In this document: one piece after another, positions 1-64,000 of the stretch
How the letters are laid out: the number at the start of each line of letters is the position of its first letter
Position numbering within the stretch: the stretch's first letter is position 1
Assembly: GCA_018713205.1 (NCBI GenBank)
Contig: DVFN01000094.1
Location: 1 to 64,000 of the forward strand
DNA from: Candidatus Avoscillospira stercorigallinarum
GTDB lineage: Bacteria > Bacillota > Clostridia > Oscillospirales > Oscillospiraceae
Direction: 5' to 3'
DNA: 64,000 nt
Program-made: the position numbers and the translations under genes
Notes under the pieces: generated by a model
Databases searched by the model: none
Seen by the model: the letters and a program-made list of their open reading frames with translations, nothing else
What the model was told of the DNA's origin: nothing

Positions 1-5
1 CAATC

Positions 6-86
6 TTTTGCCCCATCCGTGCAGTTATAAAAGGGGGAAATACATACAGTATTCCCGCCCTTTTATAACTTTCGTATGAGGCAAAA
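6..86. repeat. ~81-bp imperfect palindrome
   Basis: TTTTGCC(6-12)/GGCAAAA(80-86) and AGTTATAAAAGGG(23-35)/CCCTTTTATAACT(58-70), nearly concentric. Confidence 0.8.
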
Positions 87-246
87 TCTTTGGCCGAATG
101 CTCTTGCCAAATTGTGCGGTGCTGCCATAAATAAAATTTCTTTATAGATGATAACACATTTGAATTTCACATGCAAGGAGGGGTGTGGTATAAATAGTAC
201 GGTCCGAAATGATTTTCCCTCGAACTATTTGAAAGGAGGCGGGGCC

Positions 247-720
247 ATGGCGGTTGATCTGGGACGTCTGGCGGTGGACAGCCGCCGCATGTCCATCCAG
301 CTGGAGCAGTTCACCGACCGGTATACAGAAGCGCTGGGCCTCTCGGCGGCCCAGGCCTATTTACTCCTCTATATTCTGCACCACTCCGATTCCGGCACGT
401 CGCTGACGCAGATGCACCGGGAGTTCGGCTTTGCCAAGCCGTCGCTGTGCGGCATGCTCAAACGGCTGCAAAAAAACGGCTTTATCCAGGTGGCGCCCTG
501 TCAGGAGGACGGACGGCGGAAGCTGCTCTCCTCCACGGCCAAGGCCGAGGCTCTGGAGCCGGTGCTGGCCCGCACCCTGGACAGCTCCAGCCGCGCGGTG
601 TACCAGGGCTTTTCCGAGGAGGAGCTGGCGCAGCTTTTCCGGCTGCAGCAGAAAATGCTCAGCAATCTGTCCAACCGGCCCATGCCGGAGCCGTCGATTA
701 AGGAGGCATCAACATTGTGA
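247..720 (+). CDS. MarR family transcriptional regulator
   Basis: winged-helix MarR-like protein; ATG at 247 follows GAAAGGAGG; stop overlaps the downstream ABC gene (GTGA). Confidence 0.85.
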   Translation: MAVDLGRLAVDSRRMSIQLEQFTDRYTEALGLSAAQAYLLLYILHHSDSGTSLTQMHREFGFAKPSLCGMLKRLQKNGFIQVAPCQEDGRRKLLSSTAKAEALEPVLARTLDSSSRAVYQGFSEEELAQLFRLQQKMLSNLSNRPMPEPSIKEASTL

Positions 721-2455
721 GACAAGTATTGAAACAGCTCAAACAGTACAAGCGCGATACCTTTCTGTGTATCACGCTGACCGGCCTGGAGGTGGTGATG
801 GAGATTCTGCTGCCCTTCGTCACATCGCTGCTGATCGACCGGGGCCTGGAGGCCGGCAGTCTGCCGACGGTGTACCGCTACGGCATCGTGATGGTGGCGC
901 TGGCTTTCCTGAGTCTGATCTTCGGCGCGCTGGGCGGCAAATTTGCAGCCAGCGCCGCGTCGGGCTTTTCGGCCAACCTCCGGGAAGCCATCTACCGGAA
1001 TATCCAGACCTTTTCCTTCTCCAACATCGATAAATTCAGCGTCCCCGGCCTGGTGACCCGGATGACCACCGATATCACCAACGTCCAGAACGCCTTTATG
1101 ATGATTATCCGCATTGCGGTCCGTTCGCCCCTGATGCTGATTTTCAGCTTTGCCATGTGCCTGTACATCAGCCCCCAGCTCAGCTCCATGTTCCTGATTG
1201 CCGTGGCCTTCCTGATCGTGGCCATCGGCGGCATCATGGTGGCGACGCTGAAGATCTTCAACCAGGTCTTCCACAAGTACGATGATCTCAACGCCTCGGT
1301 TCAGGAGAACATCTCCGCCATCCGGGTGGTCAAGGCCTTCGTCCGGGAGGACTATGAGAACAGCAAATTCGCCAAGGCGGCCCAGAACCTCTACCGGCTC
1401 TTCACCAAGGCCGAGGGCCTGCTGGCCTTCAACAGCCCGGCCATGATGGTCGCCGTGTACTTCTGCATCATCTCCGTGTCCTGGTTCGGCGCTCAGTTAA
1501 TCGTCGGCGGCACCCTCTCCAGCGGCGACCTGACCAGCCTCTTCAGCTATATCATGTCCCTGCTGATGAGCCTGATGATGCTGTCCATGGTGGTGGTCAT
1601 GATTTCCATGTCGCTGGCCAGCGTCCGCCGGATCGGCCAAGTCCTGGCCGAGACGCCGGACCTCCACGAGCCGGAGCAGCCCGTCACCGAAGTGGCCGAC
1701 GGCCGCATCGACTTCTACCATGTGAACTTCTCCTATAAGGCCGGCAGCGGCAAAAACGCGCTGACCGACATCGACCTGCATATTGAGTCCGGCGAGACCA
1801 TCGGCATCATCGGCGGCACCGGCTCCGGCAAGTCCAGCCTGGTGAATTTGATCTGCCGCCTCTACGATGTGACCGAGGGCTCGGTCAGCGTCGGCGGCGT
1901 GGATGTCCGGCGCTACGATATGGAGGCGCTCCGGAACCAGGTGGCCGTGGTGCTCCAGAAGAACACCCTGTTCTCCGGCACCATCCTCGACAATCTCCGC
2001 TGGGGCAACCCCGACGCCACGGAAGAGGAATGTATCGACGCCTGTAAGGCCGCCTGTGCCGACGAATTCATCGACCGGATGCCCGACGGCTACCACACCA
2101 GGATCGAGCGGGGCGGCGCCAATGTCTCCGGCGGCCAGAAGCAGCGGCTCTGCATTGCCCGGGCGCTGCTGAAAAGCCCAAGGTGCTGATTTTGGATGAC
2201 TCCACTTCCGCTGTGGACACCGCCACCGACGCCAAGATCCGCGCCGCTTTCGCCCAGCGGATTCCCGGCACCACCAAGCTCATCATTGCCCAGCGGATCT
2301 CCAGCGTCGAGCATGCCGACCGGATCTTGGTCTTGGACGACGGCAAAATCGACGGCTTCGACACCCATGAAAATCTCTTGAAGACCAACGCCATCTACCG
2401 GGAGATCTACGAATCTCAGATCCAGGGCGGCGGAGACTTCGATCAGCCCGCGTGA
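717..2455 (+). pseudogene. ABC transporter ATP-binding/permease protein, frameshifted near 2175
   Basis: ORF 717-2189 has the TM domain, Walker A and SGGQ signature; Walker B and the rest continue in ORF 2183-2455; a -1 shift at CTGAAAAGCCC restores LLKKPKVLILDDSTSAVD. Confidence 0.85.
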
Positions 2456-2472
2456 AAGGAGGACGGCTTAAC

Positions 2473-4347
2473 ATGGATCAGAAACAGAAACGACCGGCTC
2501 CCACCAAGGTGCTGAACCGCGTCCTGCGGTATATGCTCCAGCGGTATAAACGGCAATTCGCCCTGGTGGTGCTGTGTATTCTCCTCAACGCCACGGTGAC
2601 CGTGGTGGCGGCCACATTCCCCCAGAAGCTGGTGGACAGCTATATTACCCCCATGCTGGCCTCGGGCAGCCGGGACTTCAGCGCCCTGGCCCGGGATGTG
2701 TTCCAGCTGGCCTGCCTGATGGCCGTGGGCGTGGTGGCGTCCTACTGCTTCAACCGCATCATGGTCAATATCAGCCAGGGCACCATGCGCAGTCTCCGCT
2801 GCGACCTCTTCAGCCGCATGGAGGCGCTGCCCATCAAATACTTTGACACCCACGCCCACGGCGACATCATGTCCGTCTACACCAACGACGTGGATACCCT
2901 CCGGCAGCTCCTGGGCCAGAGCATTCCCCAGATTATCAACTCCGGCGTCACCATGGTCGCTACGCTGATTACCATGCTGATTCTCAACCCCTATCTGACC
3001 ATCATCTCCCTGCTGACGGCACTGGTGATGCTGCTGGTGACCTCCAACTTCTCCAAGCTCTCGGGCAAATACTATATCCGGCAGCAGCGGGACCTGGGCG
3101 CTGTGGACGGCTTTATCGAGGAGATGCTCGACGGTCAGAAGGTCGTCAAGGTCTTCTGCCACGAGGATGCCGCCATTGCCGACTTCTGCAAGGTCAACGA
3201 GGCATTGCGCGAGAGTGCGAACATGGCCAACCGCTACGCCAACCTGCTGATGCCCATTAACGGCAATATCGGCTGGCTCAGCTACGTGCTGGTGGCCATC
3301 GTCGGCGCGGTGCTGGGCATCAACGGCCTGGCCGGCGTGACCCTGGGCACGGTGATTACCTTCGTGGGCCTGAACAAGAGCTTCACCCAGCCCATCACCC
3401 AGGTGAGCCAGCAGGTGAACTTCGTCGTCACCGCCGCCGCCGGCGCCCAGCGTGTCTTCGACCTGATGGACCAGGAGCCCGAGACCGACAACGGCTATGT
3501 GGAGCTGGTCAACGCCCAGTATCAGGGCGACGACCTCGTCGAGACCGAGGCGCGCACCAATCTCTGGGCGTGGCGTCATCCCCACCAGGCCGACGGCACC
3601 GTCACCTACCAGAAGCTGGAGGGCGGCGTAGTCTTCGACGACGTGGACTTCGGCTACGACGAGAACAAGATTGTCCTCCATAATATCAGCCTCTACGCCA
3701 AGCCGGGCCAGAAGATCGCCTTCGTCGGCGCCACCGGCGCGGGCAAGACCACGATTACCAACCTGATTAACCGGTTCTACGACATTGCCGACGGCAAAAT
3801 CCGTTATGACGGCATCAATATCAACAAGATCAAGAAGCCCGATCTGCGCCGGTCCCTGGGCATCGTCCTCCAGGACACCCACCTGTTTACCGGTACCGTC
3901 ATGGAGAATATCCGCTATGGCAAGCTGGATGCCACCGACGACGAGTGCAAGGCGGCCGCCAAGCTGGCCAATGCCGACGGCTTTATCCGCCGCCTGCCCG
4001 ACGGCTACAACACCATGCTGACCGGCGACGGCGCAAACCTCTCCCAGGGCCAGCGGCAGCTGCTGGCCATTGCCCGGGCCGCCGTGGCCGATCCCCCGGT
4101 GCTGATCCTGGACGAGGCCACCTCCTCCATCGATACCCGCACCGAGAAGCTGGTCCAGGACGGCATGGACGCCCTGATGACCGGCCGTACCACCTTCGTC
4201 ATCGCCCACCGTCTGTCCACAGTCCGCAATGCCAACTGCATCATGGTCCTGGAGCAGGGCCGCATCATCGAGCGCGGCACCCACGACGAGCTGATCGAAA
4301 AGAAGGGCAAATACTACCAGCTCTATACCGGCAACTTCGCCGACTGA
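2473..4347 (+). CDS. ABC transporter ATP-binding/permease protein (heterodimer partner)
   Basis: TM domain, Walker A GATGAGKTT, LSQGQRQ signature, Walker B; RBS AAAGGAGG before ATG 2473. Confidence 0.9.
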   Translation: MDQKQKRPAPTKVLNRVLRYMLQRYKRQFALVVLCILLNATVTVVAATFPQKLVDSYITPMLASGSRDFSALARDVFQLACLMAVGVVASYCFNRIMVNISQGTMRSLRCDLFSRMEALPIKYFDTHAHGDIMSVYTNDVDTLRQLLGQSIPQIINSGVTMVATLITMLILNPYLTIISLLTALVMLLVTSNFSKLSGKYYIRQQRDLGAVDGFIEEMLDGQKVVKVFCHEDAAIADFCKVNEALRESANMANRYANLLMPINGNIGWLSYVLVAIVGAVLGINGLAGVTLGTVITFVGLNKSFTQPITQVSQQVNFVVTAAAGAQRVFDLMDQEPETDNGYVELVNAQYQGDDLVETEARTNLWAWRHPHQADGTVTYQKLEGGVVFDDVDFGYDENKIVLHNISLYAKPGQKIAFVGATGAGKTTITNLINRFYDIADGKIRYDGININKIKKPDLRRSLGIVLQDTHLFTGTVMENIRYGKLDATDDECKAAAKLANADGFIRRLPDGYNTMLTGDGANLSQGQRQLLAIARAAVADPPVLILDEATSSIDTRTEKLVQDGMDALMTGRTTFVIAHRLSTVRNANCIMVLEQGRIIERGTHDELIEKKGKYYQLYTGNFAD

Positions 4348-4421
4348 CATCCGGGGCGGGCGTGTTGATGGAACGCGCATGGCCCAGGCTGGCTTCTCTA
4401 GTGACGATCACCCGGCCCGCC

Positions 4422-4532
4422 GTCTGCAACATCGCCATGTTCTTCCACAACGCCGACGGCTCCGTGGCTGTGATGTGCGGCAACGGCCTGCCTGATGGGC
4501 ATGCCCCACGCGGTGGTCTTCGTCTACAATAA
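4422..4532 (+). pseudogene. dapF remnant with internal deletion
   Basis: VCNIAMFFHNADGSVAVMCGNG matches DapF VCDIAMFLYNTDGSVAEMCGNG; then, in another frame, CLMGMPHAVVF matches the later DapF motif CLMGVPHAVVF. Confidence 0.8.
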
Positions 4533-4570
4533 AGGGCAGCGGAGTGATGTTCCGCTGCCCTTTGCGTTTT
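4531..4570 (+). terminator. rho-independent terminator
   Basis: AAAGGGCAGCGGA-N7-TCCGCTGCCCTTT then GCGTTTT. Confidence 0.85.
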
Positions 4571-4579
4571 GGCAAGAAA

Positions 4580-4957
4580 TCAGTTGTTGTTTAGAAATAA
4601 AATCTTATGCCATCGCGTAATTGCCATCGTTGACGCATGAATTGTTTCCTTACCATTTGTGAAGATGTATGAAGAACCGAATTGTTCATCCAATATCATT
4701 CCGTCATTGGATAGGTAATTTATAATTTCGTCCATATTACCATCTTTATGAAAATAAATGTTGGGCGCAACTTCTGCAAATGGCTGTTTTTTCAAATCAA
4801 CTTCCATAATTCCTTCCGCAAAATCAAGCAAACTAAGCTGTGCGGGTAACTTACTGGAAATAACGCAAATACTCATGATTAGTACAGCCCATAATACACC
4901 CGCACCCGCAAAGAATATAATTTTCTTATTTCGTTTACTGTTCATTGGCTTCTCCAT
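4580..4957 (-). CDS. small membrane-anchored hypothetical protein
   Basis: MEKPMNSKRNKKIIFFAGAGVLWAVLIM... N-terminal TM segment; AT-rich island; start uncertain. Confidence 0.5.
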   Translation of the reverse strand: MEKPMNSKRNKKIIFFAGAGVLWAVLIMSICVISSKLPAQLSLLDFAEGIMEVDLKKQPFAEVAPNIYFHKDGNMDEIINYLSNDGMILDEQFGSSYIFTNGKETIHASTMAITRWHKILFLNNN

Positions 4958-5030
4958 TAATTCAATCGACCAAGCGCAGGCGAGGTATCCGCTGTCCTTG
5001 AATAAAACGGATGCGGCAATATCTTCGCGA

Positions 5031-5290
5031 TCAACTGTAATCCCGTCGGTGCGCATACACAGTATGGGCCTCAGACCAAGTATAACTGGGTCTGGCAAAA
5101 GGTCTCCGGTCATCATACCACGAAGATGTACTTTTTTCGCCGTTAACCGGCGGAATATCGCCTGCGTGTAATACCTGTGAAACAAAATTAGCGCAATCTT
5201 TATCATACCCATGGTAGTCGGGATTTGATAAAGTGCTTTCATTCAGATCTCCCTGTGAATAAGACGGATAAGCGGATGGGATTAGCAGCC
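5031..5290 (-). pseudogene. degenerate amidase-domain (Amidase_6-like) fragment
   Basis: SYSQGDLNESTLSNPDYHGYDKDCANFVSQVLHAGDIPP...SWYDD...YTWSEA resembles DCxNFVSQxLxAGG...SxSWxN, then frame break/stop. Confidence 0.55.
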
Positions 5291-5959
5291 CACCGGCATC
5301 CCCCCTTTCTGTATCATATTCCATGACTGAGAGGGCGTCGGGGTGGTGACACGCTCCATCATGTTTTCTTCTGTCAGCTCGGCATAATAGTTGCCATCCA
5401 TTTGGGTGATCGTTACCGTATACTGACAAATCAGGTTCGCTTCTCTGTCCGTCAAAAAAAGCGGAAGTGTGTACGGCTCAGCAGCGTTGTCACCGGGGAT
5501 ATAGAAGTAATAATTTTGGGTAGGGTCTTTTTCAATCCCCGCTATTTCTGCAATGTGGTCTTGACTATGATTTTCATCCGCAATTATGATGACGGATGGC
5601 GGCGAAGTGTCGTTCACTTTATTGCATGAAATAACAAATCCAGACAGCCCGTTTTCGGTTTCAAAGGTGCTGATGGGCACTTTCTTTCCCTTAGCCAAAA
5701 TATTTGCTGCGGCCTGCGTATCTTTATTGGAAATAGCGTAGGCAGTCAATATAAAGGGAGAAGTGCTTCCGCCATCATCGCTGTCATGGAAGAAAAAGAT
5801 TCCAATCACAAGTGCAGCCACTAAAAAGCACGCACAGGCTTTTATATAGGTTTTACGAAACAACCGTGTATGCAATGGAACTCTGCGAAATGCAATCGCC
5901 TCGGAAATCAGATCATCGTCAAGATACTGCATAGCTTCAACTACTCTCGGGATTCTCAT
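5282..5959 (-). CDS. putative anti-sigma factor / membrane protein
   Basis: single TM after a basic N-terminus; start overlaps the ECF sigma gene stop (ATGA). Confidence 0.6.
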   Translation of the reverse strand: MRIPRVVEAMQYLDDDLISEAIAFRRVPLHTRLFRKTYIKACACFLVAALVIGIFFFHDSDDGGSTSPFILTAYAISNKDTQAAANILAKGKKVPISTFETENGLSGFVISCNKVNDTSPPSVIIIADENHSQDHIAEIAGIEKDPTQNYYFYIPGDNAAEPYTLPLFLTDREANLICQYTVTITQMDGNYYAELTEENMMERVTTPTPSQSWNMIQKGGMPVGC

Positions 5960-6510
5960 ATCTCGATACCTTCTTTCCTCAAATACTCTCTCAATTCGTT
6001 ACGGGTATGATACAGCATGGATTTGACTTTACTTTCTGTAAATGAGTATTTTGCTGCGATGTCACTTACAGTATCAAAGAACCAGTATTTGCGAATGAAC
6101 ACAGTGCGAACAACCGGGCTTTTGCAGCGAAGAAAATCGCCAATTTTTTTGCCGATTTCTTGATTACCCACATCCGGCATAATGGTGTTATCTGGCAAAA
6201 CATCTTCGAATTCATGGAATGACACAATAGCTGTCGGAGTACGTTTCTGTGCTTTGTTGTACTCCAGTCTTTTCAGCGATAAATTTCTGGTTATCTTGCA
6301 GATAAAAGCTGCTAAATGATTGGGTCTGGTAGGCGGAATTGTATTCCACACGCTCAAATATGTATCGTTCACACATTCCTCCGAATCTTCGGCATTACCT
6401 AAAACATTGATCGCAATACGAAAGCATAATCGCCCGTATTTAATATCGGTTTCTTTGATCGCTTTCTCATCACGAGCAAAAAATAGATCAATAATTGTCA
6501 AGTCATCCAT
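5956..6510 (-). CDS. ECF-type RNA polymerase sigma factor
   Basis: sigma-70 region 2 (AEDSEECVNDTYLSVWNTIPPTRP) and region 4 (VSDIAAKYSFTESKVKSMLYHTRNELREYL). Confidence 0.85.
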   Translation of the reverse strand: MDDLTIIDLFFARDEKAIKETDIKYGRLCFRIAINVLGNAEDSEECVNDTYLSVWNTIPPTRPNHLAAFICKITRNLSLKRLEYNKAQKRTPTAIVSFHEFEDVLPDNTIMPDVGNQEIGKKIGDFLRCKSPVVRTVFIRKYWFFDTVSDIAAKYSFTESKVKSMLYHTRNELREYLRKEGIEI

Positions 6511-6660
6511 GCGTTCACCTTCCTTTATGTTTCTCGAAGGCATTTCGTCTCATAAGTACGATTTTAACACCATAGGTCGCAAGATTTTAGAAAATTTTTC
6601 AAAAATTTTTCGAGGCAGAGTCAAGGCCAACGGCATAGCCGACGGTATTCCGCTACAACG

Positions 6661-6700
6661 AACATGCACCTGGCTGCAAAACCGCAGTCAGGTGCATGTT
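6661..6700. repeat. 40-bp palindrome
   Basis: AACATGCACCTG-g-CTGC-aaaacc-GCAG-t-CAGGTGCATGTT. Confidence 0.8.
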
Positions 6701-6776
6701 TGTGTACGCAGCAAAAGTTGGGCCCGGTCTATGGCGGGCGGGGAAAAGCTCCGACGGGAAAACCGAGAGGCGGGGA

Positions 6777-6804
6777 CGTAGGGGCGGGTTGTATATCCGC
6801 CCGG
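6777..6804. repeat. GTAGGGGCG hairpin repeat
   Basis: CGTAGGGGCGGGTTGTATATCCGCCCGG. Confidence 0.75.
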
Positions 6805-6893
6805 ACCGCGCCCACGCCGAACGCTGCCGGCCCCGACCTCCAAGGGGGTATATGCTGCTGCCGGAAGCGAACGGGAGTGTGCGGTTGCGGCCG

Positions 6894-8309
6894 CTATGTG
6901 CCGAGCCGCACCGTGAAGCGCACGGTGCAGGAGGCGGAACCGTCCTCCAAATAACAGAGGTAGCCACTGCCGGCGTCTTCAAATCCCGCCTGGTCTACCT
7001 CCCAGGTGAAGTCCAGCCCGTGGCCGGAGCGGCTGCCGCTCTCGAAGGGCGGAGCGGCTGCCGGGATGTCAGCCACCGAGCGCTTCCCCCAGTAGTCCCA
7101 CCAGCCGCCGTCCGAGGCGGCCAGGGCCAAGGCCGCATACTGCATCTTGTCGGCAGGCCAGCTGATCAGCCAGTCCGTCTCATCGTATTGCCAGTCCAAT
7201 GTCACGGCCTCCACCGCGCCGTCAGCGCCGGTCTCCAGGGTCACAGCGGGAAGGCCGCTGCCGTTGTCAAGGTAGATGGCGCCATCCTCCCGCACCCATT
7301 GGCCGGAGCCGTCCAGCATATCCGGGCTGTTACGATAGAACGAGGCCACAAAATTATAGTTTTCGGCGAATTCCGCCGTTGTCAGCGGGCCGAAGTGGGG
7401 CGGAAACGCCGCCGCCAGATTGCACAGCACCCCCAGCGCCAGCTGCGCCGCGGCAGCGGCCACGAAGACCGCGTTGCGCCACCAGGCCCCGGGCTTGACC
7501 TGCAGGCAGAAATCGTTCTCCAGGTCCCAGGGCTGTTCCTCGCCCTCCGTGTGGGCCTTGTAGCTGCGGAAGAGGCGGTAGAGGTTGTAGAACGGTATGT
7601 TGTAGCCCAGACCCAGGGCGATCACATCCCAGGTGCGGCTCATGGCATCCGCATACGTCAGCCTGCCGCCGTCCTGCCGTTCCACCCGCAGGCCAAAGAT
7701 GGCCTTGCCCGGCGTTGTACCGAAGCGGACAAGGAACAGAGGCTCCGCCAGCAGCATCACGCCCAGGGCGAGGAAGGAGATGCCAACGCTCAGCCACGGC
7801 GAGCTCCTGGTTAAATTGACGTGGAATCCCAGCGTCAGCACCGCGATAAGCAGCAGCTCGTAGAGCGTCCAGTCGAACGTCCGGGCCAAATACCGCCGCC
7901 AAGGGCAGTAGGGGATGGGCGGCGCGTCGTGGACCGGCGGCATGGTCCAGCTGGGCCTGCCAAGGTACTGCTCGGCATCCAGGGCCTGGTAGGAGACGCC
8001 CGTGTCGCGGATTGCACGGCAGGTGTCCCGGGCCTGAACCGTGGCGGCGAATTCCAGCTCCAGGGCCTCCAGCCGCGCCGCCAAGGTCTCGGGCAGGGCC
8101 GCCGTGCCCTGCTGCAGCGCACGAATCTCCTCCAGCCCCACCCCCAGCTCCCGCAGGAGCTTGATGCGGAGCAGCGTCTGCCGGTCTTCGTCGCTGTAGT
8201 CGCGGTACCCGTTCTCCAGCCGCCGGGGGCACAGCAATCCCTGCTTTTCATAAAACCGGATCGTGGCCCGGTCCAGCCCCGTGGCGACCTCCATCTCGCT
8301 GATGGTCAT
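6894..8309 (-). CDS. MerR-family regulator fused to a C-terminal RDD-type membrane domain
   Basis: N-term MTISEMEVATGLDRATIRFYEKQGLLCPRRLENGYRDYSDED; then hydrophobic RDD-like region (FGTTPGKAIFGLRVE...) and an extracytoplasmic-like tail. Confidence 0.85.
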   Translation of the reverse strand: MTISEMEVATGLDRATIRFYEKQGLLCPRRLENGYRDYSDEDRQTLLRIKLLRELGVGLEEIRALQQGTAALPETLAARLEALELEFAATVQARDTCRAIRDTGVSYQALDAEQYLGRPSWTMPPVHDAPPIPYCPWRRYLARTFDWTLYELLLIAVLTLGFHVNLTRSSPWLSVGISFLALGVMLLAEPLFLVRFGTTPGKAIFGLRVERQDGGRLTYADAMSRTWDVIALGLGYNIPFYNLYRLFRSYKAHTEGEEQPWDLENDFCLQVKPGAWWRNAVFVAAAAAQLALGVLCNLAAAFPPHFGPLTTAEFAENYNFVASFYRNSPDMLDGSGQWVREDGAIYLDNGSGLPAVTLETGADGAVEAVTLDWQYDETDWLISWPADKMQYAALALAASDGGWWDYWGKRSVADIPAAAPPFESGSRSGHGLDFTWEVDQAGFEDAGSGYLCYLEDGSASCTVRFTVRLGT

Positions 8310-8339
8310 ACGCCCACCGCCTTTCCTCTTGTTGTGTTC

Positions 8340-8370
8340 AGTATAAGGTATAAACTCACTTTACAGTCAA
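8340..8370 (-). promoter_or_regulatory. promoter with 19-bp spacer for merR-RDD
   Basis: minus strand TTGACT-N19-TATACT. Confidence 0.65.
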
Positions 8371-8431
8371 GTATTTTTGAAAAAAACTACAAAATTCCCG
8401 GTTGCTTGCCGGCAGCCGGGAATTGGATTTC

Positions 8432-9256
8432 TTATAGCGCTGTCTCGCCGGTGAAGGCCAGGGCCGCCGGGCCTGTCATGACCACGCCCTGGTCAGTGAC
8501 CTGAATCCGGAGGCTGCCCTCCTGGAGGCGGATCTCCACATCAGAGCCGGTGTAGCCCGCCCGGTGGCAGAGTACCGCCGTGGCGCTGGAGCCGGTGCCG
8601 CAGGCCAGAGTCCGACCGCAGCCCCGCTCCCAGGTCCGCACCTCCACGGTGTGATCGTCCAGAATGTTGGCGAAATTGATATTGGCCTTCCGGGGGAAGA
8701 TCGGGTCGGTCTCCAGCACCGGGCCGTATTTCAAAACGTCCTCGTCGGTGAAGTCCGTCCCGAAGACCACCGCGTGGGGCACGCCCATCAGGCAGGCCGA
8801 GACCGTGAAGTCCCGGTCCAGGGCGTGCATGGTGATCCGGTCGCATTCTCCCTCGCCGGTCATGGGGATGGAGGGGCGGTCAAAGCTGGCCGCGCCCAGA
8901 TTGGCGGTGACGGTCTTGGTGACGCCGTCCTCGGCGGCGATGGTCACCTCCATAACGCCGGCCAAGGTCTCCACGGTGAAGACCTTTTTTTGAACGAGCT
9001 TGTGGTCATAGACGTGCTTGGCGAAGCACCGGAGGCCATTGCCGCACATCTCGGCCACGGAGCCGTCGGTGTTGTAGAGGAACATGGCGATGTCGCAGAC
9101 TTCGGACCGCCGGACCAGCAGCCAGCCGTCGCCGCCGATGCCGGTGTGGCGGTTGAGGAGCCGGGCCGCCCGCTGGGGCGTGGCCTCCAGGGTTCCGTCC
9201 AGATCCTCGCTGAGGACGAAGTCGTTGCCCAAACCGTGGTATTTCCAGAATTTCAT
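8432..9256 (-). CDS. dapF: diaminopimelate epimerase
   Basis: MKFWKYHGLGNDFV, MCGNGLRCFAKH, ERGCGRTLACGTGSSA. Confidence 0.97.
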   Translation of the reverse strand: MKFWKYHGLGNDFVLSEDLDGTLEATPQRAARLLNRHTGIGGDGWLLVRRSEVCDIAMFLYNTDGSVAEMCGNGLRCFAKHVYDHKLVQKKVFTVETLAGVMEVTIAAEDGVTKTVTANLGAASFDRPSIPMTGEGECDRITMHALDRDFTVSACLMGVPHAVVFGTDFTDEDVLKYGPVLETDPIFPRKANINFANILDDHTVEVRTWERGCGRTLACGTGSSATAVLCHRAGYTGSDVEIRLQEGSLRIQVTDQGVVMTGPAALAFTGETAL

Positions 9257-9265
9257 AGCTGCCTC

Positions 9266-11017
9266 CTAAGTCTCGTCGCGGACGGCGGGCAGGGTGATGG
9301 TCACCGAGGTGCCCTCGCCGTAGACGGATTCGATTTGGATATCGCCCTGGTGCTGGTTGAGAATCTCCTTGGCGATGGAGAGCCCCAGGCCGGTGCCGCC
9401 GGACTCCCGGCTCCGGGCCTTATCGACCCGGTAGAACCGCTCGAAGAGCCGGGGCAGATCCTTTTCCGGAATGCCGATGCCGTTGTCGGAGACATTGACG
9501 AAGACCTTGTCGCCCTTGGTCCCGGCGGTGATGTCGATTTGGCCGCCGTCGGCGGTGTACTTGATGGCGTTGGAGACGATGTTCATAATGACCTGCTCGA
9601 TCCGCTCCCGGTCGCCGTGGATGTCGGGCAGGCCGTCGGGACAGGTGAGGGTCAGAGTGTGGCGGTGGTTCTTGGCGTCCAGGGCCACGGCCTGGTAGAC
9701 GTTCTCCACGGCCTTTGAGAAGGGGAACCGGGTCAGGTTCATCTCCATCTTGCCGTAGTCGAACTTGGTCAGAGTCAGCAGGTCCTTGACGATGCGGGTC
9801 ATCCGGTCGGCCTCGCTGACGATGACGCCCAGGAAGTTCTTTTTGAGCTCCGGCGGCAGGTCGTCCCCGGCGTCCAGCAGCGTCTCGGCGTAGGACTTGA
9901 CGTTGGTCAGGGGCGTCCGCAGCTCATGGGAGACGTTGGCCACGAACTCCCGGCGGGTCTGCTCGCTCTTGCGCTGCTCGGTGACGTCGTGGATGACCAC
10001 CATGACGCCGCCGCCGGTCTTGTCGGCGGAGAAGGGGGCCATAAACAGCTCCAGCTCCCGGTCTCCCACCCGCTTCTGGCCCTCCAGGTACTCCGACCGC
10101 TTCAGATCCAGCAGCTTGGAGAAGGAGGCCTCCTGGCCGAAGATCTCGTCGAAGCTGTCCTCGGCGGTGAGGTTGCGGGAGAGCATCCGGCTGGCGGCGG
10201 GGTTGTGGTGGATCACCTGCCCCGTGGGTCCGAAGGCCACCACGCCGTCGGTCATGTGGAGGAAGAGGGTGGAGAGCTTGTTGCGCTCGTTTTCCACCTG
10301 GGAGATGGTATTCTGGAGCACCTGGGACATGTGGTTGAAGTTCCGGGTCAGCATACCGATTTCATCCCGACTGGTGACGGCCAGCGCCTGGGCGAATTCA
10401 CCGGCGGCCACCTGCCGCGTTCCGGCGGTCAGAGCCCGGATGGGCGTAATCAGAATCTGCGAGAGCAGGAAGGCCAGCACCACGCAGATCACCAGACCCA
10501 GCACCAGCGACTGGAGGATGATGGAGAAGAGCTGGCTGGTCAGGGCGTTGACCGTGTCCTTGTTGTCCAGCACATAGACGATATAGCGGCTGCTGCCGCC
10601 GTCGATGGGCACGGCCAGATCCATGATGCTGGAGGCGATGGAGCCCCGCTGGCCCACCTGGCCGTTCATGGCTTCGAGGATGTTGGTGGTGACCGAGACC
10701 GAGTCGGCCTGATTGGAGCTGTCCAGCACCTGCCCCCGGGCGTCGAGGATATAGACGTTCCGCCGGGTCAGGTCGATGCCCAGGTCGGACTGGGACATCA
10801 AAAGCTGCTTCATCTCGGCCGGACCGTCGGCAGGCAAGGCCGCCAGCTCCTGGAGCTGGGCGATAAAGTCCTGGGAGAAGGTCTGCTCCATCTGGACGTA
10901 GAATTCCTCGATATAGTAGTTGCCCACGCCGTTGATGAGGAAGGACCCCACCACGGTCATCAGCGCCAGAATCAGCAGGACCATTATCATCATCATCTTG
11001 GTCCGCAGCGACCGCAT
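9266..11017 (-). CDS. sensor histidine kinase (WalK/PhoR-like; HAMP-PAS-HisKA-HATPase)
   Basis: RREFVANVSHELRTPLTNVKSYAETLL, NIVSNAIKYTADGG, GGTGLGLSIAKEIL. Confidence 0.92.
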   Translation of the reverse strand: MRSLRTKMMMIMVLLILALMTVVGSFLINGVGNYYIEEFYVQMEQTFSQDFIAQLQELAALPADGPAEMKQLLMSQSDLGIDLTRRNVYILDARGQVLDSSNQADSVSVTTNILEAMNGQVGQRGSIASSIMDLAVPIDGGSSRYIVYVLDNKDTVNALTSQLFSIILQSLVLGLVICVVLAFLLSQILITPIRALTAGTRQVAAGEFAQALAVTSRDEIGMLTRNFNHMSQVLQNTISQVENERNKLSTLFLHMTDGVVAFGPTGQVIHHNPAASRMLSRNLTAEDSFDEIFGQEASFSKLLDLKRSEYLEGQKRVGDRELELFMAPFSADKTGGGVMVVIHDVTEQRKSEQTRREFVANVSHELRTPLTNVKSYAETLLDAGDDLPPELKKNFLGVIVSEADRMTRIVKDLLTLTKFDYGKMEMNLTRFPFSKAVENVYQAVALDAKNHRHTLTLTCPDGLPDIHGDRERIEQVIMNIVSNAIKYTADGGQIDITAGTKGDKVFVNVSDNGIGIPEKDLPRLFERFYRVDKARSRESGGTGLGLSIAKEILNQHQGDIQIESVYGEGTSVTITLPAVRDET

Positions 11018-11062
11018 GGACAGACCTCCTTTCTGATTGTGTGTAGGGACGGCCCGGAAGCC

Positions 11063-11160
11063 CTTCGTAGGGGCCGATGCCCACAAAGGGCAATGAAGCG
11101 TGAATGGTGAAGAGTGAAGAAGTGCTTCAAGCCGTAGGGCGGCATGCCCACATGCCACCG
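11063..11160. repeat. GTAGGGGCG hairpin repeats (two partial copies)
   Basis: CTTCGTAGGGGCCGATGCCCACA and GCCGTAGGGCGGCATGCCCACATGCC. Confidence 0.65.
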
Positions 11161-11218
11161 GTACCGGGTGCATTGCGTTCCCCCCCAGTGGTTGCGGCGC
11201 CTCGGAACAGCGGGCCCC

Positions 11219-11396
11219 AAAGCCTCCCCTTGAGGGGAGGTGGCACGGCGAAGCCGTGACGGAGAGGTGTGCCGCCCAAAGGGCGGCGGCGCGTCAGCGC
11301 CCTTCAGCACCCGTCGATGCCCTGCGGCAAACCTTCGGTGCGGTAACACCTCTCAGTCAGCCTACGGCTGACAGCTCCCCTCAAGGGGAGCCTTTC
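11219..11396. mobile_element. MITE-like element with ~50-bp imperfect terminal inverted repeats
   Basis: AAAGCCTCCCCTTGAGGGGAGGTGGCACGGCGAAGCCGTGACGGAGAGGTGT ... ACACCTCTCAGTCAGCCTACGGCTGACAGCTCCCCTCAAGGGGAGCC. Confidence 0.75.
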
Positions 11397-11486
11397 CTCA
11401 GTCATCCGGCCCACCATACGCCGTAGGGAGGCCGCCGGTACCGGGTGGGGTTAGCTCCGGGCCCCGGTGGTTGTGCAGGCCGGGCA

Positions 11487-11560
11487 CGGGAGGGCATAAA
11501 GCCCTGCCCTACGGACCCGCCGGCAAATTTGTTGTAGGGGCGGGGTTTATCCCCGCCCGC
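11487..11560. repeat. GTAGGGGCG hairpin repeats (two copies)
   Basis: CGGGAGGGCATAAAGCCCTGCCCTACGG; TTGTAGGGGCGGGGTTTATCCCCGCCCGC. Confidence 0.75.
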
Positions 11561-11619
11561 AACCCGGTGTGTTGTTGTCCGGGCCCCGGCGGTTCCGGGG
11601 GCCTTGCGGCCCGGTCGGG

Positions 11620-12318
11620 TTATTCCGCGCAGTAATAACCTACGCCGCGGCGGGTAAGGATGATCTTCGGCGTACCGGGATCGTCCTCGATTTTCTCCCG
11701 GAGACGGCGGACCGCCACATCCACGGTGCGGGTGTCGCCGAAGTAGGCGTAGTTCCAGACCTTTTCGAGCAGCTCCTCCCGGGTGCAGACCTTGCCGGGC
11801 TCGGTGAAGAGCCGCAGCAGCAGGTCGTATTCCTTCTGCGTCACATCCACGGCCTTTCCGGCCTTGGTGACGGCCATGGTGGCCGGGTCCACGGTGACGT
11901 CCTGGATGCGCAGAACCGGGCTGGCGGACGCAGCCGGGGGCGCGGTGTCGAGGCTGCGGCGGCGGATGTTGGCCTTGACCCGGGCCAGCAGCTCCCGCAT
12001 GGAGAAGGGCTTGGTGATATAGTCGTCCGCGCCGGACTCCAGGCCGAAGACCTTGTCATTCTCCTCCTCGCGGGCGGTCAGCATCAGAATGGGCATGGCG
12101 AAGCCCGCCTCCCGCAGAGCGCGGCAGACGTCGAAGCCGTTCATCTTCGGCAGCATCACATCCAGCAGAATGAGGTCCGGGTCCTGGTCCTTGGCCAGGC
12201 CCAGACCGGTCTCGCCGTCCAGGGCCTCCAGCACCGTATAGCCCTCCCGCTGGAGGTTGAATTTCAGAATTTCCACAATGGCCTTTTCGTCCTCGACGAT
12301 CAAAACGGTTTTGCCCAT
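11620..12318 (-). CDS. OmpR/PhoB-family response regulator (WalR-like)
   Basis: MGKTVLIVEDEKAIVEILKFNLQREGY receiver plus winged helix (TRTVDVAVRRLREKIEDDPG). Confidence 0.93.
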   Translation of the reverse strand: MGKTVLIVEDEKAIVEILKFNLQREGYTVLEALDGETGLGLAKDQDPDLILLDVMLPKMNGFDVCRALREAGFAMPILMLTAREEENDKVFGLESGADDYITKPFSMRELLARVKANIRRRSLDTAPPAASASPVLRIQDVTVDPATMAVTKAGKAVDVTQKEYDLLLRLFTEPGKVCTREELLEKVWNYAYFGDTRTVDVAVRRLREKIEDDPGTPKIILTRRGVGYYCAE

Positions 12319-12379
12319 GGCGGCTCCTTTCGCAGCATGCTGTCTATCGTTCCTGTCTATTCTACCATATTTCCGCCCC

Positions 12380-13717
12380 TTAGGAAAGATGGCGCAGGGC
12401 CTTGGGGAAGTGATTTTTCAGCGTGGCTCCGTCGCCCTTGGCCCAGCCTAGGCTCAGGCCGCCGGTGGTGACCAGGGTCCAGCCCTTGGCGCTGCCGGGG
12501 ACGGTCTCGCCCCGGAGATAGGCGGCGGCTTCCCGGCTGTCGGGGGCCAAGTCCACGACAGACGCGGCGGATTTCAGCCACAGAGCCCAGGCATGGGCCG
12601 GTTCAAACCTGTTTTTCTTCAGCTGACCCAGCTCCAGCCCGGCCCGGAGTACCTTCAGGCCCCGCAAGGCCGGGCACCCCGCGGGGACGAGACAGACCGT
12701 ATCGCCGAAGGAGAGGCAGCCGCCTTCGGGCAGCGCCAGTCCCAACTCCCGGGCGAAGTCCGCCGCCGGCTTCGGCAGGGGAGAGAGGGCCTCGGCGGGA
12801 CCGGGTTCGGCCGTGCCGCCGGGCCGCCGTTCCAGCACGGCGGCATAGTGGCCCTCGCCCCGCAGCAGATGGGGCCAGAGGCGGCAGGTGTACGCCAGGC
12901 CCGGAGCCGGGTCCTCCACCCAGTCGGGCCGCCCGGGGGCGAACCAGGGGGCAGCCGCCGGAACCACGGCGAAATCCGGGTGGGAATGCAAAAAACGGCT
13001 GACCACGCCCTCGTTCTCCGCCGGGGCAAAGGTGCAGGTGGAGTAGACCAGCCTGCCGCCGGGGGCCAGCATGGCGGCGGCGGAGCAGAGAATCTCATAC
13101 TGCCGCCCGGCACACATGGCCACGGTCTCCTCGCTCCAGTCGGTGAGGGCGGCCTCCTCCTTGCGGAACATGCCCTCGCCGGAGCAGGGCGCGTCCACCA
13201 GGATCCGGTCGAAATATCGGGGAAACCGCTCCGCCAGCCGCTGGGGATGCTCGTTGAGCACCAGACCGTTGGCCACGGCCAAGCGCTCGAAGTTCCGGGC
13301 CAGAATCCTGGCCCGCTGGGGGTGAATCTCGTTGGCAATCAGCAGCCCCTGCCCTTGGAGCGCCGCCGCCAGCTGGGTGGACTTGCCGCCGGGGGCGGCG
13401 CAGAGATCCAGTACCCGCATTCCGGGGCGGACGTCCAGCAGCCCCGCCGGGGCCATGGCGCTGGGCTCCTGGAGGTAGTAGAGCCCCGCCTCGTGGTAGG
13501 GCGACAGGCCCGGCCGGGTGGCCGGATTATAATAGTACCCCCGGGGCTCCCAGGGCACCGGCTCCAGACCGAAGGCCCCCAGGTCCGGCACGGCGTCGGT
13601 TTTCAGCGGATTGACCCGCAGCCCCACATTCCGGGGCCGGTCATAGGACGCGAGAAAAGCCGGAAACTCCGGCCCCAGCAGCTTCTCCATTCTGGCAAGA
13701 AATGCTTTCGGCAGCAT
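12380..13717 (-). CDS. rsmF: RsmF/NOL1-NOP2-Sun family rRNA (cytosine-C5) methyltransferase
   Basis: VLDLCAAPGGKSTQLAAAL, DAPCSGEGMFRK, VYSTCTFAPAENEGVV. Confidence 0.88.
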   Translation of the reverse strand: MLPKAFLARMEKLLGPEFPAFLASYDRPRNVGLRVNPLKTDAVPDLGAFGLEPVPWEPRGYYYNPATRPGLSPYHEAGLYYLQEPSAMAPAGLLDVRPGMRVLDLCAAPGGKSTQLAAALQGQGLLIANEIHPQRARILARNFERLAVANGLVLNEHPQRLAERFPRYFDRILVDAPCSGEGMFRKEEAALTDWSEETVAMCAGRQYEILCSAAAMLAPGGRLVYSTCTFAPAENEGVVSRFLHSHPDFAVVPAAAPWFAPGRPDWVEDPAPGLAYTCRLWPHLLRGEGHYAAVLERRPGGTAEPGPAEALSPLPKPAADFARELGLALPEGGCLSFGDTVCLVPAGCPALRGLKVLRAGLELGQLKKNRFEPAHAWALWLKSAASVVDLAPDSREAAAYLRGETVPGSAKGWTLVTTGGLSLGWAKGDGATLKNHFPKALRHLS

Positions 13718-13766
13718 AGAAACCTCCATTTCGATCCAAACAGGGCATCAGCCCCAACGAAACGAT

Positions 13767-13915
13767 CCGTAGGGGCGGCTATCAGCCGCCCGCGCCGCAC
13801 CGGCGATTCGCCGCAGGCCCCCGCCGAACGCACACTGTAGGGTCGCGTTGTTTGCCGGGCTTGCGATGAACCTACTCTGTACCGGGCGGGCCGATGTGGG
13901 CATCGGCCCCTACGA
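13767..13915. repeat. GTAGGGGCG hairpin repeats (two copies)
   Basis: CCGTAGGGGCGGCTATCAGCCGCCCGC (13767-13793); GGGCCGATGTGGGCATCGGCCCCTACGA (13888-13915). Confidence 0.8.
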
Positions 13916-13989
13916 AGGGCTGGGGCGGCATATTGCAGCGGCACAAAAAACAGCGCCCGACCGACAGGGCCGGGCGCTTGCTGGGTGCG

Positions 13990-15054
13990 TCAGCAGACGG
14001 GGACGATCCAGCCGTGGGTGTCGGGGATACGGCCCCACTGGAGGTCGGTGAGGTAGGTGTAGAGCTTCAGGCTCAGTTCGCCGATTTCGTTGTTGTTGAT
14101 GGTCTGGACGTTGCCGCGGTAGTTGAGCACGCCCACGGGGGAGATGACGGCGGCGGTGCCGGTGCCGAAGACCTCCTCCACCTGTCCCTTTTCGCAGTAG
14201 GCCATCAGGTCGTCGATGGAGAGCTTCTCCTCCCGGACGGTGTAGCCCCACTCCTTCAGGATGGTGAGCATGGAGTCCCGGGTGACGCCGGGGAGCACGG
14301 TGCCCTCGCAGGGCGCGGTCCAGATCTCGCCGTTGATCTTGAACATGATGTTCATGCCGCCCACTTCTTCGACGTACTTGCGCTCCTGACCGTCCAGCCA
14401 GAGGACCTGACTGTAGCCCATGGCCTCGGCCTTCTCCTGGCCGATCATGGCGCCGGCGTAGTTGCCGCCGCACTTGGCGAAGCCGGTGCCGCCCTTGACG
14501 GCGCGGACGTACTCGTCCTCCACCAGGATCTTCACCGGGTTGATGCCCTCGGCGTAGTAAGCGCCGGAGGGAGAGCAGATAATGGCGAAGAGGAACTCCC
14601 GGGAGTTGTGCAGGGACAGCTGGCACTCGGTGGTGAACATAAAGGGTCGGATGTACAGCGAAGCGCCGGGCTCGGAGGGGACCCAGTCGGCGTCCACGGT
14701 GACGATGGCCTTCACGGCCTCGATGAACATGTCCTCGGGGAAGGGGGGCATGCAGAGCCGGTGGTTGGAGTTAATCATCCGGCGGGCGTTCATCTCGGGC
14801 CGGAAGAGCTGGATCTTGCCCTCGGCGGTGCGGTAGGCCTTGAGGCCCTCGAAGGTCTCCTGGGCGTAGTGCAGGGCCACCGCGCCGGGGTCCATGGGGA
14901 TGGGGCCGTAGGGGACAATGCGGGCGTCATGCCAGCCGATGCCCTCGGTGTAGTCCATGAGGAACATGTGGTCGGACATATATTTGCCAAACCCCAGAGC
15001 CTTCTGATCGGGCTTTTCCTTGGGGCTGGTGGTTTTGGTGATCTTGATATCCAT
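13990..15054 (-). CDS. ilvE: branched-chain-amino-acid aminotransferase
   Basis: PLP fold-type IV; LHYAQETFEGLKAYR, GGTGFAKCGGNYAG, GTGTAAVISPVG. Confidence 0.93.
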   Translation of the reverse strand: MDIKITKTTSPKEKPDQKALGFGKYMSDHMFLMDYTEGIGWHDARIVPYGPIPMDPGAVALHYAQETFEGLKAYRTAEGKIQLFRPEMNARRMINSNHRLCMPPFPEDMFIEAVKAIVTVDADWVPSEPGASLYIRPFMFTTECQLSLHNSREFLFAIICSPSGAYYAEGINPVKILVEDEYVRAVKGGTGFAKCGGNYAGAMIGQEKAEAMGYSQVLWLDGQERKYVEEVGGMNIMFKINGEIWTAPCEGTVLPGVTRDSMLTILKEWGYTVREEKLSIDDLMAYCEKGQVEEVFGTGTAAVISPVGVLNYRGNVQTINNNEIGELSLKLYTYLTDLQWGRIPDTHGWIVPVC

Positions 15055-15157
15055 GGTGGATCCCTCCCAAATGACTTTCATCCATCATACAACAAAAGCG
15101 CCGCCGATGCAACTGCGGTTTTTTTACAGAGATTTCCTCTCCGGCCAAGAGTTTTTG

Positions 15158-15186
15158 TTGAAGCAGCGCAGAGAAGCGAGTATAAT
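15158..15186 (+). promoter_or_regulatory. sigma-A-type promoter
   Basis: TTGAAG-N17-TATAAT upstream of CDS 15272. Confidence 0.65.
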
Positions 15187-15271
15187 CATATTGCAGCTCC
15201 CGTTCCGGCCTGCTCCGGCGGGCCGGGGCGGAGCAAAATCGGACAACCGAAGAAAAGGAGGAATCCCCCAT

Positions 15272-16618
15272 ATGAAGAAGCGAATTCTTGCCCTGCTGCT
15301 GACCCTCTGCCTGGCGGCGGCGCTGCTGCCTGCCACGGTTCTGGCCGCCGAGGAGGCCAAGACGTATCTGGCCCTGGGCGACAGCATCACCACCGGCTAT
15401 GCGCCCGGCGGCGCCAAGGTCGCCAATCCCTTTGCCGAACAGGTGGCCGCGCAGTACGGCTATACCCTGGTGAACCGGGCGGAAGACGGCGAAACCACCG
15501 CGTCTCTGCTGCAAAAGCTGGAGGCCCAGGAAATTGACATCTCCGGAGCCGGCCTGGTGACTATTTCTATCGGCGGCAACGACCTGATCGAGGTGCTCTA
15601 CGGGGCAGTGGAGGCCGCGCTGACCGACGCAGGCGCGGGCGATGCCCTGCTGAACGGCGGCAGCCTGGATGCGTCCGTGTTCGAGACGCTGGCCCAGGCG
15701 CTGGCCGGCTTTGCCGGTTCGGAGGCCTGCACCGACGCCGTCGCCGATGCGGGCGCCAATGTGCTGACCATCCTGACCCACATCCAGGCGGAGAATCCCG
15801 ACGCGAAGGTCCTTCTGCTGAACCAGTATAACCCCTACAGCCACCTGGATAACGCCATGGTGTCCGCCCTGGTCGGGGCCTTTGACGCCGGTGTCAACGG
15901 GCTGAACACGGTGCTGGCGGCGGTGGCCCGGTCGGCGGGCGTCACAGTGGTTGACGTCTACACGCCCTTCCGGAATGCCCAGGAGAACCCCTGCAACGCC
16001 TATTTCACCAGCGCTGCCGACTTCGAACTGGACTATCACCCCAGCCAGACCGGCCATGACCTGATTGCCGAGACCATCGCCGCCCTGCTGGGCGAGCCGG
16101 ACCAGACCGGGGACGAGGAGACCACGGCGCAGACCTTCACCGACGTCCGGCCCACCGATTGGTATTATGAGGCCGTGACCTTCTGCGCCGCCCAGGGCCT
16201 GATGTCCGGCGTGGGCAACAATGCCTTTGATCCCAACGGCTCTGTCACCCGGGCCATGGTCTGGACCGTGCTGGCCCGGATTGCCGGACAGACCATCTCC
16301 GGAGCCGACTGGATGGAGGCCTCCCGCACCTGGGCCATGACCGCCGGCGTTTCCGACGGCACGGACCCCACGGGCTTTGTCACCCGGGAGCAGCTGGCCA
16401 CCATGCTCTACCGCTTTGCCGGCAGCCCGGAGGTCACCGGGGATCTGAGCGCCTATCCCGATGCCGGTTCCGTCTCCGACTGGGCCGAGACCGCCCTGGT
16501 CTGGGCCGTGTCCACCGGCCTGATTAACGGCATCAACGGCTCTCTCAGCCCCAAAACCGGCGCGTCCCGCGCCCAGCTGGCCACCATGCTGATGCGGCAG
16601 CTCCAGTCCCAGGCATAA
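15272..16618 (+). CDS. secreted SGNH/GDSL hydrolase with C-terminal SLH domains
   Basis: signal peptide; YLALGDSITTGYAPGG; ISIGGNDLIE; TFTDVRPTDWYYEAVTFCAAQGLMSG... Confidence 0.9.
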   Translation: MKKRILALLLTLCLAAALLPATVLAAEEAKTYLALGDSITTGYAPGGAKVANPFAEQVAAQYGYTLVNRAEDGETTASLLQKLEAQEIDISGAGLVTISIGGNDLIEVLYGAVEAALTDAGAGDALLNGGSLDASVFETLAQALAGFAGSEACTDAVADAGANVLTILTHIQAENPDAKVLLLNQYNPYSHLDNAMVSALVGAFDAGVNGLNTVLAAVARSAGVTVVDVYTPFRNAQENPCNAYFTSAADFELDYHPSQTGHDLIAETIAALLGEPDQTGDEETTAQTFTDVRPTDWYYEAVTFCAAQGLMSGVGNNAFDPNGSVTRAMVWTVLARIAGQTISGADWMEASRTWAMTAGVSDGTDPTGFVTREQLATMLYRFAGSPEVTGDLSAYPDAGSVSDWAETALVWAVSTGLINGINGSLSPKTGASRAQLATMLMRQLQSQA

Positions 16619-16746
16619 CCCCATCCGCTGTACGAACCAGCCCTCCCGCCGGTGCAGCTCCCCTGCTGCGCTGCGGGAGGGCTTTGCCCTGTGCCGGAAT
16701 GTACCCCGTGCCGCCGTGTCGGATGCACCATGGCCGAACGCATCCA

Positions 16747-16894
16747 CCGTAGGGGCGCATTGCATATGCGCCCTTGCCCGGCCCGCGCAACCACCGGGCC
16801 TGGACCACAACGTACCCGGTTCGGGCGGATATAAAATCCGCCCCTACGGACCCGCCCCCCGGCCCTGTCGTAGGGGCGGGCTTTATGCCCGCCC
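16747..16894. repeat. GTAGGGGCG hairpin repeats (three copies, composite)
   Basis: 16747-16773, 16823-16849 (inverted), 16868-16894. Confidence 0.85.
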
Positions 16895-17040
16895 GTGCCG
16901 CACTGCCGCGTCGGATACACCCGCGCCGGACATGGACGGCGTCGCGGGCGGATTTTTTCGCCGGTTTCACTGGAAATTTTCCGGCCTGTATGCTATTATA
17001 ATCTGGTATGACCATATCACCGATACCGGGAGGCTGCCAT

Positions 17041-17874
17041 ATGACCTATTTTTCCGCTATATTCCTGGGCCTGATCCAGGGCATCGCCGAGTTCCTGCCG
17101 ATTTCCAGCTCCGGCCACCTGGCCTTCTTCCAGGAGGTCGTGGCCATTTTCGACACCGGCGACGAGAGCATTTTCTTTGACGTGCTGCTCCACCTGGGTA
17201 CGCTGGCCGCTGTGTTTGTGGCCTACTGGGCCGAGATCAAGGCCCTGGTGCTGGAGTTCTTCACCATGATCGGCGTGCGCAAGCTGCCCAAGGGCCAGAA
17301 GCCCGACCGCCTGAGCCGCCGGATGATCCTCTTTATCATTCTCGGCACGCTGCCCCTGTTCCTGATCCTGCCTGTGAAGGATTATGTGGAGGGCCTCTAT
17401 CAGAATCCCATTTTTATCGGCTGCGCCTTCCTGGGCACCGGCCTGATCCTCTTCCTCTCCGACCGCCTGAGCCGGGGCAGCAAGACGATTAAGAATGCCT
17501 CCCTGGTCGATGTGCTCCTGGTGGGCTGCGGCCAGGCCCTGGCCACGGTCCCTGGTATTTCCCGCTCCGGCACCACCATCTCCGTGGGCCTGGCCCGGGG
17601 CTTCAGCCGGGAGTTCGCCGTGAAGTTATCCTTCCTCCTGTCCATTCCCGCAGTGCTGGGCGCCAACATTCTCTCTCTGATCGACGCCGTGCAGGAGGGC
17701 ATCGACTGGACCCTGATGCCCGTCTATCTGGTGGGCGTGGCCGTGGCCGCCGTTTCCGGCTATCTGGCCATCCGGCTGCTCAAGTACATCTCCCAGAAGG
17801 GAAGCTTCGGCGGCTTCGCCTATTATTGCTGGGGCATCGGCCTCGTGACCTTGATTCTCTCCCTCGTGAAGTAA
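17041..17874 (+). CDS. uppP: undecaprenyl-diphosphate phosphatase
   Basis: FLGLIQGIAEFLPISSSGHL; PGISRSGTTISVGLARGFSREFA. Confidence 0.95.
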   Translation: MTYFSAIFLGLIQGIAEFLPISSSGHLAFFQEVVAIFDTGDESIFFDVLLHLGTLAAVFVAYWAEIKALVLEFFTMIGVRKLPKGQKPDRLSRRMILFIILGTLPLFLILPVKDYVEGLYQNPIFIGCAFLGTGLILFLSDRLSRGSKTIKNASLVDVLLVGCGQALATVPGISRSGTTISVGLARGFSREFAVKLSFLLSIPAVLGANILSLIDAVQEGIDWTLMPVYLVGVAVAAVSGYLAIRLLKYISQKGSFGGFAYYCWGIGLVTLILSLVK

Positions 17875-17892
17875 AAAAGGAGCTTCTTTTCC

Positions 17893-20505
17893 ATGGCTGA
17901 ACGTAAGAAAACCACCGGCGGGGGCCGCTCCACCGGAAAATCCACCGCCCGGGGCCGCGCCGGGGCCAAATCCGCCGTCCGGCCCATCCGCCGGGAGGTC
18001 TGGGCCTTTGTGTGCCTGTTTCTGGCGGCGCTGCTGCTGCTGGGCCTCTTCGGCATCCAGGCCTTTCTGATCTCGCCGCTGGTGGATCTGGTCCGGGGAC
18101 TGATCGGCAGCGGGATCTTTGTGCTGCCCTTTTCCCTGCTGGCGGCCTTTCTGATCCTGCTGTTCCACGACGGGCGGCCGGTGCGGCTCCGGGTGAGCTG
18201 CGCCCTGGGCGTGTCCCTGGGCGTGGGCATCCTGGGACACCTCTTCGCCGCCACGGCGGAGATAGAATGGGGCTTCCCCATGGTGGTGGAACTGTGGAAA
18301 ACCGGGGTGGAGCACACCTCCGGCGGCGTAATCGCGGGCTTTTTGGCCATGCTGCTCCGGGACTGCATCAGTCTGGCGGGGGCTACGGTCCTCACGGTGA
18401 TTCTGATGGTGGTGGCGCTGCTCTTCACCTTCCGGCTGACGATCCCCGGCCTGTTCCGGGCCTACCGGGAGCGGCCCCGGCCGGAGTATGAGCCGCCCCA
18501 GCGGGAGCACGCGGACCCGGCCAAGGTGCTGGTAGACCACGTGGCGTCACGGCAGATCCAGAAGACCGAGCGGCGTCGGAGCGCCATCGCAGACTTTGAT
18601 ATTCCCGTGGACGAGCCGGTTCTGCCGCCTCCGCCCAAGGAGACCGCCAAGAAAAAGAAGAAGGCGGATAAGTTCCTCGAGAGCCTGGAGCGCCTGGAGG
18701 AGCTGGACCAGCCGGTCCAGACCCAGATTCCCGACACGGCCCCAGTGGTGGAGACGCCCCTGGTGGTACCCAAAGCCAAGACGCCGGAGCCGGAACCTGT
18801 TCCCGCGCCGGAGCCGCCCCCGGTTTCGCCCCAGAAGGCCAAGTTCGACGCTGCGGCCGCCGCCCTGCCGGACCTGATGCTCCCCGATGATCCCACCCGC
18901 AAGGCCAAGAAGGACGAGACCCGGTTGGAGGCCGCCAAGATTGCCAGCGAGATTGCCCAGGCCGAGGAACAGCCCGCGGTCTATGCCTTCCCGCCGGTGC
19001 GGCTGCTTCAGGAGGCCAGCGGCGCGGCCGTGGACGGCACCGAGGAGATGCAGCTCAACGCCCAGCGGCTCAGCGATACCCTGGTGAGCTTCGGCATCGA
19101 CGCCCATATCATCAACGTCATCCGGGGCCCCTCGGTCACCCGCTACGAGCTGGAGCTGGACCGGGGCGTGAAGCTCTCCAAGCTCACCAATCTGGCCGAC
19201 GATATTGCCCTGGCCCTGGGCGCCACCGGCGTCCGGATCTCGGCCATTCCCGATAAAATCTCCATCGTGGGCATCGAGGTCCCCAACAAGCTGGTCAGTA
19301 CCGTTCATATCCGGGACGTCATCGACTCGGTGGAGTTCCACAAGAGCAAGTCCCGGATCTCCTTCGCCGTTGGCAAGGACATCGGCGGCAACTGTATCAT
19401 CGGCGACATCGCCAAGCTGCCCCACCTGCTGATTGCCGGTACCACCGGCTCCGGTAAGTCGGTGTGCATGAACAGTCTGATTATCTCTCTGCTGTTCAAG
19501 GCCAAGCCCGAGGAGGTCCGCCTGATTATGGTGGACCCCAAGATGGTGGAGCTGGGCATCTATAACGGCATTCCCCACCTGCTGATTCCCGTGGTCACCG
19601 ACCCGAAGAAGGCCGCGGGCGCATTGCAGTGGGCCGTGACGGAGATGATGAAGCGGTACCGGATGATGGCCGACGCCGGCGTCCGGGATCTGGATTCCTA
19701 TAATAAGACCTGTGCTACGGTGGAGGACCGGCAGACCCTGCCGCAGATCGTGGTGGTCATCGACGAGCTGGCCGACCTGATGCTGGTGGCGGCCAAGGAA
19801 GTGGAAGAGGCCATCTGCCGCGTGGCCCAGATGGGCCGCGCCTCGGGCATCCACCTGGTCATTGCCACCCAGCGTCCCTCGGCGGACGTGATCACCGGCC
19901 TGATGAAGGCCAATATTCCCTCGCGGATCGCTTTCGCCGTGGCCAGCGCCATGGAGTCGCGGATTATTCTCGACACCGCCGGTGCGGAGAAGCTGGTGGG
20001 CAAGGGCGACATGCTCTATGCCCCCCTGGGCCAGGGCAAGCCCCGGCGGGTTCAGGGTTGCTTTATCACCGACGATGAGGTACAATCCGTGGTGGAATTC
20101 ATCAAGGGCAACGCCGCGGCAGACTACGATGACGCCGTCATGCAGGAGATCGACCAGAAGGCCAAGGAGAGCGGCAGCAAGTCCGGCTCCGGCGGCGCTT
20201 CGGCGGCCAGCCTGGACGAGGGCGACAGCGAGGGCGACGAGCTCCTGCCCGCCGCCGTGGACGTGATTTTGGAGACGGGCCAGGCCTCGGTCTCCATGCT
20301 CCAGCGGCGCTTGAAGCTGGGCTACGCCCGGGCCGCCCGGATTGTGGATGAAATGGAGGAGAAGGGCATCGTCGGCCCCTTCGAGGGCTCCAAGCCCCGG
20401 CAGCTGCTGATTACCAAGGAACAGTGGCAGCAGATGCAGGGCCTCGCCCCGGAACCTCCGGCGGAAGAGGAGCCCGTCCCCGAAGACCTGCCCTGGGAGG
20501 AGTAA
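17893..20505 (+). CDS. ftsK: DNA translocase FtsK/SpoIIIE
   Basis: N-term TM domain, GTTGSGKSVCMNSLI Walker A, RPSADVITGLMKANIPSRIAF, C-terminal gamma domain. Confidence 0.95.
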   Translation: MAERKKTTGGGRSTGKSTARGRAGAKSAVRPIRREVWAFVCLFLAALLLLGLFGIQAFLISPLVDLVRGLIGSGIFVLPFSLLAAFLILLFHDGRPVRLRVSCALGVSLGVGILGHLFAATAEIEWGFPMVVELWKTGVEHTSGGVIAGFLAMLLRDCISLAGATVLTVILMVVALLFTFRLTIPGLFRAYRERPRPEYEPPQREHADPAKVLVDHVASRQIQKTERRRSAIADFDIPVDEPVLPPPPKETAKKKKKADKFLESLERLEELDQPVQTQIPDTAPVVETPLVVPKAKTPEPEPVPAPEPPPVSPQKAKFDAAAAALPDLMLPDDPTRKAKKDETRLEAAKIASEIAQAEEQPAVYAFPPVRLLQEASGAAVDGTEEMQLNAQRLSDTLVSFGIDAHIINVIRGPSVTRYELELDRGVKLSKLTNLADDIALALGATGVRISAIPDKISIVGIEVPNKLVSTVHIRDVIDSVEFHKSKSRISFAVGKDIGGNCIIGDIAKLPHLLIAGTTGSGKSVCMNSLIISLLFKAKPEEVRLIMVDPKMVELGIYNGIPHLLIPVVTDPKKAAGALQWAVTEMMKRYRMMADAGVRDLDSYNKTCATVEDRQTLPQIVVVIDELADLMLVAAKEVEEAICRVAQMGRASGIHLVIATQRPSADVITGLMKANIPSRIAFAVASAMESRIILDTAGAEKLVGKGDMLYAPLGQGKPRRVQGCFITDDEVQSVVEFIKGNAAADYDDAVMQEIDQKAKESGSKSGSGGASAASLDEGDSEGDELLPAAVDVILETGQASVSMLQRRLKLGYARAARIVDEMEEKGIVGPFEGSKPRQLLITKEQWQQMQGLAPEPPAEEEPVPEDLPWEE

Positions 20506-20536
20506 GATCCCCCGGAGGATACCGTCTACGGCCTCG

Positions 20537-20563
20537 CTTTGTAGGGACCGATGCCCACATCGG
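20537..20563. repeat. GTAGGGGCG hairpin repeat copy
   Basis: TTGTAGGGACCGATGCCCACATCGG. Confidence 0.7.
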
Positions 20564-20565
20564 CT

Positions 20566-20702
20566 CAAAGCCTCCCCTTGGTGCCCAAGGGGAGGTGGCA
20601 CGGCGAAGCCGTGACGGAGGGGATCAGAGCTGCCACTGAACGGAGGCTTACAATCCCTCAGTCTCGCTTCGCGAGCCAGCTCCCTTTGCACAAGGGAGCC
20701 TG
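20566..20702. mobile_element. MITE-like element, second copy of the 11219 family
   Basis: CTCAAAGCCTCCCCTTGGTGCCCAAGGGGAGGTGGCACGGCGAAGCCGTGACGGAGGG ... CCCTCAGTCTCGCTTCGCGAGCCAGCTCCCTTTGCACAAGGGAGCC. Confidence 0.75.
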
Positions 20703-20765
20703 CCCTCTCAAGCGCCGGGGCTGATAGCGTTCGGCGTGGGTGCGTCCGACACGGCGGTGCGACAC

Positions 20766-20791
20766 GGGCGGATATGAAATCCGCCCCTACA
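20766..20791. repeat. GTAGGGGCG hairpin repeat copy
   Basis: GGGCGGATATGAAATCCGCCCCTACA. Confidence 0.8.
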
Positions 20792-20943
20792 GACACGCCT
20801 TCGGGTTTTACGTGGCCGCGGTTCGATGGCTCTGACCGCCGGATGTTCCAACCGTATTTCCATCGTCTGTAAAGGCCTCGGCCTTTGCAAATAAAACATG
20901 CGCTGCATCCGGAAGGCCGGAGCAGCAGCAGGAGGTTATTCCA

Positions 20944-21567
20944 ATGCGAGAAAACGAAACCAATTCCCTGAGAAAGACCAAAACCCTGGTGGGCATGGCC
21001 ATCTTCACCGCCATTGTGGTGGTGCTGCAGCTGATGGCCGGCGTCATCAAGATCGGCACCTTCTCCCCGTCGCTGGTGCTGATTCCCATCGTCATCGGAA
21101 CGGCGGTCTACGGCATTAAGGCCGGCGCTTGGCTGGGCTTTGTCTTCGGCGTCGTGGTGCTCATCGCCTGCATCACCGGCGCAGACCAGGGCGGCTACCT
21201 GATGTGGGGCGTCAACCCCGTGGTGACCGCGCTGATCTGCCTGGGCAAGGGTGTGGCCTGCGGCGCGCTGGCCGGTCTGGTTTACCAGGTCCTGCATCAC
21301 AGAAGCCAGATCCTCGCCACCATTGTGGCTGCCGTGGTCTGCCCCCTGGTCAATACGGGAATTTTCCTTCTGGGCGCCGTGGCTGTGTTCAAGCCCCTGC
21401 TGCTCTCCTGGGCCGCCGCCTGGGGCGAGCAGACCGGCAGAACCGGCGTCACCCTGGTGACGTACATCTTTGTGGGTATGGTGGGCCTCAACTTCCTTCT
21501 GGAGCTGCTGATTAACGTGGTCCTGAGCCCCGTGGTGGTCCGCATCCTCAAGGCCAGAGTTCTCTGA
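20944..21567 (+). CDS. ECF transporter S component
   Basis: six-TM small protein (LVGMAIFTAIVVVLQLMAGVIKIGTFSPSLVLIPIVIGTAVYGIKAGAWLGFVFGVVVL). Confidence 0.8.
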   Translation: MRENETNSLRKTKTLVGMAIFTAIVVVLQLMAGVIKIGTFSPSLVLIPIVIGTAVYGIKAGAWLGFVFGVVVLIACITGADQGGYLMWGVNPVVTALICLGKGVACGALAGLVYQVLHHRSQILATIVAAVVCPLVNTGIFLLGAVAVFKPLLLSWAAAWGEQTGRTGVTLVTYIFVGMVGLNFLLELLINVVLSPVVVRILKARVL

Positions 21568-21620
21568 TCGTGTAAAAGGCTGTCTCAACATAGAGGCAGC
21601 CCGGAACGATGCACAAAACT

Positions 21621-21841
21621 TGGTAGGGGCGGCCTGTATGGCCGCCCGCAACCGGGTCCCGCTTCCCGCCGGGGTACGATGGTTCCGCCCGTAACCGGGT
21701 CACCTGTAGGGGCGCATTGTATATGCGCCCTGACCGCACCGCCGGAACCTGAGGGCCTGCGGAAATCGCAGCCATGCTCGGGCGGCCATACAGGCCGCCC
21801 CTACGGTCCTCTTCATAGGGGCCGATGCCCACATCGGCCCG
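21621..21841. repeat. GTAGGGGCG hairpin repeats (four copies)
   Basis: 21621-21649, 21704-21730, 21780-21806, 21813-21841. Confidence 0.85.
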
Positions 21842-21853
21842 CCCGCAGGCGGC

Positions 21854-21891
21854 AAAAAACGCACAACTCCCGAGACGGAGTTGTGCGTTTT
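21854..21891 (-). terminator. rho-independent terminator of the pot operon
   Basis: AAAACGCACAACTCC-cgagac-GGAGTTGTGCGTTTT; T-run on the minus strand. Confidence 0.85.
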
Positions 21892-21899
21892 GCTGTTGT

Positions 21900-23090
21900 T
21901 CAGGCCTGGTTCATCCGGCGGGAGATGCCCCGCTGGGCCAGGCGCCGGCGACGGCGGAGCTTCAGGCCCAGGGTCAGGGCCGCGGCGGCGGCCACCAGCA
22001 CGGCGGCGGCGATCAGATAGGCGGTGACGTCGCTGCCGGCGGTCTTCACCTGGAGCCAGAGGCTGTCCATCAGCTGGCTGGTCTCGGTGGGAAGCGCGCT
22101 GAAGCTCTCACCCCGGGCCAGGGTTTCGTCGCTGGGGTAGGCGATGGGGTCCTGGGCCAGCTCCGGGTCCATATAGTCCTTGGCTGCCGACAGGGGAGAG
22201 GAGTAGCCCAGATATTCCAGGTTCTGGCCGCAGATCTCCGGCGAGCAGAGGAAGTTGATAAAGGCCTCCGCCCCTTCTTTGTTGGCCGCGCCCTTGGGAA
22301 TACACATGGCGTCGATAAAGATGTTGAAGCCCTCCTCGGGGAAATTGAAGGCCAGGGCCGGGTTCTCCTCCACCATATAGAGGTAATCTCCGGCGTAGTA
22401 GGGGGCGATCCAGGCCTCCTCCCGCTCCATTCTTGCGTAGATCTGGTCCATGACGTGGCCCTGGAGGATGGGCTTCTGCTCCACTAATTTTTGGGCGCAC
22501 TGGCGGAGCGTGGCTTCGTCGGTGGTGTTGAGGCTGTAGCCCAGCAGGGCCTCGGCAATGGCGAAGGCGTCCCGGTTGTTGTCGAACATCAGGATTTTTC
22601 CGGCGTACTTACTGTTCCACAACAGGTCCCAGCTGCCCACGTCGGCCTCGTCTACGTACTTGGTGTTGTAAATGATGCCCACGGTGCCCCAGGTGTAGGG
22701 GACCGAGTAGCGATTCTCCGGGTCATAGGCCGTGTTGCGGAAGGCCTCGTCCACATACTGGTAGTTGGGAATGTTGTCAAAGTTCAGCTCCAGCAGCATG
22801 TCCTCCTCGATGAGCCGCCCGATCATATAGTCCGAGGGGATAATCACATCGTAGGTGGAGCCGCCGGTCTTGAGCTTGGTGTAGAGGCTCTCGTTGCTGT
22901 CGTAGGTCAGATAGTTGACATGGATGCCGGTGGCCTCCTCAAAGGCGGCGATGACGTCCAGATAGCCGTCGGACCCGTCGGAGATATACTGGCCCCAGTT
23001 GTAGACTGTGATCTCATTAGAGGCCGCCCGGGCCGGAATCACCGGCAGCAGCAGCGCCAAGGCCAGCAAAATCGTACAGAGTCGCTTCAA
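21900..23090 (-). CDS. potD: spermidine/putrescine ABC transporter substrate-binding protein
   Basis: signal peptide; EITVYNWGQYISDGSDGYLDVIAAFEEATGIHVNYLTYDSNE; position in potABCD order. Confidence 0.93.
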   Translation of the reverse strand: MKRLCTILLALALLLPVIPARAASNEITVYNWGQYISDGSDGYLDVIAAFEEATGIHVNYLTYDSNESLYTKLKTGGSTYDVIIPSDYMIGRLIEEDMLLELNFDNIPNYQYVDEAFRNTAYDPENRYSVPYTWGTVGIIYNTKYVDEADVGSWDLLWNSKYAGKILMFDNNRDAFAIAEALLGYSLNTTDEATLRQCAQKLVEQKPILQGHVMDQIYARMEREEAWIAPYYAGDYLYMVEENPALAFNFPEEGFNIFIDAMCIPKGAANKEGAEAFINFLCSPEICGQNLEYLGYSSPLSAAKDYMDPELAQDPIAYPSDETLARGESFSALPTETSQLMDSLWLQVKTAGSDVTAYLIAAAVLVAAAAALTLGLKLRRRRRLAQRGISRRMNQA

Positions 23091-23902
23091 ATCCGCACAC
23101 CCCGCTTTCTGGTTTTCCGCCGGGCGTCCTGGGCCTGGAGCAGGTTCATGGCCACCATGACCACCAGAATCACCAGGAACATCAGGGTAAAGAGGGCGTA
23201 GATCTTGGGCTGAATGGGTTTTTTGGTATAGTTGTAGATTTCCACCGGCAGGGTGATAAAGCTGGAGCCGGTGACGAAGTAGCTGATGACGAAGTCGTCC
23301 AGGCTCATGGTGAAGGCCATCATCAGGCCGGAGATGACGCCGGGGAGGATCTCGTGGAGAATCACCCGGAAGAAGGCCTGGACCGGGGTGCAGCCCAGAT
23401 CCAGCGCGGCCTCCTGGAGATCCGGGTCCATCTGGCTGAGCTTGGGCAGCACCGAGAGAATCACATAGGGCAGATTGAAGGTGATGTGGGCGAAGAGCAG
23501 CGTCCAGAAGCCCAGAATGGAGTTGATTTTCAGCAGCGTTCCGGCGAAGGCGAAGAGCAGGGCCAGGGAGACGCCGGTGACGATATCGGGGTTGGTCATG
23601 GGGATGTTGGTCAGGGTCATCACGGCGCTGCGGAGCCGTCCCCGGGCCCCGTGGAGACCCACGGCGGCCATGGTGCCGAGAATGGTGGCCAGAACGCTGG
23701 AGAGGACCGCGATGATCAAGGAGTTCAGGAGCAGCCGCAGCAGGTCGGCGTCCCGGAACAGGGCCGTGTACTGCGAGAGGGTGAAGCCCTTGAAGACGGC
23801 GATATCGCTGCCGGTGTTGAAGGACGCCACGGCCAGCACCACCATGGGGATATAGAGGAAGACGAAGACCAGCACGGTGAAGACGCGGTTAAAGGTTTTC
23901 AC
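23087..23902 (-). CDS. potC: spermidine/putrescine ABC transporter permease PotC
   Basis: binding-protein-dependent permease; GTG start overlaps potB stop (GTGA). Confidence 0.92.
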   Translation of the reverse strand: MKTFNRVFTVLVFVFLYIPMVVLAVASFNTGSDIAVFKGFTLSQYTALFRDADLLRLLLNSLIIAVLSSVLATILGTMAAVGLHGARGRLRSAVMTLTNIPMTNPDIVTGVSLALLFAFAGTLLKINSILGFWTLLFAHITFNLPYVILSVLPKLSQMDPDLQEAALDLGCTPVQAFFRVILHEILPGVISGLMMAFTMSLDDFVISYFVTGSSFITLPVEIYNYTKKPIQPKIYALFTLMFLVILVVMVAMNLLQAQDARRKTRKRGVRI

Positions 23903-24711
23903 AGGGTCATCACTCCTTCCTCCTGGTCGGTAAAGCGGTTCATAAAGCCGATGCACAGGAAAATCAAGATCATCATGACCAGGCTCAGGGCTGCGCCCAG
24001 ATTGGGATTGTAGGCGGTTTTGAACTGACTCTCAATGACGTCGCCGATCATGGTGGTGCCGGTGCTGCCCAGCTTCTGGGAGATATAGAAGGTGGACACC
24101 GCCGGGACGAAGACCATGGTCAGGCCCGAGATGATGCCCGGCACCGACAGGGGCAGCGTCACCTGGGCGAAGACCTGGCGGCCGTTGCAGCCCAGATCCT
24201 GGGCGGCCTCGATGAGCCGGGGGTCGATTTTCATGATGACGGTGTAGAGGGGCAGGATCATATAGGGCAGATAGTTGTAGACCATGCCCAGGATCACCGC
24301 GCCGTTGGTGCGGATCAGGGGCAGGGGGCCGATGCCCAGGGAGCCCAGCAGCTGGTTGAGGATGCCGGTGTCCTCCAGCATGGCCACCCAGGCCAGGGTC
24401 CGCAGGAGGAAGCTCATGCACATGGGCAGCATCAAAAGCATAGAGAGGAGCCGCTGGCGGCTGGGCCGGGCCTGGGCGATGGTGTAGGCCACGGGATAGC
24501 CCACCACCAGGCAGATGGCCGAGGAGGCCAGAGAGAGGAAGATGGACCGGAGGAAGATGGGCAGATACGTCCCCAGATGGGAGAGGTTGGCCAGAGTAAA
24601 GGCCCCGGTGAGGGAGTCGGTGAAGGCGTAGTAGACCACAACGCCCAGGGGGATCAGGGTGAACAGCGTCATCCAGGCCACATAGGGCCACAGCAGGCCG
24701 TTACGCTTCAT
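23899..24711 (-). CDS. potB: spermidine/putrescine ABC transporter permease PotB
   Basis: MetI-like permease: [30 protein letters not shown]. Confidence 0.92.
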
Positions 24712-25828
24712 CGCTGTCGTCCTCCCCGACCTCGTCGATCTCGTCGTATTCGGCGCTGTAGGAGCTGTAGTCGCCGAAGAGGCCGGAGTACTCGCTCTTT
24801 TTCATCACGTGGATATCCTCGGGGTTCAGCCGGATGCCGACCCGCTGGCCCACGCTCTGGTAGTCGGTGGTCTGGATCAGCCATTTGAAGCCCTTGAAGT
24901 CCACGATGATGTCGTACTGCATGCCCTTGAAGGTAATGCCGGTGACGGTGCCGGTCAGGTCGGCCTCGGCCGGGGGCACAAAGTCGATGTCCTCCGGGCG
25001 GATGACCACGTCCACCGGCTCCCGGGGGCTGAAGCCCTTGTCCAGGCAGCGGAACTTCCGGCCGAAGAATTCCACCACATAGTCCTCCAGCATGACGCCG
25101 TCGAGGATATTGCTCTCGCCGATAAAGTCGGCCACGAAGGCGTTTTTCGGCTCGTTGTAGATGTCCTCCGGGCGGCCGATCTGCTGGATGCGGCCCTTGT
25201 CCATGACCACGATGGTGTCGGACATGGAGAGGGCCTCCTCCTGGTCGTGGGTGACATAGATAAAGGTAATGCCCATGGCCTGCTGGATGCGCTTGAGTTC
25301 GTTCTGCATATCCTTCCGCAGCCGCAGATCCAGGGCGCCCAGAGGCTCGTCCAGCAGCAGGACCTTGGGCTGGTTGACCAGGGCCCGGGCGATGGCCACC
25401 CGCTGCTGCTGGCCGCCGGAGAGCTGGGTGACCTTGCGGTTTTCAAAGCCCCGGAGGCTGACGATGTCCAGCATCTCCTGGACCCGCCGGTCGATCTCCA
25501 TGGGGTCCAGCTTGGCGATGCGCAGGCCGAAGGCGATGTTGTCGTAGACGTCCAGATGGGGGAAGAGGGCGTAGCGCTGGAAGACGGTGTTGATCTTCCG
25601 GCGGTAGGGCGGCAGATCGTTGATCTTCTGACCGTCAAACAGCACCTCGCCCGCCGTAGGCGTCAGAAATCCGCCGATGATCCGCAGGGTCGTGGTCTTG
25701 CCGCAGCCCGAGGGCCCCAGCAGCGTCAGAAATTCATGGTCGTTGATGTAGAGATTGATGCCGTCCAGCACCGTCTCCCCGTCAAATTCCATGGTCAGAT
25801 TCGTCAGACGAATCAGCTCTTTTCCCAT
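24701..25828 (-). CDS. potA: spermidine/putrescine ABC transporter ATP-binding protein
   Basis: [55 protein letters not shown]-like C-term. Confidence 0.95.
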
Positions 25829-25900
25829 GTAAATCCCTCTTTTCTCCCGTTTATTTCTCTAAAACACAGTCTGCGTGCAGCGAACCGGGGCGCGTCTCCA

Positions 25901-26081
25901 CCGTAGGGGCGCGCATCGCGCGTCCGCTTACGCTGTGCTGCCAGAGCGCCTCCGTCGAACGTACCCGCCTCGACCCCGTTGTAGGGGCGGATTGTATATC
26001 CGCCCGGATACGGTGCCGGTTTGCTGGGGCCTGATACAAACCGCAGCTGCCCTCGGGCGCATATACAATGCGCCCCTACGG
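25901..26081. repeat. GTAGGGGCG hairpin repeats (three copies)
   Basis: 25901-25925, 25979-26007, 26055-26081. Confidence 0.85.
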
Positions 26082-26109
26082 CGGCGACGGAGTGCGGCGC
26101 GGGCCCGTG

Positions 26110-27081
26110 TCAGGGCTGCAATCGATATTCCGGGAACCATTCCCGGACGAAGTCCACGTCCTCCACCTGGAAGGTCTTGCCGTTGAGGTAGGAAAGGCAT
26201 CCGGCGTCGGTCTCGAAGGCAAAGGTCAGCTTGTAGGAGTAGAGGGCCTGGTACTTGCGCACGGCGTCCCTGCCCAGCTTGCCGTATTTGCCGTCGCCCA
26301 GCAGGGGGTGACCGGCGGCCGCCATCTGGGCGCGGATCTGGTGGGTCCGGCCGGTGACCAGCTCGCATTCCACCAGGCTCAGGCCCTGGGCGGCGGCCAG
26401 AGTGCGGTAGTTGGTGACGCAGGTCTTGGACCCGGGCTGGCTTTCGCGGGTGACATAGACCCGGTTTTTCACGGCGTCTTTGAAGAGATAGCCCTTCAGC
26501 GTCCCGGCCTCCGGCTTGAGCTTGCCCTCGACGATGCAGAGGTACCGCTTGTCCAGCTCCCGGTCCCGGATCTTCTGGTTGAGGATGCGCAATGCCTCGG
26601 CGGTCTTGGCCGCGATGACGATGCCGCCGGTGTTCCGGTCGATGCGGTTGCAGAGGGCCGGGGTGAAGCTGTGCTCCTCCCGGGGCCGCCATTCGCCCTT
26701 GGCGTAGAGATAGGCCTGGATGTGGTCGATGAGGGTCTTGCCGTACTCGGCCCCGTCGTGGGGGTGGACGGCCTGACCGGGCTTCTTGTCGGCCAGGAGG
26801 ATGTGCTCGTCCTCGTAGACGATGTGGATATTCGGCGCGGCCACGGTGAGATAGGCGTTTTCCGCCCGGGGCTTGTCGAAGAATTCGTCGTTGATATAGA
26901 GCTGGAGCACGTTGCCCTCCAGGAGCCGGGTGTCCCGCTTGGCGCCCTTGCCGTCGATCTTGATGCGCTTGAGGCGGATATATTTTTGCAGCAGCGACGC
27001 CGGCAGCAGCGGCACGGCCTTGGCCACAAACCGGTCCAGCCGCTGGCCCGCGTCGTTTTTGCCTACGGTGAGCTCTTTCAT
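26110..27081 (-). CDS. RluA-family pseudouridine synthase with S4-like N-terminus
   Basis: LCNRIDRNTGGIVIAAKT catalytic motif; GRTHQIRAQMAAAGHPLLGDGKYG. Confidence 0.92.
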   Translation of the reverse strand: MKELTVGKNDAGQRLDRFVAKAVPLLPASLLQKYIRLKRIKIDGKGAKRDTRLLEGNVLQLYINDEFFDKPRAENAYLTVAAPNIHIVYEDEHILLADKKPGQAVHPHDGAEYGKTLIDHIQAYLYAKGEWRPREEHSFTPALCNRIDRNTGGIVIAAKTAEALRILNQKIRDRELDKRYLCIVEGKLKPEAGTLKGYLFKDAVKNRVYVTRESQPGSKTCVTNYRTLAAAQGLSLVECELVTGRTHQIRAQMAAAGHPLLGDGKYGKLGRDAVRKYQALYSYKLTFAFETDAGCLSYLNGKTFQVEDVDFVREWFPEYRLQP

Positions 27082-27281
27082 AAAAGAATCCCTTTCCTTT
27101 TTTTGAGAAATGGGGTAGAATAATCACGTTAGCCGCCCCGGGCCGGGAACGCAGCGCCGGGGATTTGCCTTGACATTAGGGTTATTATATCGAATATCGC
27201 CGCGGTTTACAACGCAAGATTTGCGGGAATTGACAACGGGGCGAAATCGGGAGATTTTTTTCCGAAAACGCAAAAAAGTAT

Positions 27282-27310
27282 TTGACTTTGCCGCCCTGTT
27301 CTTATATAAT
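27282..27310 (+). promoter_or_regulatory. sigma-A-type promoter of yceD-rpmF
   Basis: TTGACT-N17-TATAAT. Confidence 0.8.
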
Positions 27311-27343
27311 AGCCAATGCACGAAATATGGATAGGAGAGCGTT

Positions 27344-27844
27344 ATGCTGTTAGGATTGTCTCAAATTATTGACTGCCCCGGCGGCGTGGTGCCCTTTGAA
27401 ACGACCCTGGATCTGAGCGATATGGTGGTCGGCGGCAGCCGCCCGTTCCCGTCGCCCATTGAAGCCCGGGGTCAGGTCCGGAATACAGCCGGTGTCCTGC
27501 TTCTGACGGCCGAGATCCGCGCCGTACTGGACGGGGTGTGTGACCGCTGCTGTAAATCCTTCCGCCGGGACTTCACGCTCCCGCTGGAGGCCGTGCTGGT
27601 GACGAAGCTGGAGTCCGATACGCTGGACGATCCCTGGACCTTTGAACTGGTGGGGGACGAGGCGGACCTGGACGACATCCTCACCACCGCCGTTGTCCTG
27701 AATCTGGACAGCCAGCTTCTCTGCAAGCCGGACTGCAAGGGCCTGTGCGCCCGGTGCGGCAAGGACCTCAACGAAGGCCCCTGCAGCTGTCAGCCGGAGC
27801 GAGATCCCAGGCTCCAGGTGCTGGAGAAGCTTCTGAATAAATAG
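27344..27844 (+). CDS. YceD/DUF177 family protein
   Basis: [18 protein letters not shown]... [24 protein letters not shown]; upstream of rpmF. Confidence 0.9.
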
Positions 27845-27888
27845 ACAATATGCCGCTGCGGCATTGCAACCTAAGGAGGTGTACCCAA

Positions 27889-28074
27889 ATGGCAGTACCC
27901 AAGTGTAAAGTATCCAAGGCGAGAAGAGACAAGAGACGCAACTCCCATTGGAAGCTGGCGATCCCCGGCGTCGTTGCTTGCCCCAAGTGCGGCGAGCCTC
28001 GTCTGCCCCACAGAGCCTGCAAGGCTTGCGGCACCTACAATGGCCGTGAAGTCGTTGCGGTCGAAGCGAAGTAA
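27889..28074 (+). CDS. rpmF: 50S ribosomal protein L32
   Basis: [23 protein letters not shown]...[25 protein letters not shown]. Confidence 0.98.
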
Positions 28075-28090
28075 TTTGCGCAAAAGAGTG

Positions 28091-28124
28091 AGAAGAGGGC
28101 CTTTTTGTCCTCTTCTTTTCTTTT
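28091..28124 (+). terminator. terminator after rpmF
   Basis: AGAAGAGG-N10-CCTCTTCT TTTCTTTT. Confidence 0.75.
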
Positions 28125-28147
28125 GCCCGGGCCCCGTAAGCCGCTCC

Positions 28148-28332
28148 CTGTAGGGGCGCATTGTATATGCGCCCGGACCAGCCGCCGCAACCACCGGGGC
28201 TTGGAACAATACGCACCGGGTTTTGGGCGGATATATAATCCGCCCCTACGGCAGGGCCGGTGGATCCCGGCGTTCGGCGAACTGCCCTGCACACGGAGGC
28301 TGGCGGGCCGATGTGGGCATCGGCCCCTACGA
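28148..28332. repeat. GTAGGGGCG hairpin repeats (three copies, composite)
   Basis: 28148-28174, 28225-28251 (inverted), 28305-28332. Confidence 0.85.
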
Positions 28333-28391
28333 AAGGCTCGTACGCGGGAGCGTATGTACAATTGTGAGTAACATCTGAAAGGAGGCGCGCT

Positions 28392-29723
28392 ATGGCAAAG
28401 CCCATTGTCGCCATTGTAGGCCGCCCCAATGTGGGCAAATCCATGCTCTTCAATAAGCTGACCGGTCGCCGGATGGCCATCGTGGAGGACACCCCCGGCG
28501 TCACCCGGGACCGAATCTACGGCGAGTGCGACTGGAACGGCCGGACCTTCCGCCTGGTGGACACCGGCGGCATCGAGCCCGGCACTGACAGCGACATGCT
28601 GAAATTCATGCGCCGTCAGGCGGAAATCGCCATCGAGACGGCGGACGTCATCATCATGGTCACCGACGTGACCGTGGGCCTCACGGCTGCCGATTCCGAG
28701 GCGGCCACCATGCTCAAGCGGTCGAAAAAGCCGGTGGTGGTGGCCGTCAACAAGTGCGACCGCGTCGGCGCGCCGGACCCGGAGTTTTACTCCTTCTATG
28801 CCCTGGGCCTGGGGGACCCCATCGAGGTCTCGGCCATCCACGGCCACGGCACCGGCGACCTGCTGGACGCCTGCGTGGCCGAGTTCCCGGAGGAGGACGA
28901 GGACGAGGCCGAGGACGACCGGATCAAGGTCGCCATCATCGGCAAGCCCAACGTAGGCAAGTCCAGCCTGCTGAACCAGATTCTGGGCCAGGAGCGGGTC
29001 ATCGTCTCCGATGTGGCCGGTACCACCCGGGACGCCATCGACTCCGACTTTGAAAACGAGTTCGGCAAATATTGCTTTATCGACACCGCCGGTATGCGCC
29101 GCAAGTCCAAGGTGGACGACGCCATTGAGAAGTATTCCAACCTCCGCACCGTTTCCGCCATCGAGCGGGCCGACGTGTGCCTGATCCTCATCGACGCCGT
29201 GGAGGGCGTCACCGAGCAGGACACCAAGATCGCGGGCCTGGCCCACGAGGCGGGCAAGGCGTCGATTATTGTGGTCAACAAGTGGGACCTGATCGACAAA
29301 GAGACCAACACCATGGACAAGATGACCGACGAGGTCCGCCGGGATCTGAGCTATATGACCTACGCCCCGGTACTGTTTCTCTCGGCCCTGACCGGCCAGC
29401 GGGTCAATAAGCTCTATCAGCTGATTAACGAGGTGGTGGCCCAGTCGGCCATGCGGATCTCCACCGGTATGCTCAACAACGTCCTGGAGGACGCCACTGC
29501 CCGGGTCCAGCCCCCCAGCGACAAGGGCCGCCGGCTGAAGATCTACTATATGACCCAGGTGGGCGTGAAGCCGCCCCACTTTGTGGCCTTCTGCAACGAC
29601 GCCCGGCTCTTCCACTTCTCCTACCAGCGGTACCTGGAGAACCAGCTCCGGGCCGTCTTCGGCCTGATGGGTACCCCCATCAAGCTCACCATCCGCCAGA
29701 AGGGCGATAAAAACGATCTGTAG
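28392..29723 (+). CDS. der: ribosome biogenesis GTPase Der
   Basis: two G domains: GRPNVGKSMLFNKL and GKPNVGKSSLLNQIL; C-terminal KH-like domain. Confidence 0.97.
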   Translation: MAKPIVAIVGRPNVGKSMLFNKLTGRRMAIVEDTPGVTRDRIYGECDWNGRTFRLVDTGGIEPGTDSDMLKFMRRQAEIAIETADVIIMVTDVTVGLTAADSEAATMLKRSKKPVVVAVNKCDRVGAPDPEFYSFYALGLGDPIEVSAIHGHGTGDLLDACVAEFPEEDEDEAEDDRIKVAIIGKPNVGKSSLLNQILGQERVIVSDVAGTTRDAIDSDFENEFGKYCFIDTAGMRRKSKVDDAIEKYSNLRTVSAIERADVCLILIDAVEGVTEQDTKIAGLAHEAGKASIIVVNKWDLIDKETNTMDKMTDEVRRDLSYMTYAPVLFLSALTGQRVNKLYQLINEVVAQSAMRISTGMLNNVLEDATARVQPPSDKGRRLKIYYMTQVGVKPPHFVAFCNDARLFHFSYQRYLENQLRAVFGLMGTPIKLTIRQKGDKNDL

Positions 29724-29787
29724 GACTGCGGGGCAGTCCGCCGACCGCCGGGCGGCGAATCTATTTCGACTCTAGGGAGTGTGTTCA

Positions 29788-30411
29788 ATGGAAATCTTCC
29801 TCTGGATTCTGGTCATCGTCCTGGGCTATGCGCTGGGCAATCTCAACGGCGCGCTGATTATCTCCAAGCTGCTGATGCACGACGATGTCCGCACCCATGG
29901 CAGCGGCAACGCCGGACTGACCAACTTCTTCCGTACTTACGGCGGCCCGGCCACGCTGCTGGTGCTGCTGATCGACGTGGGTAAGACCGTGGCTGCCTGC
30001 CTGATTGCCCAGTGGCTGCTGGGCTCCACGGGCTATGGATTGGAGGCCAAGATGGCCGCCGGCGTGGCCGCGATCCTGGGCCACAGCTACCCCGCCGCGT
30101 CGCATTTTAAGGGCGGCAAGGGCATTCTCAGCGGCGCGGCCATGGCGGCCGCCGTGGACTGGCGGGTCTTCTGCATCATCTTCGCTTTCTTCCTGGTGGC
30201 TGTGATCTGCACCCGCTACGTCTCCCTGGGCTCCGTGCTGGGCGGCGCCGGCTTTGCCGTGTCCATCTGCGCCTTCTACTGGGGCAACTGGGTGGTCTGC
30301 GCCCTGGGCGTCTTTGCCGGCGTCTTCGTCATCGTGCGCCACCGGACCAACATTGTCCGGCTGCTGCACCATCAGGAGTCCAAGCTCACCTTCCATCGTA
30401 CAAAGGAGTAA
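29788..30411 (+). CDS. plsY: glycerol-3-phosphate acyltransferase PlsY
   Basis: GYALGNLNGALIISKL; GSGNAGLTNFFRTYG; GHSYPAASHFKGGKGI. Confidence 0.93.
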   Translation: MEIFLWILVIVLGYALGNLNGALIISKLLMHDDVRTHGSGNAGLTNFFRTYGGPATLLVLLIDVGKTVAACLIAQWLLGSTGYGLEAKMAAGVAAILGHSYPAASHFKGGKGILSGAAMAAAVDWRVFCIIFAFFLVAVICTRYVSLGSVLGGAGFAVSICAFYWGNWVVCALGVFAGVFVIVRHRTNIVRLLHHQESKLTFHRTKE

Positions 30412-30414
30412 GCC

Positions 30415-31422
30415 ATGACGATTACAATGCTGGGCAGCGGCGCGTGGGGCACGGCCCTGGCCAATTTGCTGTGCGACAACGGCCATCGGGTGACCCTCTG
30501 GAGCCGTACCGAGGAGAAGGCCGCCGCCATGCGCGAAACCCGGAAAAATCCCCGCCTGCAGGGCGTGACCCTCCATCCCGCGCTGGAGATCTCCGGGTCC
30601 CTGGACCCGGTCCGCGAGAGTGAGATGGTGGTCTTCGCCACGCCCTCCTTCGCCATTGCCGAGACGGCTCGGAAGGTCCGGGACCTGCTGCGGCCCGACG
30701 CCATTCTGGTCTCGGTGACCAAGGGCATCGAGGCGGAAACCGGCTGCCGCATGACCGAAATCCTCCGCCGGGAGACCGGCCGAATCGCCGTGGCCCTGTC
30801 GGGCCCCTCCCATGCCGAGGAGGTCTCCCGATACCTGCCCACGGGCTGCGTGGCCGCCTGCGAGCAGGTGGAGCTGGCCGAGACGGTCCAGGATGTGTTT
30901 ATGAACGACGACTTCCGGGTCTATGCCAGCTGCGACGCCGTGGGCGTGGAGCTCAGCGCCGCCATGAAGAATGTCATCGCCCTCTGCGCCGGAATCAGCG
31001 ACGGCCTGGGTCTGGGGGACAACTCCAAGGCCCTGCTGGTGACCCGGGGCCTGACGGAGCTGGCCCGGCTGGGCATCGCCATGGGCGGCCGGATGGAGAC
31101 CTTCTCGGGCCTGGCCGGCGTGGGCGATATGATTGTCACCTGCACCTCCATGCACTCCCGCAACCGCCGGGCCGGAATCCTCATCGGCCAGGGCAAGGCC
31201 GTGGACGAGGCCATGGAGGAGGTCGGCGCGGTGGTGGAGGGCTACTACGCCGCCCGGTCCGCCTACGAGCTCAGCCGCCGGGTGGGCGTGGAAATGCCCA
31301 TCTGCCGGGAGGCCTACGAGGTCCTCTACCGCGGCAAGGCCGCCTGCGCCGCCGTGGTGTCGCTGATGCAGCGTGGCAAAAAGCACGAGTTCGAGGACGC
31401 CTCCTGGAACAAGCAGAGCTGA
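30415..31422 (+). CDS. gpsA: NAD(P)-dependent glycerol-3-phosphate dehydrogenase
   Basis: MLGSGAWGTALANLL; SGPSHAEEV; NVIALCAGISDGLGLGDNSKALL. Confidence 0.95.
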   Translation: MTITMLGSGAWGTALANLLCDNGHRVTLWSRTEEKAAAMRETRKNPRLQGVTLHPALEISGSLDPVRESEMVVFATPSFAIAETARKVRDLLRPDAILVSVTKGIEAETGCRMTEILRRETGRIAVALSGPSHAEEVSRYLPTGCVAACEQVELAETVQDVFMNDDFRVYASCDAVGVELSAAMKNVIALCAGISDGLGLGDNSKALLVTRGLTELARLGIAMGGRMETFSGLAGVGDMIVTCTSMHSRNRRAGILIGQGKAVDEAMEEVGAVVEGYYAARSAYELSRRVGVEMPICREAYEVLYRGKAACAAVVSLMQRGKKHEFEDASWNKQS

Positions 31423-31445
31423 GCCCGGCAGGCCCGGATTCCGGT

Positions 31446-31773
31446 CCGTAGGGCGGGGTGCCCACACCCCGCCGTGCCCAGCCTCCGCAACCACCGGGGC
31501 TACGACAACGACGGACCCGGTTCCGGGCGGATATACAAGCAAAAAACGATCAAGTGCAACCGTAGGGGCGGCCTAAATGGCCGCCCGCGCCGCACCGCTG
31601 GAATTACAAGGCATTCGGTCATCGCGGCCCGGCCATGGCGGCATGTGGGCATGCCACCCTACAAGGTTCGGCGATGGCGCGGCGGGAAACGCGGGCCTTT
31701 CCGGGCGGCCATACAGGCCGCCCCTACGACGCATCATCGACTTGGTCCGTAGGGGCGGCTATCAGCCGCCCGC
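31446..31773. repeat. dense block of GTAGGGGCG hairpin repeats (six copies, one truncated)
   Basis: 31446-31473, 31525-31538 (truncated), 31559-31588, 31637-31663, 31703-31729, 31747-31773. Confidence 0.85.
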
Positions 31774-31795
31774 GCCGCATTCCGCTTCTTCCCGT

Positions 31796-31834
31796 AAAAA
31801 ACCTGCTGCGTTAATTCCGCAGCAGGTTCGTTTT
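31796..31834 (-). terminator. terminator overlapping the stop codon of the EF2563-family gene
   Basis: AACCTGCTGCG-ttaattc-CGCAGCAGGTT with A-run on the plus strand (T-run on minus). Confidence 0.7.
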
Positions 31835-32608
31835 TTGCAATATGGCTTCCAGGACGCCGCCGCCGATGGCCAGGGCCTTGTCGGAGACGGTATAGCAGTG
31901 GGACACCTGGGCCCGGGGGTCCACGTCGCCGGACTTCATGCCCTTCCGCACCGGTGTATCCGGCGGCAGGATACCCCGCAGGACGCCGCCGATGGTACAG
32001 ACCATGGGCGCATCGCCCACATAGCCGGCCACATCGCCGGCCTCCACCAGGGCGCCGATGTCCAGGACCGGTCGGAAGATTCCGTCGGCCGGAGCCCGGA
32101 GGACCCGTTCTCCGGCAAAGCCGCCGATGAGGCCGGGAACATTGGTGTTGGGCAGCGCCGGGCCGTCCCAGATGACCCGGCCCAGGGTGTGGCCCCGCAT
32201 GGTTTCGACGACGGCGTGGCAGTCGCGCCCGGCGGTGAAGCCCGGGCCCAGGACGATGACCACCGGCGCGTCGGTGATGGACGTGCCCAGGTTGCGCTTG
32301 GCGAGAATGGCGTCCACCAGCACGCGGGGGTTGAGGACGGCCCGGCAGGCCGCCTCGGGGTCGATGAGCACCGGGATCTCCCGGGCGGCCAGCACCGCGG
32401 GAACGGTCTCCGCCGTGGCCAGCCGGGCGGTGACGCCCTCCACGGTCGTCTCGCCCAGGGCGATGGCCTGGGAAAAGGCCACGGTCCGGCGAATGGCCGT
32501 GGGCCGGGCCAGATCGGTCATGACCACGTCGAAGCCCGCGTGATAGAGCCGCAGAGCCACGCCGCTGGCCAGGTCTCCCGCGCCGCGAATCAGAACCAGC
32601 ATAGGCAC
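31811..32608 (-). CDS. yqeB: EF2563/YqeB-family selenium-dependent molybdenum hydroxylase system protein
   Basis: VLIRGAGDLASGVALRLYHAGFDVVMTDLARPTAIRRTVAFSQAI...; LGPGFTAGRDCHAVVETMRGHTLGRVIW. Confidence 0.88.
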   Translation of the reverse strand: MPMLVLIRGAGDLASGVALRLYHAGFDVVMTDLARPTAIRRTVAFSQAIALGETTVEGVTARLATAETVPAVLAAREIPVLIDPEAACRAVLNPRVLVDAILAKRNLGTSITDAPVVIVLGPGFTAGRDCHAVVETMRGHTLGRVIWDGPALPNTNVPGLIGGFAGERVLRAPADGIFRPVLDIGALVEAGDVAGYVGDAPMVCTIGGVLRGILPPDTPVRKGMKSGDVDPRAQVSHCYTVSDKALAIGGGVLEAILQKTNLLRN

Positions 32609-32611
32609 CTC

Positions 32612-33793
32612 CTATTGATTAAAGGCGTTGTCGTCGAAGGTGATGACGGCGTAGTATTTGTGATCCCGTCCGCCGATGGCCCGATCCACGGCGGCCTGAA
32701 TTTCCGCTTGACGGCTTTCGCTCCCGAAGGGCAGCACCAGGTCGAAGATCAGGTTGGTGTGCTTGGGTCCCCGGACCATGCGGAAGTCGTGGAGCGTCAG
32801 CTGGGGGTCCAGGGCGCGGACGGCGGCGGTGACCACCTCGCGCATCTCGTTGAGCTCGGCGTCGTCGGTGACCAGGGGGTCATAGTGGACCACCAGCTGG
32901 ACATGGAGTTCCCGGCCCACTTCCCGTTCCATATCGTCAATGATATTGTGGCAGACCAGGGGGTCCTCCTTGCTGTCCATTTCCACATGGACGCTGGCGA
33001 ACTGTCGCCCGGGGCCGTAGTCGTGGACGATCAGGTCGTGGATGCCCAGGACCTTGTCGTAGGCCAGCACCTTGTCGCGGATGCGGTGGACCAGCTCCGG
33101 GTCCGGGGCTGCGCCGAGAAGCGGGTCGATGGTGTCCTTGGCGATGCCCACGCCGCTCCAGAGGATAAAGGCCGCCACAGCCACGCCGGCATAGCCGTCG
33201 ATGTGCAGGTTGGTGAACCGGGCCACAATACCGGCCAGCAGCACGGCGGCGGTGGTGATGACGTCGTTGCGGCTGTCAGCGGCGGTGGCCTCCAGGGTGG
33301 GGGAGTGGATGGTCCGGCCCAGCTTTTTGTTGAAGGCGGCCATCCACAGCTTGATGAGGATCGAGGCGGCCAGAATGGCGATGGTCAGGACCGAGAAGTC
33401 CACGGGCTCGGGGTTGAGAATCTTCTTCACCGAGCTCTTGACCAGCTCCACGCCGATGACCAGAATCATGGCGGCGACGATCAGCCCGGCGATATACTCG
33501 ATGCGGGCATGGCCGTAGGGGTGGCCGTCGTCGGCGGGCTTCTCCGAGAGCTTGAAGCCCACCAGGGTCACTACCGAGCTGGAGGCGTCGGAGAGGTTGT
33601 TGACGGCGTCGGCCATAACTGAGACGCTGCCGGAAATCAGGCCGGCCAGCAGCTTTCCGAGAAACAGCAGCAGGTTCAGCCCGATGCCGATGGCGCCGGA
33701 GACCTTGCCGCAGTAGGTCCGGGTGACCGGGTCCTCGGGGTCCCGGTGGGACCGGAGCAGGAGCTGGATGATCCGAGCGATCATAGAGCGCAT
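32612..33793 (-). CDS. cation diffusion facilitator family transporter
   Basis: NLLLFLGKLLAGLISGSVSVMADAVNNLSDASSSVVTLVGFKLSEKPADDGHPYGHARIEYIAGL. Confidence 0.93.
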   Translation of the reverse strand: MRSMIARIIQLLLRSHRDPEDPVTRTYCGKVSGAIGIGLNLLLFLGKLLAGLISGSVSVMADAVNNLSDASSSVVTLVGFKLSEKPADDGHPYGHARIEYIAGLIVAAMILVIGVELVKSSVKKILNPEPVDFSVLTIAILAASILIKLWMAAFNKKLGRTIHSPTLEATAADSRNDVITTAAVLLAGIVARFTNLHIDGYAGVAVAAFILWSGVGIAKDTIDPLLGAAPDPELVHRIRDKVLAYDKVLGIHDLIVHDYGPGRQFASVHVEMDSKEDPLVCHNIIDDMEREVGRELHVQLVVHYDPLVTDDAELNEMREVVTAAVRALDPQLTLHDFRMVRGPKHTNLIFDLVLPFGSESRQAEIQAAVDRAIGGRDHKYYAVITFDDNAFNQ

Positions 33794-33863
33794 TCGCTTC
33801 CTTTCCTTGCAGGAGTATGCCGCCGGGAGAGATTCCGGCGGCAGCAGAAAATCACGTGTTTCA

Positions 33864-33892
33864 TTGACCGGAGCGGCGGAACATGGTACAAT
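33864..33892 (+). promoter_or_regulatory. sigma-A-type promoter of degV
   Basis: TTGACC-N17-TACAAT. Confidence 0.75.
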
Positions 33893-33925
33893 GGTTCCAT
33901 ATCCTATGAAACAAAGGAGAGGCAT

Positions 33926-34798
33926 ATGCGTACCTATCAAATTCTCACCGACTCCAGCTGTGACATGACCCAGCAGATGGCCGATGCCCTGGAGCTGGTT
34001 GCCGTGCCCCTGACTGTCAACTACCAGGGGAAGGAATACCCCAATTATCTGGATGGCCGAGCCCTGGATACGGCGGCCTTTTACCACGGCCTGCGGTCCG
34101 GCGAGATGACCTCTACCTCGGCGGTGAACCCGGCGACCTGGAAGGCAGCGGCGGAAGCGGTGTTCCGGCAGGGACAGGACGTGCTGATTCTGGCCTTTTC
34201 CTCCGGCCTGAGCACCACCTTCAACGCGGCGTTTATCGCCTCGCAGGAGCTGCTGGAGGAGTATCCAGAGCGGAAGATCTATGTGGTGGATACGCTCTGC
34301 GCCTCTATGGGACAGGGCCTGCTGTGCTACCATGTGGCCCAGAAGCGGCTGGAGGGCGCCACGCTGGAGGAGGCCCGGGATTATGCCGAGGCCAACAAGC
34401 TCCATCTGTGCCACTGGTTCACCGTGGACGATCTGATGTTCCTCAAGCGGGGCGGGCGGATCTCCGGCGCCACCGCGGTCATGGGGAGCCTGCTGCAAAT
34501 CAAGCCGGTGATGCACGTGGACAATGACGGCCATCTGGTGCCGGTATCCAAGGCCCGGGGCCGCAGAGCCTCCATCCAGGCCCTGGCGGCCAAGGTGGGG
34601 GAGACGGCCATCGAGCCGGAAAAGCAGGTCATGTTCATCAGCCATGGCGACTGCCTGGAGGACGCCGCGTATCTGGCGGGCCTCCTGCGGGAGCGCTACC
34701 ACGTGCCCCGAGTGGAGATCAACTACGTAGGTCCGGTCATCGGCTCCCACTCCGGCCCCGGTACGCTGGCGCTGTTCTTCCTGGGAACCCAGCGCTGA
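33926..34798 (+). CDS. DegV family fatty-acid-binding protein
   Basis: YQILTDSSCDMTQQMA; TSTSAVNPATW; VVDTLCASMGQGLLCY; FLKRGGRIS. Confidence 0.93.
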   Translation: MRTYQILTDSSCDMTQQMADALELVAVPLTVNYQGKEYPNYLDGRALDTAAFYHGLRSGEMTSTSAVNPATWKAAAEAVFRQGQDVLILAFSSGLSTTFNAAFIASQELLEEYPERKIYVVDTLCASMGQGLLCYHVAQKRLEGATLEEARDYAEANKLHLCHWFTVDDLMFLKRGGRISGATAVMGSLLQIKPVMHVDNDGHLVPVSKARGRRASIQALAAKVGETAIEPEKQVMFISHGDCLEDAAYLAGLLRERYHVPRVEINYVGPVIGSHSGPGTLALFFLGTQR

Positions 34799-34800
34799 CC

Positions 34801-35958
34801 TTACTTTAGGGTGCTGAGAATGTCGATGGCCTCCAAGGCCGCGTCCAGCTCCTCGATGGTGGTAAAATACGACGTGCTCATGCGAACCGTGCCCTGGGGA
34901 TACGTCCCCAGGGTTTTGTGCGCGTTGGGGGCGCAGTGGAGGCCGCAGCGGGTGAGAATGCCGAACTGCCGCTCCAGCCGCTGGCCCATCTCATCGTTGT
35001 CCCGGCCGATAAAGTCCAGGGAGAAGACGCCCAGCCGCTGATTCAGATTGGTGGGACCCACCAGGCGCACGCCCCGCAGGAAGGAGACCTCGTGGACGAA
35101 GTGGCGGCAGAGCAGCTGATCGTGGGCACGAATGGCCTCGATGCCGATGGCCTCCAGGTAGGAGAGGGCGGAATCCAGGCCGTAGAATCCGGGCAGGTTG
35201 GGGGTACCGGGTTCAAACCGGTCGGGGAGGAAGGCTGGCTGGATCTCCGAGTGAGCCTCAGAGCCGGTGCCGCCGAGGACGATGGGCTGGAGCTCCCGGG
35301 CAAAATCCGGCGAGACCAGCAGCGCGCCGGTGCCCGCGGGGCCCATCAGGGACTTGTGGCCCGGCACGGCCAAAGCGCTGAGCTGGAAGCGGTCGAAGTC
35401 CACTGGCGTCTCGCCGGCGGTCTGGGCGGCGTCCAGGGCGAAGGGCACGCCGTAGTCGGCTAAAATCGCGCCGATGGCCTCGGCGTCCTGGATGACGCCG
35501 GAGACGTTGGACCCGTGGGCAATGACGGCCAGCCGGGTGTTGGGCTTCACCAGCTTGCCGATGGCGAAGGGGTCCAGCAGACCGGTCTCGTCGCAGGGAA
35601 TCCGGTCGAAGGTGACGCCCCGGGTCTGGGCCAGATAGGTCAGGGGCCGCATGACGGCGTTGTGCTCCATGGCGCTGACCAGGCAATGGTCGCCGGGACG
35701 CAGATAGCCGAAGAGAATTTGGTTGATGGCCGCCGTGCAGCCGGGGGTGAGGATCACGTGGCTGGGCTTATAGGGGAAGCCCAGAAACCGGGCCAGCCGC
35801 TCCCGCAGCCGCAGCGTCACCTGCGCGGCCTCCTGGGCGGGGCCGTAGGCCGAACGGTTGATGGGCGCGCCCACCTGCAGCATATATTCTGCCATGGCCC
35901 GCGCTACCTGGGGCGGCTTGGGATAGGACGTGGCGGCGTTGTCCAGATAAATGACCAT
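34801..35958 (-). CDS. cysteine desulfurase family PLP enzyme (EF2568-like subfamily)
   Basis: MVIYLDNAATSYPKPPQVARAM; SAMEHNAVMRPL; ALDAAQTAGETPVDF; AVPGHKSLMGPAGTGALLV. Confidence 0.88.
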   Translation of the reverse strand: MVIYLDNAATSYPKPPQVARAMAEYMLQVGAPINRSAYGPAQEAAQVTLRLRERLARFLGFPYKPSHVILTPGCTAAINQILFGYLRPGDHCLVSAMEHNAVMRPLTYLAQTRGVTFDRIPCDETGLLDPFAIGKLVKPNTRLAVIAHGSNVSGVIQDAEAIGAILADYGVPFALDAAQTAGETPVDFDRFQLSALAVPGHKSLMGPAGTGALLVSPDFARELQPIVLGGTGSEAHSEIQPAFLPDRFEPGTPNLPGFYGLDSALSYLEAIGIEAIRAHDQLLCRHFVHEVSFLRGVRLVGPTNLNQRLGVFSLDFIGRDNDEMGQRLERQFGILTRCGLHCAPNAHKTLGTYPQGTVRMSTSYFTTIEELDAALEAIDILSTLK

Positions 35959-36061
35959 ATCGCACCTCCGGCAATCGAGTTTAGGTTGAATTCGTATAAA
36001 AGATACTGTATCATAACCCGGCGGCTTTTGCAAGAGATAGGGGAAAACAGCCGGCGGGAGT

Positions 36062-36104
36062 AAAAAACAAACCCCGAACACCAAAGCGTTCGAGGTTTTT
36101 AGGT
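36062..36104 (-). terminator. terminator after rpmB
   Basis: minus strand AACCTCGAACG-N-TGTTCGGGGTTTGTTTTTT. Confidence 0.7.
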
Positions 36105-36118
36105 ACTGCAAACCGGTC

Positions 36119-36307
36119 TTACACCGCGCGCTGCACCTTGTTGGAGCGAAGGCATCTTGTACAGACGTAAACATGGCGAGGAGTACCGTCAACAATAGCT
36201 TTTACGCGCTTGACGTTGGGCTTCCAAGCTCTGTTGGAACGTCTGTGAGAGTGAGAGACTTTGATACCAAAGGTCACGCCCTTGCCGCAGATATCGCACT
36301 TTGCCAC
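36119..36307 (-). CDS. rpmB: 50S ribosomal protein L28
   Basis: AKCDICGKGVTFGIKVSHSHRRSNRAWKPNVKRV; GTG start behind AAGGAGGTG. Confidence 0.96.
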   Translation of the reverse strand: MAKCDICGKGVTFGIKVSHSHRRSNRAWKPNVKRVKAIVDGTPRHVYVCTRCLRSNKVQRAV

Positions 36308-36430
36308 TGGCTGCACCTCCTTGCCACTCATAGATTTTTGGAATGCGCCTGAAAGCGCTTAAGTATCATAGCAGATATCCACAAAAAATGCAAGGAAAAG
36401 TTTGCGAATGGACGAAAAAATTTTGACCCG

Positions 36431-36459
36431 TTGCGAAGATACCCGAAACAGGGTATAAT
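36431..36459 (+). promoter_or_regulatory. promoter of hprK
   Basis: TTGCGA-N17-TATAAT. Confidence 0.6.
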
Positions 36460-36478
36460 GGCGGAGAGGTGAGGCCCC

Positions 36479-37429
36479 TTGGAGCATATTTACACCGTCC
36501 CCCTGACGAAGCTGGTGGAGGACTTTCAATTGATCGCCCTGCACAAGGCCGAGGATTTTGACCGGATTCACATCACTGTGGACGACGTCAGCCGTCCCGG
36601 CTTGCAGTTGGCCGGTTTTTTTGACCATTTCGAGCCCATGCGCCTGCAGGTTCTCGGCAACGTGGAGACCAGCTATCTCCAGAAGCTCAGCAGCGAGCAG
36701 CGGGCCATTATATTTGACCATCTCTTCTCCTATAAGATCCCGGCCCTGGTGATTTCCCGGAACCTGGAGCCCCTGCCCGAATGCCTGGAGATGGCCCGGA
36801 AGCACGATATCACCGTCCTCCGGAGTCAGGACGCCACGTCCTCCATCGTCTCCAGCCTGATCTCGTCCCTCAAGGCCTATCTGGCCCCCCGGATCACCCG
36901 CCACGGCGTGCTGGTGGAGATCTACGGCGAGGGCATTCTGATCTTTGGCGACAGCGGCATCGGCAAGAGCGAGGCCGCCGTGGAGCTGGTCAAGCGCGGA
37001 CACCGCCTGGTGGCCGACGACGCTGTGGAGATCAAGCGAATCTCTCCCACGCAGCTGGTGGGCGGCGCGCCGGACGTGCTGCGGCACTATATCGAGCTGC
37101 GCGGCATCGGCGTCATCAACGTGGCCAAGCTCTTCGGCATGGGCGCTGTCAAGGACAGCTCCAACATCGACCTGATTATCAATATCGTACCCTGGCAGGA
37201 CGGCGAGATCTATGACCGGCTGGGCCTGGAGTCCCAGTACGCCGATATCCTGGGCGTCAAGATTCCGTCCATCACCGTCCCCGTCACCCCGGGCCGGAAT
37301 CTGGCCGTCATCTTTGAGGTGGCCGCCATGAACAACCGGCAGAAGCGGATGGGCTATAACGCCGCCGTGGAATTCACCGAGCAGCTGAGCAAGTTCTTCC
37401 AGCAGTCCAACGAGGGGATCAAATTCTAA
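36479..37429 (+). CDS. hprK: HPr kinase/phosphorylase
   Basis: GDSGIGKSEAAVELVKRGHRLVADD; RGIGVINVAKLFG; TTG start. Confidence 0.95.
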   Translation: MEHIYTVPLTKLVEDFQLIALHKAEDFDRIHITVDDVSRPGLQLAGFFDHFEPMRLQVLGNVETSYLQKLSSEQRAIIFDHLFSYKIPALVISRNLEPLPECLEMARKHDITVLRSQDATSSIVSSLISSLKAYLAPRITRHGVLVEIYGEGILIFGDSGIGKSEAAVELVKRGHRLVADDAVEIKRISPTQLVGGAPDVLRHYIELRGIGVINVAKLFGMGAVKDSSNIDLIINIVPWQDGEIYDRLGLESQYADILGVKIPSITVPVTPGRNLAVIFEVAAMNNRQKRMGYNAAVEFTEQLSKFFQQSNEGIKF

Positions 37430-37507
37430 ATCGCCGCCCCGGCCAAGGCCGGAGCCCAATAAGGGGCTGTCTCTCATTCAGAGACGGCCCCATTTTGCGC
37501 TGCCTGC

Positions 37508-37530
37508 GGGCGGATATATAATCCGCCCTT
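37508..37530. repeat. GTAGGGGCG-family hairpin (partial)
   Basis: GGGCGGATATATAATCCGCCC. Confidence 0.7.
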
Positions 37531-37584
37531 GCGAGGGGAGGAAGCCTCGAACCCCGGTGGGAATCGGGAGCCGGTCCGGGCGGC

Positions 37585-38097
37585 TTACCGGCTGCCGGGC
37601 AAGCGGAGCTGACGGGCCAGAGCCGAGCGGGTTTCGGCTGTGATCTCCACCAGCTCCACCTGGGGATGGGCGGCGATTTGGGCCAGAAACGGCGAATCCG
37701 CCTGCTGGAGCACACCGAGAATGGGCGTCTTGCCCTCGACGGCGGCCAGAACCATGGCGCGGAAGGCCCGGGCCTCCGCCTCGTGGGGGCCCAGCTCGTC
37801 CATGACCAGCAGCCCCGCCCCGGCGGAGCGGGCGAGGGCGGCACAGCCGAGACGGTCGAAATTCGCCGCCGCGGCCTGCCGTCCGGCGCTGCCGCAGCAG
37901 AAGAGCAGATTGTCCGCCGAGGGCGGCTCCGGCCGGTCCGCCGGGAGCAGGTGGACGGAATAGACGCCCGGGATCACGCCGGTGACCCGCTTGGTGTAGA
38001 AGCCGCCCAGCGTCCCGTGATACTGCCCCAGCAGTGTCTGGACCAGGGTGCTTTTCCCGACGCCCTTGACGCCGGTCAGAAACAGATGCTTCGTCAT
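37585..38097 (-). CDS. nucleoside-triphosphatase (THEP1/NTPase_1-like)
   Basis: HLFLTGVKGVGKSTLVQTLL; GLLVMDELGPHEAEARAF; GGFYTKRV. Confidence 0.8.
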   Translation of the reverse strand: MTKHLFLTGVKGVGKSTLVQTLLGQYHGTLGGFYTKRVTGVIPGVYSVHLLPADRPEPPSADNLLFCCGSAGRQAAAANFDRLGCAALARSAGAGLLVMDELGPHEAEARAFRAMVLAAVEGKTPILGVLQQADSPFLAQIAAHPQVELVEITAETRSALARQLRLPGSR

Positions 38098-38906
38098 GGA
38101 GTGCCCTCCCGTCCCGGTGTGCAGGGCCGTTTGACCGGCAGACAGATGGTGCGCGGCGCGCCGTAGCGGTCCCGCACCGTGACCACGTCGATTTCAATGC
38201 CGTATACCGCCTGGAGGTTTTCCGGCGTGATCACCTGCTCCGGCGGGCCGAAGGCGGCCACCTGCCCCTCCCGCATCAGCAGCACCTTGGTGCCCACCGA
38301 GGCCGGATACTCGGGGCTGTGGGTGGACATGACGACGCAGTAGCCCCGCCGGGCCAGATCCGCCACCACCTCCATCAGAAGCTGATGGTTGGCATAGTCC
38401 AGATTGGCCGAGGGCTCGTCCAGCACCAGAATTTTCGCCGCCTGACAGATGGCCCGGGCAATGAGAATCAGCTGCCGCTGCCCGCCGCTGAGGGCGGTGT
38501 ATTTTTTGTTGGCTAGATGGGCCGCGCCCAGCTTCTCCAGGGCGGCGAAGGCGGCGTCCCGGTCGGCGGCCTTGGGCGTCTCGAAGGCCGACAGCTGAGA
38601 GGCCCGGCCCATGGTCACCACGTCCAGCACCGTATAGGCGTAGACCGGCGTGTGGTATTGGGGGATGTAGGCGATGCGCGTGGCCAGCTCCCGGGGGGAG
38701 AGGGTGCGCAGCTCGTCGCCATCCAGGCGGATGGACCCGCCGGTGAGCGGCAGAATGCCCAGCAGCAGCCGGAAGAGCGTAGTCTTGCCGCAGCCGTTGG
38801 GGCCCACCAGACACAGCACGTCCCCGGCGTCGGCCCGGCAGCTGACGCCGCGCACCACGTCGCCGCCGCCGTAGCCGCCCCACACCTGCTCCACTTCCAG
38901 GCCCAT
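38094..38906 (-). CDS. metal/siderophore-type ABC transporter ATP-binding protein (FecE/BtuD-like)
   Basis: CLVGPNGCGKTTLFRLLLG; ALSGGQRQLILIARAICQAAKILVLDEPSANLD. Confidence 0.92.
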   Translation of the reverse strand: MGLEVEQVWGGYGGGDVVRGVSCRADAGDVLCLVGPNGCGKTTLFRLLLGILPLTGGSIRLDGDELRTLSPRELATRIAYIPQYHTPVYAYTVLDVVTMGRASQLSAFETPKAADRDAAFAALEKLGAAHLANKKYTALSGGQRQLILIARAICQAAKILVLDEPSANLDYANHQLLMEVVADLARRGYCVVMSTHSPEYPASVGTKVLLMREGQVAAFGPPEQVITPENLQAVYGIEIDVVTVRDRYGAPRTICLPVKRPCTPGREGTP

Positions 38907-38907
38907 G

Positions 38908-39960
38908 TCAATCCCGCTCCTTCCGCTTAATGATAAGGTAGATAAAGAAGGGCGCGCCCATGATGCTGGTGACCACGCCCAGCGGCAGCTCCATGGTGAG
39001 CACCGACCGGGCCAGGTCGTCCATCAGCACCAGATAGGCCCCGCCCAGCAGCGCGCTGGCGGGAATCAGCCGGTGGTAGTCCGGCCCCACCAGGGCCCGG
39101 GCCATGTGGGGGATCATCAGCCCCACCCAGCCGATCAGACCGCCCAGACAAACGGCCGCGGCGCTGAGCAGCGTGGAGGCGAAAATCAGAATCATTCGGT
39201 ATCGCCGCACATGGATGCCCAGGGTCCGGGCCTCCTCCTCCTCCAGAGTCAGCAGGTTGATTCGCCACCGCAGCAGGAAAATCAGGATAAGCCCCACCAC
39301 CATGGGCAGCGCGCTCCAGAGAAAGGCCTCGGTGTCGGCCTTTTTCAGGCTGCCCATCAGCCAGAAGGTGATTTTTTGCAGGGTGTCCGTGGGGTCGGAG
39401 ACGTATTTAATCATGGTGACGCCGGCGTTGCACAGGGCCATGACCATGGAGCCGGTGAGAACCAGGCTGAGAATCTGGGAGTGGGCCGACTTGCGGCTGA
39501 CCAGATAGGAGAAGGTCACCGCCGACACGCCGCCCACAAAGGCCGCCAGCTGAATCAGCCAGTTGGACGCGCCCCAGAGGATGGCCAGGGAGGCGCCCAG
39601 GCTGGCGCCCGAGGACACGCCCAGAATGTCCGGCGAGACCAGGGGATTGCGGAACATGCCCTGATAGGTGGCTCCGGCCACCGACAGCGACGCGCCGATC
39701 AGTACGGCGGAGAGAATCCGGGGCAGGCGGATGTTCCAGAAGATGGTGACGGCCTGGTCCCGCAGACCCGTCTGGTCGGTAAAGCGGCTCAGAAAGGCCC
39801 GGACCACCTCCACCGGCGTCAGGGGAAAATAGCCGATCCAGAAGGACAGCAGAATTGCGGCCAGCAGCACCAGCCCCAGACCCAGCAGGATCAGCCGGTA
39901 GTAGCGCCGCCGCTGCCGGGCGGCCTCTTGCGGCAGCAGTTCCATGGCGGTTCCTCCCAT
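38908..39960 (-). CDS. FecCD-family ABC transporter permease
   Basis: RLPRILSAVLIGASLSVAGATYQGMFRNPLVSPDILGVSSGASLGA; start could be 39945. Confidence 0.92.
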   Translation of the reverse strand: MGGTAMELLPQEAARQRRRYYRLILLGLGLVLLAAILLSFWIGYFPLTPVEVVRAFLSRFTDQTGLRDQAVTIFWNIRLPRILSAVLIGASLSVAGATYQGMFRNPLVSPDILGVSSGASLGASLAILWGASNWLIQLAAFVGGVSAVTFSYLVSRKSAHSQILSLVLTGSMVMALCNAGVTMIKYVSDPTDTLQKITFWLMGSLKKADTEAFLWSALPMVVGLILIFLLRWRINLLTLEEEEARTLGIHVRRYRMILIFASTLLSAAAVCLGGLIGWVGLMIPHMARALVGPDYHRLIPASALLGGAYLVLMDDLARSVLTMELPLGVVTSIMGAPFFIYLIIKRKERD

Positions 39961-40151
39961 TTCCTCCCTTGACAGGAGGAGAAAAATGTGCTATGTTCAC
40001 AGCAACACCGATGTGTTTTCAAAAGCGAATCGCTCAAAAAGCTCTATCGTTAGTATCGCACATTCGGTGCGGAATGTCAATTTCGGGTTTTCGTCCGGGG
40101 ACGGAGACGGAATGCGGCAGAATTCGGAAGAAAAAGAGGTGTCAACAGCCA

Positions 40152-41327
40152 ATGAAGAACCCCAACAAGCGGCTGGCGCTGCTTCTGGCGGCGCTGCTGG
40201 TCCTGAGTCTGTTCGCCGGCTGCGCCCGGCAGAGCGAGGCTTCGCCGCCCGCCGGCGCGGAGACCGCCACCCAGGAGACGTCCGACGCCCCGGATTCGAC
40301 CCAGGAGGCCGAGGATGCGGCGCAGCCGGACGACGCCGGGGAAGAGGCGTCCGCCACGCGGGAAATCACCGACATGGCGGGCCGGACCATGACCATTCCG
40401 GCGGAGATCCAATCGGTCTTTTCCACCGGCGCCACCGCGGCCATCTATCTCTATACGTTGGCCCCGGACCTGCTGCTGGGCTGGAACTATGCGCTCAACG
40501 ACGTGGAGAAGCGCGTCATTCTGGAGCAGTACCACGATCTGCCCAACTTCGGCCAGGGCGACGCCATCAGCTACGAGGCAGTCATCGCGGCCGGTCCCTC
40601 CATCGCACTGAACGTGGCCGCGATCCATGACGGCAGCATCGACGATTCCGATACCATGGCCCAGCAGCTGGGTATCCCGGTGGTCATGGTCAGCGCCGAC
40701 CTGCTGGACGCGCCGGAGGTCTACCGCTTCCTGGGCGAGCTCTTCGGCATGGAGGAGGAGGCCGAGGCCCTGGCGTCCTACGCCCAGAAGACCTTTGACG
40801 ATATCGCCGGCCTGGATATCCCGGAGGAGGAAAAGGTCCGCATTTACTACGGCAACGGCGAGGACTCCCTGGAGACCGCCCCGGCCGGGTCCTCTCACGG
40901 ACAGATCATCGACCTGGTCAACGCCGTCAATGTGGCCGATCTGGAGCTGGGCGACGGCTCCCGGGTGCAGATTTCGGCGGAGCAGCTGCTGGCCTGGGAC
41001 CCTGACGTCATCATCGTCAACGGCGAGCCCAAGGCCGATCTGACCGGCGCGGCGGCGGCCGAGGCGATTCTGAATGATCCCACCTACGCCACGCTGAAGG
41101 CCGTGCAGAACGGCGCGGTCTACGGTACGCCCAACGCGCCCTTCAGCTGGATCGACCGGCCCCCGGGGCCCAACCGCATTGTGGGAATCCGTTGGCTCTC
41201 CGGCCTGATCTACCCCGAATACCTGGACTTCGACGTGGACGAGGCGGTCAAGGAGTTCTTCCAGCTCTTCTACCACGTGGAGCTCACCGACGAGCAGCTG
41301 ACGCAGCTCTATAACGGTACAATCTAA
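40152..41327 (+). CDS. ABC transporter substrate-binding lipoprotein (FepB/BtuF-like)
   Basis: lipobox LSLFAGC; REITDMAGRTMTIPAEIQSVFSTG; WIDRPPGPNRIVGIRWLSGLIYPEY. Confidence 0.9.
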   Translation: MKNPNKRLALLLAALLVLSLFAGCARQSEASPPAGAETATQETSDAPDSTQEAEDAAQPDDAGEEASATREITDMAGRTMTIPAEIQSVFSTGATAAIYLYTLAPDLLLGWNYALNDVEKRVILEQYHDLPNFGQGDAISYEAVIAAGPSIALNVAAIHDGSIDDSDTMAQQLGIPVVMVSADLLDAPEVYRFLGELFGMEEEAEALASYAQKTFDDIAGLDIPEEEKVRIYYGNGEDSLETAPAGSSHGQIIDLVNAVNVADLELGDGSRVQISAEQLLAWDPDVIIVNGEPKADLTGAAAAEAILNDPTYATLKAVQNGAVYGTPNAPFSWIDRPPGPNRIVGIRWLSGLIYPEYLDFDVDEAVKEFFQLFYHVELTDEQLTQLYNGTI

Positions 41328-41384
41328 TCCCGCTGCCCCGGGCAGCCATACAGTCGTACAGAACCGGGGTTCGATGGTTCCCGA

Positions 41385-41722
41385 TTCGTAGGGGCCGATG
41401 CCCACATCGGCCCGCATGGCTCCGTGTGCAAGGCAGTCCGATCGCCGCTTTGGGCGTAGGGCGGCATGCCCACATGCCGCCATACCCGTGCCGCGATGCT
41501 TGCGGACTCTTTGGTTCCGGCAGCCTGCTTTGGCGGGGTGTGGGCACCCCGCCCTACGGGCCGGGCCGAACGTACGCCGTAGGGGCGGCTATCAGCCGCC
41601 CGACCAGGCCTCCGGTTCCCGTCGCGCCCCCGCCGAACGCCGTAGGGCGGCATGCCCACATGCCGCCAGCCGGGTACTGGGCTTCCCAAGCCCCGGCGGG
41701 GTGTAGGCGCCCCGCCCCTACG
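41385..41722. repeat. dense block of GTAGGGGCG hairpin repeats (six copies)
   Basis: 41385-41414, 41454-41481, 41532-41559, 41576-41603, 41640-41667, 41695-41722. Confidence 0.85.
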
Positions 41723-41739
41723 CCCTTGTACCGAGTTTT

Positions 41740-41782
41740 CCAGCCTGCCGAAAAGACTTTTTCGACAGGCTGGCTCTGTTGT
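41740..41782. terminator. terminator-like hairpin
   Basis: CCAGCCTGCCGAAAAGACTTTTTCGACAGGCTGG. Confidence 0.65.
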
Positions 41783-41840
41783 TTTCTGCGAAAAGATGGT
41801 ATAATCATCCCATAGCATCAGAAAACAGTGGGGTGATCGC

Positions 41841-42752
41841 ATGACGGCGGCATTGATTATCGCGGCGGGACAGGGCAGAGACCGGCGGCAGATCGAGCCG
41901 GACCGGGAGGTGGGCGCGCTGAGCGCCGTAAAGCGCTGTGTGCTGACCTTCCAGGCGGCCGGCGTGGCGCGGGTGGTGGTGGTCTGCGGCGACCGGGAGG
42001 ACGGCAGGACCGAAAAGCTGGTGGCCCATATGAATGTGACCTTCCTGTTCAGCTCCGACGCGGGGGAAATGCTGGACAGCGTAAAACTGGGCTTGTCGTT
42101 CCTCCAGGGCAAGTGCGGCGACGTGCTGATTGCCCATACCGACGTGCCGCTCTTCCAGGTGGAGACGGTCCGAGCGCTGCTGGAGGCCGGCGGCGGGCTG
42201 TGTGTCCCGGTCTGCGGCGGCCGGGGCGGCCACCCCATCCGCTTGGCAGCCGGATATATTCCGGAGATCCTGGCCTATGGCGGCTCCGGCGGTCTGGCGG
42301 GCGCGCTGCGGGCGGCCGGTCTGGCGCGGACGGAGGTGCCGGTGGAGGACCCGGGCATCCTGACCCATATCCAGGACCGGGACGGCTGCGAGGCGCTGCT
42401 CTCCGCCCAGCGGGAGCCCCGGCTGCGGCCGGCGTTCCGGTTCCAGCTGATGCGGGACCAGCCGTTCTACGGCCCCGGCGCGCACCAATTGCTGCAGCTC
42501 ACCGAGGAGACCGGCGCGCTGCTGGACGCCTGCCGTCACATGGGCATCTCCTACAGCAAGGGGCGGAAGATCATCGCCAATCTGGAGCGGCAGATGGGCT
42601 GCCCGATGCTGGAGCGCACCCGGGGCGGCAAGGACGGCGGCGCATCCACGGTGACCCCGGAGGGCCGTGCGCTGATCCGCCGCTACAGCGCCTTCTGCGA
42701 AGAGGCCGAGACCATTCTGACGGAGCTCTTCCGGCAGTATTTCGAGCCATGA
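41841..42752 (+). CDS. MobA/MocA-like NTP transferase fused to C-terminal ModE-like winged-helix domain
   Basis: LIIAAGQGRDRRQIEPDREVGALSAVKR, IAHTDVPLF, RGGHPIRLA; C-term LLDACRHMGISYSKGRKIIANLERQMGCPMLERTRGGKDGGASTVTPEGRALIRRY. Confidence 0.85.
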   Translation: MTAALIIAAGQGRDRRQIEPDREVGALSAVKRCVLTFQAAGVARVVVVCGDREDGRTEKLVAHMNVTFLFSSDAGEMLDSVKLGLSFLQGKCGDVLIAHTDVPLFQVETVRALLEAGGGLCVPVCGGRGGHPIRLAAGYIPEILAYGGSGGLAGALRAAGLARTEVPVEDPGILTHIQDRDGCEALLSAQREPRLRPAFRFQLMRDQPFYGPGAHQLLQLTEETGALLDACRHMGISYSKGRKIIANLERQMGCPMLERTRGGKDGGASTVTPEGRALIRRYSAFCEEAETILTELFRQYFEP

Positions 42753-42914
42753 GCGGCGCACACGGGTGGGGCATCCGGCCTTTGCCCCTGTTTGCGCTGC
42801 TGCTGGGAAAATTGGTAAAAAAATTTTAACAGAGAAATGGTCCTGACTTTGTAGAACTATCCGCCGTTTGCTGAGGCAAGCCGGCGGGATATGTTCTGTT
42901 TCTGCAAATTCTGG

Positions 42915-42966
42915 AAAATTGTGCGCCAACGTATTAACATATGTTAATGCGCCGGCGCACAATTTT
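42915..42966. promoter_or_regulatory. 52-bp palindromic operator containing a PrfA-box-like core
   Basis: AAAATTGTGCGCC ... TTAACATATGTTAA ... GGCGCACAATTTT, 23/26 positions symmetric; TATAAT at 42969-42974. Confidence 0.8.
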
Positions 42967-42996
42967 AATATAATATACCAGAAGGTGGTGCAAGAA

Positions 42997-43578
42997 ATGG
43001 AGATACGAGCATTTTATCGCGACGCGCTGGGCGTGCGGGACCCGCAGCTCCTGACGATGCTGGAAGAAAACAGCCATGTGGTTCAGGTGGATAAGGGCCA
43101 GAAGGTGCTGGATTTTGGCGAGATTTGCACAGAGATTCTGTTTTTGGCTTCAGGGATATTCCGCGGCTATTTTCTGGACGCAAGGGGCCGGGATGTAACG
43201 GACTGTTTTGGTGTTCTGCCGGGGATGCCCGCGCTGCCGTGCTCCGGCTTTGAGAAACCCAGTCCCATCTGCATCGAGGTATTGGAGGACAGTGAATTTG
43301 TCGCCATTCCGATTCGGGCCCTGCTGCCCCATTTGACGGCCAGTATGGAACTCATGTCGATCTACAACATGCTGCTGCAGGAGTCTCTGAAGGAGCACTG
43401 GGAGAACAAAATCGCCTTGGGCCAGTATTCTGCGGCGGAGCGGTACCAGTGGTTTCTGAAGAGCTATCCCGGGCTAATTGACCGCGTGCCCCACAGAGAC
43501 GTGGCCTCCTTCCTGGGTATGACACCGGTATCCCTGTCCCGAATTCGCCGGGAATTGCGGGATAAGGGAGAAGCCTAG
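42997..43578 (+). CDS. Crp/Fnr family transcriptional regulator
   Basis: cyclic-nucleotide-binding-like fold; C-term HTH HRDVASFLGMTPVSLSRIRRELRDKG. Confidence 0.85.
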   Translation: MEIRAFYRDALGVRDPQLLTMLEENSHVVQVDKGQKVLDFGEICTEILFLASGIFRGYFLDARGRDVTDCFGVLPGMPALPCSGFEKPSPICIEVLEDSEFVAIPIRALLPHLTASMELMSIYNMLLQESLKEHWENKIALGQYSAAERYQWFLKSYPGLIDRVPHRDVASFLGMTPVSLSRIRRELRDKGEA

Positions 43579-43620
43579 CCGCGGTGCTGCCCGACGCGAA
43601 AAGGCGGGCTGTACATGATG

Positions 43621-43674
43621 AATAGGCTCCCTCCATGGGCGACCAAACACGGTCGATCCTGGAGGGAGCCTATT
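43621..43674. terminator. bidirectional terminator hairpin between convergent genes
   Basis: AATAGGCTCCCTCCA ... TGGAGGGAGCCTATT. Confidence 0.75.
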
Positions 43675-43678
43675 ATAT

Positions 43679-45526
43679 TTATTCCGTCGGCTGGGTCAGC
43701 AGCCCCAGGAGGTCGGCGGGGGAGACGGAACCGTCCACGTGGAAGCGCTTCATGCAGTACAGGGTCTGCGGCAGCCCCCGAACCACGGTGTTGACGCCGG
43801 GCTCTGTGGAGAGCGTCACGCGAATTCCGTTTTCCTCCAGCACCCACTGGGAGAGGGTGGAGTAGGCGCCGGAGGGGTAGGCCAAAACATCCACGGTTTC
43901 GCCGGTGGCATCTTCCAGCACCTGGCGGCTCTTCTGAATGTCGGCGGTCAGCGCCGCGACGTAGTCTTCTTCAGATTCACCGGGCAGGGGCAGAATGGTT
44001 TCCCGGAAGGGGCCGTCGCCCGTTTCAAAGGGCGGCCACTGGTGCATGTCGTAGGTGTGGCTCTGGACGGAGATCAGACCAGAGGCCACCATCTCGGCCG
44101 CTTCCTCGCCGGAAAAATGCGGGTTCATTTCGTGCCCGGTGTCCTTGTAGGTGTCCTTGCCCAGAGAGACGCCGATGGCGAAGATCGTTGCCTTCATCTG
44201 GTATTTTGCGAGAATGGGGTAGGCCAAGGTGTAATTGCTGGAGTAGCCGTCGTCAAAGGTAATCATCACCGGCTTCTCCGGCAGATCAGCGCCCTCGTAG
44301 ACGTAGGCCATGAGCTCGTCAAAGGAGATGGACGTATAGCCTGCTTCCGAAAGGGCCTGGATTTGCGCCTCAAACTGTGCGGCCGTCAAATCGGTCTCAG
44401 CCGCGGCCTCCTCGGCCAGATTGTGGTACATAAGAATGGGCGCCTGGGCTTCTATTTCGGCCTGGGGCAGCGCCTGGGCCTCCAGCCCCTGGGCCACGTG
44501 CTGGGCGGCGGTTTCGGCGGTGACATAGGCGCCGAAGTCTTCGGGAATCCACAGGTCGGTCCGCCCGGCCATCCGGGCCGCCATCATTTCGCCCACGTTG
44601 TTGCGGAAGTGGGTGGCGTCATAGAAGTAGCGCATCTCCCGGCTGACGCTGGAGCAGGAGAAGTCCCAGAAGGGCGTCACCTGAGCCAGCGCGTCGTAGA
44701 AGGCGATGACCGCGTCGAGATCGAAGTTATCGAAATAATCCCGGTATACCGGTCCGGCCACCACGGTCAGATTGACTCCGGCGGCGGCGCACATGTCACG
44801 GATGGCGGCTACGCTCTTCATGCAGTTTTCCGTCTGGCCCAGAGACAGGGGGCCGCTCTGCGGATAGTCGGCGAAAACGGGGTAGGCGGTCAGATACTCC
44901 TCCACGCTGCCGATGGGCTCGGCGTCCCGGACCCGCTTGTCGTAAGTCCCGGTGACCTCGTCGAAGACGTCAAAATCCTGGGGCAGCAGGGTGTCCTCCC
45001 CCAGGGCCTGGAGCTTGGCCAGACCATAGCGGAAATCGGCCAGCAGGTAGCGGCTGTAGTGAGACAGCGCCGAGATATCCGGGTCCACCAGGTAGTGGAG
45101 GTTTTTGGTCAGCCGGTTGGACTCCTCGTCGTAGGTCATGCCGTTGTCCAGATAGACGTTGAGAATGATGTTTTTGACCTCATAATGTTCCAGCAGATAG
45201 GCCGTGAGCTTTTCGCAGTCGAGCATATCGGCGTCATACATGATGAGATTGTAGAAGCTGGCGTCATAGAGTTCGTTCAAGGCCTCCGTGGGGAAGGAGC
45301 TGGTGGAGGAGCAGCCGATGATATAGGAGTCGTAGTCCTGGTGATGCTGCTCCAGCCAGGAGGTTTTGGCCACCCTGGGGTTGTTGGTCTCGTCGTAGGA
45401 GAACCACTGGAACACCGGGTCGCCGAACGCGCCGAAGGGGTCGGTGACATAGTTGAAGGCTGCCAGCGCCAGCACCAGGGCCAGCGCCGTGGCGGCAAAG
45501 AGAATCACCCATTTTTTAGCCTGCAT
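43679..45526 (-). CDS. DltD/AlgX-like SGNH N-terminal domain fused to polysaccharide deacetylase
   Basis: N-term TM and AFNYVTDPFGAFG...YIIGCSSTSSFPTEALNE...YDATHFRNNVGEMMAARM; C-term APILMYHNLAEE, PVMITFDDGYSSNYTLAYPILAKY, QSHTYDMH, LAYPSGAYS. Confidence 0.85.
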   Translation of the reverse strand: MQAKKWVILFAATALALVLALAAFNYVTDPFGAFGDPVFQWFSYDETNNPRVAKTSWLEQHHQDYDSYIIGCSSTSSFPTEALNELYDASFYNLIMYDADMLDCEKLTAYLLEHYEVKNIILNVYLDNGMTYDEESNRLTKNLHYLVDPDISALSHYSRYLLADFRYGLAKLQALGEDTLLPQDFDVFDEVTGTYDKRVRDAEPIGSVEEYLTAYPVFADYPQSGPLSLGQTENCMKSVAAIRDMCAAAGVNLTVVAGPVYRDYFDNFDLDAVIAFYDALAQVTPFWDFSCSSVSREMRYFYDATHFRNNVGEMMAARMAGRTDLWIPEDFGAYVTAETAAQHVAQGLEAQALPQAEIEAQAPILMYHNLAEEAAAETDLTAAQFEAQIQALSEAGYTSISFDELMAYVYEGADLPEKPVMITFDDGYSSNYTLAYPILAKYQMKATIFAIGVSLGKDTYKDTGHEMNPHFSGEEAAEMVASGLISVQSHTYDMHQWPPFETGDGPFRETILPLPGESEEDYVAALTADIQKSRQVLEDATGETVDVLAYPSGAYSTLSQWVLEENGIRVTLSTEPGVNTVVRGLPQTLYCMKRFHVDGSVSPADLLGLLTQPTE

Positions 45527-45544
45527 TGTAACCTCCTTGGGGCA

Positions 45545-47089
45545 TCAGAACTGGCCGTAGATAAAGGCGGAGGAGATGTAGCCGGTGCGGAACACGCCGA
45601 AGGCTACGATCACCAGAAGCGGCACGACAATGGCCAGCCACTGGACCAGGGGACGCTGCCGGGCCAAGGTCTCGCGGACATGGCCGCCGCGCTCCTGGTA
45701 GAACTCCACCGTCACCAGCACCGCCGCGGCCAGGCCCAGCAGCAGGAAATCGCCGCCGGTGAGGCCCAGGGAGAGCAGCGTCCCGTCGGTCAGCTGGGAA
45801 AAGACCGGGCGGGTAAAGGTGGCGACCAACAGGCTCCCGGCGGTCAGCAGCCGGGGGGCCCGGGTCAGATACCGGCCCAGGAACACCAGAAAGCAGGTCC
45901 GGACGGTCATGACGATCCGCCAGCCCAGGGAACCGCCGTCGATGTGCAGAGCGTCCTTCCAGCTTTGGAACCGCCGCTCCAGGAGCAGCGAGGACGTAAT
46001 GATAGTGCCGTTCCAAAGGCCGTAGACGATATACTTGAGGCTGGACCCATGCCATACGCCGATGACCAGGTAGATGATAAACGTGGCCAGGGACGTGGCA
46101 AAGATTTTCCCGCCCAGACCGCCGATGTGCCGCCGGGCCCACTTGCCCAGGCGGCCGAAGGGCTTGGAGAGGGACAGGGGATAGAAGAGGTAGTCCCGCA
46201 TCCATTGGCCCAGGGAAATGTGCCACCGCCGCCAGTAGTCGGCCAGGGAGGTGGCGAAGAGGGGACGGCGGAAGTTCTCGGCCATGGTGATCCCCAGCAT
46301 CTGCGCCACGCCGCGGGCGATATCGATGCCGCCGGAGAAGTCGCAATAGAGCTGGACGCAGTAGAAGAAAATGCCGACGGCGATGACCGCGCCGCCGTAG
46401 GGGCAGTTGTCGCGGATCACCGTATCCACCAGCACGGCCGCCCGGTCGGCGATGACCAGCTTTTTGAAGTAGCCCCACATGGCCAGCTGGATGCCGTACT
46501 GGAGATTCTGCCAGGATAATTCCTTGGGGGCCAGTAGCTGGGGCGCCAGCGCGTCGTACCGGCCGATTGGTCCCTGAATCATCTGCGGGAAGAAGGAGAC
46601 AAACAGCAGATACTTGACCGGATTATTCTGAGCCGCCTTGCCCCGGTACACGTCCACCACATAGCCCACGGCCTGAAAGGTGAAGAACGAGAGCCCCAGA
46701 GGCATGAGAAAATCCCACCGGGGCAGCCGTGCGGCCACGGGGGTGGGGAGGAGCTCCAGGGTGAAGTTCCAGTATTTCATGGCGTAGAGCAGGCCGAAGC
46801 ACAGCACAGCGCCCAGGGCGGCCACGCGCTTCTTGGCGGCTTTGAGCTGGTTTTGCCGGGCCTTGTCAGCGCCCTTGCGCTGGTCATTGAGGCGCTGCAG
46901 CGCCAGGCCGCAGCCCCAGGTCACGGCGGCCACGGCCAGCAGCCATATCACGGTCCTGCCTCCGCCGGATAGATAGAAGACCATGCTGGCTGCCAGCAGC
47001 AGCAGCCACTGGAACCGACGGGGCAGCAGATAGTACAGCGTCACCGTCGCCAGCACCAGCAGCACAAAGGTCAAAGAGGTAAATGCCAT
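45545..47089 (-). CDS. MBOAT family O-acyltransferase (DltB/AlgI-like)
   Basis: LFVSFFPQMIQGPIGRYDALAPQL; FATSLADYWRRWHISLGQWMRDYLFYPL; VIGVWHGSSLKYIVYGLWNG. Confidence 0.93.
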   Translation of the reverse strand: MAFTSLTFVLLVLATVTLYYLLPRRFQWLLLLAASMVFYLSGGGRTVIWLLAVAAVTWGCGLALQRLNDQRKGADKARQNQLKAAKKRVAALGAVLCFGLLYAMKYWNFTLELLPTPVAARLPRWDFLMPLGLSFFTFQAVGYVVDVYRGKAAQNNPVKYLLFVSFFPQMIQGPIGRYDALAPQLLAPKELSWQNLQYGIQLAMWGYFKKLVIADRAAVLVDTVIRDNCPYGGAVIAVGIFFYCVQLYCDFSGGIDIARGVAQMLGITMAENFRRPLFATSLADYWRRWHISLGQWMRDYLFYPLSLSKPFGRLGKWARRHIGGLGGKIFATSLATFIIYLVIGVWHGSSLKYIVYGLWNGTIITSSLLLERRFQSWKDALHIDGGSLGWRIVMTVRTCFLVFLGRYLTRAPRLLTAGSLLVATFTRPVFSQLTDGTLLSLGLTGGDFLLLGLAAAVLVTVEFYQERGGHVRETLARQRPLVQWLAIVVPLLVIVAFGVFRTGYISSAFIYGQF

Positions 47090-47090
47090 C

Positions 47091-47318
47091 TTATCCCTGG
47101 GCCGCCTGGATCAGCTTGACGATGGCATCGACGGAGTTGAAATTCTCCGGCTGGAGGTCCTCCACGGAGATCTCCACTTCAAAGGTGTCCATGAGCTCCG
47201 AGACGATGGAGACAATGTCCAGGGAATCCACCAGGCCGTCGTCGATCAAAGCCGTCTCATGCTCGAAGTCCACGCCGGGGCACAGTTCCGACAGAATGGA
47301 AATCACTTGTTCTCTCAT
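47091..47318 (-). CDS. acyl/peptidyl carrier protein (DltC-like)
   Basis: ALIDDGLVDSLDIVSIVSELMDTFEVEISVEDLQPENFNSV; 4'-phosphopantetheine Ser in DSLD. Confidence 0.9.
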   Translation of the reverse strand: MREQVISILSELCPGVDFEHETALIDDGLVDSLDIVSIVSELMDTFEVEISVEDLQPENFNSVDAIVKLIQAAQG

Positions 47319-48106
47319 GTTGTTTCATCCTTTCCACCGGCCAGGACGGCGGACTGCCATCCGTCCGGCCGGTAACCGCGTGATTGATAAAATCCCTCGG
47401 CGGGGCCGTTGCCCTGTCTGGCCCAGACCAGGCTTTTGGCGCCGCCGGTTTTGATGAGGTAGGCGTTCAGCAGCCCCGAGGCCAGGCCGTTCCGCCGCTG
47501 ATCGGCCCGCACGGCCAGATGGCGGATCTCGGAGCTGGTACGGCCGGTCTGAAAGTGCAGCAGGCCGCAGAGACCCGCTTGATCCCAGGCGGCCACGGCC
47601 TCCCCGGCCGCCAGCTGGACCTCCAGGTCGGCCCGATTGGGCAGGCAGCCGGTCAGCGGATCGAACTGTTCCCGGAGGAAGGCCAGCACGGCGTCTGCCT
47701 GCGTCGGGTCAGGGCAGCCGTATGCCCCCGCCCCTTCGGCGGGACAGGCGGGCCGCTCCCAGCGGCTCCGGCGGAAGAGCACCCGCCATCCGGCTTCCTC
47801 CAGCCGGGCCACGGCCTCCAGGGCCCGGGCTTCCTTACCGGGCCGCCAGACAATTTCCGTGACGGCGGCCTCGGCAGCCGGCGGCGGACACAGCTCCGCG
47901 CCCCGCTGCCAGTAGAAGGTGTAGAGTCCGTGTCCAGCTCGGCTCCGGCGCAGCCACAGCCCGCCGGGGAAGGGGAACACGGTCAGCCCCGCCGCGATCT
48001 CCCGGTCGTAGTCGCCGGGGGCCATCAGATGGTTGGTGTAGACGCCGGGCTTCAGCTGGGCCGTCAGCAGCGGCGACAGGGCCGCAAAGTCCTCAATTCG
48101 CTCCAT
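47315..48106 (-). CDS. GNAT family N-acetyltransferase
   Basis: SEIRHLAVRADQRRNGLASGLLNAYLIKTGGAKSLVWARQGNGPAEGFYQSRGYRP. Confidence 0.85.
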   Translation of the reverse strand: MERIEDFAALSPLLTAQLKPGVYTNHLMAPGDYDREIAAGLTVFPFPGGLWLRRSRAGHGLYTFYWQRGAELCPPPAAEAAVTEIVWRPGKEARALEAVARLEEAGWRVLFRRSRWERPACPAEGAGAYGCPDPTQADAVLAFLREQFDPLTGCLPNRADLEVQLAAGEAVAAWDQAGLCGLLHFQTGRTSSEIRHLAVRADQRRNGLASGLLNAYLIKTGGAKSLVWARQGNGPAEGFYQSRGYRPDGWQSAVLAGGKDETT

Positions 48107-49610
48107 CGAGATACTGCTCCTTCAGCTTTACCCGGTCCACCTTGCCGTTGGCGTTATAGGGCAGCCGTTCCAGCCGGTGATACACGTTGGGAAGCATATA
48201 CTTGGGCACCGCCCGACGCATGGCCTTCACCAGGCTGTCGCTGTCCAGAGCCCCGGCGTAGATGCAGAGGATCCGGTCCCGGCTGCCGTCGTAGAGGCAG
48301 ACGGCGGCGTCGATGCCCTCCACGGCGTGGAGCGCCACCTCGATTTCGCCCAGCTCGATGCGGTAGCCCATATGCTTGATCTGCCCGTCCTGCCGGGAGA
48401 GGAAGTAGAGCAGGCCGTCCCGCTCCACAGCCAGGTCGCCGGTGCGGTAGAGCAGGTCCGGGTAGTCCGGCCGCAGGGGATTCTGGACAAAGGCGGCCCG
48501 GGTCTTGTCCCAGTCGCCGAAGTAGCCCTTGGCCAGGCCGCAGCCTCGGACGCAGATCTCGCCGGGCTCTCCGGGCGTCACCGGACGCAGCTGCTCGTCC
48601 AGCAGCAGGATCTCCTTGTTTTCGCAGGCCGTGCCCAGGGGGATGGGCTCGTCGTCGGCGAAGTCCCGGTCCAGATGGTAGCCGGTGCAGTCCACGGTGA
48701 CCTCCGTGGGGCCGTAGAGGTTGATAACATGGAGCTGGGGAGCCGCCTGCCGCCAGGCGTTGACGTGCTTGGCCTGAAGCGCCTCGCCGCCCAGGGCGGC
48801 GGTGCGCAGCGTCGTGGGCGGGCATTTGGCCAGGGCGCCGGAGGCCGCCGCCAGATGGAAGGCGGAGGTGGCCCAGTTGATGGCAGTGACGCCGTCGGCC
48901 TCCATAGCCCGCAGCAGCAGCAGCGGGAAGGTGAAGAACTTCCGGGGATAGATGTGGCATGTGGCGCCCAGCTTCAGCGTCTGGTAGACGTCCTTCACCG
49001 ACAGATCAAAGTAAAAGGGCGCCTGGTTGCCGAAGACCTCGTCGCCGGTATAGCCGCAGAAGGCCGTCATCCATTCGGTAAAGTCAATGACGCTGCGGTG
49101 GGAGATCACAATGCCCTTGGGCGTGCCGGTGGAGCCGGAGGTGAAGAGAATATACACCGGGTCCACGTCCAGCACCCGGCGGCGGCAGCGCTCCAGCAGC
49201 GCCTCGTCCGGCTCGGCGGCGCACGCCTCCTCCAGGGGGCAGAGGGGGCAGCAGTCGGCCAGCGTCTGGGCCAGCGCTTCGTCGGCGGCGGCGTAGACCA
49301 GGGCCTTGGGCCGGACCTGCTTGAGAATGCTCCGAATCCGCAGCTCCGGCATTTTATTGTCGATGGGCACATAGCAGCAGCCGGCATAGAGTACTCCCTG
49401 CATGGCAGTGATGCTCTGGGCGGTGCGGTCAATGAAAACAGCCACCGGAACGTTCACTGCGCCGGTGTGGCGGGCCAGCCAGGTGCCCAGCCCCTGTGCC
49501 TGACGGGAAAGCGCTCCAAAGGTGACCGACGTTTGGTCGTCAGCAAAGGCGATTTTGTCTGGAACACGCCGGGCCGAGGCATCCAGGTATTCCAGTACAT
49601 TTCTCTGCAT
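48093..49610 (-). CDS. amino-acid adenylation enzyme (DltA-like)
   Basis: ILFTSGSTGTPKGIVISHRSV; NLYGPTEVTVDC; YRTGDLAVERDGLLYFLSRQDGQIKHMGYRIELGEIE; NANGKVDR. Confidence 0.92.
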   Translation of the reverse strand: MQRNVLEYLDASARRVPDKIAFADDQTSVTFGALSRQAQGLGTWLARHTGAVNVPVAVFIDRTAQSITAMQGVLYAGCCYVPIDNKMPELRIRSILKQVRPKALVYAAADEALAQTLADCCPLCPLEEACAAEPDEALLERCRRRVLDVDPVYILFTSGSTGTPKGIVISHRSVIDFTEWMTAFCGYTGDEVFGNQAPFYFDLSVKDVYQTLKLGATCHIYPRKFFTFPLLLLRAMEADGVTAINWATSAFHLAAASGALAKCPPTTLRTAALGGEALQAKHVNAWRQAAPQLHVINLYGPTEVTVDCTGYHLDRDFADDEPIPLGTACENKEILLLDEQLRPVTPGEPGEICVRGCGLAKGYFGDWDKTRAAFVQNPLRPDYPDLLYRTGDLAVERDGLLYFLSRQDGQIKHMGYRIELGEIEVALHAVEGIDAAVCLYDGSRDRILCIYAGALDSDSLVKAMRRAVPKYMLPNVYHRLERLPYNANGKVDRVKLKEQYLDGAN

Positions 49611-49705
49611 AGGGCTTCAACTCCCCTTGAAATTTGAATTGGAGGATCGGACCGGCGGAAGGTGACGGGCAGAATCCGCGGCGAAACGGCCTTTTCAACA
49701 GGCTG

Positions 49706-49734
49706 ATTATACCATACTCCCCGACTGGTGTAAA
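49706..49734 (-). promoter_or_regulatory. promoter of the Dlt-like operon
   Basis: minus strand TTTACA-N17-TATAAT. Confidence 0.75.
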
Positions 49735-49794
49735 GATAAGGGATTGGCCGCCGCCCCGGGACCGGCGCGGGGAGCGCCGCTGCTGGGAATGTTT

Positions 49795-49812
49795 TTAGAA
49801 CATATGTTCTAA
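49795..49812. promoter_or_regulatory. LexA (SOS) box-like palindrome
   Basis: TTAGAACATATGTTCTAA, contains GAAC-N4-GTTC. Confidence 0.6.
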
Positions 49813-49881
49813 AATTGATATTTCGACAGGTTTCGACAGTAAAAACCGGGCTTTCCGGTGCAAGAAATTGCCTATAAGGGA

Positions 49882-49910
49882 TTGCAATTTTCCGGGAAAT
49901 CTAGTATAGT
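49882..49910 (+). promoter_or_regulatory. promoter of the mraZ/dcw cluster
   Basis: TTGCAA-N17-TATAGT. Confidence 0.7.
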
Positions 49911-49915
49911 ATAGC

Positions 49916-49957
49916 CAAGTGGAGCGAAATGGTGTAAAAATGATGAAAGTGGAGCGA
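49916..49957 (+). promoter_or_regulatory. putative MraZ-binding direct repeats
   Basis: CAAGTGGAGCGA (49916-49927) and AAAGTGGAGCGA (49946-49957), 30-bp period. Confidence 0.55.
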
Positions 49958-49968
49958 GGTGAGGCCCG

Positions 49969-50385
49969 ATGGTCGGAAAGTACAGACACACAGTCGATCC
50001 CAAGGGCCGCCTGTTTGTGCCCGCCAAGCTCCGCGAAGAGCTGGGCGACAGCTTCTATGTCACCCTGGGTCTGGAGCACTGCCTGAGCGTGTACACCGAG
50101 GCAGGCTGGCAGGCCATTGTCGATAAATACAACGCGCTGCCCATGTCGCAGGCCCGGAAGATGCGGTTTTTGTTTGCCAACGCCGCCAAATGCGAGCCGG
50201 ACAAGCAGGGGCGCTTTCTCATTCCCACGGAGCTCCGGGACTATGCAGGGCTCAAGGACGAGGTCATCTTCCTGGGGCAGGCGGGCCACGCCGAGATCTG
50301 GGACGCCGCGACCTATGACGCGCTGGAGGCCGAGACCCTCTCGCCTGAGTACATGGCCGCCGTGATGGAGGAGCTGGACTTCTGA
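49969..50385 (+). CDS. mraZ: transcriptional regulator MraZ
   Basis: KYRHTVDPKGRLFVPAKLREEL; CLSVYTEAGW; DKQGRFLIPTELRDYAGL. Confidence 0.97.
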   Translation: MVGKYRHTVDPKGRLFVPAKLREELGDSFYVTLGLEHCLSVYTEAGWQAIVDKYNALPMSQARKMRFLFANAAKCEPDKQGRFLIPTELRDYAGLKDEVIFLGQAGHAEIWDAATYDALEAETLSPEYMAAVMEELDF

Positions 50386-51317
50386 TGGAATTTGTGCATC
50401 GCTCGGTGCTGCTGCTGCCCACCGTGGAGGCGCTGGCTGTCCGGCCCGACAGGATCTATCTGGACGGGACCCTGGGCGGCGCGGGCCACTCCTATGAGAT
50501 TGCCTCCCGCCTGACCACGGGCCGCCTCATCGGCTTGGACCGGGACGAGACGGCGCTGGCCGCCGCCGGGGCGCGTCTGGCTCCCTTTGCCGGCCGCGTC
50601 ACCCTGGTCCACAGCAATTTCGCCGATTTGGCCCAGGTTCTCGATTCATTGGACATTCCCGCCGTGGACGGGATGCTGTTCGACCTGGGCGTCTCCTCCC
50701 CTCAGCTGGACGACGCGGAACGGGGCTTTTCCTATATGCAGGACGCGCCCCTGGATATGCGGATGGACCGCACCGCCGGCCTGACGGCCTACGAGGTGGT
50801 CAACACCTGGCCCGAGGCCGAGCTCAAGCGGATCTTATATACCTACGGCGAGGAGCGCTACGCCCCTCGCATTGCCGCCGCCATCGCAGCCCGGCGGACG
50901 GAGCGGCCCATTGCCACCACCCTGGAGCTGGCGGACCTCATTCGGTCGGCCATGCCCGCTCAGGCGCTGCGGGAGAAGCAGCACCCGGCCAAGCGCAGCT
51001 TTCAGGCCATCCGGATCGCCGTCAACGACGAGCTGGGCGCGGTGGAGCGGATGCTGGCGTCCGCCATCGACCGCCTGAACCCCGGCGGACGGCTGGCCGT
51101 CATCACCTTCCACTCTCTGGAGGATCGGATCGTCAAGACCGCCTTCCAGGAGGCCGCCCGGGGCTGTACCTGCCCCAAGGACTTCCCGGTCTGTGTCTGC
51201 GGCAAAAAGCCCAAGGTCAAACTCATCACCCGCCATCCCATCGTCGCCGACGAGGCGGAATTGGCGGAAAACCCCCGCGCCCGCAGTGCGAAGCTTCGCG
51301 TGGCGGAAAAACTGTAA
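50385..51317 (+). CDS. rsmH: 16S rRNA (cytosine1402-N4)-methyltransferase
   Basis: HRSVLLLPTVEAL; YLDGTLGGAGHS; LFDLGVSSPQLDDAERGFSY; TFHSLEDRIVK. Confidence 0.97.
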   Translation: MEFVHRSVLLLPTVEALAVRPDRIYLDGTLGGAGHSYEIASRLTTGRLIGLDRDETALAAAGARLAPFAGRVTLVHSNFADLAQVLDSLDIPAVDGMLFDLGVSSPQLDDAERGFSYMQDAPLDMRMDRTAGLTAYEVVNTWPEAELKRILYTYGEERYAPRIAAAIAARRTERPIATTLELADLIRSAMPAQALREKQHPAKRSFQAIRIAVNDELGAVERMLASAIDRLNPGGRLAVITFHSLEDRIVKTAFQEAARGCTCPKDFPVCVCGKKPKVKLITRHPIVADEAELAENPRARSAKLRVAEKL

Positions 51318-51335
51318 GGAAAGGAGCCGACTGAT

Positions 51336-51860
51336 ATGGCAAGAGACGACAACGAGCGGTTGTTCAACGGCTCCGCCGCCTATCAGCTCTATTCGGACTT
51401 CGAGAGCACAGCCGCTCCGGAGATCCAGCATCCCGATCTGCCCCAGGAGCGGCCCCGGCACAAAAAGGTTCGCCGGGTCAAGGTCAAAACCGCCGTGTCT
51501 CCCGTGGCTGTGGTGGGCCTGCTGGCCGTGACCTGTATGCTGATTCTGGTGGTTTTCGGATACGTGCAGCTCTACGAGGCCTCGGAAGAAGTGAGCTCCC
51601 TCCAGAGTGAGCTCAGCGAGCTGCAGGAGCGGCAGGTGGTGCTCCAGAGCCTCTATGAAGAGGGCATCGACTTGGATTACGTCGAGGAGCGGGCCGCCGA
51701 GCTGGGACTGCGTATGCCCACCAAGGAGCAGACCGTCTATATCAATCTCGCCGGCTCCGACCAGGCGGAGATCTACACCTCGGAGCAGACAAATATTTTC
51801 CAGCGAATTCTCCAGGCCATTGAGCGCAGCGCCAGCGGATTGGTGGAATACCTGTCCTGA
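51336..51860 (+). CDS. ftsL: FtsL-like cell division protein
   Basis: single TM plus coiled coil (SSLQSELSELQERQVVLQ); position between rsmH and the PBP gene. Confidence 0.75.
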   Translation: MARDDNERLFNGSAAYQLYSDFESTAAPEIQHPDLPQERPRHKKVRRVKVKTAVSPVAVVGLLAVTCMLILVVFGYVQLYEASEEVSSLQSELSELQERQVVLQSLYEEGIDLDYVEERAAELGLRMPTKEQTVYINLAGSDQAEIYTSEQTNIFQRILQAIERSASGLVEYLS

Positions 51861-52019
51861 CGCCCCATACAATGATACTAGCCCGGATGAAGCGCAGGTG
51901 ACCTTCGGATCAAACCGATACGCCGTGTGGATGGAACGCGCAGGGGGTCTCTTACCCACTTGCACACATTCCCCGCTGCTCAGTCCCAGATGTCTTCAGC
52001 GAGGTTTTTCGGCAGTCTG

Positions 52020-52053
52020 TGCGGGGCGGCAAAGCCGCCCCGCAATTTTATTG
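52020..52053 (+). terminator. terminator within the dcw cluster
   Basis: GCGGGGCGGC-AAA-GCCGCCCCGC AATTTTATT. Confidence 0.8.
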
Positions 52054-52058
52054 TTCTG

Positions 52059-52087
52059 TTGTAGCGTCCGGCAAAGTATGGTATAAT
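52059..52087 (+). promoter_or_regulatory. internal dcw promoter
   Basis: TTGTAG-N17-TATAAT directly after the terminator. Confidence 0.7.
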
Positions 52088-52160
52088 ACCATGTTAAGCA
52101 GTACACGCACCCGGCGCTGCCGCCGGAGCCCAGAACTATATTCCAGAAAGGATCGACTTC

Positions 52161-54569
52161 ATGGCGCAACGAAGAAAGCTCCGCCTGATAAAGGGCAGAC
52201 ACCGCCAGCCCGGCGACGCCGCCGAGCGGGCCAACCGCCTGATTCTGCGCCGCACGCTGGTGGTGATGCTGGTGTGCGGAATCGGGCTGTTTATCCCCCT
52301 GGTTGCCACGCTCTGCCAGCTGATGATCGTGGATCACGACCAGTACGAGCAGTGGGCCATCAATAACCAGACCCGCAGTACCGTGCTGACCTCCTCCCGA
52401 GGGGTGATCTACGACCGGAATATGAACATTCTGGCCTCCAACGCCACGGTGGAGACGATTTTCCTGGACCCCAATGCGCTGGCCCGCCGCATCGAGGAGG
52501 AGGCCGAAAAGCGCGAGGCGGGCAAGGAATATAACCCCGCGGTCTCGGTAGACTTTATCGCCAAGGGCTTGGCGGATCTGCTGGACGTGGAGACCGACTT
52601 CGTCAAGGAGCAGGCCGCCGACACAGCCTATTATTATAAGGTAATCAAGCGGAAGGTGCCGGAGGAGACCGCCCAGGAGGTCCGGGACTTTATCGCCGAG
52701 AACGACCTCAGCGGCATCATCAACCTGGAGCTGGACGCCCGGCGGTACTACCCCTACGGCTCGCTGGCAGCCCAGGTTCTGGGCTTCGTCAACCTGGAGG
52801 ATGTGGGCGGCGAGGGCCTGGAGGCCTATTATGAAGCCGCCCTCACCGGCAACGCCGGCGCGATCATCACCACCAAGGGCAACCGCGGCACGGAGATGCT
52901 CTATACTTATGAAAAGTATTACGACGCCTCTGACGGCAATTCTCTGGTGCTGACCCTGGATATGACCGTCCAATATTACCTGGAGAAGAACCTGGAGGAG
53001 GCCATCGAGAAGTACGACGTTCTCAACGGCGCGTTCGGCATGGTCATGGATGTGGATACCGGCGAAATTCTCGGCATGGCCACCCTGGGCAGCTACGACC
53101 CCAACAACTGGCAGGAGATCTACGACGAGGACCTCCGGGAGGAGCTGGAGAACCAGTACCAGGCGGCGCTCCGGGCCGGGGAGGGAACCCAGGCCTATAC
53201 CGACGGCATGGCGGCCTACAATGCCGCCGTGGCCACCGCCCGGCTCCGGCAGTGGCGCAACCGCTGCGTCGCCGACGGCTACGAGCCCGGCTCCACCTTC
53301 AAGCCCATCACCCTGGCCACAGGTCTGGAGACCGGCGCCATCACCCTCAACGATACCTATGAGTGCACCGGCTCTTATAAATTCGAAGGCCGCGACCAGA
53401 TCGTCAACTGCTGGAAGGCCGCCGGCCACGGCACCCAGACCACCATGGAGGCGCTGGGCAATTCCTGCAACATCGCCTTCTCCAACATGGGCCTGAAAAT
53501 CGGCGCGCAGACCTTCTACGAATACTTTGAGGCCTTCGGTTTTCGGGAAAAGACCGGCATCGACCTCCCCGGCGAGGCCGAGGGCATCTTCTTCCCCTAC
53601 GAGCAGTTTACCCAGGCCGGCAACAACGCCAACCTGATCTCCTCCTCCTGGGGCCAGACCTTTAAGATCACGCCGATTCAGCTGGTGCGGGCCACGGCCG
53701 CCCTGGTCAACGGCGGCTACCTCCTGGAGCCCCATGTGGTCAAGGAGGTGCTGGATTCCGACGGGAACGTGGTTTCCCGCACTGAGACGAAGGTCATCCG
53801 CCAGGTCATCAGCCAGGAGACCTCGGATATCATGTGCCAGATGTATGAGTACGTCGTCTCCGGCGGTACCGCCAGCGGCGCCTCGGTGCCCGGTTACCGC
53901 GTGGGCGGCAAGACCGGCACCGGGGAAAAGATCGACGTCTATGACGAGAACGGCGTCCAGGTCGATGATAAGATGGTCTCCTTTATCGGTATCGCGCCCA
54001 TGGAGGACCCCAAATACGTGGTCCTGGTGGTGCTGGACACCCCCAGCGAGGCCACGGGCCTCTATATCTCCGGCGGCATCATGGCCGCGCCCACCGGCGG
54101 CGCGGTGTTCGGCGACATCCTGCCCTACCTGGGCGTGGAGCCCAACTACACCGACGAGGAGCTGGAGCTGGTCAGCGTGGAAGTGCCCAATGTGGTGGGC
54201 ATGACCGAAGCAGAGGCCGCCGCCGCTCTGGATCAGGAGCGGTTCACGTACCGCACCGTCGGCTCCGGCGCCACGGTTCAGGGCCAGATTCCCGCCGCGG
54301 GCGCCATGATCCCCGGTAAGTCCGAGGTCGTGCTCTACTTCGGCCAGGACGCCCCCACCGACACCGTGGAGGTCCCGGATTTCTCCGGCATGACCCTGGT
54401 CTATGCTCAGCAGTACGCGGAAAGCAAGGGCCTCTACCTGCTGGTCACCGGCACCAATCAGGACCGGGCCGACGTCACCGCCACCTATCAGGATGTGGAG
54501 CCCGGGACCGAGGTTCCCTTGGGCACCACCATCACCGTGGAGTTCACCAACCACAGCGCCCAGGATTGA
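52161..54569 (+). CDS. class B penicillin-binding protein (FtsI/SpoVD-like) with two PASTA domains
   Basis: ADGYEPGSTFKPITLATGLE; VGGKTGTGEK; EVPNVVGMTEAEAAAAL and EVPDFSGMTLVYAQQYA. Confidence 0.93.
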   Translation: MAQRRKLRLIKGRHRQPGDAAERANRLILRRTLVVMLVCGIGLFIPLVATLCQLMIVDHDQYEQWAINNQTRSTVLTSSRGVIYDRNMNILASNATVETIFLDPNALARRIEEEAEKREAGKEYNPAVSVDFIAKGLADLLDVETDFVKEQAADTAYYYKVIKRKVPEETAQEVRDFIAENDLSGIINLELDARRYYPYGSLAAQVLGFVNLEDVGGEGLEAYYEAALTGNAGAIITTKGNRGTEMLYTYEKYYDASDGNSLVLTLDMTVQYYLEKNLEEAIEKYDVLNGAFGMVMDVDTGEILGMATLGSYDPNNWQEIYDEDLREELENQYQAALRAGEGTQAYTDGMAAYNAAVATARLRQWRNRCVADGYEPGSTFKPITLATGLETGAITLNDTYECTGSYKFEGRDQIVNCWKAAGHGTQTTMEALGNSCNIAFSNMGLKIGAQTFYEYFEAFGFREKTGIDLPGEAEGIFFPYEQFTQAGNNANLISSSWGQTFKITPIQLVRATAALVNGGYLLEPHVVKEVLDSDGNVVSRTETKVIRQVISQETSDIMCQMYEYVVSGGTASGASVPGYRVGGKTGTGEKIDVYDENGVQVDDKMVSFIGIAPMEDPKYVVLVVLDTPSEATGLYISGGIMAAPTGGAVFGDILPYLGVEPNYTDEELELVSVEVPNVVGMTEAEAAAALDQERFTYRTVGSGATVQGQIPAAGAMIPGKSEVVLYFGQDAPTDTVEVPDFSGMTLVYAQQYAESKGLYLLVTGTNQDRADVTATYQDVEPGTEVPLGTTITVEFTNHSAQD

Positions 54570-54618
54570 CGGGCCAGGCATATCTCCCCTGATTTTGAGA
54601 AATACAGGAGGCTTTTCC

Positions 54619-56061
54619 ATGAAACTCCAAGAACTGCTCCGGGGGCTCGACCCCCTGGAGCTCCAGGCCAGTCCGGAGACCGAGATCACCGGCATTGCCT
54701 ATGACTCCCGCGCCGTGCAGCCCGGCAACCTCTTCGTGGCCATCCGGGGCTTCGATACCGACGGCCACAAGTATATTCCCATGGCCCAGGAGCGGGGGGC
54801 GGCCTGCGTCCTCTGCGAGACTGCGCCCGCCAAGGGCAGCTATGTCCGGCTGGCCGATACCCGGCTGGGGCTGGCTTTGGCCGCCGCCAATTGGTATGGC
54901 CACCCGGCGAAGGAAATGACCATGCTGGGCGTCACCGGCACCAACGGAAAGACTACCACCACCTATCTTCTCAAGCACCTGCTGGAGGACTGTCTGGGGG
55001 CCAAGGTGGGTCTGGTGGGCACCATTCTGAATATGATTGGCGAGGAGGTGCTCCCGACCGAGCGGACCACCCCCGAAAGCCTGGAGCTCCAGGCCCTGCT
55101 CCGGCAAATGGCCGACGCGGGCTGCACCCATGTGATTATGGAGGTCTCGTCCCATGCCCTGTACCTCCACCGGGTGGCGGGCATTCAGTTCGACGTGGGC
55201 CTCTTCACCAATCTGACCCAGGATCATCTGGACTTCCACCACACCATGGAGGAATACGGCAGGGCCAAGGCGCTGCTGTTCCGCCAGAGCCGGGTGGGCC
55301 TGGTCAATGCCGACGACCCCTGGGCCGGGCTGCTGATGGAGGGGGCGGCGTGCCCCATCCATACCTATGCCGTCCGGGGAGAGGCCGAGCTGGAGGCCCG
55401 GGACGTGGACCTGGAAATCGACCACGTGGCCTTCACCGCCCGCTGGCAGGGCCGGGAGACCGCCTGCCGTCTGGGCATTCCCGGGGCCTTCTCGGTCTAT
55501 AACGCCCTCGGCGCGCTGGGGGTGGCGCTGGCTTTGGGCATCCCCGCGGACCGGGCGGCCGCATCCTTGGCCACGGCCAAGGGCGTCAAGGGCCGCGCCG
55601 AAGTGGTTCCCACGCCGGGGAAGCCCTACACGGTGCTGATCGACTACTCCCATACCCCCGACAGCCTGGAGAATATTCTGAAAACCGTCCGGGAGTTCGC
55701 CCGGAGCCGGGTCATCGCGGTTTTCGGCTGCGGCGGGGACCGGGACCCCATCAAGCGGCCCATTATGGGAAAAATCGGCGTGGATCTGGCCGACCTGGTG
55801 GTCATCACCTCCGACAATCCCCGAACCGAGAATCCCATGGCCATCATCGATCAGATCGTGGAGGGCACCAAGCACAGCGACACGCCGGTGACGGTTATCG
55901 AAAACCGCCGTCAGGCCATCCGCTGGGCCATGGACCAGGCCGGACCGGGGGACGTCATCGTTCTGGCGGGCAAGGGCCATGAGACGTATCAGGAAATCGG
56001 ACACGAAAAATTCCATTTGGACGAGCGGGAGGAAGTGGCCGCCCATCTGATGGGGAATTGA
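54619..56061 (+). CDS. murE: UDP-N-acetylmuramyl-tripeptide synthetase
   Basis: GVTGTNGKTTTTYLLKHLLE; HVIMEVSSHAL; VLIDYSHTPDSLENIL; SDNPRTENP. Confidence 0.96.
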   Translation: MKLQELLRGLDPLELQASPETEITGIAYDSRAVQPGNLFVAIRGFDTDGHKYIPMAQERGAACVLCETAPAKGSYVRLADTRLGLALAAANWYGHPAKEMTMLGVTGTNGKTTTTYLLKHLLEDCLGAKVGLVGTILNMIGEEVLPTERTTPESLELQALLRQMADAGCTHVIMEVSSHALYLHRVAGIQFDVGLFTNLTQDHLDFHHTMEEYGRAKALLFRQSRVGLVNADDPWAGLLMEGAACPIHTYAVRGEAELEARDVDLEIDHVAFTARWQGRETACRLGIPGAFSVYNALGALGVALALGIPADRAAASLATAKGVKGRAEVVPTPGKPYTVLIDYSHTPDSLENILKTVREFARSRVIAVFGCGGDRDPIKRPIMGKIGVDLADLVVITSDNPRTENPMAIIDQIVEGTKHSDTPVTVIENRRQAIRWAMDQAGPGDVIVLAGKGHETYQEIGHEKFHLDEREEVAAHLMGN

Positions 56062-56070
56062 GGGAGTGCA

Positions 56071-57444
56071 ATGAAGGAACTGACACTGAAGAAGCTGGCG
56101 GCCTGGTGCGGCGGGGACGTGGACCCTGCCTGGGAGAACGTGAAGGTCACCGGCACCCAAATTGATTCGCGGCTGGTCCGGGAGGGAGATCTGTTTATTG
56201 CCATTCCCGGCGAAAAGGTGGACGGCCATGACTTCCTCGCCAAGGCGAGAGAGGCGGGGGCCGCCGCGGCCCTGGTGAGCCGCCGGATGGACGATCCGCT
56301 GCCGCAGATCCTGGTACTGGATACGGTGTTGGCCTACGGCGATATCGCCCGGTCTTACCGGGAGGAGGCCGCCGTGGATGTGGTGGCCATCACCGGGTCC
56401 GTGGGCAAGACCACCACCAAGGAGATGATTGCCTGCGTGCTGGCGGGCAAATATCGGGTCAGCAAGACCCAGGGCAACCACAACAATAACCTGGGATTGC
56501 CCATTACCATCCTCGAAATGCCCGCCGATACCCAGGAGGCGGTGCTGGAGCTGGGCATGAACCACTTCGGGGAGATGCACTATCTCACCGAGATTGCCAA
56601 GCCCAACGTGGTGGTCATCACCAATATCGGCACCATGCACATCGAGCACCTGGGCACCCGGGAGGGCATTCTCAAGGCCAAGCTGGAGATCATGGACGGC
56701 ATCCAGCCCGACGGAATCGCCGTCTTCAACGGCGACGAGCCCCTGCTGTGGAATCTCCGCGAGGGCAAGCACAAGCGCATCTACTTCGGAATCGAGAACG
56801 ACCAGTGCGACGTGGTGGCCGAGGACGTCAAGCAGATGGACGGCGGCGTGTACTTCATCGCCCGGGGTCTGGGCCAGCGGTTCCACGTCTACGTGCCCCA
56901 GGAGGGCCAGCACACGGTCTATAACGCGCTGGCGGCCATCGCCGTGGGCCTGCTGCGGGGCGTGAGTCCCGACTCCATCCAGTATCAGCTGGGCATTTTC
57001 CATAATACCGGCATGCGCCAGCGTATTTTTGAGGAGAATGGCTTCACCATCATCGAGGACTGCTACAACGCCGGTCCCGAGTCCATGGAGGCGGCGCTGA
57101 AGGTGCTCAAGGAGCACAAGGCCGAGGGACGGCGGATTGCGGTCCTGGGCGATATGCTGGAGCTGGGCAGCCGTACCATGGCGGAGCACTACCGGGTGGG
57201 ACGGCTGGCGGCCCAGGCGGCCCAGCTGGTTCTGGCCTACGGCAAGGACTCCCAGCGCATTATCACCGGCGCGATCACCGGCGGCATGAGCGCCAAGTGC
57301 GCCGTCCATTACGACAGCCAGGAGGAAATGGCCTCCTCGCTCAAGCGGCTGGCCCGCCCCGGCGACGTGCTCCTCTTCAAGGGCAGCCGCGGCATGCGCA
57401 TGGAAAAGGTTCTGGAGATGTTCCTGGCTGACGAGAAGGCGTAA
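56071..57444 (+). CDS. murF: UDP-N-acetylmuramoyl-tripeptide--D-Ala-D-Ala ligase
   Basis: ITGSVGKTTTKEMIACVL; QGNHNNNLGLPITIL; IEDCYNAGPESMEAAL. Confidence 0.96.
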   Translation: MKELTLKKLAAWCGGDVDPAWENVKVTGTQIDSRLVREGDLFIAIPGEKVDGHDFLAKAREAGAAAALVSRRMDDPLPQILVLDTVLAYGDIARSYREEAAVDVVAITGSVGKTTTKEMIACVLAGKYRVSKTQGNHNNNLGLPITILEMPADTQEAVLELGMNHFGEMHYLTEIAKPNVVVITNIGTMHIEHLGTREGILKAKLEIMDGIQPDGIAVFNGDEPLLWNLREGKHKRIYFGIENDQCDVVAEDVKQMDGGVYFIARGLGQRFHVYVPQEGQHTVYNALAAIAVGLLRGVSPDSIQYQLGIFHNTGMRQRIFEENGFTIIEDCYNAGPESMEAALKVLKEHKAEGRRIAVLGDMLELGSRTMAEHYRVGRLAAQAAQLVLAYGKDSQRIITGAITGGMSAKCAVHYDSQEEMASSLKRLARPGDVLLFKGSRGMRMEKVLEMFLADEKA

Positions 57445-57530
57445 AAGACGCCGGACGCGGCCTGTCAACGGCCGCCATACCACCAAAAATCCCGCCGGAC
57501 CCGTCATCCGGCGGGGGAGAGAGGAATACC

Positions 57531-58529
57531 ATGAGCAATATCGTACTCCGTCTGCTTCTCGTCTGTCTGGGAAGCTTTGTCCTCACGGCCCTCCTGGGCC
57601 GGGTGCTGATTCCGGCCCTCCATGCCCTGAAGGCCGGCCAGTCCATCCGGGAAATCGGCCCCAAGTGGCACCAGGTCAAATCCGGCACCCCCACCATGGG
57701 CGGCATCATGTTCATCGTGCCCACGGCGCTGCTGGTGATTTTCTGTGACCTGCCCGCGCTCCGGGACGGCGTCTACGACCACCTGCTGGTCCTGGGCCTG
57801 GCGCTGGTCTACGGCCTGATCGGCTTCCTGGACGACTTCGTCAAGGTCCGGCTCCACCGGAACCTGGGCCTCACCGCCCTCCAAAAGCTCCTGCTGCAGC
57901 TGGCGGCGGCCCTGCTGTTCCTCTGGCTGCTCCGGGGGACCGGCAGCCTGACCTACGATCTCTATGTTCCGTTTTTCAACGTCAGCTTCGCCATTCCCTG
58001 GCCGGTCTATCTGATTTTTGCCGGGTTTGTCATCGTCGGCTGTGTCAATGCCGTCAACCTGACCGATGGAATCGATGGTCTGGCCGCCGGCGTCACCACG
58101 CCGGTGATGGTCTTCTTCGCCGCCGCGGCCTATCTCTGGGGCAGCGACACCTTGGCCCTGTTCCCGGCCGCGCTGACCGGCGGCCTGCTGGGCTTCCTGG
58201 TCTATAACTTCCATCCGGCCAAGGTCTTTATGGGCGACACCGGCTCCCTGTTCCTGGGCGGCGCGGTCTGCGGCATGGCCTTCGCCCTGGATATGCCCCT
58301 GGTGCTGATTCTCGTCGGCATCGTCTATATCGTGGAGACCGTTTCTGTCATGATGCAGGTGACCTACTTCAAACTGACCCACGGCAAGCGCATCTTCCGC
58401 ATGACGCCCATCCATCACCACTTTGAGATGGGCGGCTGGAGCGAGGTAAAGATCTTCTCGGTCTTCACCGGCGTCACGGTGCTCATGTGCCTGCTGGCCT
58501 GGCTGGGCATCTTCCACCGGTTCGGATAA
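57531..58529 (+). CDS. mraY: phospho-N-acetylmuramoyl-pentapeptide transferase
   Basis: GTPTMGGIMFI; NAVNLTDGIDGLAAGV; FMGDTGSLFLGG; RIFRMTPIHHHFE. Confidence 0.97.
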   Translation: MSNIVLRLLLVCLGSFVLTALLGRVLIPALHALKAGQSIREIGPKWHQVKSGTPTMGGIMFIVPTALLVIFCDLPALRDGVYDHLLVLGLALVYGLIGFLDDFVKVRLHRNLGLTALQKLLLQLAAALLFLWLLRGTGSLTYDLYVPFFNVSFAIPWPVYLIFAGFVIVGCVNAVNLTDGIDGLAAGVTTPVMVFFAAAAYLWGSDTLALFPAALTGGLLGFLVYNFHPAKVFMGDTGSLFLGGAVCGMAFALDMPLVLILVGIVYIVETVSVMMQVTYFKLTHGKRIFRMTPIHHHFEMGGWSEVKIFSVFTGVTVLMCLLAWLGIFHRFG

Positions 58530-58613
58530 TCGCTGGGGTCTGCCGCAAACTGCTGCATACCTGTAGAATGTGCGCCGCCTGCTCTGTATTTCCCCATAGA
58601 AAGGACCCATGCC

Positions 58614-59807
58614 ATGAATAATGCCATCCAATATCCCGGCGCGCCGGGGGAGCGGCTGCCGGAGCAGCCGGCGTCCCAGCCCCGGCGCCAAAAGGAGAAG
58701 ATCCTCTATGACGAGCGGGGCCTGATCGACCTGCCGTTCCTCCTGCTGACGGTGCTGCTGGTCCTCATCGGCGTGGTGATGATGTTCTCCGCCAGCTTTG
58801 CCTCGGCCTACGTCGAGGAGGGAAGCTCCACGGCCTATTTTGCCCGGCAGGGCCTCTTCGCGTTGGTGGGCATCGGAATCATGCTCTTTGTGAGCCGCCT
58901 GAACTACCAGATGTGGCGGGCCCTGAGCTTCCCGATTATGGCCGGCGCGATCTTCCTCCTGATGCTGGTGCCTATCTTCGGCACCGAGGAGAACGGCGCC
59001 CGGCGTTGGATCTACCTGGGCTTCACGTCGTTCCAGCCCTCGGAGGTCGCCAAGCTGGCCGTCATCCTGACCTTTGCCACGCTGATGTCGGCCTATAAGG
59101 ACCGGATGAAGACCTTCCGCTACGGCGTCGTGCCCTTCGCGGCCATCCTGGGCGCCATCGCCCTGCTGCTGGCCCTGGAGCCCCACTTCTCGGCCATCAT
59201 CATCATCTTCTGCGTCGGCGGCGTGATGATGTTCCTGGGCGGTACGGAGCTCAAATGGTTTGGCCTGGCCTTATTGGCGGCGGCGCTTTTCGGCTTTATC
59301 TATCTGAAATTCATGGGCTACGCCTCGGCGCGAATCACGGCCTGGCAGGACCCCTGGGCGGACCCGTCCGACGCCGGCTATCAGATTGTCCAGTCTCTCT
59401 ATGCCATCGGCTCCGGCGGCCTCATGGGCCTGGGCCTGGGCAAGGGGCGGCAGAAGTACCTGTATCTGCCCGAGGAGCACAACGACTATATCTTCGCCGT
59501 GGTCTGCGAGGAGCTGGGCTTTGTCGGCGCGATGGTGGTCATTTTGCTGTTCGTGCTGCTGATTCTCCGGGGCTACTGGATTGCGGTGCACGCCCGGGAC
59601 CGGTTCGGCGCGCTGATGGTCGGCGGCCTGACGACGCTGCTGGCCCTGCAGGTTTTTTTCAATATCGGCGTGGTGACCAACTTCCTGCCCGCCACGGGCA
59701 TTTCGCTGCCTTTCTTCTCCTACGGCGGCACGGCGCTGCTGCTGCAGCTCTTTGAGATGGGCTTGATCCTCAGCGTCTCCCGCCAGAGCAACAATAAGCT
59801 TCTTTGA
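58614..59807 (+). CDS. ftsW: SEDS-family lipid II polymerase (FtsW/SpoVE-like)
   Basis: LGFTSFQPSEVAKLAVILTFA; LGLGKGRQKYLYLPEEHNDYIFAVVCEELGF; ATGISLPFFSYGGTAL. Confidence 0.94.
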   Translation: MNNAIQYPGAPGERLPEQPASQPRRQKEKILYDERGLIDLPFLLLTVLLVLIGVVMMFSASFASAYVEEGSSTAYFARQGLFALVGIGIMLFVSRLNYQMWRALSFPIMAGAIFLLMLVPIFGTEENGARRWIYLGFTSFQPSEVAKLAVILTFATLMSAYKDRMKTFRYGVVPFAAILGAIALLLALEPHFSAIIIIFCVGGVMMFLGGTELKWFGLALLAAALFGFIYLKFMGYASARITAWQDPWADPSDAGYQIVQSLYAIGSGGLMGLGLGKGRQKYLYLPEEHNDYIFAVVCEELGFVGAMVVILLFVLLILRGYWIAVHARDRFGALMVGGLTTLLALQVFFNIGVVTNFLPATGISLPFFSYGGTALLLQLFEMGLILSVSRQSNNKLL

Positions 59808-59819
59808 TTGGAGGGGCCT

Positions 59820-60941
59820 ATGAACGTCGTTTTTACCTGCGGCGGCACCGGCGGCCATATCAACCCGGCCATCTCCGTGGCGAACCTGCTGAAGGAGCGC
59901 ATGCCCGGCAGCCGGATTCTCTTCATCGGCGCGGAAGACGGCATGGAGAAGGACCTGGTGCCCCGGGCGGGCTATGAGCTGGAGACCATCCGAATCTCCA
60001 ACTTCCAGCGCAAGCTGACCCCGGCGGGGATCTGGCACAATGTGACCACCGCCGGCCATATGGCCTCGTCCATGCGCAAGGCCAAGGCCATCATTCGCCG
60101 CTTCCAGCCCGACGTCATCGTCGGCACCGGCGGCTACGCCAGCTATCCGGCCCTCCATATGGGGGCGAAGCTGGGCATTCCCACGGCGGTCCATGAGTCC
60201 AATGCCGTGCCGGGGCTGACCACCCGTATGGTCGCCAAGCACGTGACGAAAATCATGGTCTCCCTGGCTGACAGCCGAACCCAGTACCCCGACCCGGAGA
60301 AGGTGGTGGTCACCGGCACGCCGGTGGGCGGCGCGTTTCTCTACGGGGACCGGCAGAAGGCCCGGGCCGAGCTGGGAATCGGCGAGGAGCCGCTGATTAT
60401 CTCCGCCTGGGGCAGCCTGGGGGCCCGGGAGATGAACAAAAAAATCGCCCGGTTTATGACCCGGGAGGCCCAGGACGGGCTCTACCGCCACGTCCATGCC
60501 ACCGGCTCCTTCGGCTGGCGGTGGATGCCGGCCTATGTACGGGACCAGGGCCTGAACCTGGAGCAGTATCCGTGGCTGGATATGCGGGAGTACATCTACA
60601 ATATGCCTCAGCTGATGGCGGCGGCGGATCTGATTCTCTGCCGGGCCGGCGCGGCCACCATCAGCGAGGTCTGCGCCTCGGGGACGCCCTGTATTATGAT
60701 CCCCTCGCCCAACGTCACCGACAACCATCAGGAGAAGAACGCCCGGGTGCTGGAGAAGTACGGCGCGGCTGTGGTGGTCCGGGAGGCCGAGTGCGACGGC
60801 GACAGCCTCTATGAGACGGCAAAAGCGCTGCTGTCCGACCCGGCGCGGCTGAAGGAGATGCGCATGGCCGCCCGCCGTCTGGCCGTGGTGGACGCCGCCG
60901 AGCAGATTCTCGCCGTGATCCGGGAGCTGGCCGGGGCTTGA
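59820..60941 (+). CDS. murG: UDP-N-acetylglucosamine--N-acetylmuramyl transferase MurG
   Basis: FTCGGTGGHINPAISVA; GTGGYASYPALHMGAKLGIPTAVHESNAVPG; CRAGAATISE. Confidence 0.96.
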   Translation: MNVVFTCGGTGGHINPAISVANLLKERMPGSRILFIGAEDGMEKDLVPRAGYELETIRISNFQRKLTPAGIWHNVTTAGHMASSMRKAKAIIRRFQPDVIVGTGGYASYPALHMGAKLGIPTAVHESNAVPGLTTRMVAKHVTKIMVSLADSRTQYPDPEKVVVTGTPVGGAFLYGDRQKARAELGIGEEPLIISAWGSLGAREMNKKIARFMTREAQDGLYRHVHATGSFGWRWMPAYVRDQGLNLEQYPWLDMREYIYNMPQLMAAADLILCRAGAATISEVCASGTPCIMIPSPNVTDNHQEKNARVLEKYGAAVVVREAECDGDSLYETAKALLSDPARLKEMRMAARRLAVVDAAEQILAVIRELAGA

Positions 60942-60999
60942 CCCCGGGCGGAACGCCGCGGCCGGATACGGTGATCTCGCCCTGGGCAGGGATATCCCA

Positions 61000-61028
61000 T
61001 TGACAGGGCGAGCGTCTTCTGCTATAAT
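61000..61028 (+). promoter_or_regulatory. perfect consensus sigma-A promoter
   Basis: TTGACA-N17-TATAAT. Confidence 0.9.
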
Positions 61029-61065
61029 AACGCTATTCTATATCCTGGAAGGAGTCTGTTTCCAC

Positions 61066-61131
61066 ATGGAACCCGACGACGGTAATCCCTACAGTCCCAT
61101 ATGGAATGATACGAAGACATATCTGCGCTGA
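61066..61131 (+). CDS. 21-aa leader peptide MEPDDGNPYSPIWNDTKTYLR
   Basis: AAGGAG RBS 11 nt upstream of ATG; lies between consensus promoter and attenuator hairpin. Confidence 0.65.
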   Translation: MEPDDGNPYSPIWNDTKTYLR

Positions 61132-61163
61132 GAGGACGCAGGTGTGTCTTCTTGCGCTTTTTT
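61114..61163 (+). promoter_or_regulatory. transcription attenuator: mutually exclusive terminator / anti-terminator
   Basis: terminator GCGC-tg-AGAGGAC/GTCTTCT-t-GCGC-TTTTTT; alternative AAGACA/TGTCTT plus CTGCG/CGCAG. Confidence 0.7.
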
Positions 61164-61199
61164 CGGGAACTTATTTTGCTTGGAGGATACATAGAAATT

Positions 61200-62462
61200 A
61201 TGGACAGTGACAGTTTACGGGACATTCTGATTATGGCAGTCTTGATTCTGATGTCTGCCTACTTCTCCGCCACCGAAACCGCCTTTTCATCCCTCAATAA
61301 AACCCGGCTCAAGACCAGAGCCGAAAAGGGGAGCCGCCGGGCCGCCGTCACGCTGAAGCTGGCCGAAGACTACGACAGGCTGCTCTCCACCATTCTCATC
61401 GGCAACAATATTGTCAATATCGCCACGGCCTCCATCGGTACGCTGCTTTTCGTCCGCCATTACGGCGACCTGGGCGCGACCCTCTCCACCATTGTGGTCA
61501 CCGTGGTCGTGCTGATCTTCGGCGAGATTACGCCCAAGAGCCTGGCCAAGGACAGCCCGGAGCGCTTCGCCATGTTCTCCACGCCCTTCCTGCATGTACT
61601 GATCGTGGTGCTAACGCCGGTCAATTGGCTCTTTACCCAGTGGAAAAAGCTCGTGTCCCTGATCTTCCGGGTCAAGGAAGACCGCCGCCTGACCCAGGAT
61701 GAACTGCTGGTGCTGGTGGACGAGGTAGCCCAGGACGGCGGTATCGACGCAGACGAATCCGAGCTGCTGCGCAGTGCCATCGAGTTCACCGACCGGGACG
61801 CCGAGGATATTCTGACGCACCGGGTGGATCTGGAAGCCGTGCCCGCCACCGCCACCAAGGAAGAGGTGGCCCAGGTTTTCTCCGCCTCTCGTTTTTCCAG
61901 AATTCTGGTCTATGAGGAGAGCATCGACAATATTGTCGGCATTATCCACCAGAAGGATCTCTACGACGGCGCCGGCCTGGTCGAGAAACCCCTCTCCGAG
62001 ATCATGACCGCCCCGCTGTTCGTCACCAAATCCATCAAGATCAGCGACCTGCTGAAGCTGCTGCAAAAGTCCAAGAGCCATATCGCCGTGGTCAGCGATG
62101 AATACGGCGGCACCCTGGGCATCGTCACCATGGAGGATATCCTTGAAGAGCTGGTGGGCGAGATCTGGGATGAACACGACGAGGTCATCGAGGACTTCCG
62201 CAAGGTCGGCGAGGACACCTACCGGGTCTCCTGCAACGTGGACCTGGATAAGATGTCCCGGTTCTTCGATGTGGAGTGCGAGGCCGACTGTACCACCGTC
62301 AGCGGCTGGGTCATGGAACAGCTGGGCCGCATTCCCAACGAGGGCGACACCTTTACCTGGGAGAACCTGGACGTCACCGTCACCGACACCGACTACCGCC
62401 GGGTCCTGGAGATCGAGGTCCACTGCCGTCCCAAGGAAGAAAAAGACGAGGAAGAAGATTGA
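61200..62462 (+). CDS. CNNM/CorC(HlyC)-family transporter with CBS pair
   Basis: [68 protein letters not shown] domains; CorC/HlyC C-term. Confidence 0.95.
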
Positions 62463-62463
62463 A

Positions 62464-62498
62464 AAACCCCCGCCCGGTTCGCGCCGGGCGGGGGGAAT
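62464..62498 (+). terminator. GC-rich hairpin after CNNM/CorC gene
   Basis: CCCCCGCCCGG-ttcgcg-CCGGGCGGGGG; weak T-tract. Confidence 0.55.
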
Positions 62499-62597
62499 GA
62501 TTTAGGGCCTGAGATACGGCCCAACATACTTAGTATACCACATCTAATCCCGGTTGAAAAGTAAAAGATTTTGCCCTGGATTCGTATAAAATGCGAA

Positions 62598-62626
62598 TTT
62601 ACAGGATCAAGTTTTGGGTGTATAGT
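62598..62626 (+). promoter_or_regulatory. candidate promoter of downstream RNA
   Basis: TTTACA-N17-TATAGT. Confidence 0.55.
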
Positions 62627-62703
62627 AAAACCATCCCAAAGATACCACAGCAAAATGGGATCACAAACCAATCCGAATTTACCTATAGAAAGGACTGATT
62701 CCG

Positions 62704-62766
62704 ATGTACACCATCACTGAAGAACCGAACTGTTACCATTGGAATGAGTCCAATGTTCTGATCTGA
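62704..62766 (+). CDS. possible 20-aa small ORF MYTITEEPNCYHWNESNVLI
   Basis: GAAAGGA RBS 9 nt before ATG. Confidence 0.35.
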   Translation: MYTITEEPNCYHWNESNVLI

Positions 62767-63541
62767 TTTCAAGCCTAGCATCTACCACGAAGACGGGTTC
62801 GAGACCCGGTGACAGATGTAAGGTACAGAATGCAAGTTTGATCGATTGGTACATGGCTCATTCAAGAGCTGTTCCAGATAGAGCAACCTGGTTCATCAAA
62901 CGGAGTTTGTTCCCCAGTTCCTGATCCATTTCCCTCCGGAAAAGAAAACTCGTTGTGTTTCTTTCATCGTCGTGCCGTTTGCAGCGCCGGAGCCGGATCA
63001 ATGGTATATTAGATCTCCCAGCCGCCATTTCGGAAATGGCCAGGAAGGAGACTCGTAGCCGGAGCATTGCGAGGCCCCAAGTTCGAGGAAATTTGAGGTT
63101 CCAAGTTCCAGGAAAACTAATATAGGGAGCTGAACAGAGAACATTCCCGGTAGAAAAGCGAATTGTCGTTACTTTCCTACCATGAACGGTTGGATATTTC
63201 GATGTATTACGGGATGACAGCACCCGGTGTCCGGTATTCGGCGCACAGCTTCGCAGTCCAAGGCATGTTCATCGCACTGTGTGACTGATCCTTTCCATCC
63301 TTTCGATCCCAAGCGGAGAGTCAGAAGGCTTCCAAGGCTTGAATCCTCAAGGAGAAAGATAAAATCCTCAGACAGTGACCTTGAAGATCTCCAGATTGTG
63401 ATGTGTCCGAATCAAAGAGACGCCTATCCTATCCTGACTCAAGAATTGAAATGCTTGTCTCCCGACTATTCTTTCTAATATCTCCTTTTGAGGTTTATTC
63501 ATAGAAGTGTTGGAAGAATAAACATACAATCTATGGTGACA

Positions 63542-63573
63542 GCGCCCCCCGGCAACTGCCGGGGGGCTTTTTT
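63542..63573 (+). terminator. strong rho-independent terminator
   Basis: CCCCCCGGCA-act-TGCCGGGGGG CTTTTTT; no T-run on the minus strand. Confidence 0.85.
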
Positions 63574-63604
63574 GGGGCGATGCAGCCTGCGCTGGCGGCG
63601 CGGC

Positions 63605-63997
63605 TCAGCGATTGGTCGTGCGGTAGCAGCCGGTGCAGCTTTCGCTGGGCTGGATACAGGGCTCGTTGCGGCTGGGATAGAAGGCGTCCACGGGGAACTC
63701 GATGCGGCCGAAGATGTCGCAGGGACTCTCGGCGCCGCCCACTGCGCCGCCCTCGGCGCAGGCCTTGGTGGGGATGCAGTAATCGAAGGCCGGGATCAGC
63801 AGCTGGGTGTCGCGCTCCAGGCGGATGATGGAGAACTGGCCGATGGTCACCAGCAGCTTGCGGCACTCGCCGGAGAGGACCAACTCGTCGTCGAAGCAGG
63901 CCATGACGCACTGGGGCAGCTCCGGCAGATCGCTGCAGCTGCAGCAGCAGTTGCAGCTGTCCACGGCGCTGGAGGCCAGGATCATCGGGTCCACCAC
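63605..63997 (-). CDS. cysteine-rich hypothetical protein, possibly cut by the window edge
   Basis: open frame to the window end; CNCCCSC... QLLIPAFDYCIPTKAC...IFGRIEFPVDAFYP. Confidence 0.55.
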   Translation of the reverse strand: MVDPMILASSAVDSCNCCCSCSDLPELPQCVMACFDDELVLSGECRKLLVTIGQFSIIRLERDTQLLIPAFDYCIPTKACAEGGAVGGAESPCDIFGRIEFPVDAFYPSRNEPCIQPSESCTGCYRTTNR

Positions 63998-64000
63998 CTC

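Follow-up and report, generated by a model that had tools for sequence, protein, structure and literature searches.

The window, which is the whole 64,000-nucleotide stretch of DNA that was analysed, contains a gene of 420 codons for a transporter of the CNNM/CorC family; relatives of its product with known structures include CorC efflux proteins and CNNM4. The gene begins 68 nt 3' of a small leader ORF whose product starts with MEPDDGNP, and this ORF is preceded by a promoter and a Shine-Dalgarno (SD) sequence and runs into two overlapping hairpins (Table 1). An initial annotation of this DNA had proposed the promoter, the ribosome-binding site, the 21-codon ORF and both hairpins, and all of them were found in place when the sequence was checked and, for the hairpins, folded. 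The anatomy observed at positions 61000-61200 is real.

Table 1. Features of the leader region and the CNNM gene, in coordinates of the window.
Feature	Position	Strand	Basis
Sigma-70-type promoter: TTGACA (-35, 61000-61005), 17-nt spacer, TATAAT (-10, 61023-61028), TG before the -10	61000..61028	+	12/12 consensus match
Leader Shine-Dalgarno GGAAGGAG	61047..61054	+	sequence; SD aligned in relatives; 11 nt before ATG
Leader ORF MEPDDGNPYSPIWNDTKTYLR (21 codons; ATG at 61066, TGA stop at 61129-61131), acidic/Pro start	61066..61131	+	start, SD and residue-2 Asp/Glu kept in relatives
Hairpin 1 ('alternative' hairpin of the initial annotation): 61113-61127 with 61137-61151, 15 perfect pairs; conserved; in relatives followed directly 3' by a U-tract, as the predicted intrinsic terminator of the family	61113..61151	+	-24.4 kcal/mol; covariation
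Hairpin 2 ('terminator' of the initial annotation): 61125-61128 and 61131-61137 with 61146-61152 and 61154-61157; overlaps hairpin 1, mutually exclusive with it; T6 directly 3' (61158-61163)	61125..61157	+	-19.7 kcal/mol here; genome-specific
Interrupted U-tract TTCTTGCGCTTTTTT (TTTTTGCGC... in genus siblings)	61149..61163	+	sequence
RBS of the CNNM gene, GGAGGA	61182..61187	+	sequence
CNNM/CorC-family transporter gene	61200..62462	+	domains CNNM, 2 CBS, CorC_HlyC; Pfam PF01595 (1.3e-51), PF00571, PF03471

Regions upstream of 110 CNNM loci from public genomes were collected with rules blind to the peptide sequence, giving 105 non-redundant regions, and an ORF preceded by an SD sequence was present in 80 of them. 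The alignment upstream of CNNM orthologues, which the initial annotation had recommended as a check, bore out its acidic leader: the second residue was Asp or Glu in 65 of these 80 ORFs, compared with 19.5 expected (maximum 29 in 200 shuffles). Codons 2-9 of the same ORFs encoded a mean of 2.5 acidic residues, against 0.75 ± 0.09 after shuffling, and a net acidic excess of at least 2 within residues 2-11 was found in 62 of 74 leaders; such leaders are predicted to have the acidic/Pro type of start that destabilises the ribosome. A promoter with at least 9/12 consensus positions was located no more than 110 nt upstream in 56 of the 74 leaders of relatives. A small ORF with its own SD sequence between promoter and gene thus appears to be kept in the orthologues, and its translation is predicted.

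The leader peptides fell into several types, namely MDSDSSD/MDSDDG/MEADDG (including that of the window), MDSCGSTDGGNPDN, MDEDGYP and MDEPPR/VDEPPPS, and the conserved trait is an acidic or Asp-Pro start and not a single peptide. The spacing between the SD sequence and the ATG was unusually long, about 11-14 nt, in the window (61054-61066) as in the aligned leaders, and this held across leader types whose peptides differ. CNNM paralogues at 34-42% identity were mostly devoid of a leader, showing that it is not universal. As a negative control these paralogues served only in part; the genome-wide model described below later found the leader before other distant CNNM genes.

In 54 of the 74 acidic leaders the leader start was followed by a hairpin that folds at -14 kcal/mol or lower and has a U-tract, against 3.4 expected (maximum 7 in 20 shuffles), and it began at a median of 57.5 nt 3' of the leader start codon. 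Among the 42 sequences with the main type of helix (GGCATATCTGCG...CGCAGGTATGCC-TTTTTGCG), changes on both sides were seen at 9 of 12 pairs, and the same 42 hairpins contained 51 compensatory (double-change) cells compared with 21 after shuffling, while slid controls collapsed. Because the U-tract lies directly 3' of hairpin 1 in relatives, hairpin 1 is taken to be the terminator of the family. A covariation-backed hairpin and U-tract separate leader and gene, with the U-tract interrupted in this genome.

In all 54 cases with a strong hairpin the stop codon of the leader was located at most 8 nt before the hairpin (5 cases), inside it (26) or behind it (23), and never far upstream, whereas the other two reading frames remained free of stops over this distance in no more than 37 and 27 of the 54. 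The end of the ORF is accordingly placed on the hairpin arm in every one of the 54 cases, which agrees with the proposal of the initial annotation that the 5' arm of its alternative hairpin lies within the last leader codons. This arm was read in all three frames (22/10/6) and it is therefore its RNA, not its peptide, that is conserved. The leader end is kept as RNA and as a stop-codon site, and the leader start as a peptide.

No other conserved helix was found upstream of the terminator in relatives, and the element would therefore contain neither an aptamer nor a conserved antiterminator. A riboswitch, with an RNA aptamer that overlaps an ORF present only by chance, had been considered because of a strong codon preference in leader codons 2-12 (Ser AGT 60%, Arg CGA 74%), which hinted at a constraint on the nucleotides. 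However, the genes downstream show the AGT bias in their first codons too, and for this reason it looks like a gene-start effect. Start codons also varied among the leaders (ATG 60, GTG 9 and TTG 5) although the ORF always reached the hairpin, and Rfam gave no aptamer match in the window, with no significant one at 60950-61250, M-box included. The aptamer idea was rejected on the codon and helix evidence, and we regard a riboswitch as scarcely credible. Stop codons in the -1 frame, as a cause of the AGT codons, were likewise set aside; Asp codons prefer GAC.

D, S, N, G and P are abundant in the leaders, as would be expected if shortage of Asp, Ser, Asn or Pro stalled the ribosome at the corresponding codons in classical amino-acid attenuation, and the overlap between the end of the leader ORF and the terminator hairpin is shared with trp/his-type and antibiotic-inducible leader attenuators. 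The leaders described here differ from these by the acidic N-terminus, by the ion-transporter targets and by having neither a run of cognate codons nor a conserved antiterminator. The enriched residue shifts from lineage to lineage (DSDSSD, DEPPP, DSCGSTDGGNPDN, DADSSDADRS) whereas the start stays acidic, so that no single amino acid provides the codon run, and the targets are cation transporters and not genes for the biosynthesis or uptake of an amino acid. Amino-acid attenuation is, in our opinion, very improbable.

A covariance model of the leader plus hairpin (R2), which used no gene information, was applied to 396 genomes from the order and to 392 from the class, and matches at reporting thresholds were obtained in 92 and 26 of them, respectively. 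In the inspected set, composed of the 68 best distinct matches in the order (E about 1e-5 or better), 66 precede cation transporters (55 CNNM genes and 11 Ca-type P-type ATPases) and two precede other genes. The CNNM targets include about two dozen distant paralogues with 24-38% identity. R2 had been trained on 36 leaders of CNNM orthologues but on just a single distant CNNM and a single P-type leader, and the distant-CNNM and P-type classes were therefore largely found afresh. The leader of the P-type ATPases (11 of the 68 best matches) is MDDADSSDADRS, and these targets score best against the Ca PMR1/SERCA models, below the cut-offs of those models. One weaker R2 match precedes MgtE. These matches support a predicted regulon of divalent-cation transporters.

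Ca-type (PMR1/SERCA-like) P-type ATPase genes with MDDADSSDADRS or a relative of it, and the same type of hairpin, were seen at loci L198, L207-L212, L216-L218, L227, L258 and L286. Strong R2 matches before non-CNNM genes were located at L238 and L243, one before an AI-2E-like permease (with the leader-like start MYHDGAGPADSKK) and one before an unclear ORF. A model of the hairpin only (R1) found mostly ordinary terminators below its top matches and was replaced by R2. A search for the MDEPP pattern gave matches in 11 genomes, the recognisable type-B ones being at CNNM genes; the match in the genome of the window (contig C58) seems to belong to a longer coding sequence.

We consider the best explanation, with a confidence a little better than even, to be a ribosome-mediated attenuator in which completion of the leader gives readthrough into the CNNM gene and the signal is chiefly Mg2+. 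RNA polymerase would start at 61000-61028, and the last codons of the leader form the 5' arm of the intrinsic-terminator hairpin. Geometry and folding suggest that a leader ribosome stopping or dropping off early would leave the hairpin free, and transcription of the CNNM gene would tend to end, while a ribosome that has reached the leader end would cover the 5' arm, no terminator would form and the gene would be transcribed. The signal would most likely be the cytosolic supply of divalent cations, chiefly Mg2+, with drop-off and little exporter at low Mg2+, and completion and much exporter at high Mg2+. We infer the drop-off at low Mg2+ because acidic/Pro N-terminal nascent chains destabilise enterobacterial ribosomes under that condition, and switching on at ample Mg2+ fits because CNNM proteins are implicated in Mg2+ efflux. 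The simplest polarity for the whole family, as modelled, would be readthrough on completion of the leader, opposite to that of mgtL/mgtA. Among the points that count against this explanation are that in many Firmicutes transcription can outrun translation, that the CNNM paralogues mentioned above mostly lack the leader, and that MgtE, being an importer, should be regulated in the other direction and has leaders which are less acidic and share no terminator.

The polarity is least certain in the genome of the window, because of its interrupted U-tract. Compared with relatives, one G-C pair of hairpin 1 is replaced by A-T and the U-tract changes from TTTTTGCGC to TTCTTGCGC, followed by T6; here the hairpin-1 terminator may be weak, or hairpin 2 with the T6 may stand in for it. 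Both hairpins fold better than local chance (200 shuffles each), none of the shuffled sequences folding as well as hairpin 1 and one equalling the -19.7 kcal/mol of hairpin 2, and the element is placed beyond chance by the comparative evidence, i.e. conservation and covariation. When a ribosome footprint was masked at each leader codon in turn, hairpin 1 formed for codons 1-12, hairpin 2 only with the ribosome at codons 13-17 (partially at 16-17), and neither hairpin from codon 18 on, including a ribosome at the stop codon.

The formation of hairpin 2 with a ribosome at codons 13-17, together with the mutually exclusive hairpins, the T6 behind hairpin 2 and the interrupted U-tract of hairpin 1, speaks for a two-hairpin switch with the polarity of mgtL: early drop-off at low Mg2+ would allow 61113-61151 to act as antiterminator, with the gene on, whereas a ribosome close to the end of the ORF would allow 61125-61157 to terminate, with the gene off. 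A ribosome at the stop codon, however, leaves neither structure. Covariation of the hairpin-2 helix was sought in relatives and none was found (64.0% of cells paired, compared with 64.3% in shuffles), and the homologous stretches of three genus siblings reach only -6 to -10 kcal/mol, hairpin 1 being directly followed by T5 in them. We judge such a switch unlikely. Hairpin 2 was rejected as a family-wide terminator and is local to this genome. Of the covarying hairpins expected by the initial annotation, hairpin 1 covaries and hairpin 2 does not, and the roles it had assigned seem to be largely swapped: its antiterminator is the conserved, covarying helix with U5 after it in relatives, and its terminator is the one that shows no covariation and is unstable in the siblings.

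The attenuator that we favour could also respond to a signal other than Mg2+ itself, the leader ribosome controlling the terminator according to general translation capacity (the status of ribosomes, ABC-F proteins or elongation factors) or to Ca or Mn. One of the targets is a P-type ATPase of the Ca (PMR1/SERCA) type and not a Mg pump, and because of this a non-Mg divalent cation is a possible signal; ribosome destabilisation, moreover, responds to several factors, e.g. EttA (PMC11282234). On the other hand, Mg2+ is the theme common to CNNM and MgtE, and at MgtE genes this type of leader is exchanged for the M-box or combined with it. We give a signal of this kind a rather low probability.

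A related leader, MDAGSSxG...GRS, stands before many MgtE genes of the order; it is less acidic and has no obvious common terminator. In the genome of the window, the MgtE gene (contig C12, locus L336) has the leader MDADRSSGTEAGRRPLASRRDAPL, with its ATG 130 nt before the MgtE start, and an M-box Mg riboswitch (RF00380, 87.6 bits) 5' of the leader ORF. The M-box was present at 3 of 20 other MgtE loci, two of these three being without the leader. Pairing of GGAAGT in the MgtE leader with ACTTCC near the mgtE RBS was considered as a switch for the importer and dropped, not exceeding shuffles at most loci (mean 6.6 compared with 5.8). The M-box (ykoK) resembles the CNNM leader as attenuation control of Firmicutes Mg transporters, but it is aptamer-based, and the CNNM leader has neither an M-box nor a conserved aptamer.

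One of the known systems close to this element is MgtL of enterobacterial mgtA, a leader that is likewise very short, begins with acidic residues and Pro (MEPDP) and precedes a gene for Mg transport; the progress of the ribosome on it decides on transcription of the gene, as is proposed here. The EPDP of MgtL causes the ribosome to drop off at low Mg, and mgtL, which works through a Rho-dependent terminator, induces an importer when Mg is low (PMC11282234). The leader of the window differs in having an intrinsic terminator that overlaps the leader end, a CNNM (efflux family) target in place of mgtA (a Mg P-type ATPase), Clostridia as hosts and a reversed predicted polarity; the likeness lies in the peptide start and the arrangement and is not a demonstrated sequence homology. 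The initial annotation had put forward a translated acidic/Pro leader with MgtL-like chemistry controlling a terminator before a CNNM gene, and the conservation of the leader, found in dozens of genera, argues for this.

The small ORF MgtQ, which lies between mgtC and mgtB of Salmonella, likewise has early acidic residues (2 and 5 are required) that destabilise translation and set the expression of a Mg transporter, but MgtQ acts on translation of mgtB by alternative stem-loops that free the RBS, without an intrinsic terminator (PMC8092293). YoaL/yoaE(mgpA) and the CorC N-terminus of Salmonella and E. coli concern CorC-domain efflux genes induced by high Mg, for which a leader or an IRD start has been proposed as the sensor: in Salmonella, high Mg raises corC and mgpA, and the CorC N-terminus is a ribosome-destabilising sequence (PMC12421838). 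YoaL differs in that it overlaps the upstream region of its gene, its role being a hypothesis, and no terminator-overlapping leader has been described there. In S. aureus the main factor for Mg export is the CNNM protein MpfA (PMC6711546).

No Rfam family matched a leader of this kind, and none was found for Clostridia or Firmicutes in the open-licence literature. Leader attenuation and ribosome-destabilising leaders are already known in principle; what is new is the combination, the hosts, the targets and the likely polarity, and the element probably represents a widespread, undescribed magnesium-responsive switch across many genera. As a more tentative extension, to which we give slightly less than even chances, the acid-start leaders of Clostridia would form one family of translation-based sensors of divalent cations (Mg2+) that coordinate exporters (CNNM and the Ca-type P-type ATPase, on at leader completion) with the MgtE importer; the RNA architecture that follows the leader would determine the sign of the response. 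The family would then be an exporter-side, intrinsic-terminator counterpart of MgtL with an independent origin.

To our knowledge, how Gram-positive bacteria sense an excess of Mg2+ and induce CNNM-type efflux is largely open, and we know of Mg sensing through the stability of the translating ribosome only for enterobacterial importers so far. A conserved leader-terminator element would extend this kind of sensing to gut Clostridia and to the export side. Its sequences are short and testable, and reporter constructs that include about 200 nt of the upstream DNA would be expected to follow Mg status.

The CNNM genes at many loci (61200-61220 in the window) begin with MDSDS or MDSAS and use AGT codons as the leaders do. 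By analogy with what is reported for CorC, the start of the CNNM gene itself may be ribosome-destabilising. Finally, GGCTTCGTCACTGA, located between the terminator and the CNNM gene, is common to L002, L084 and L085.
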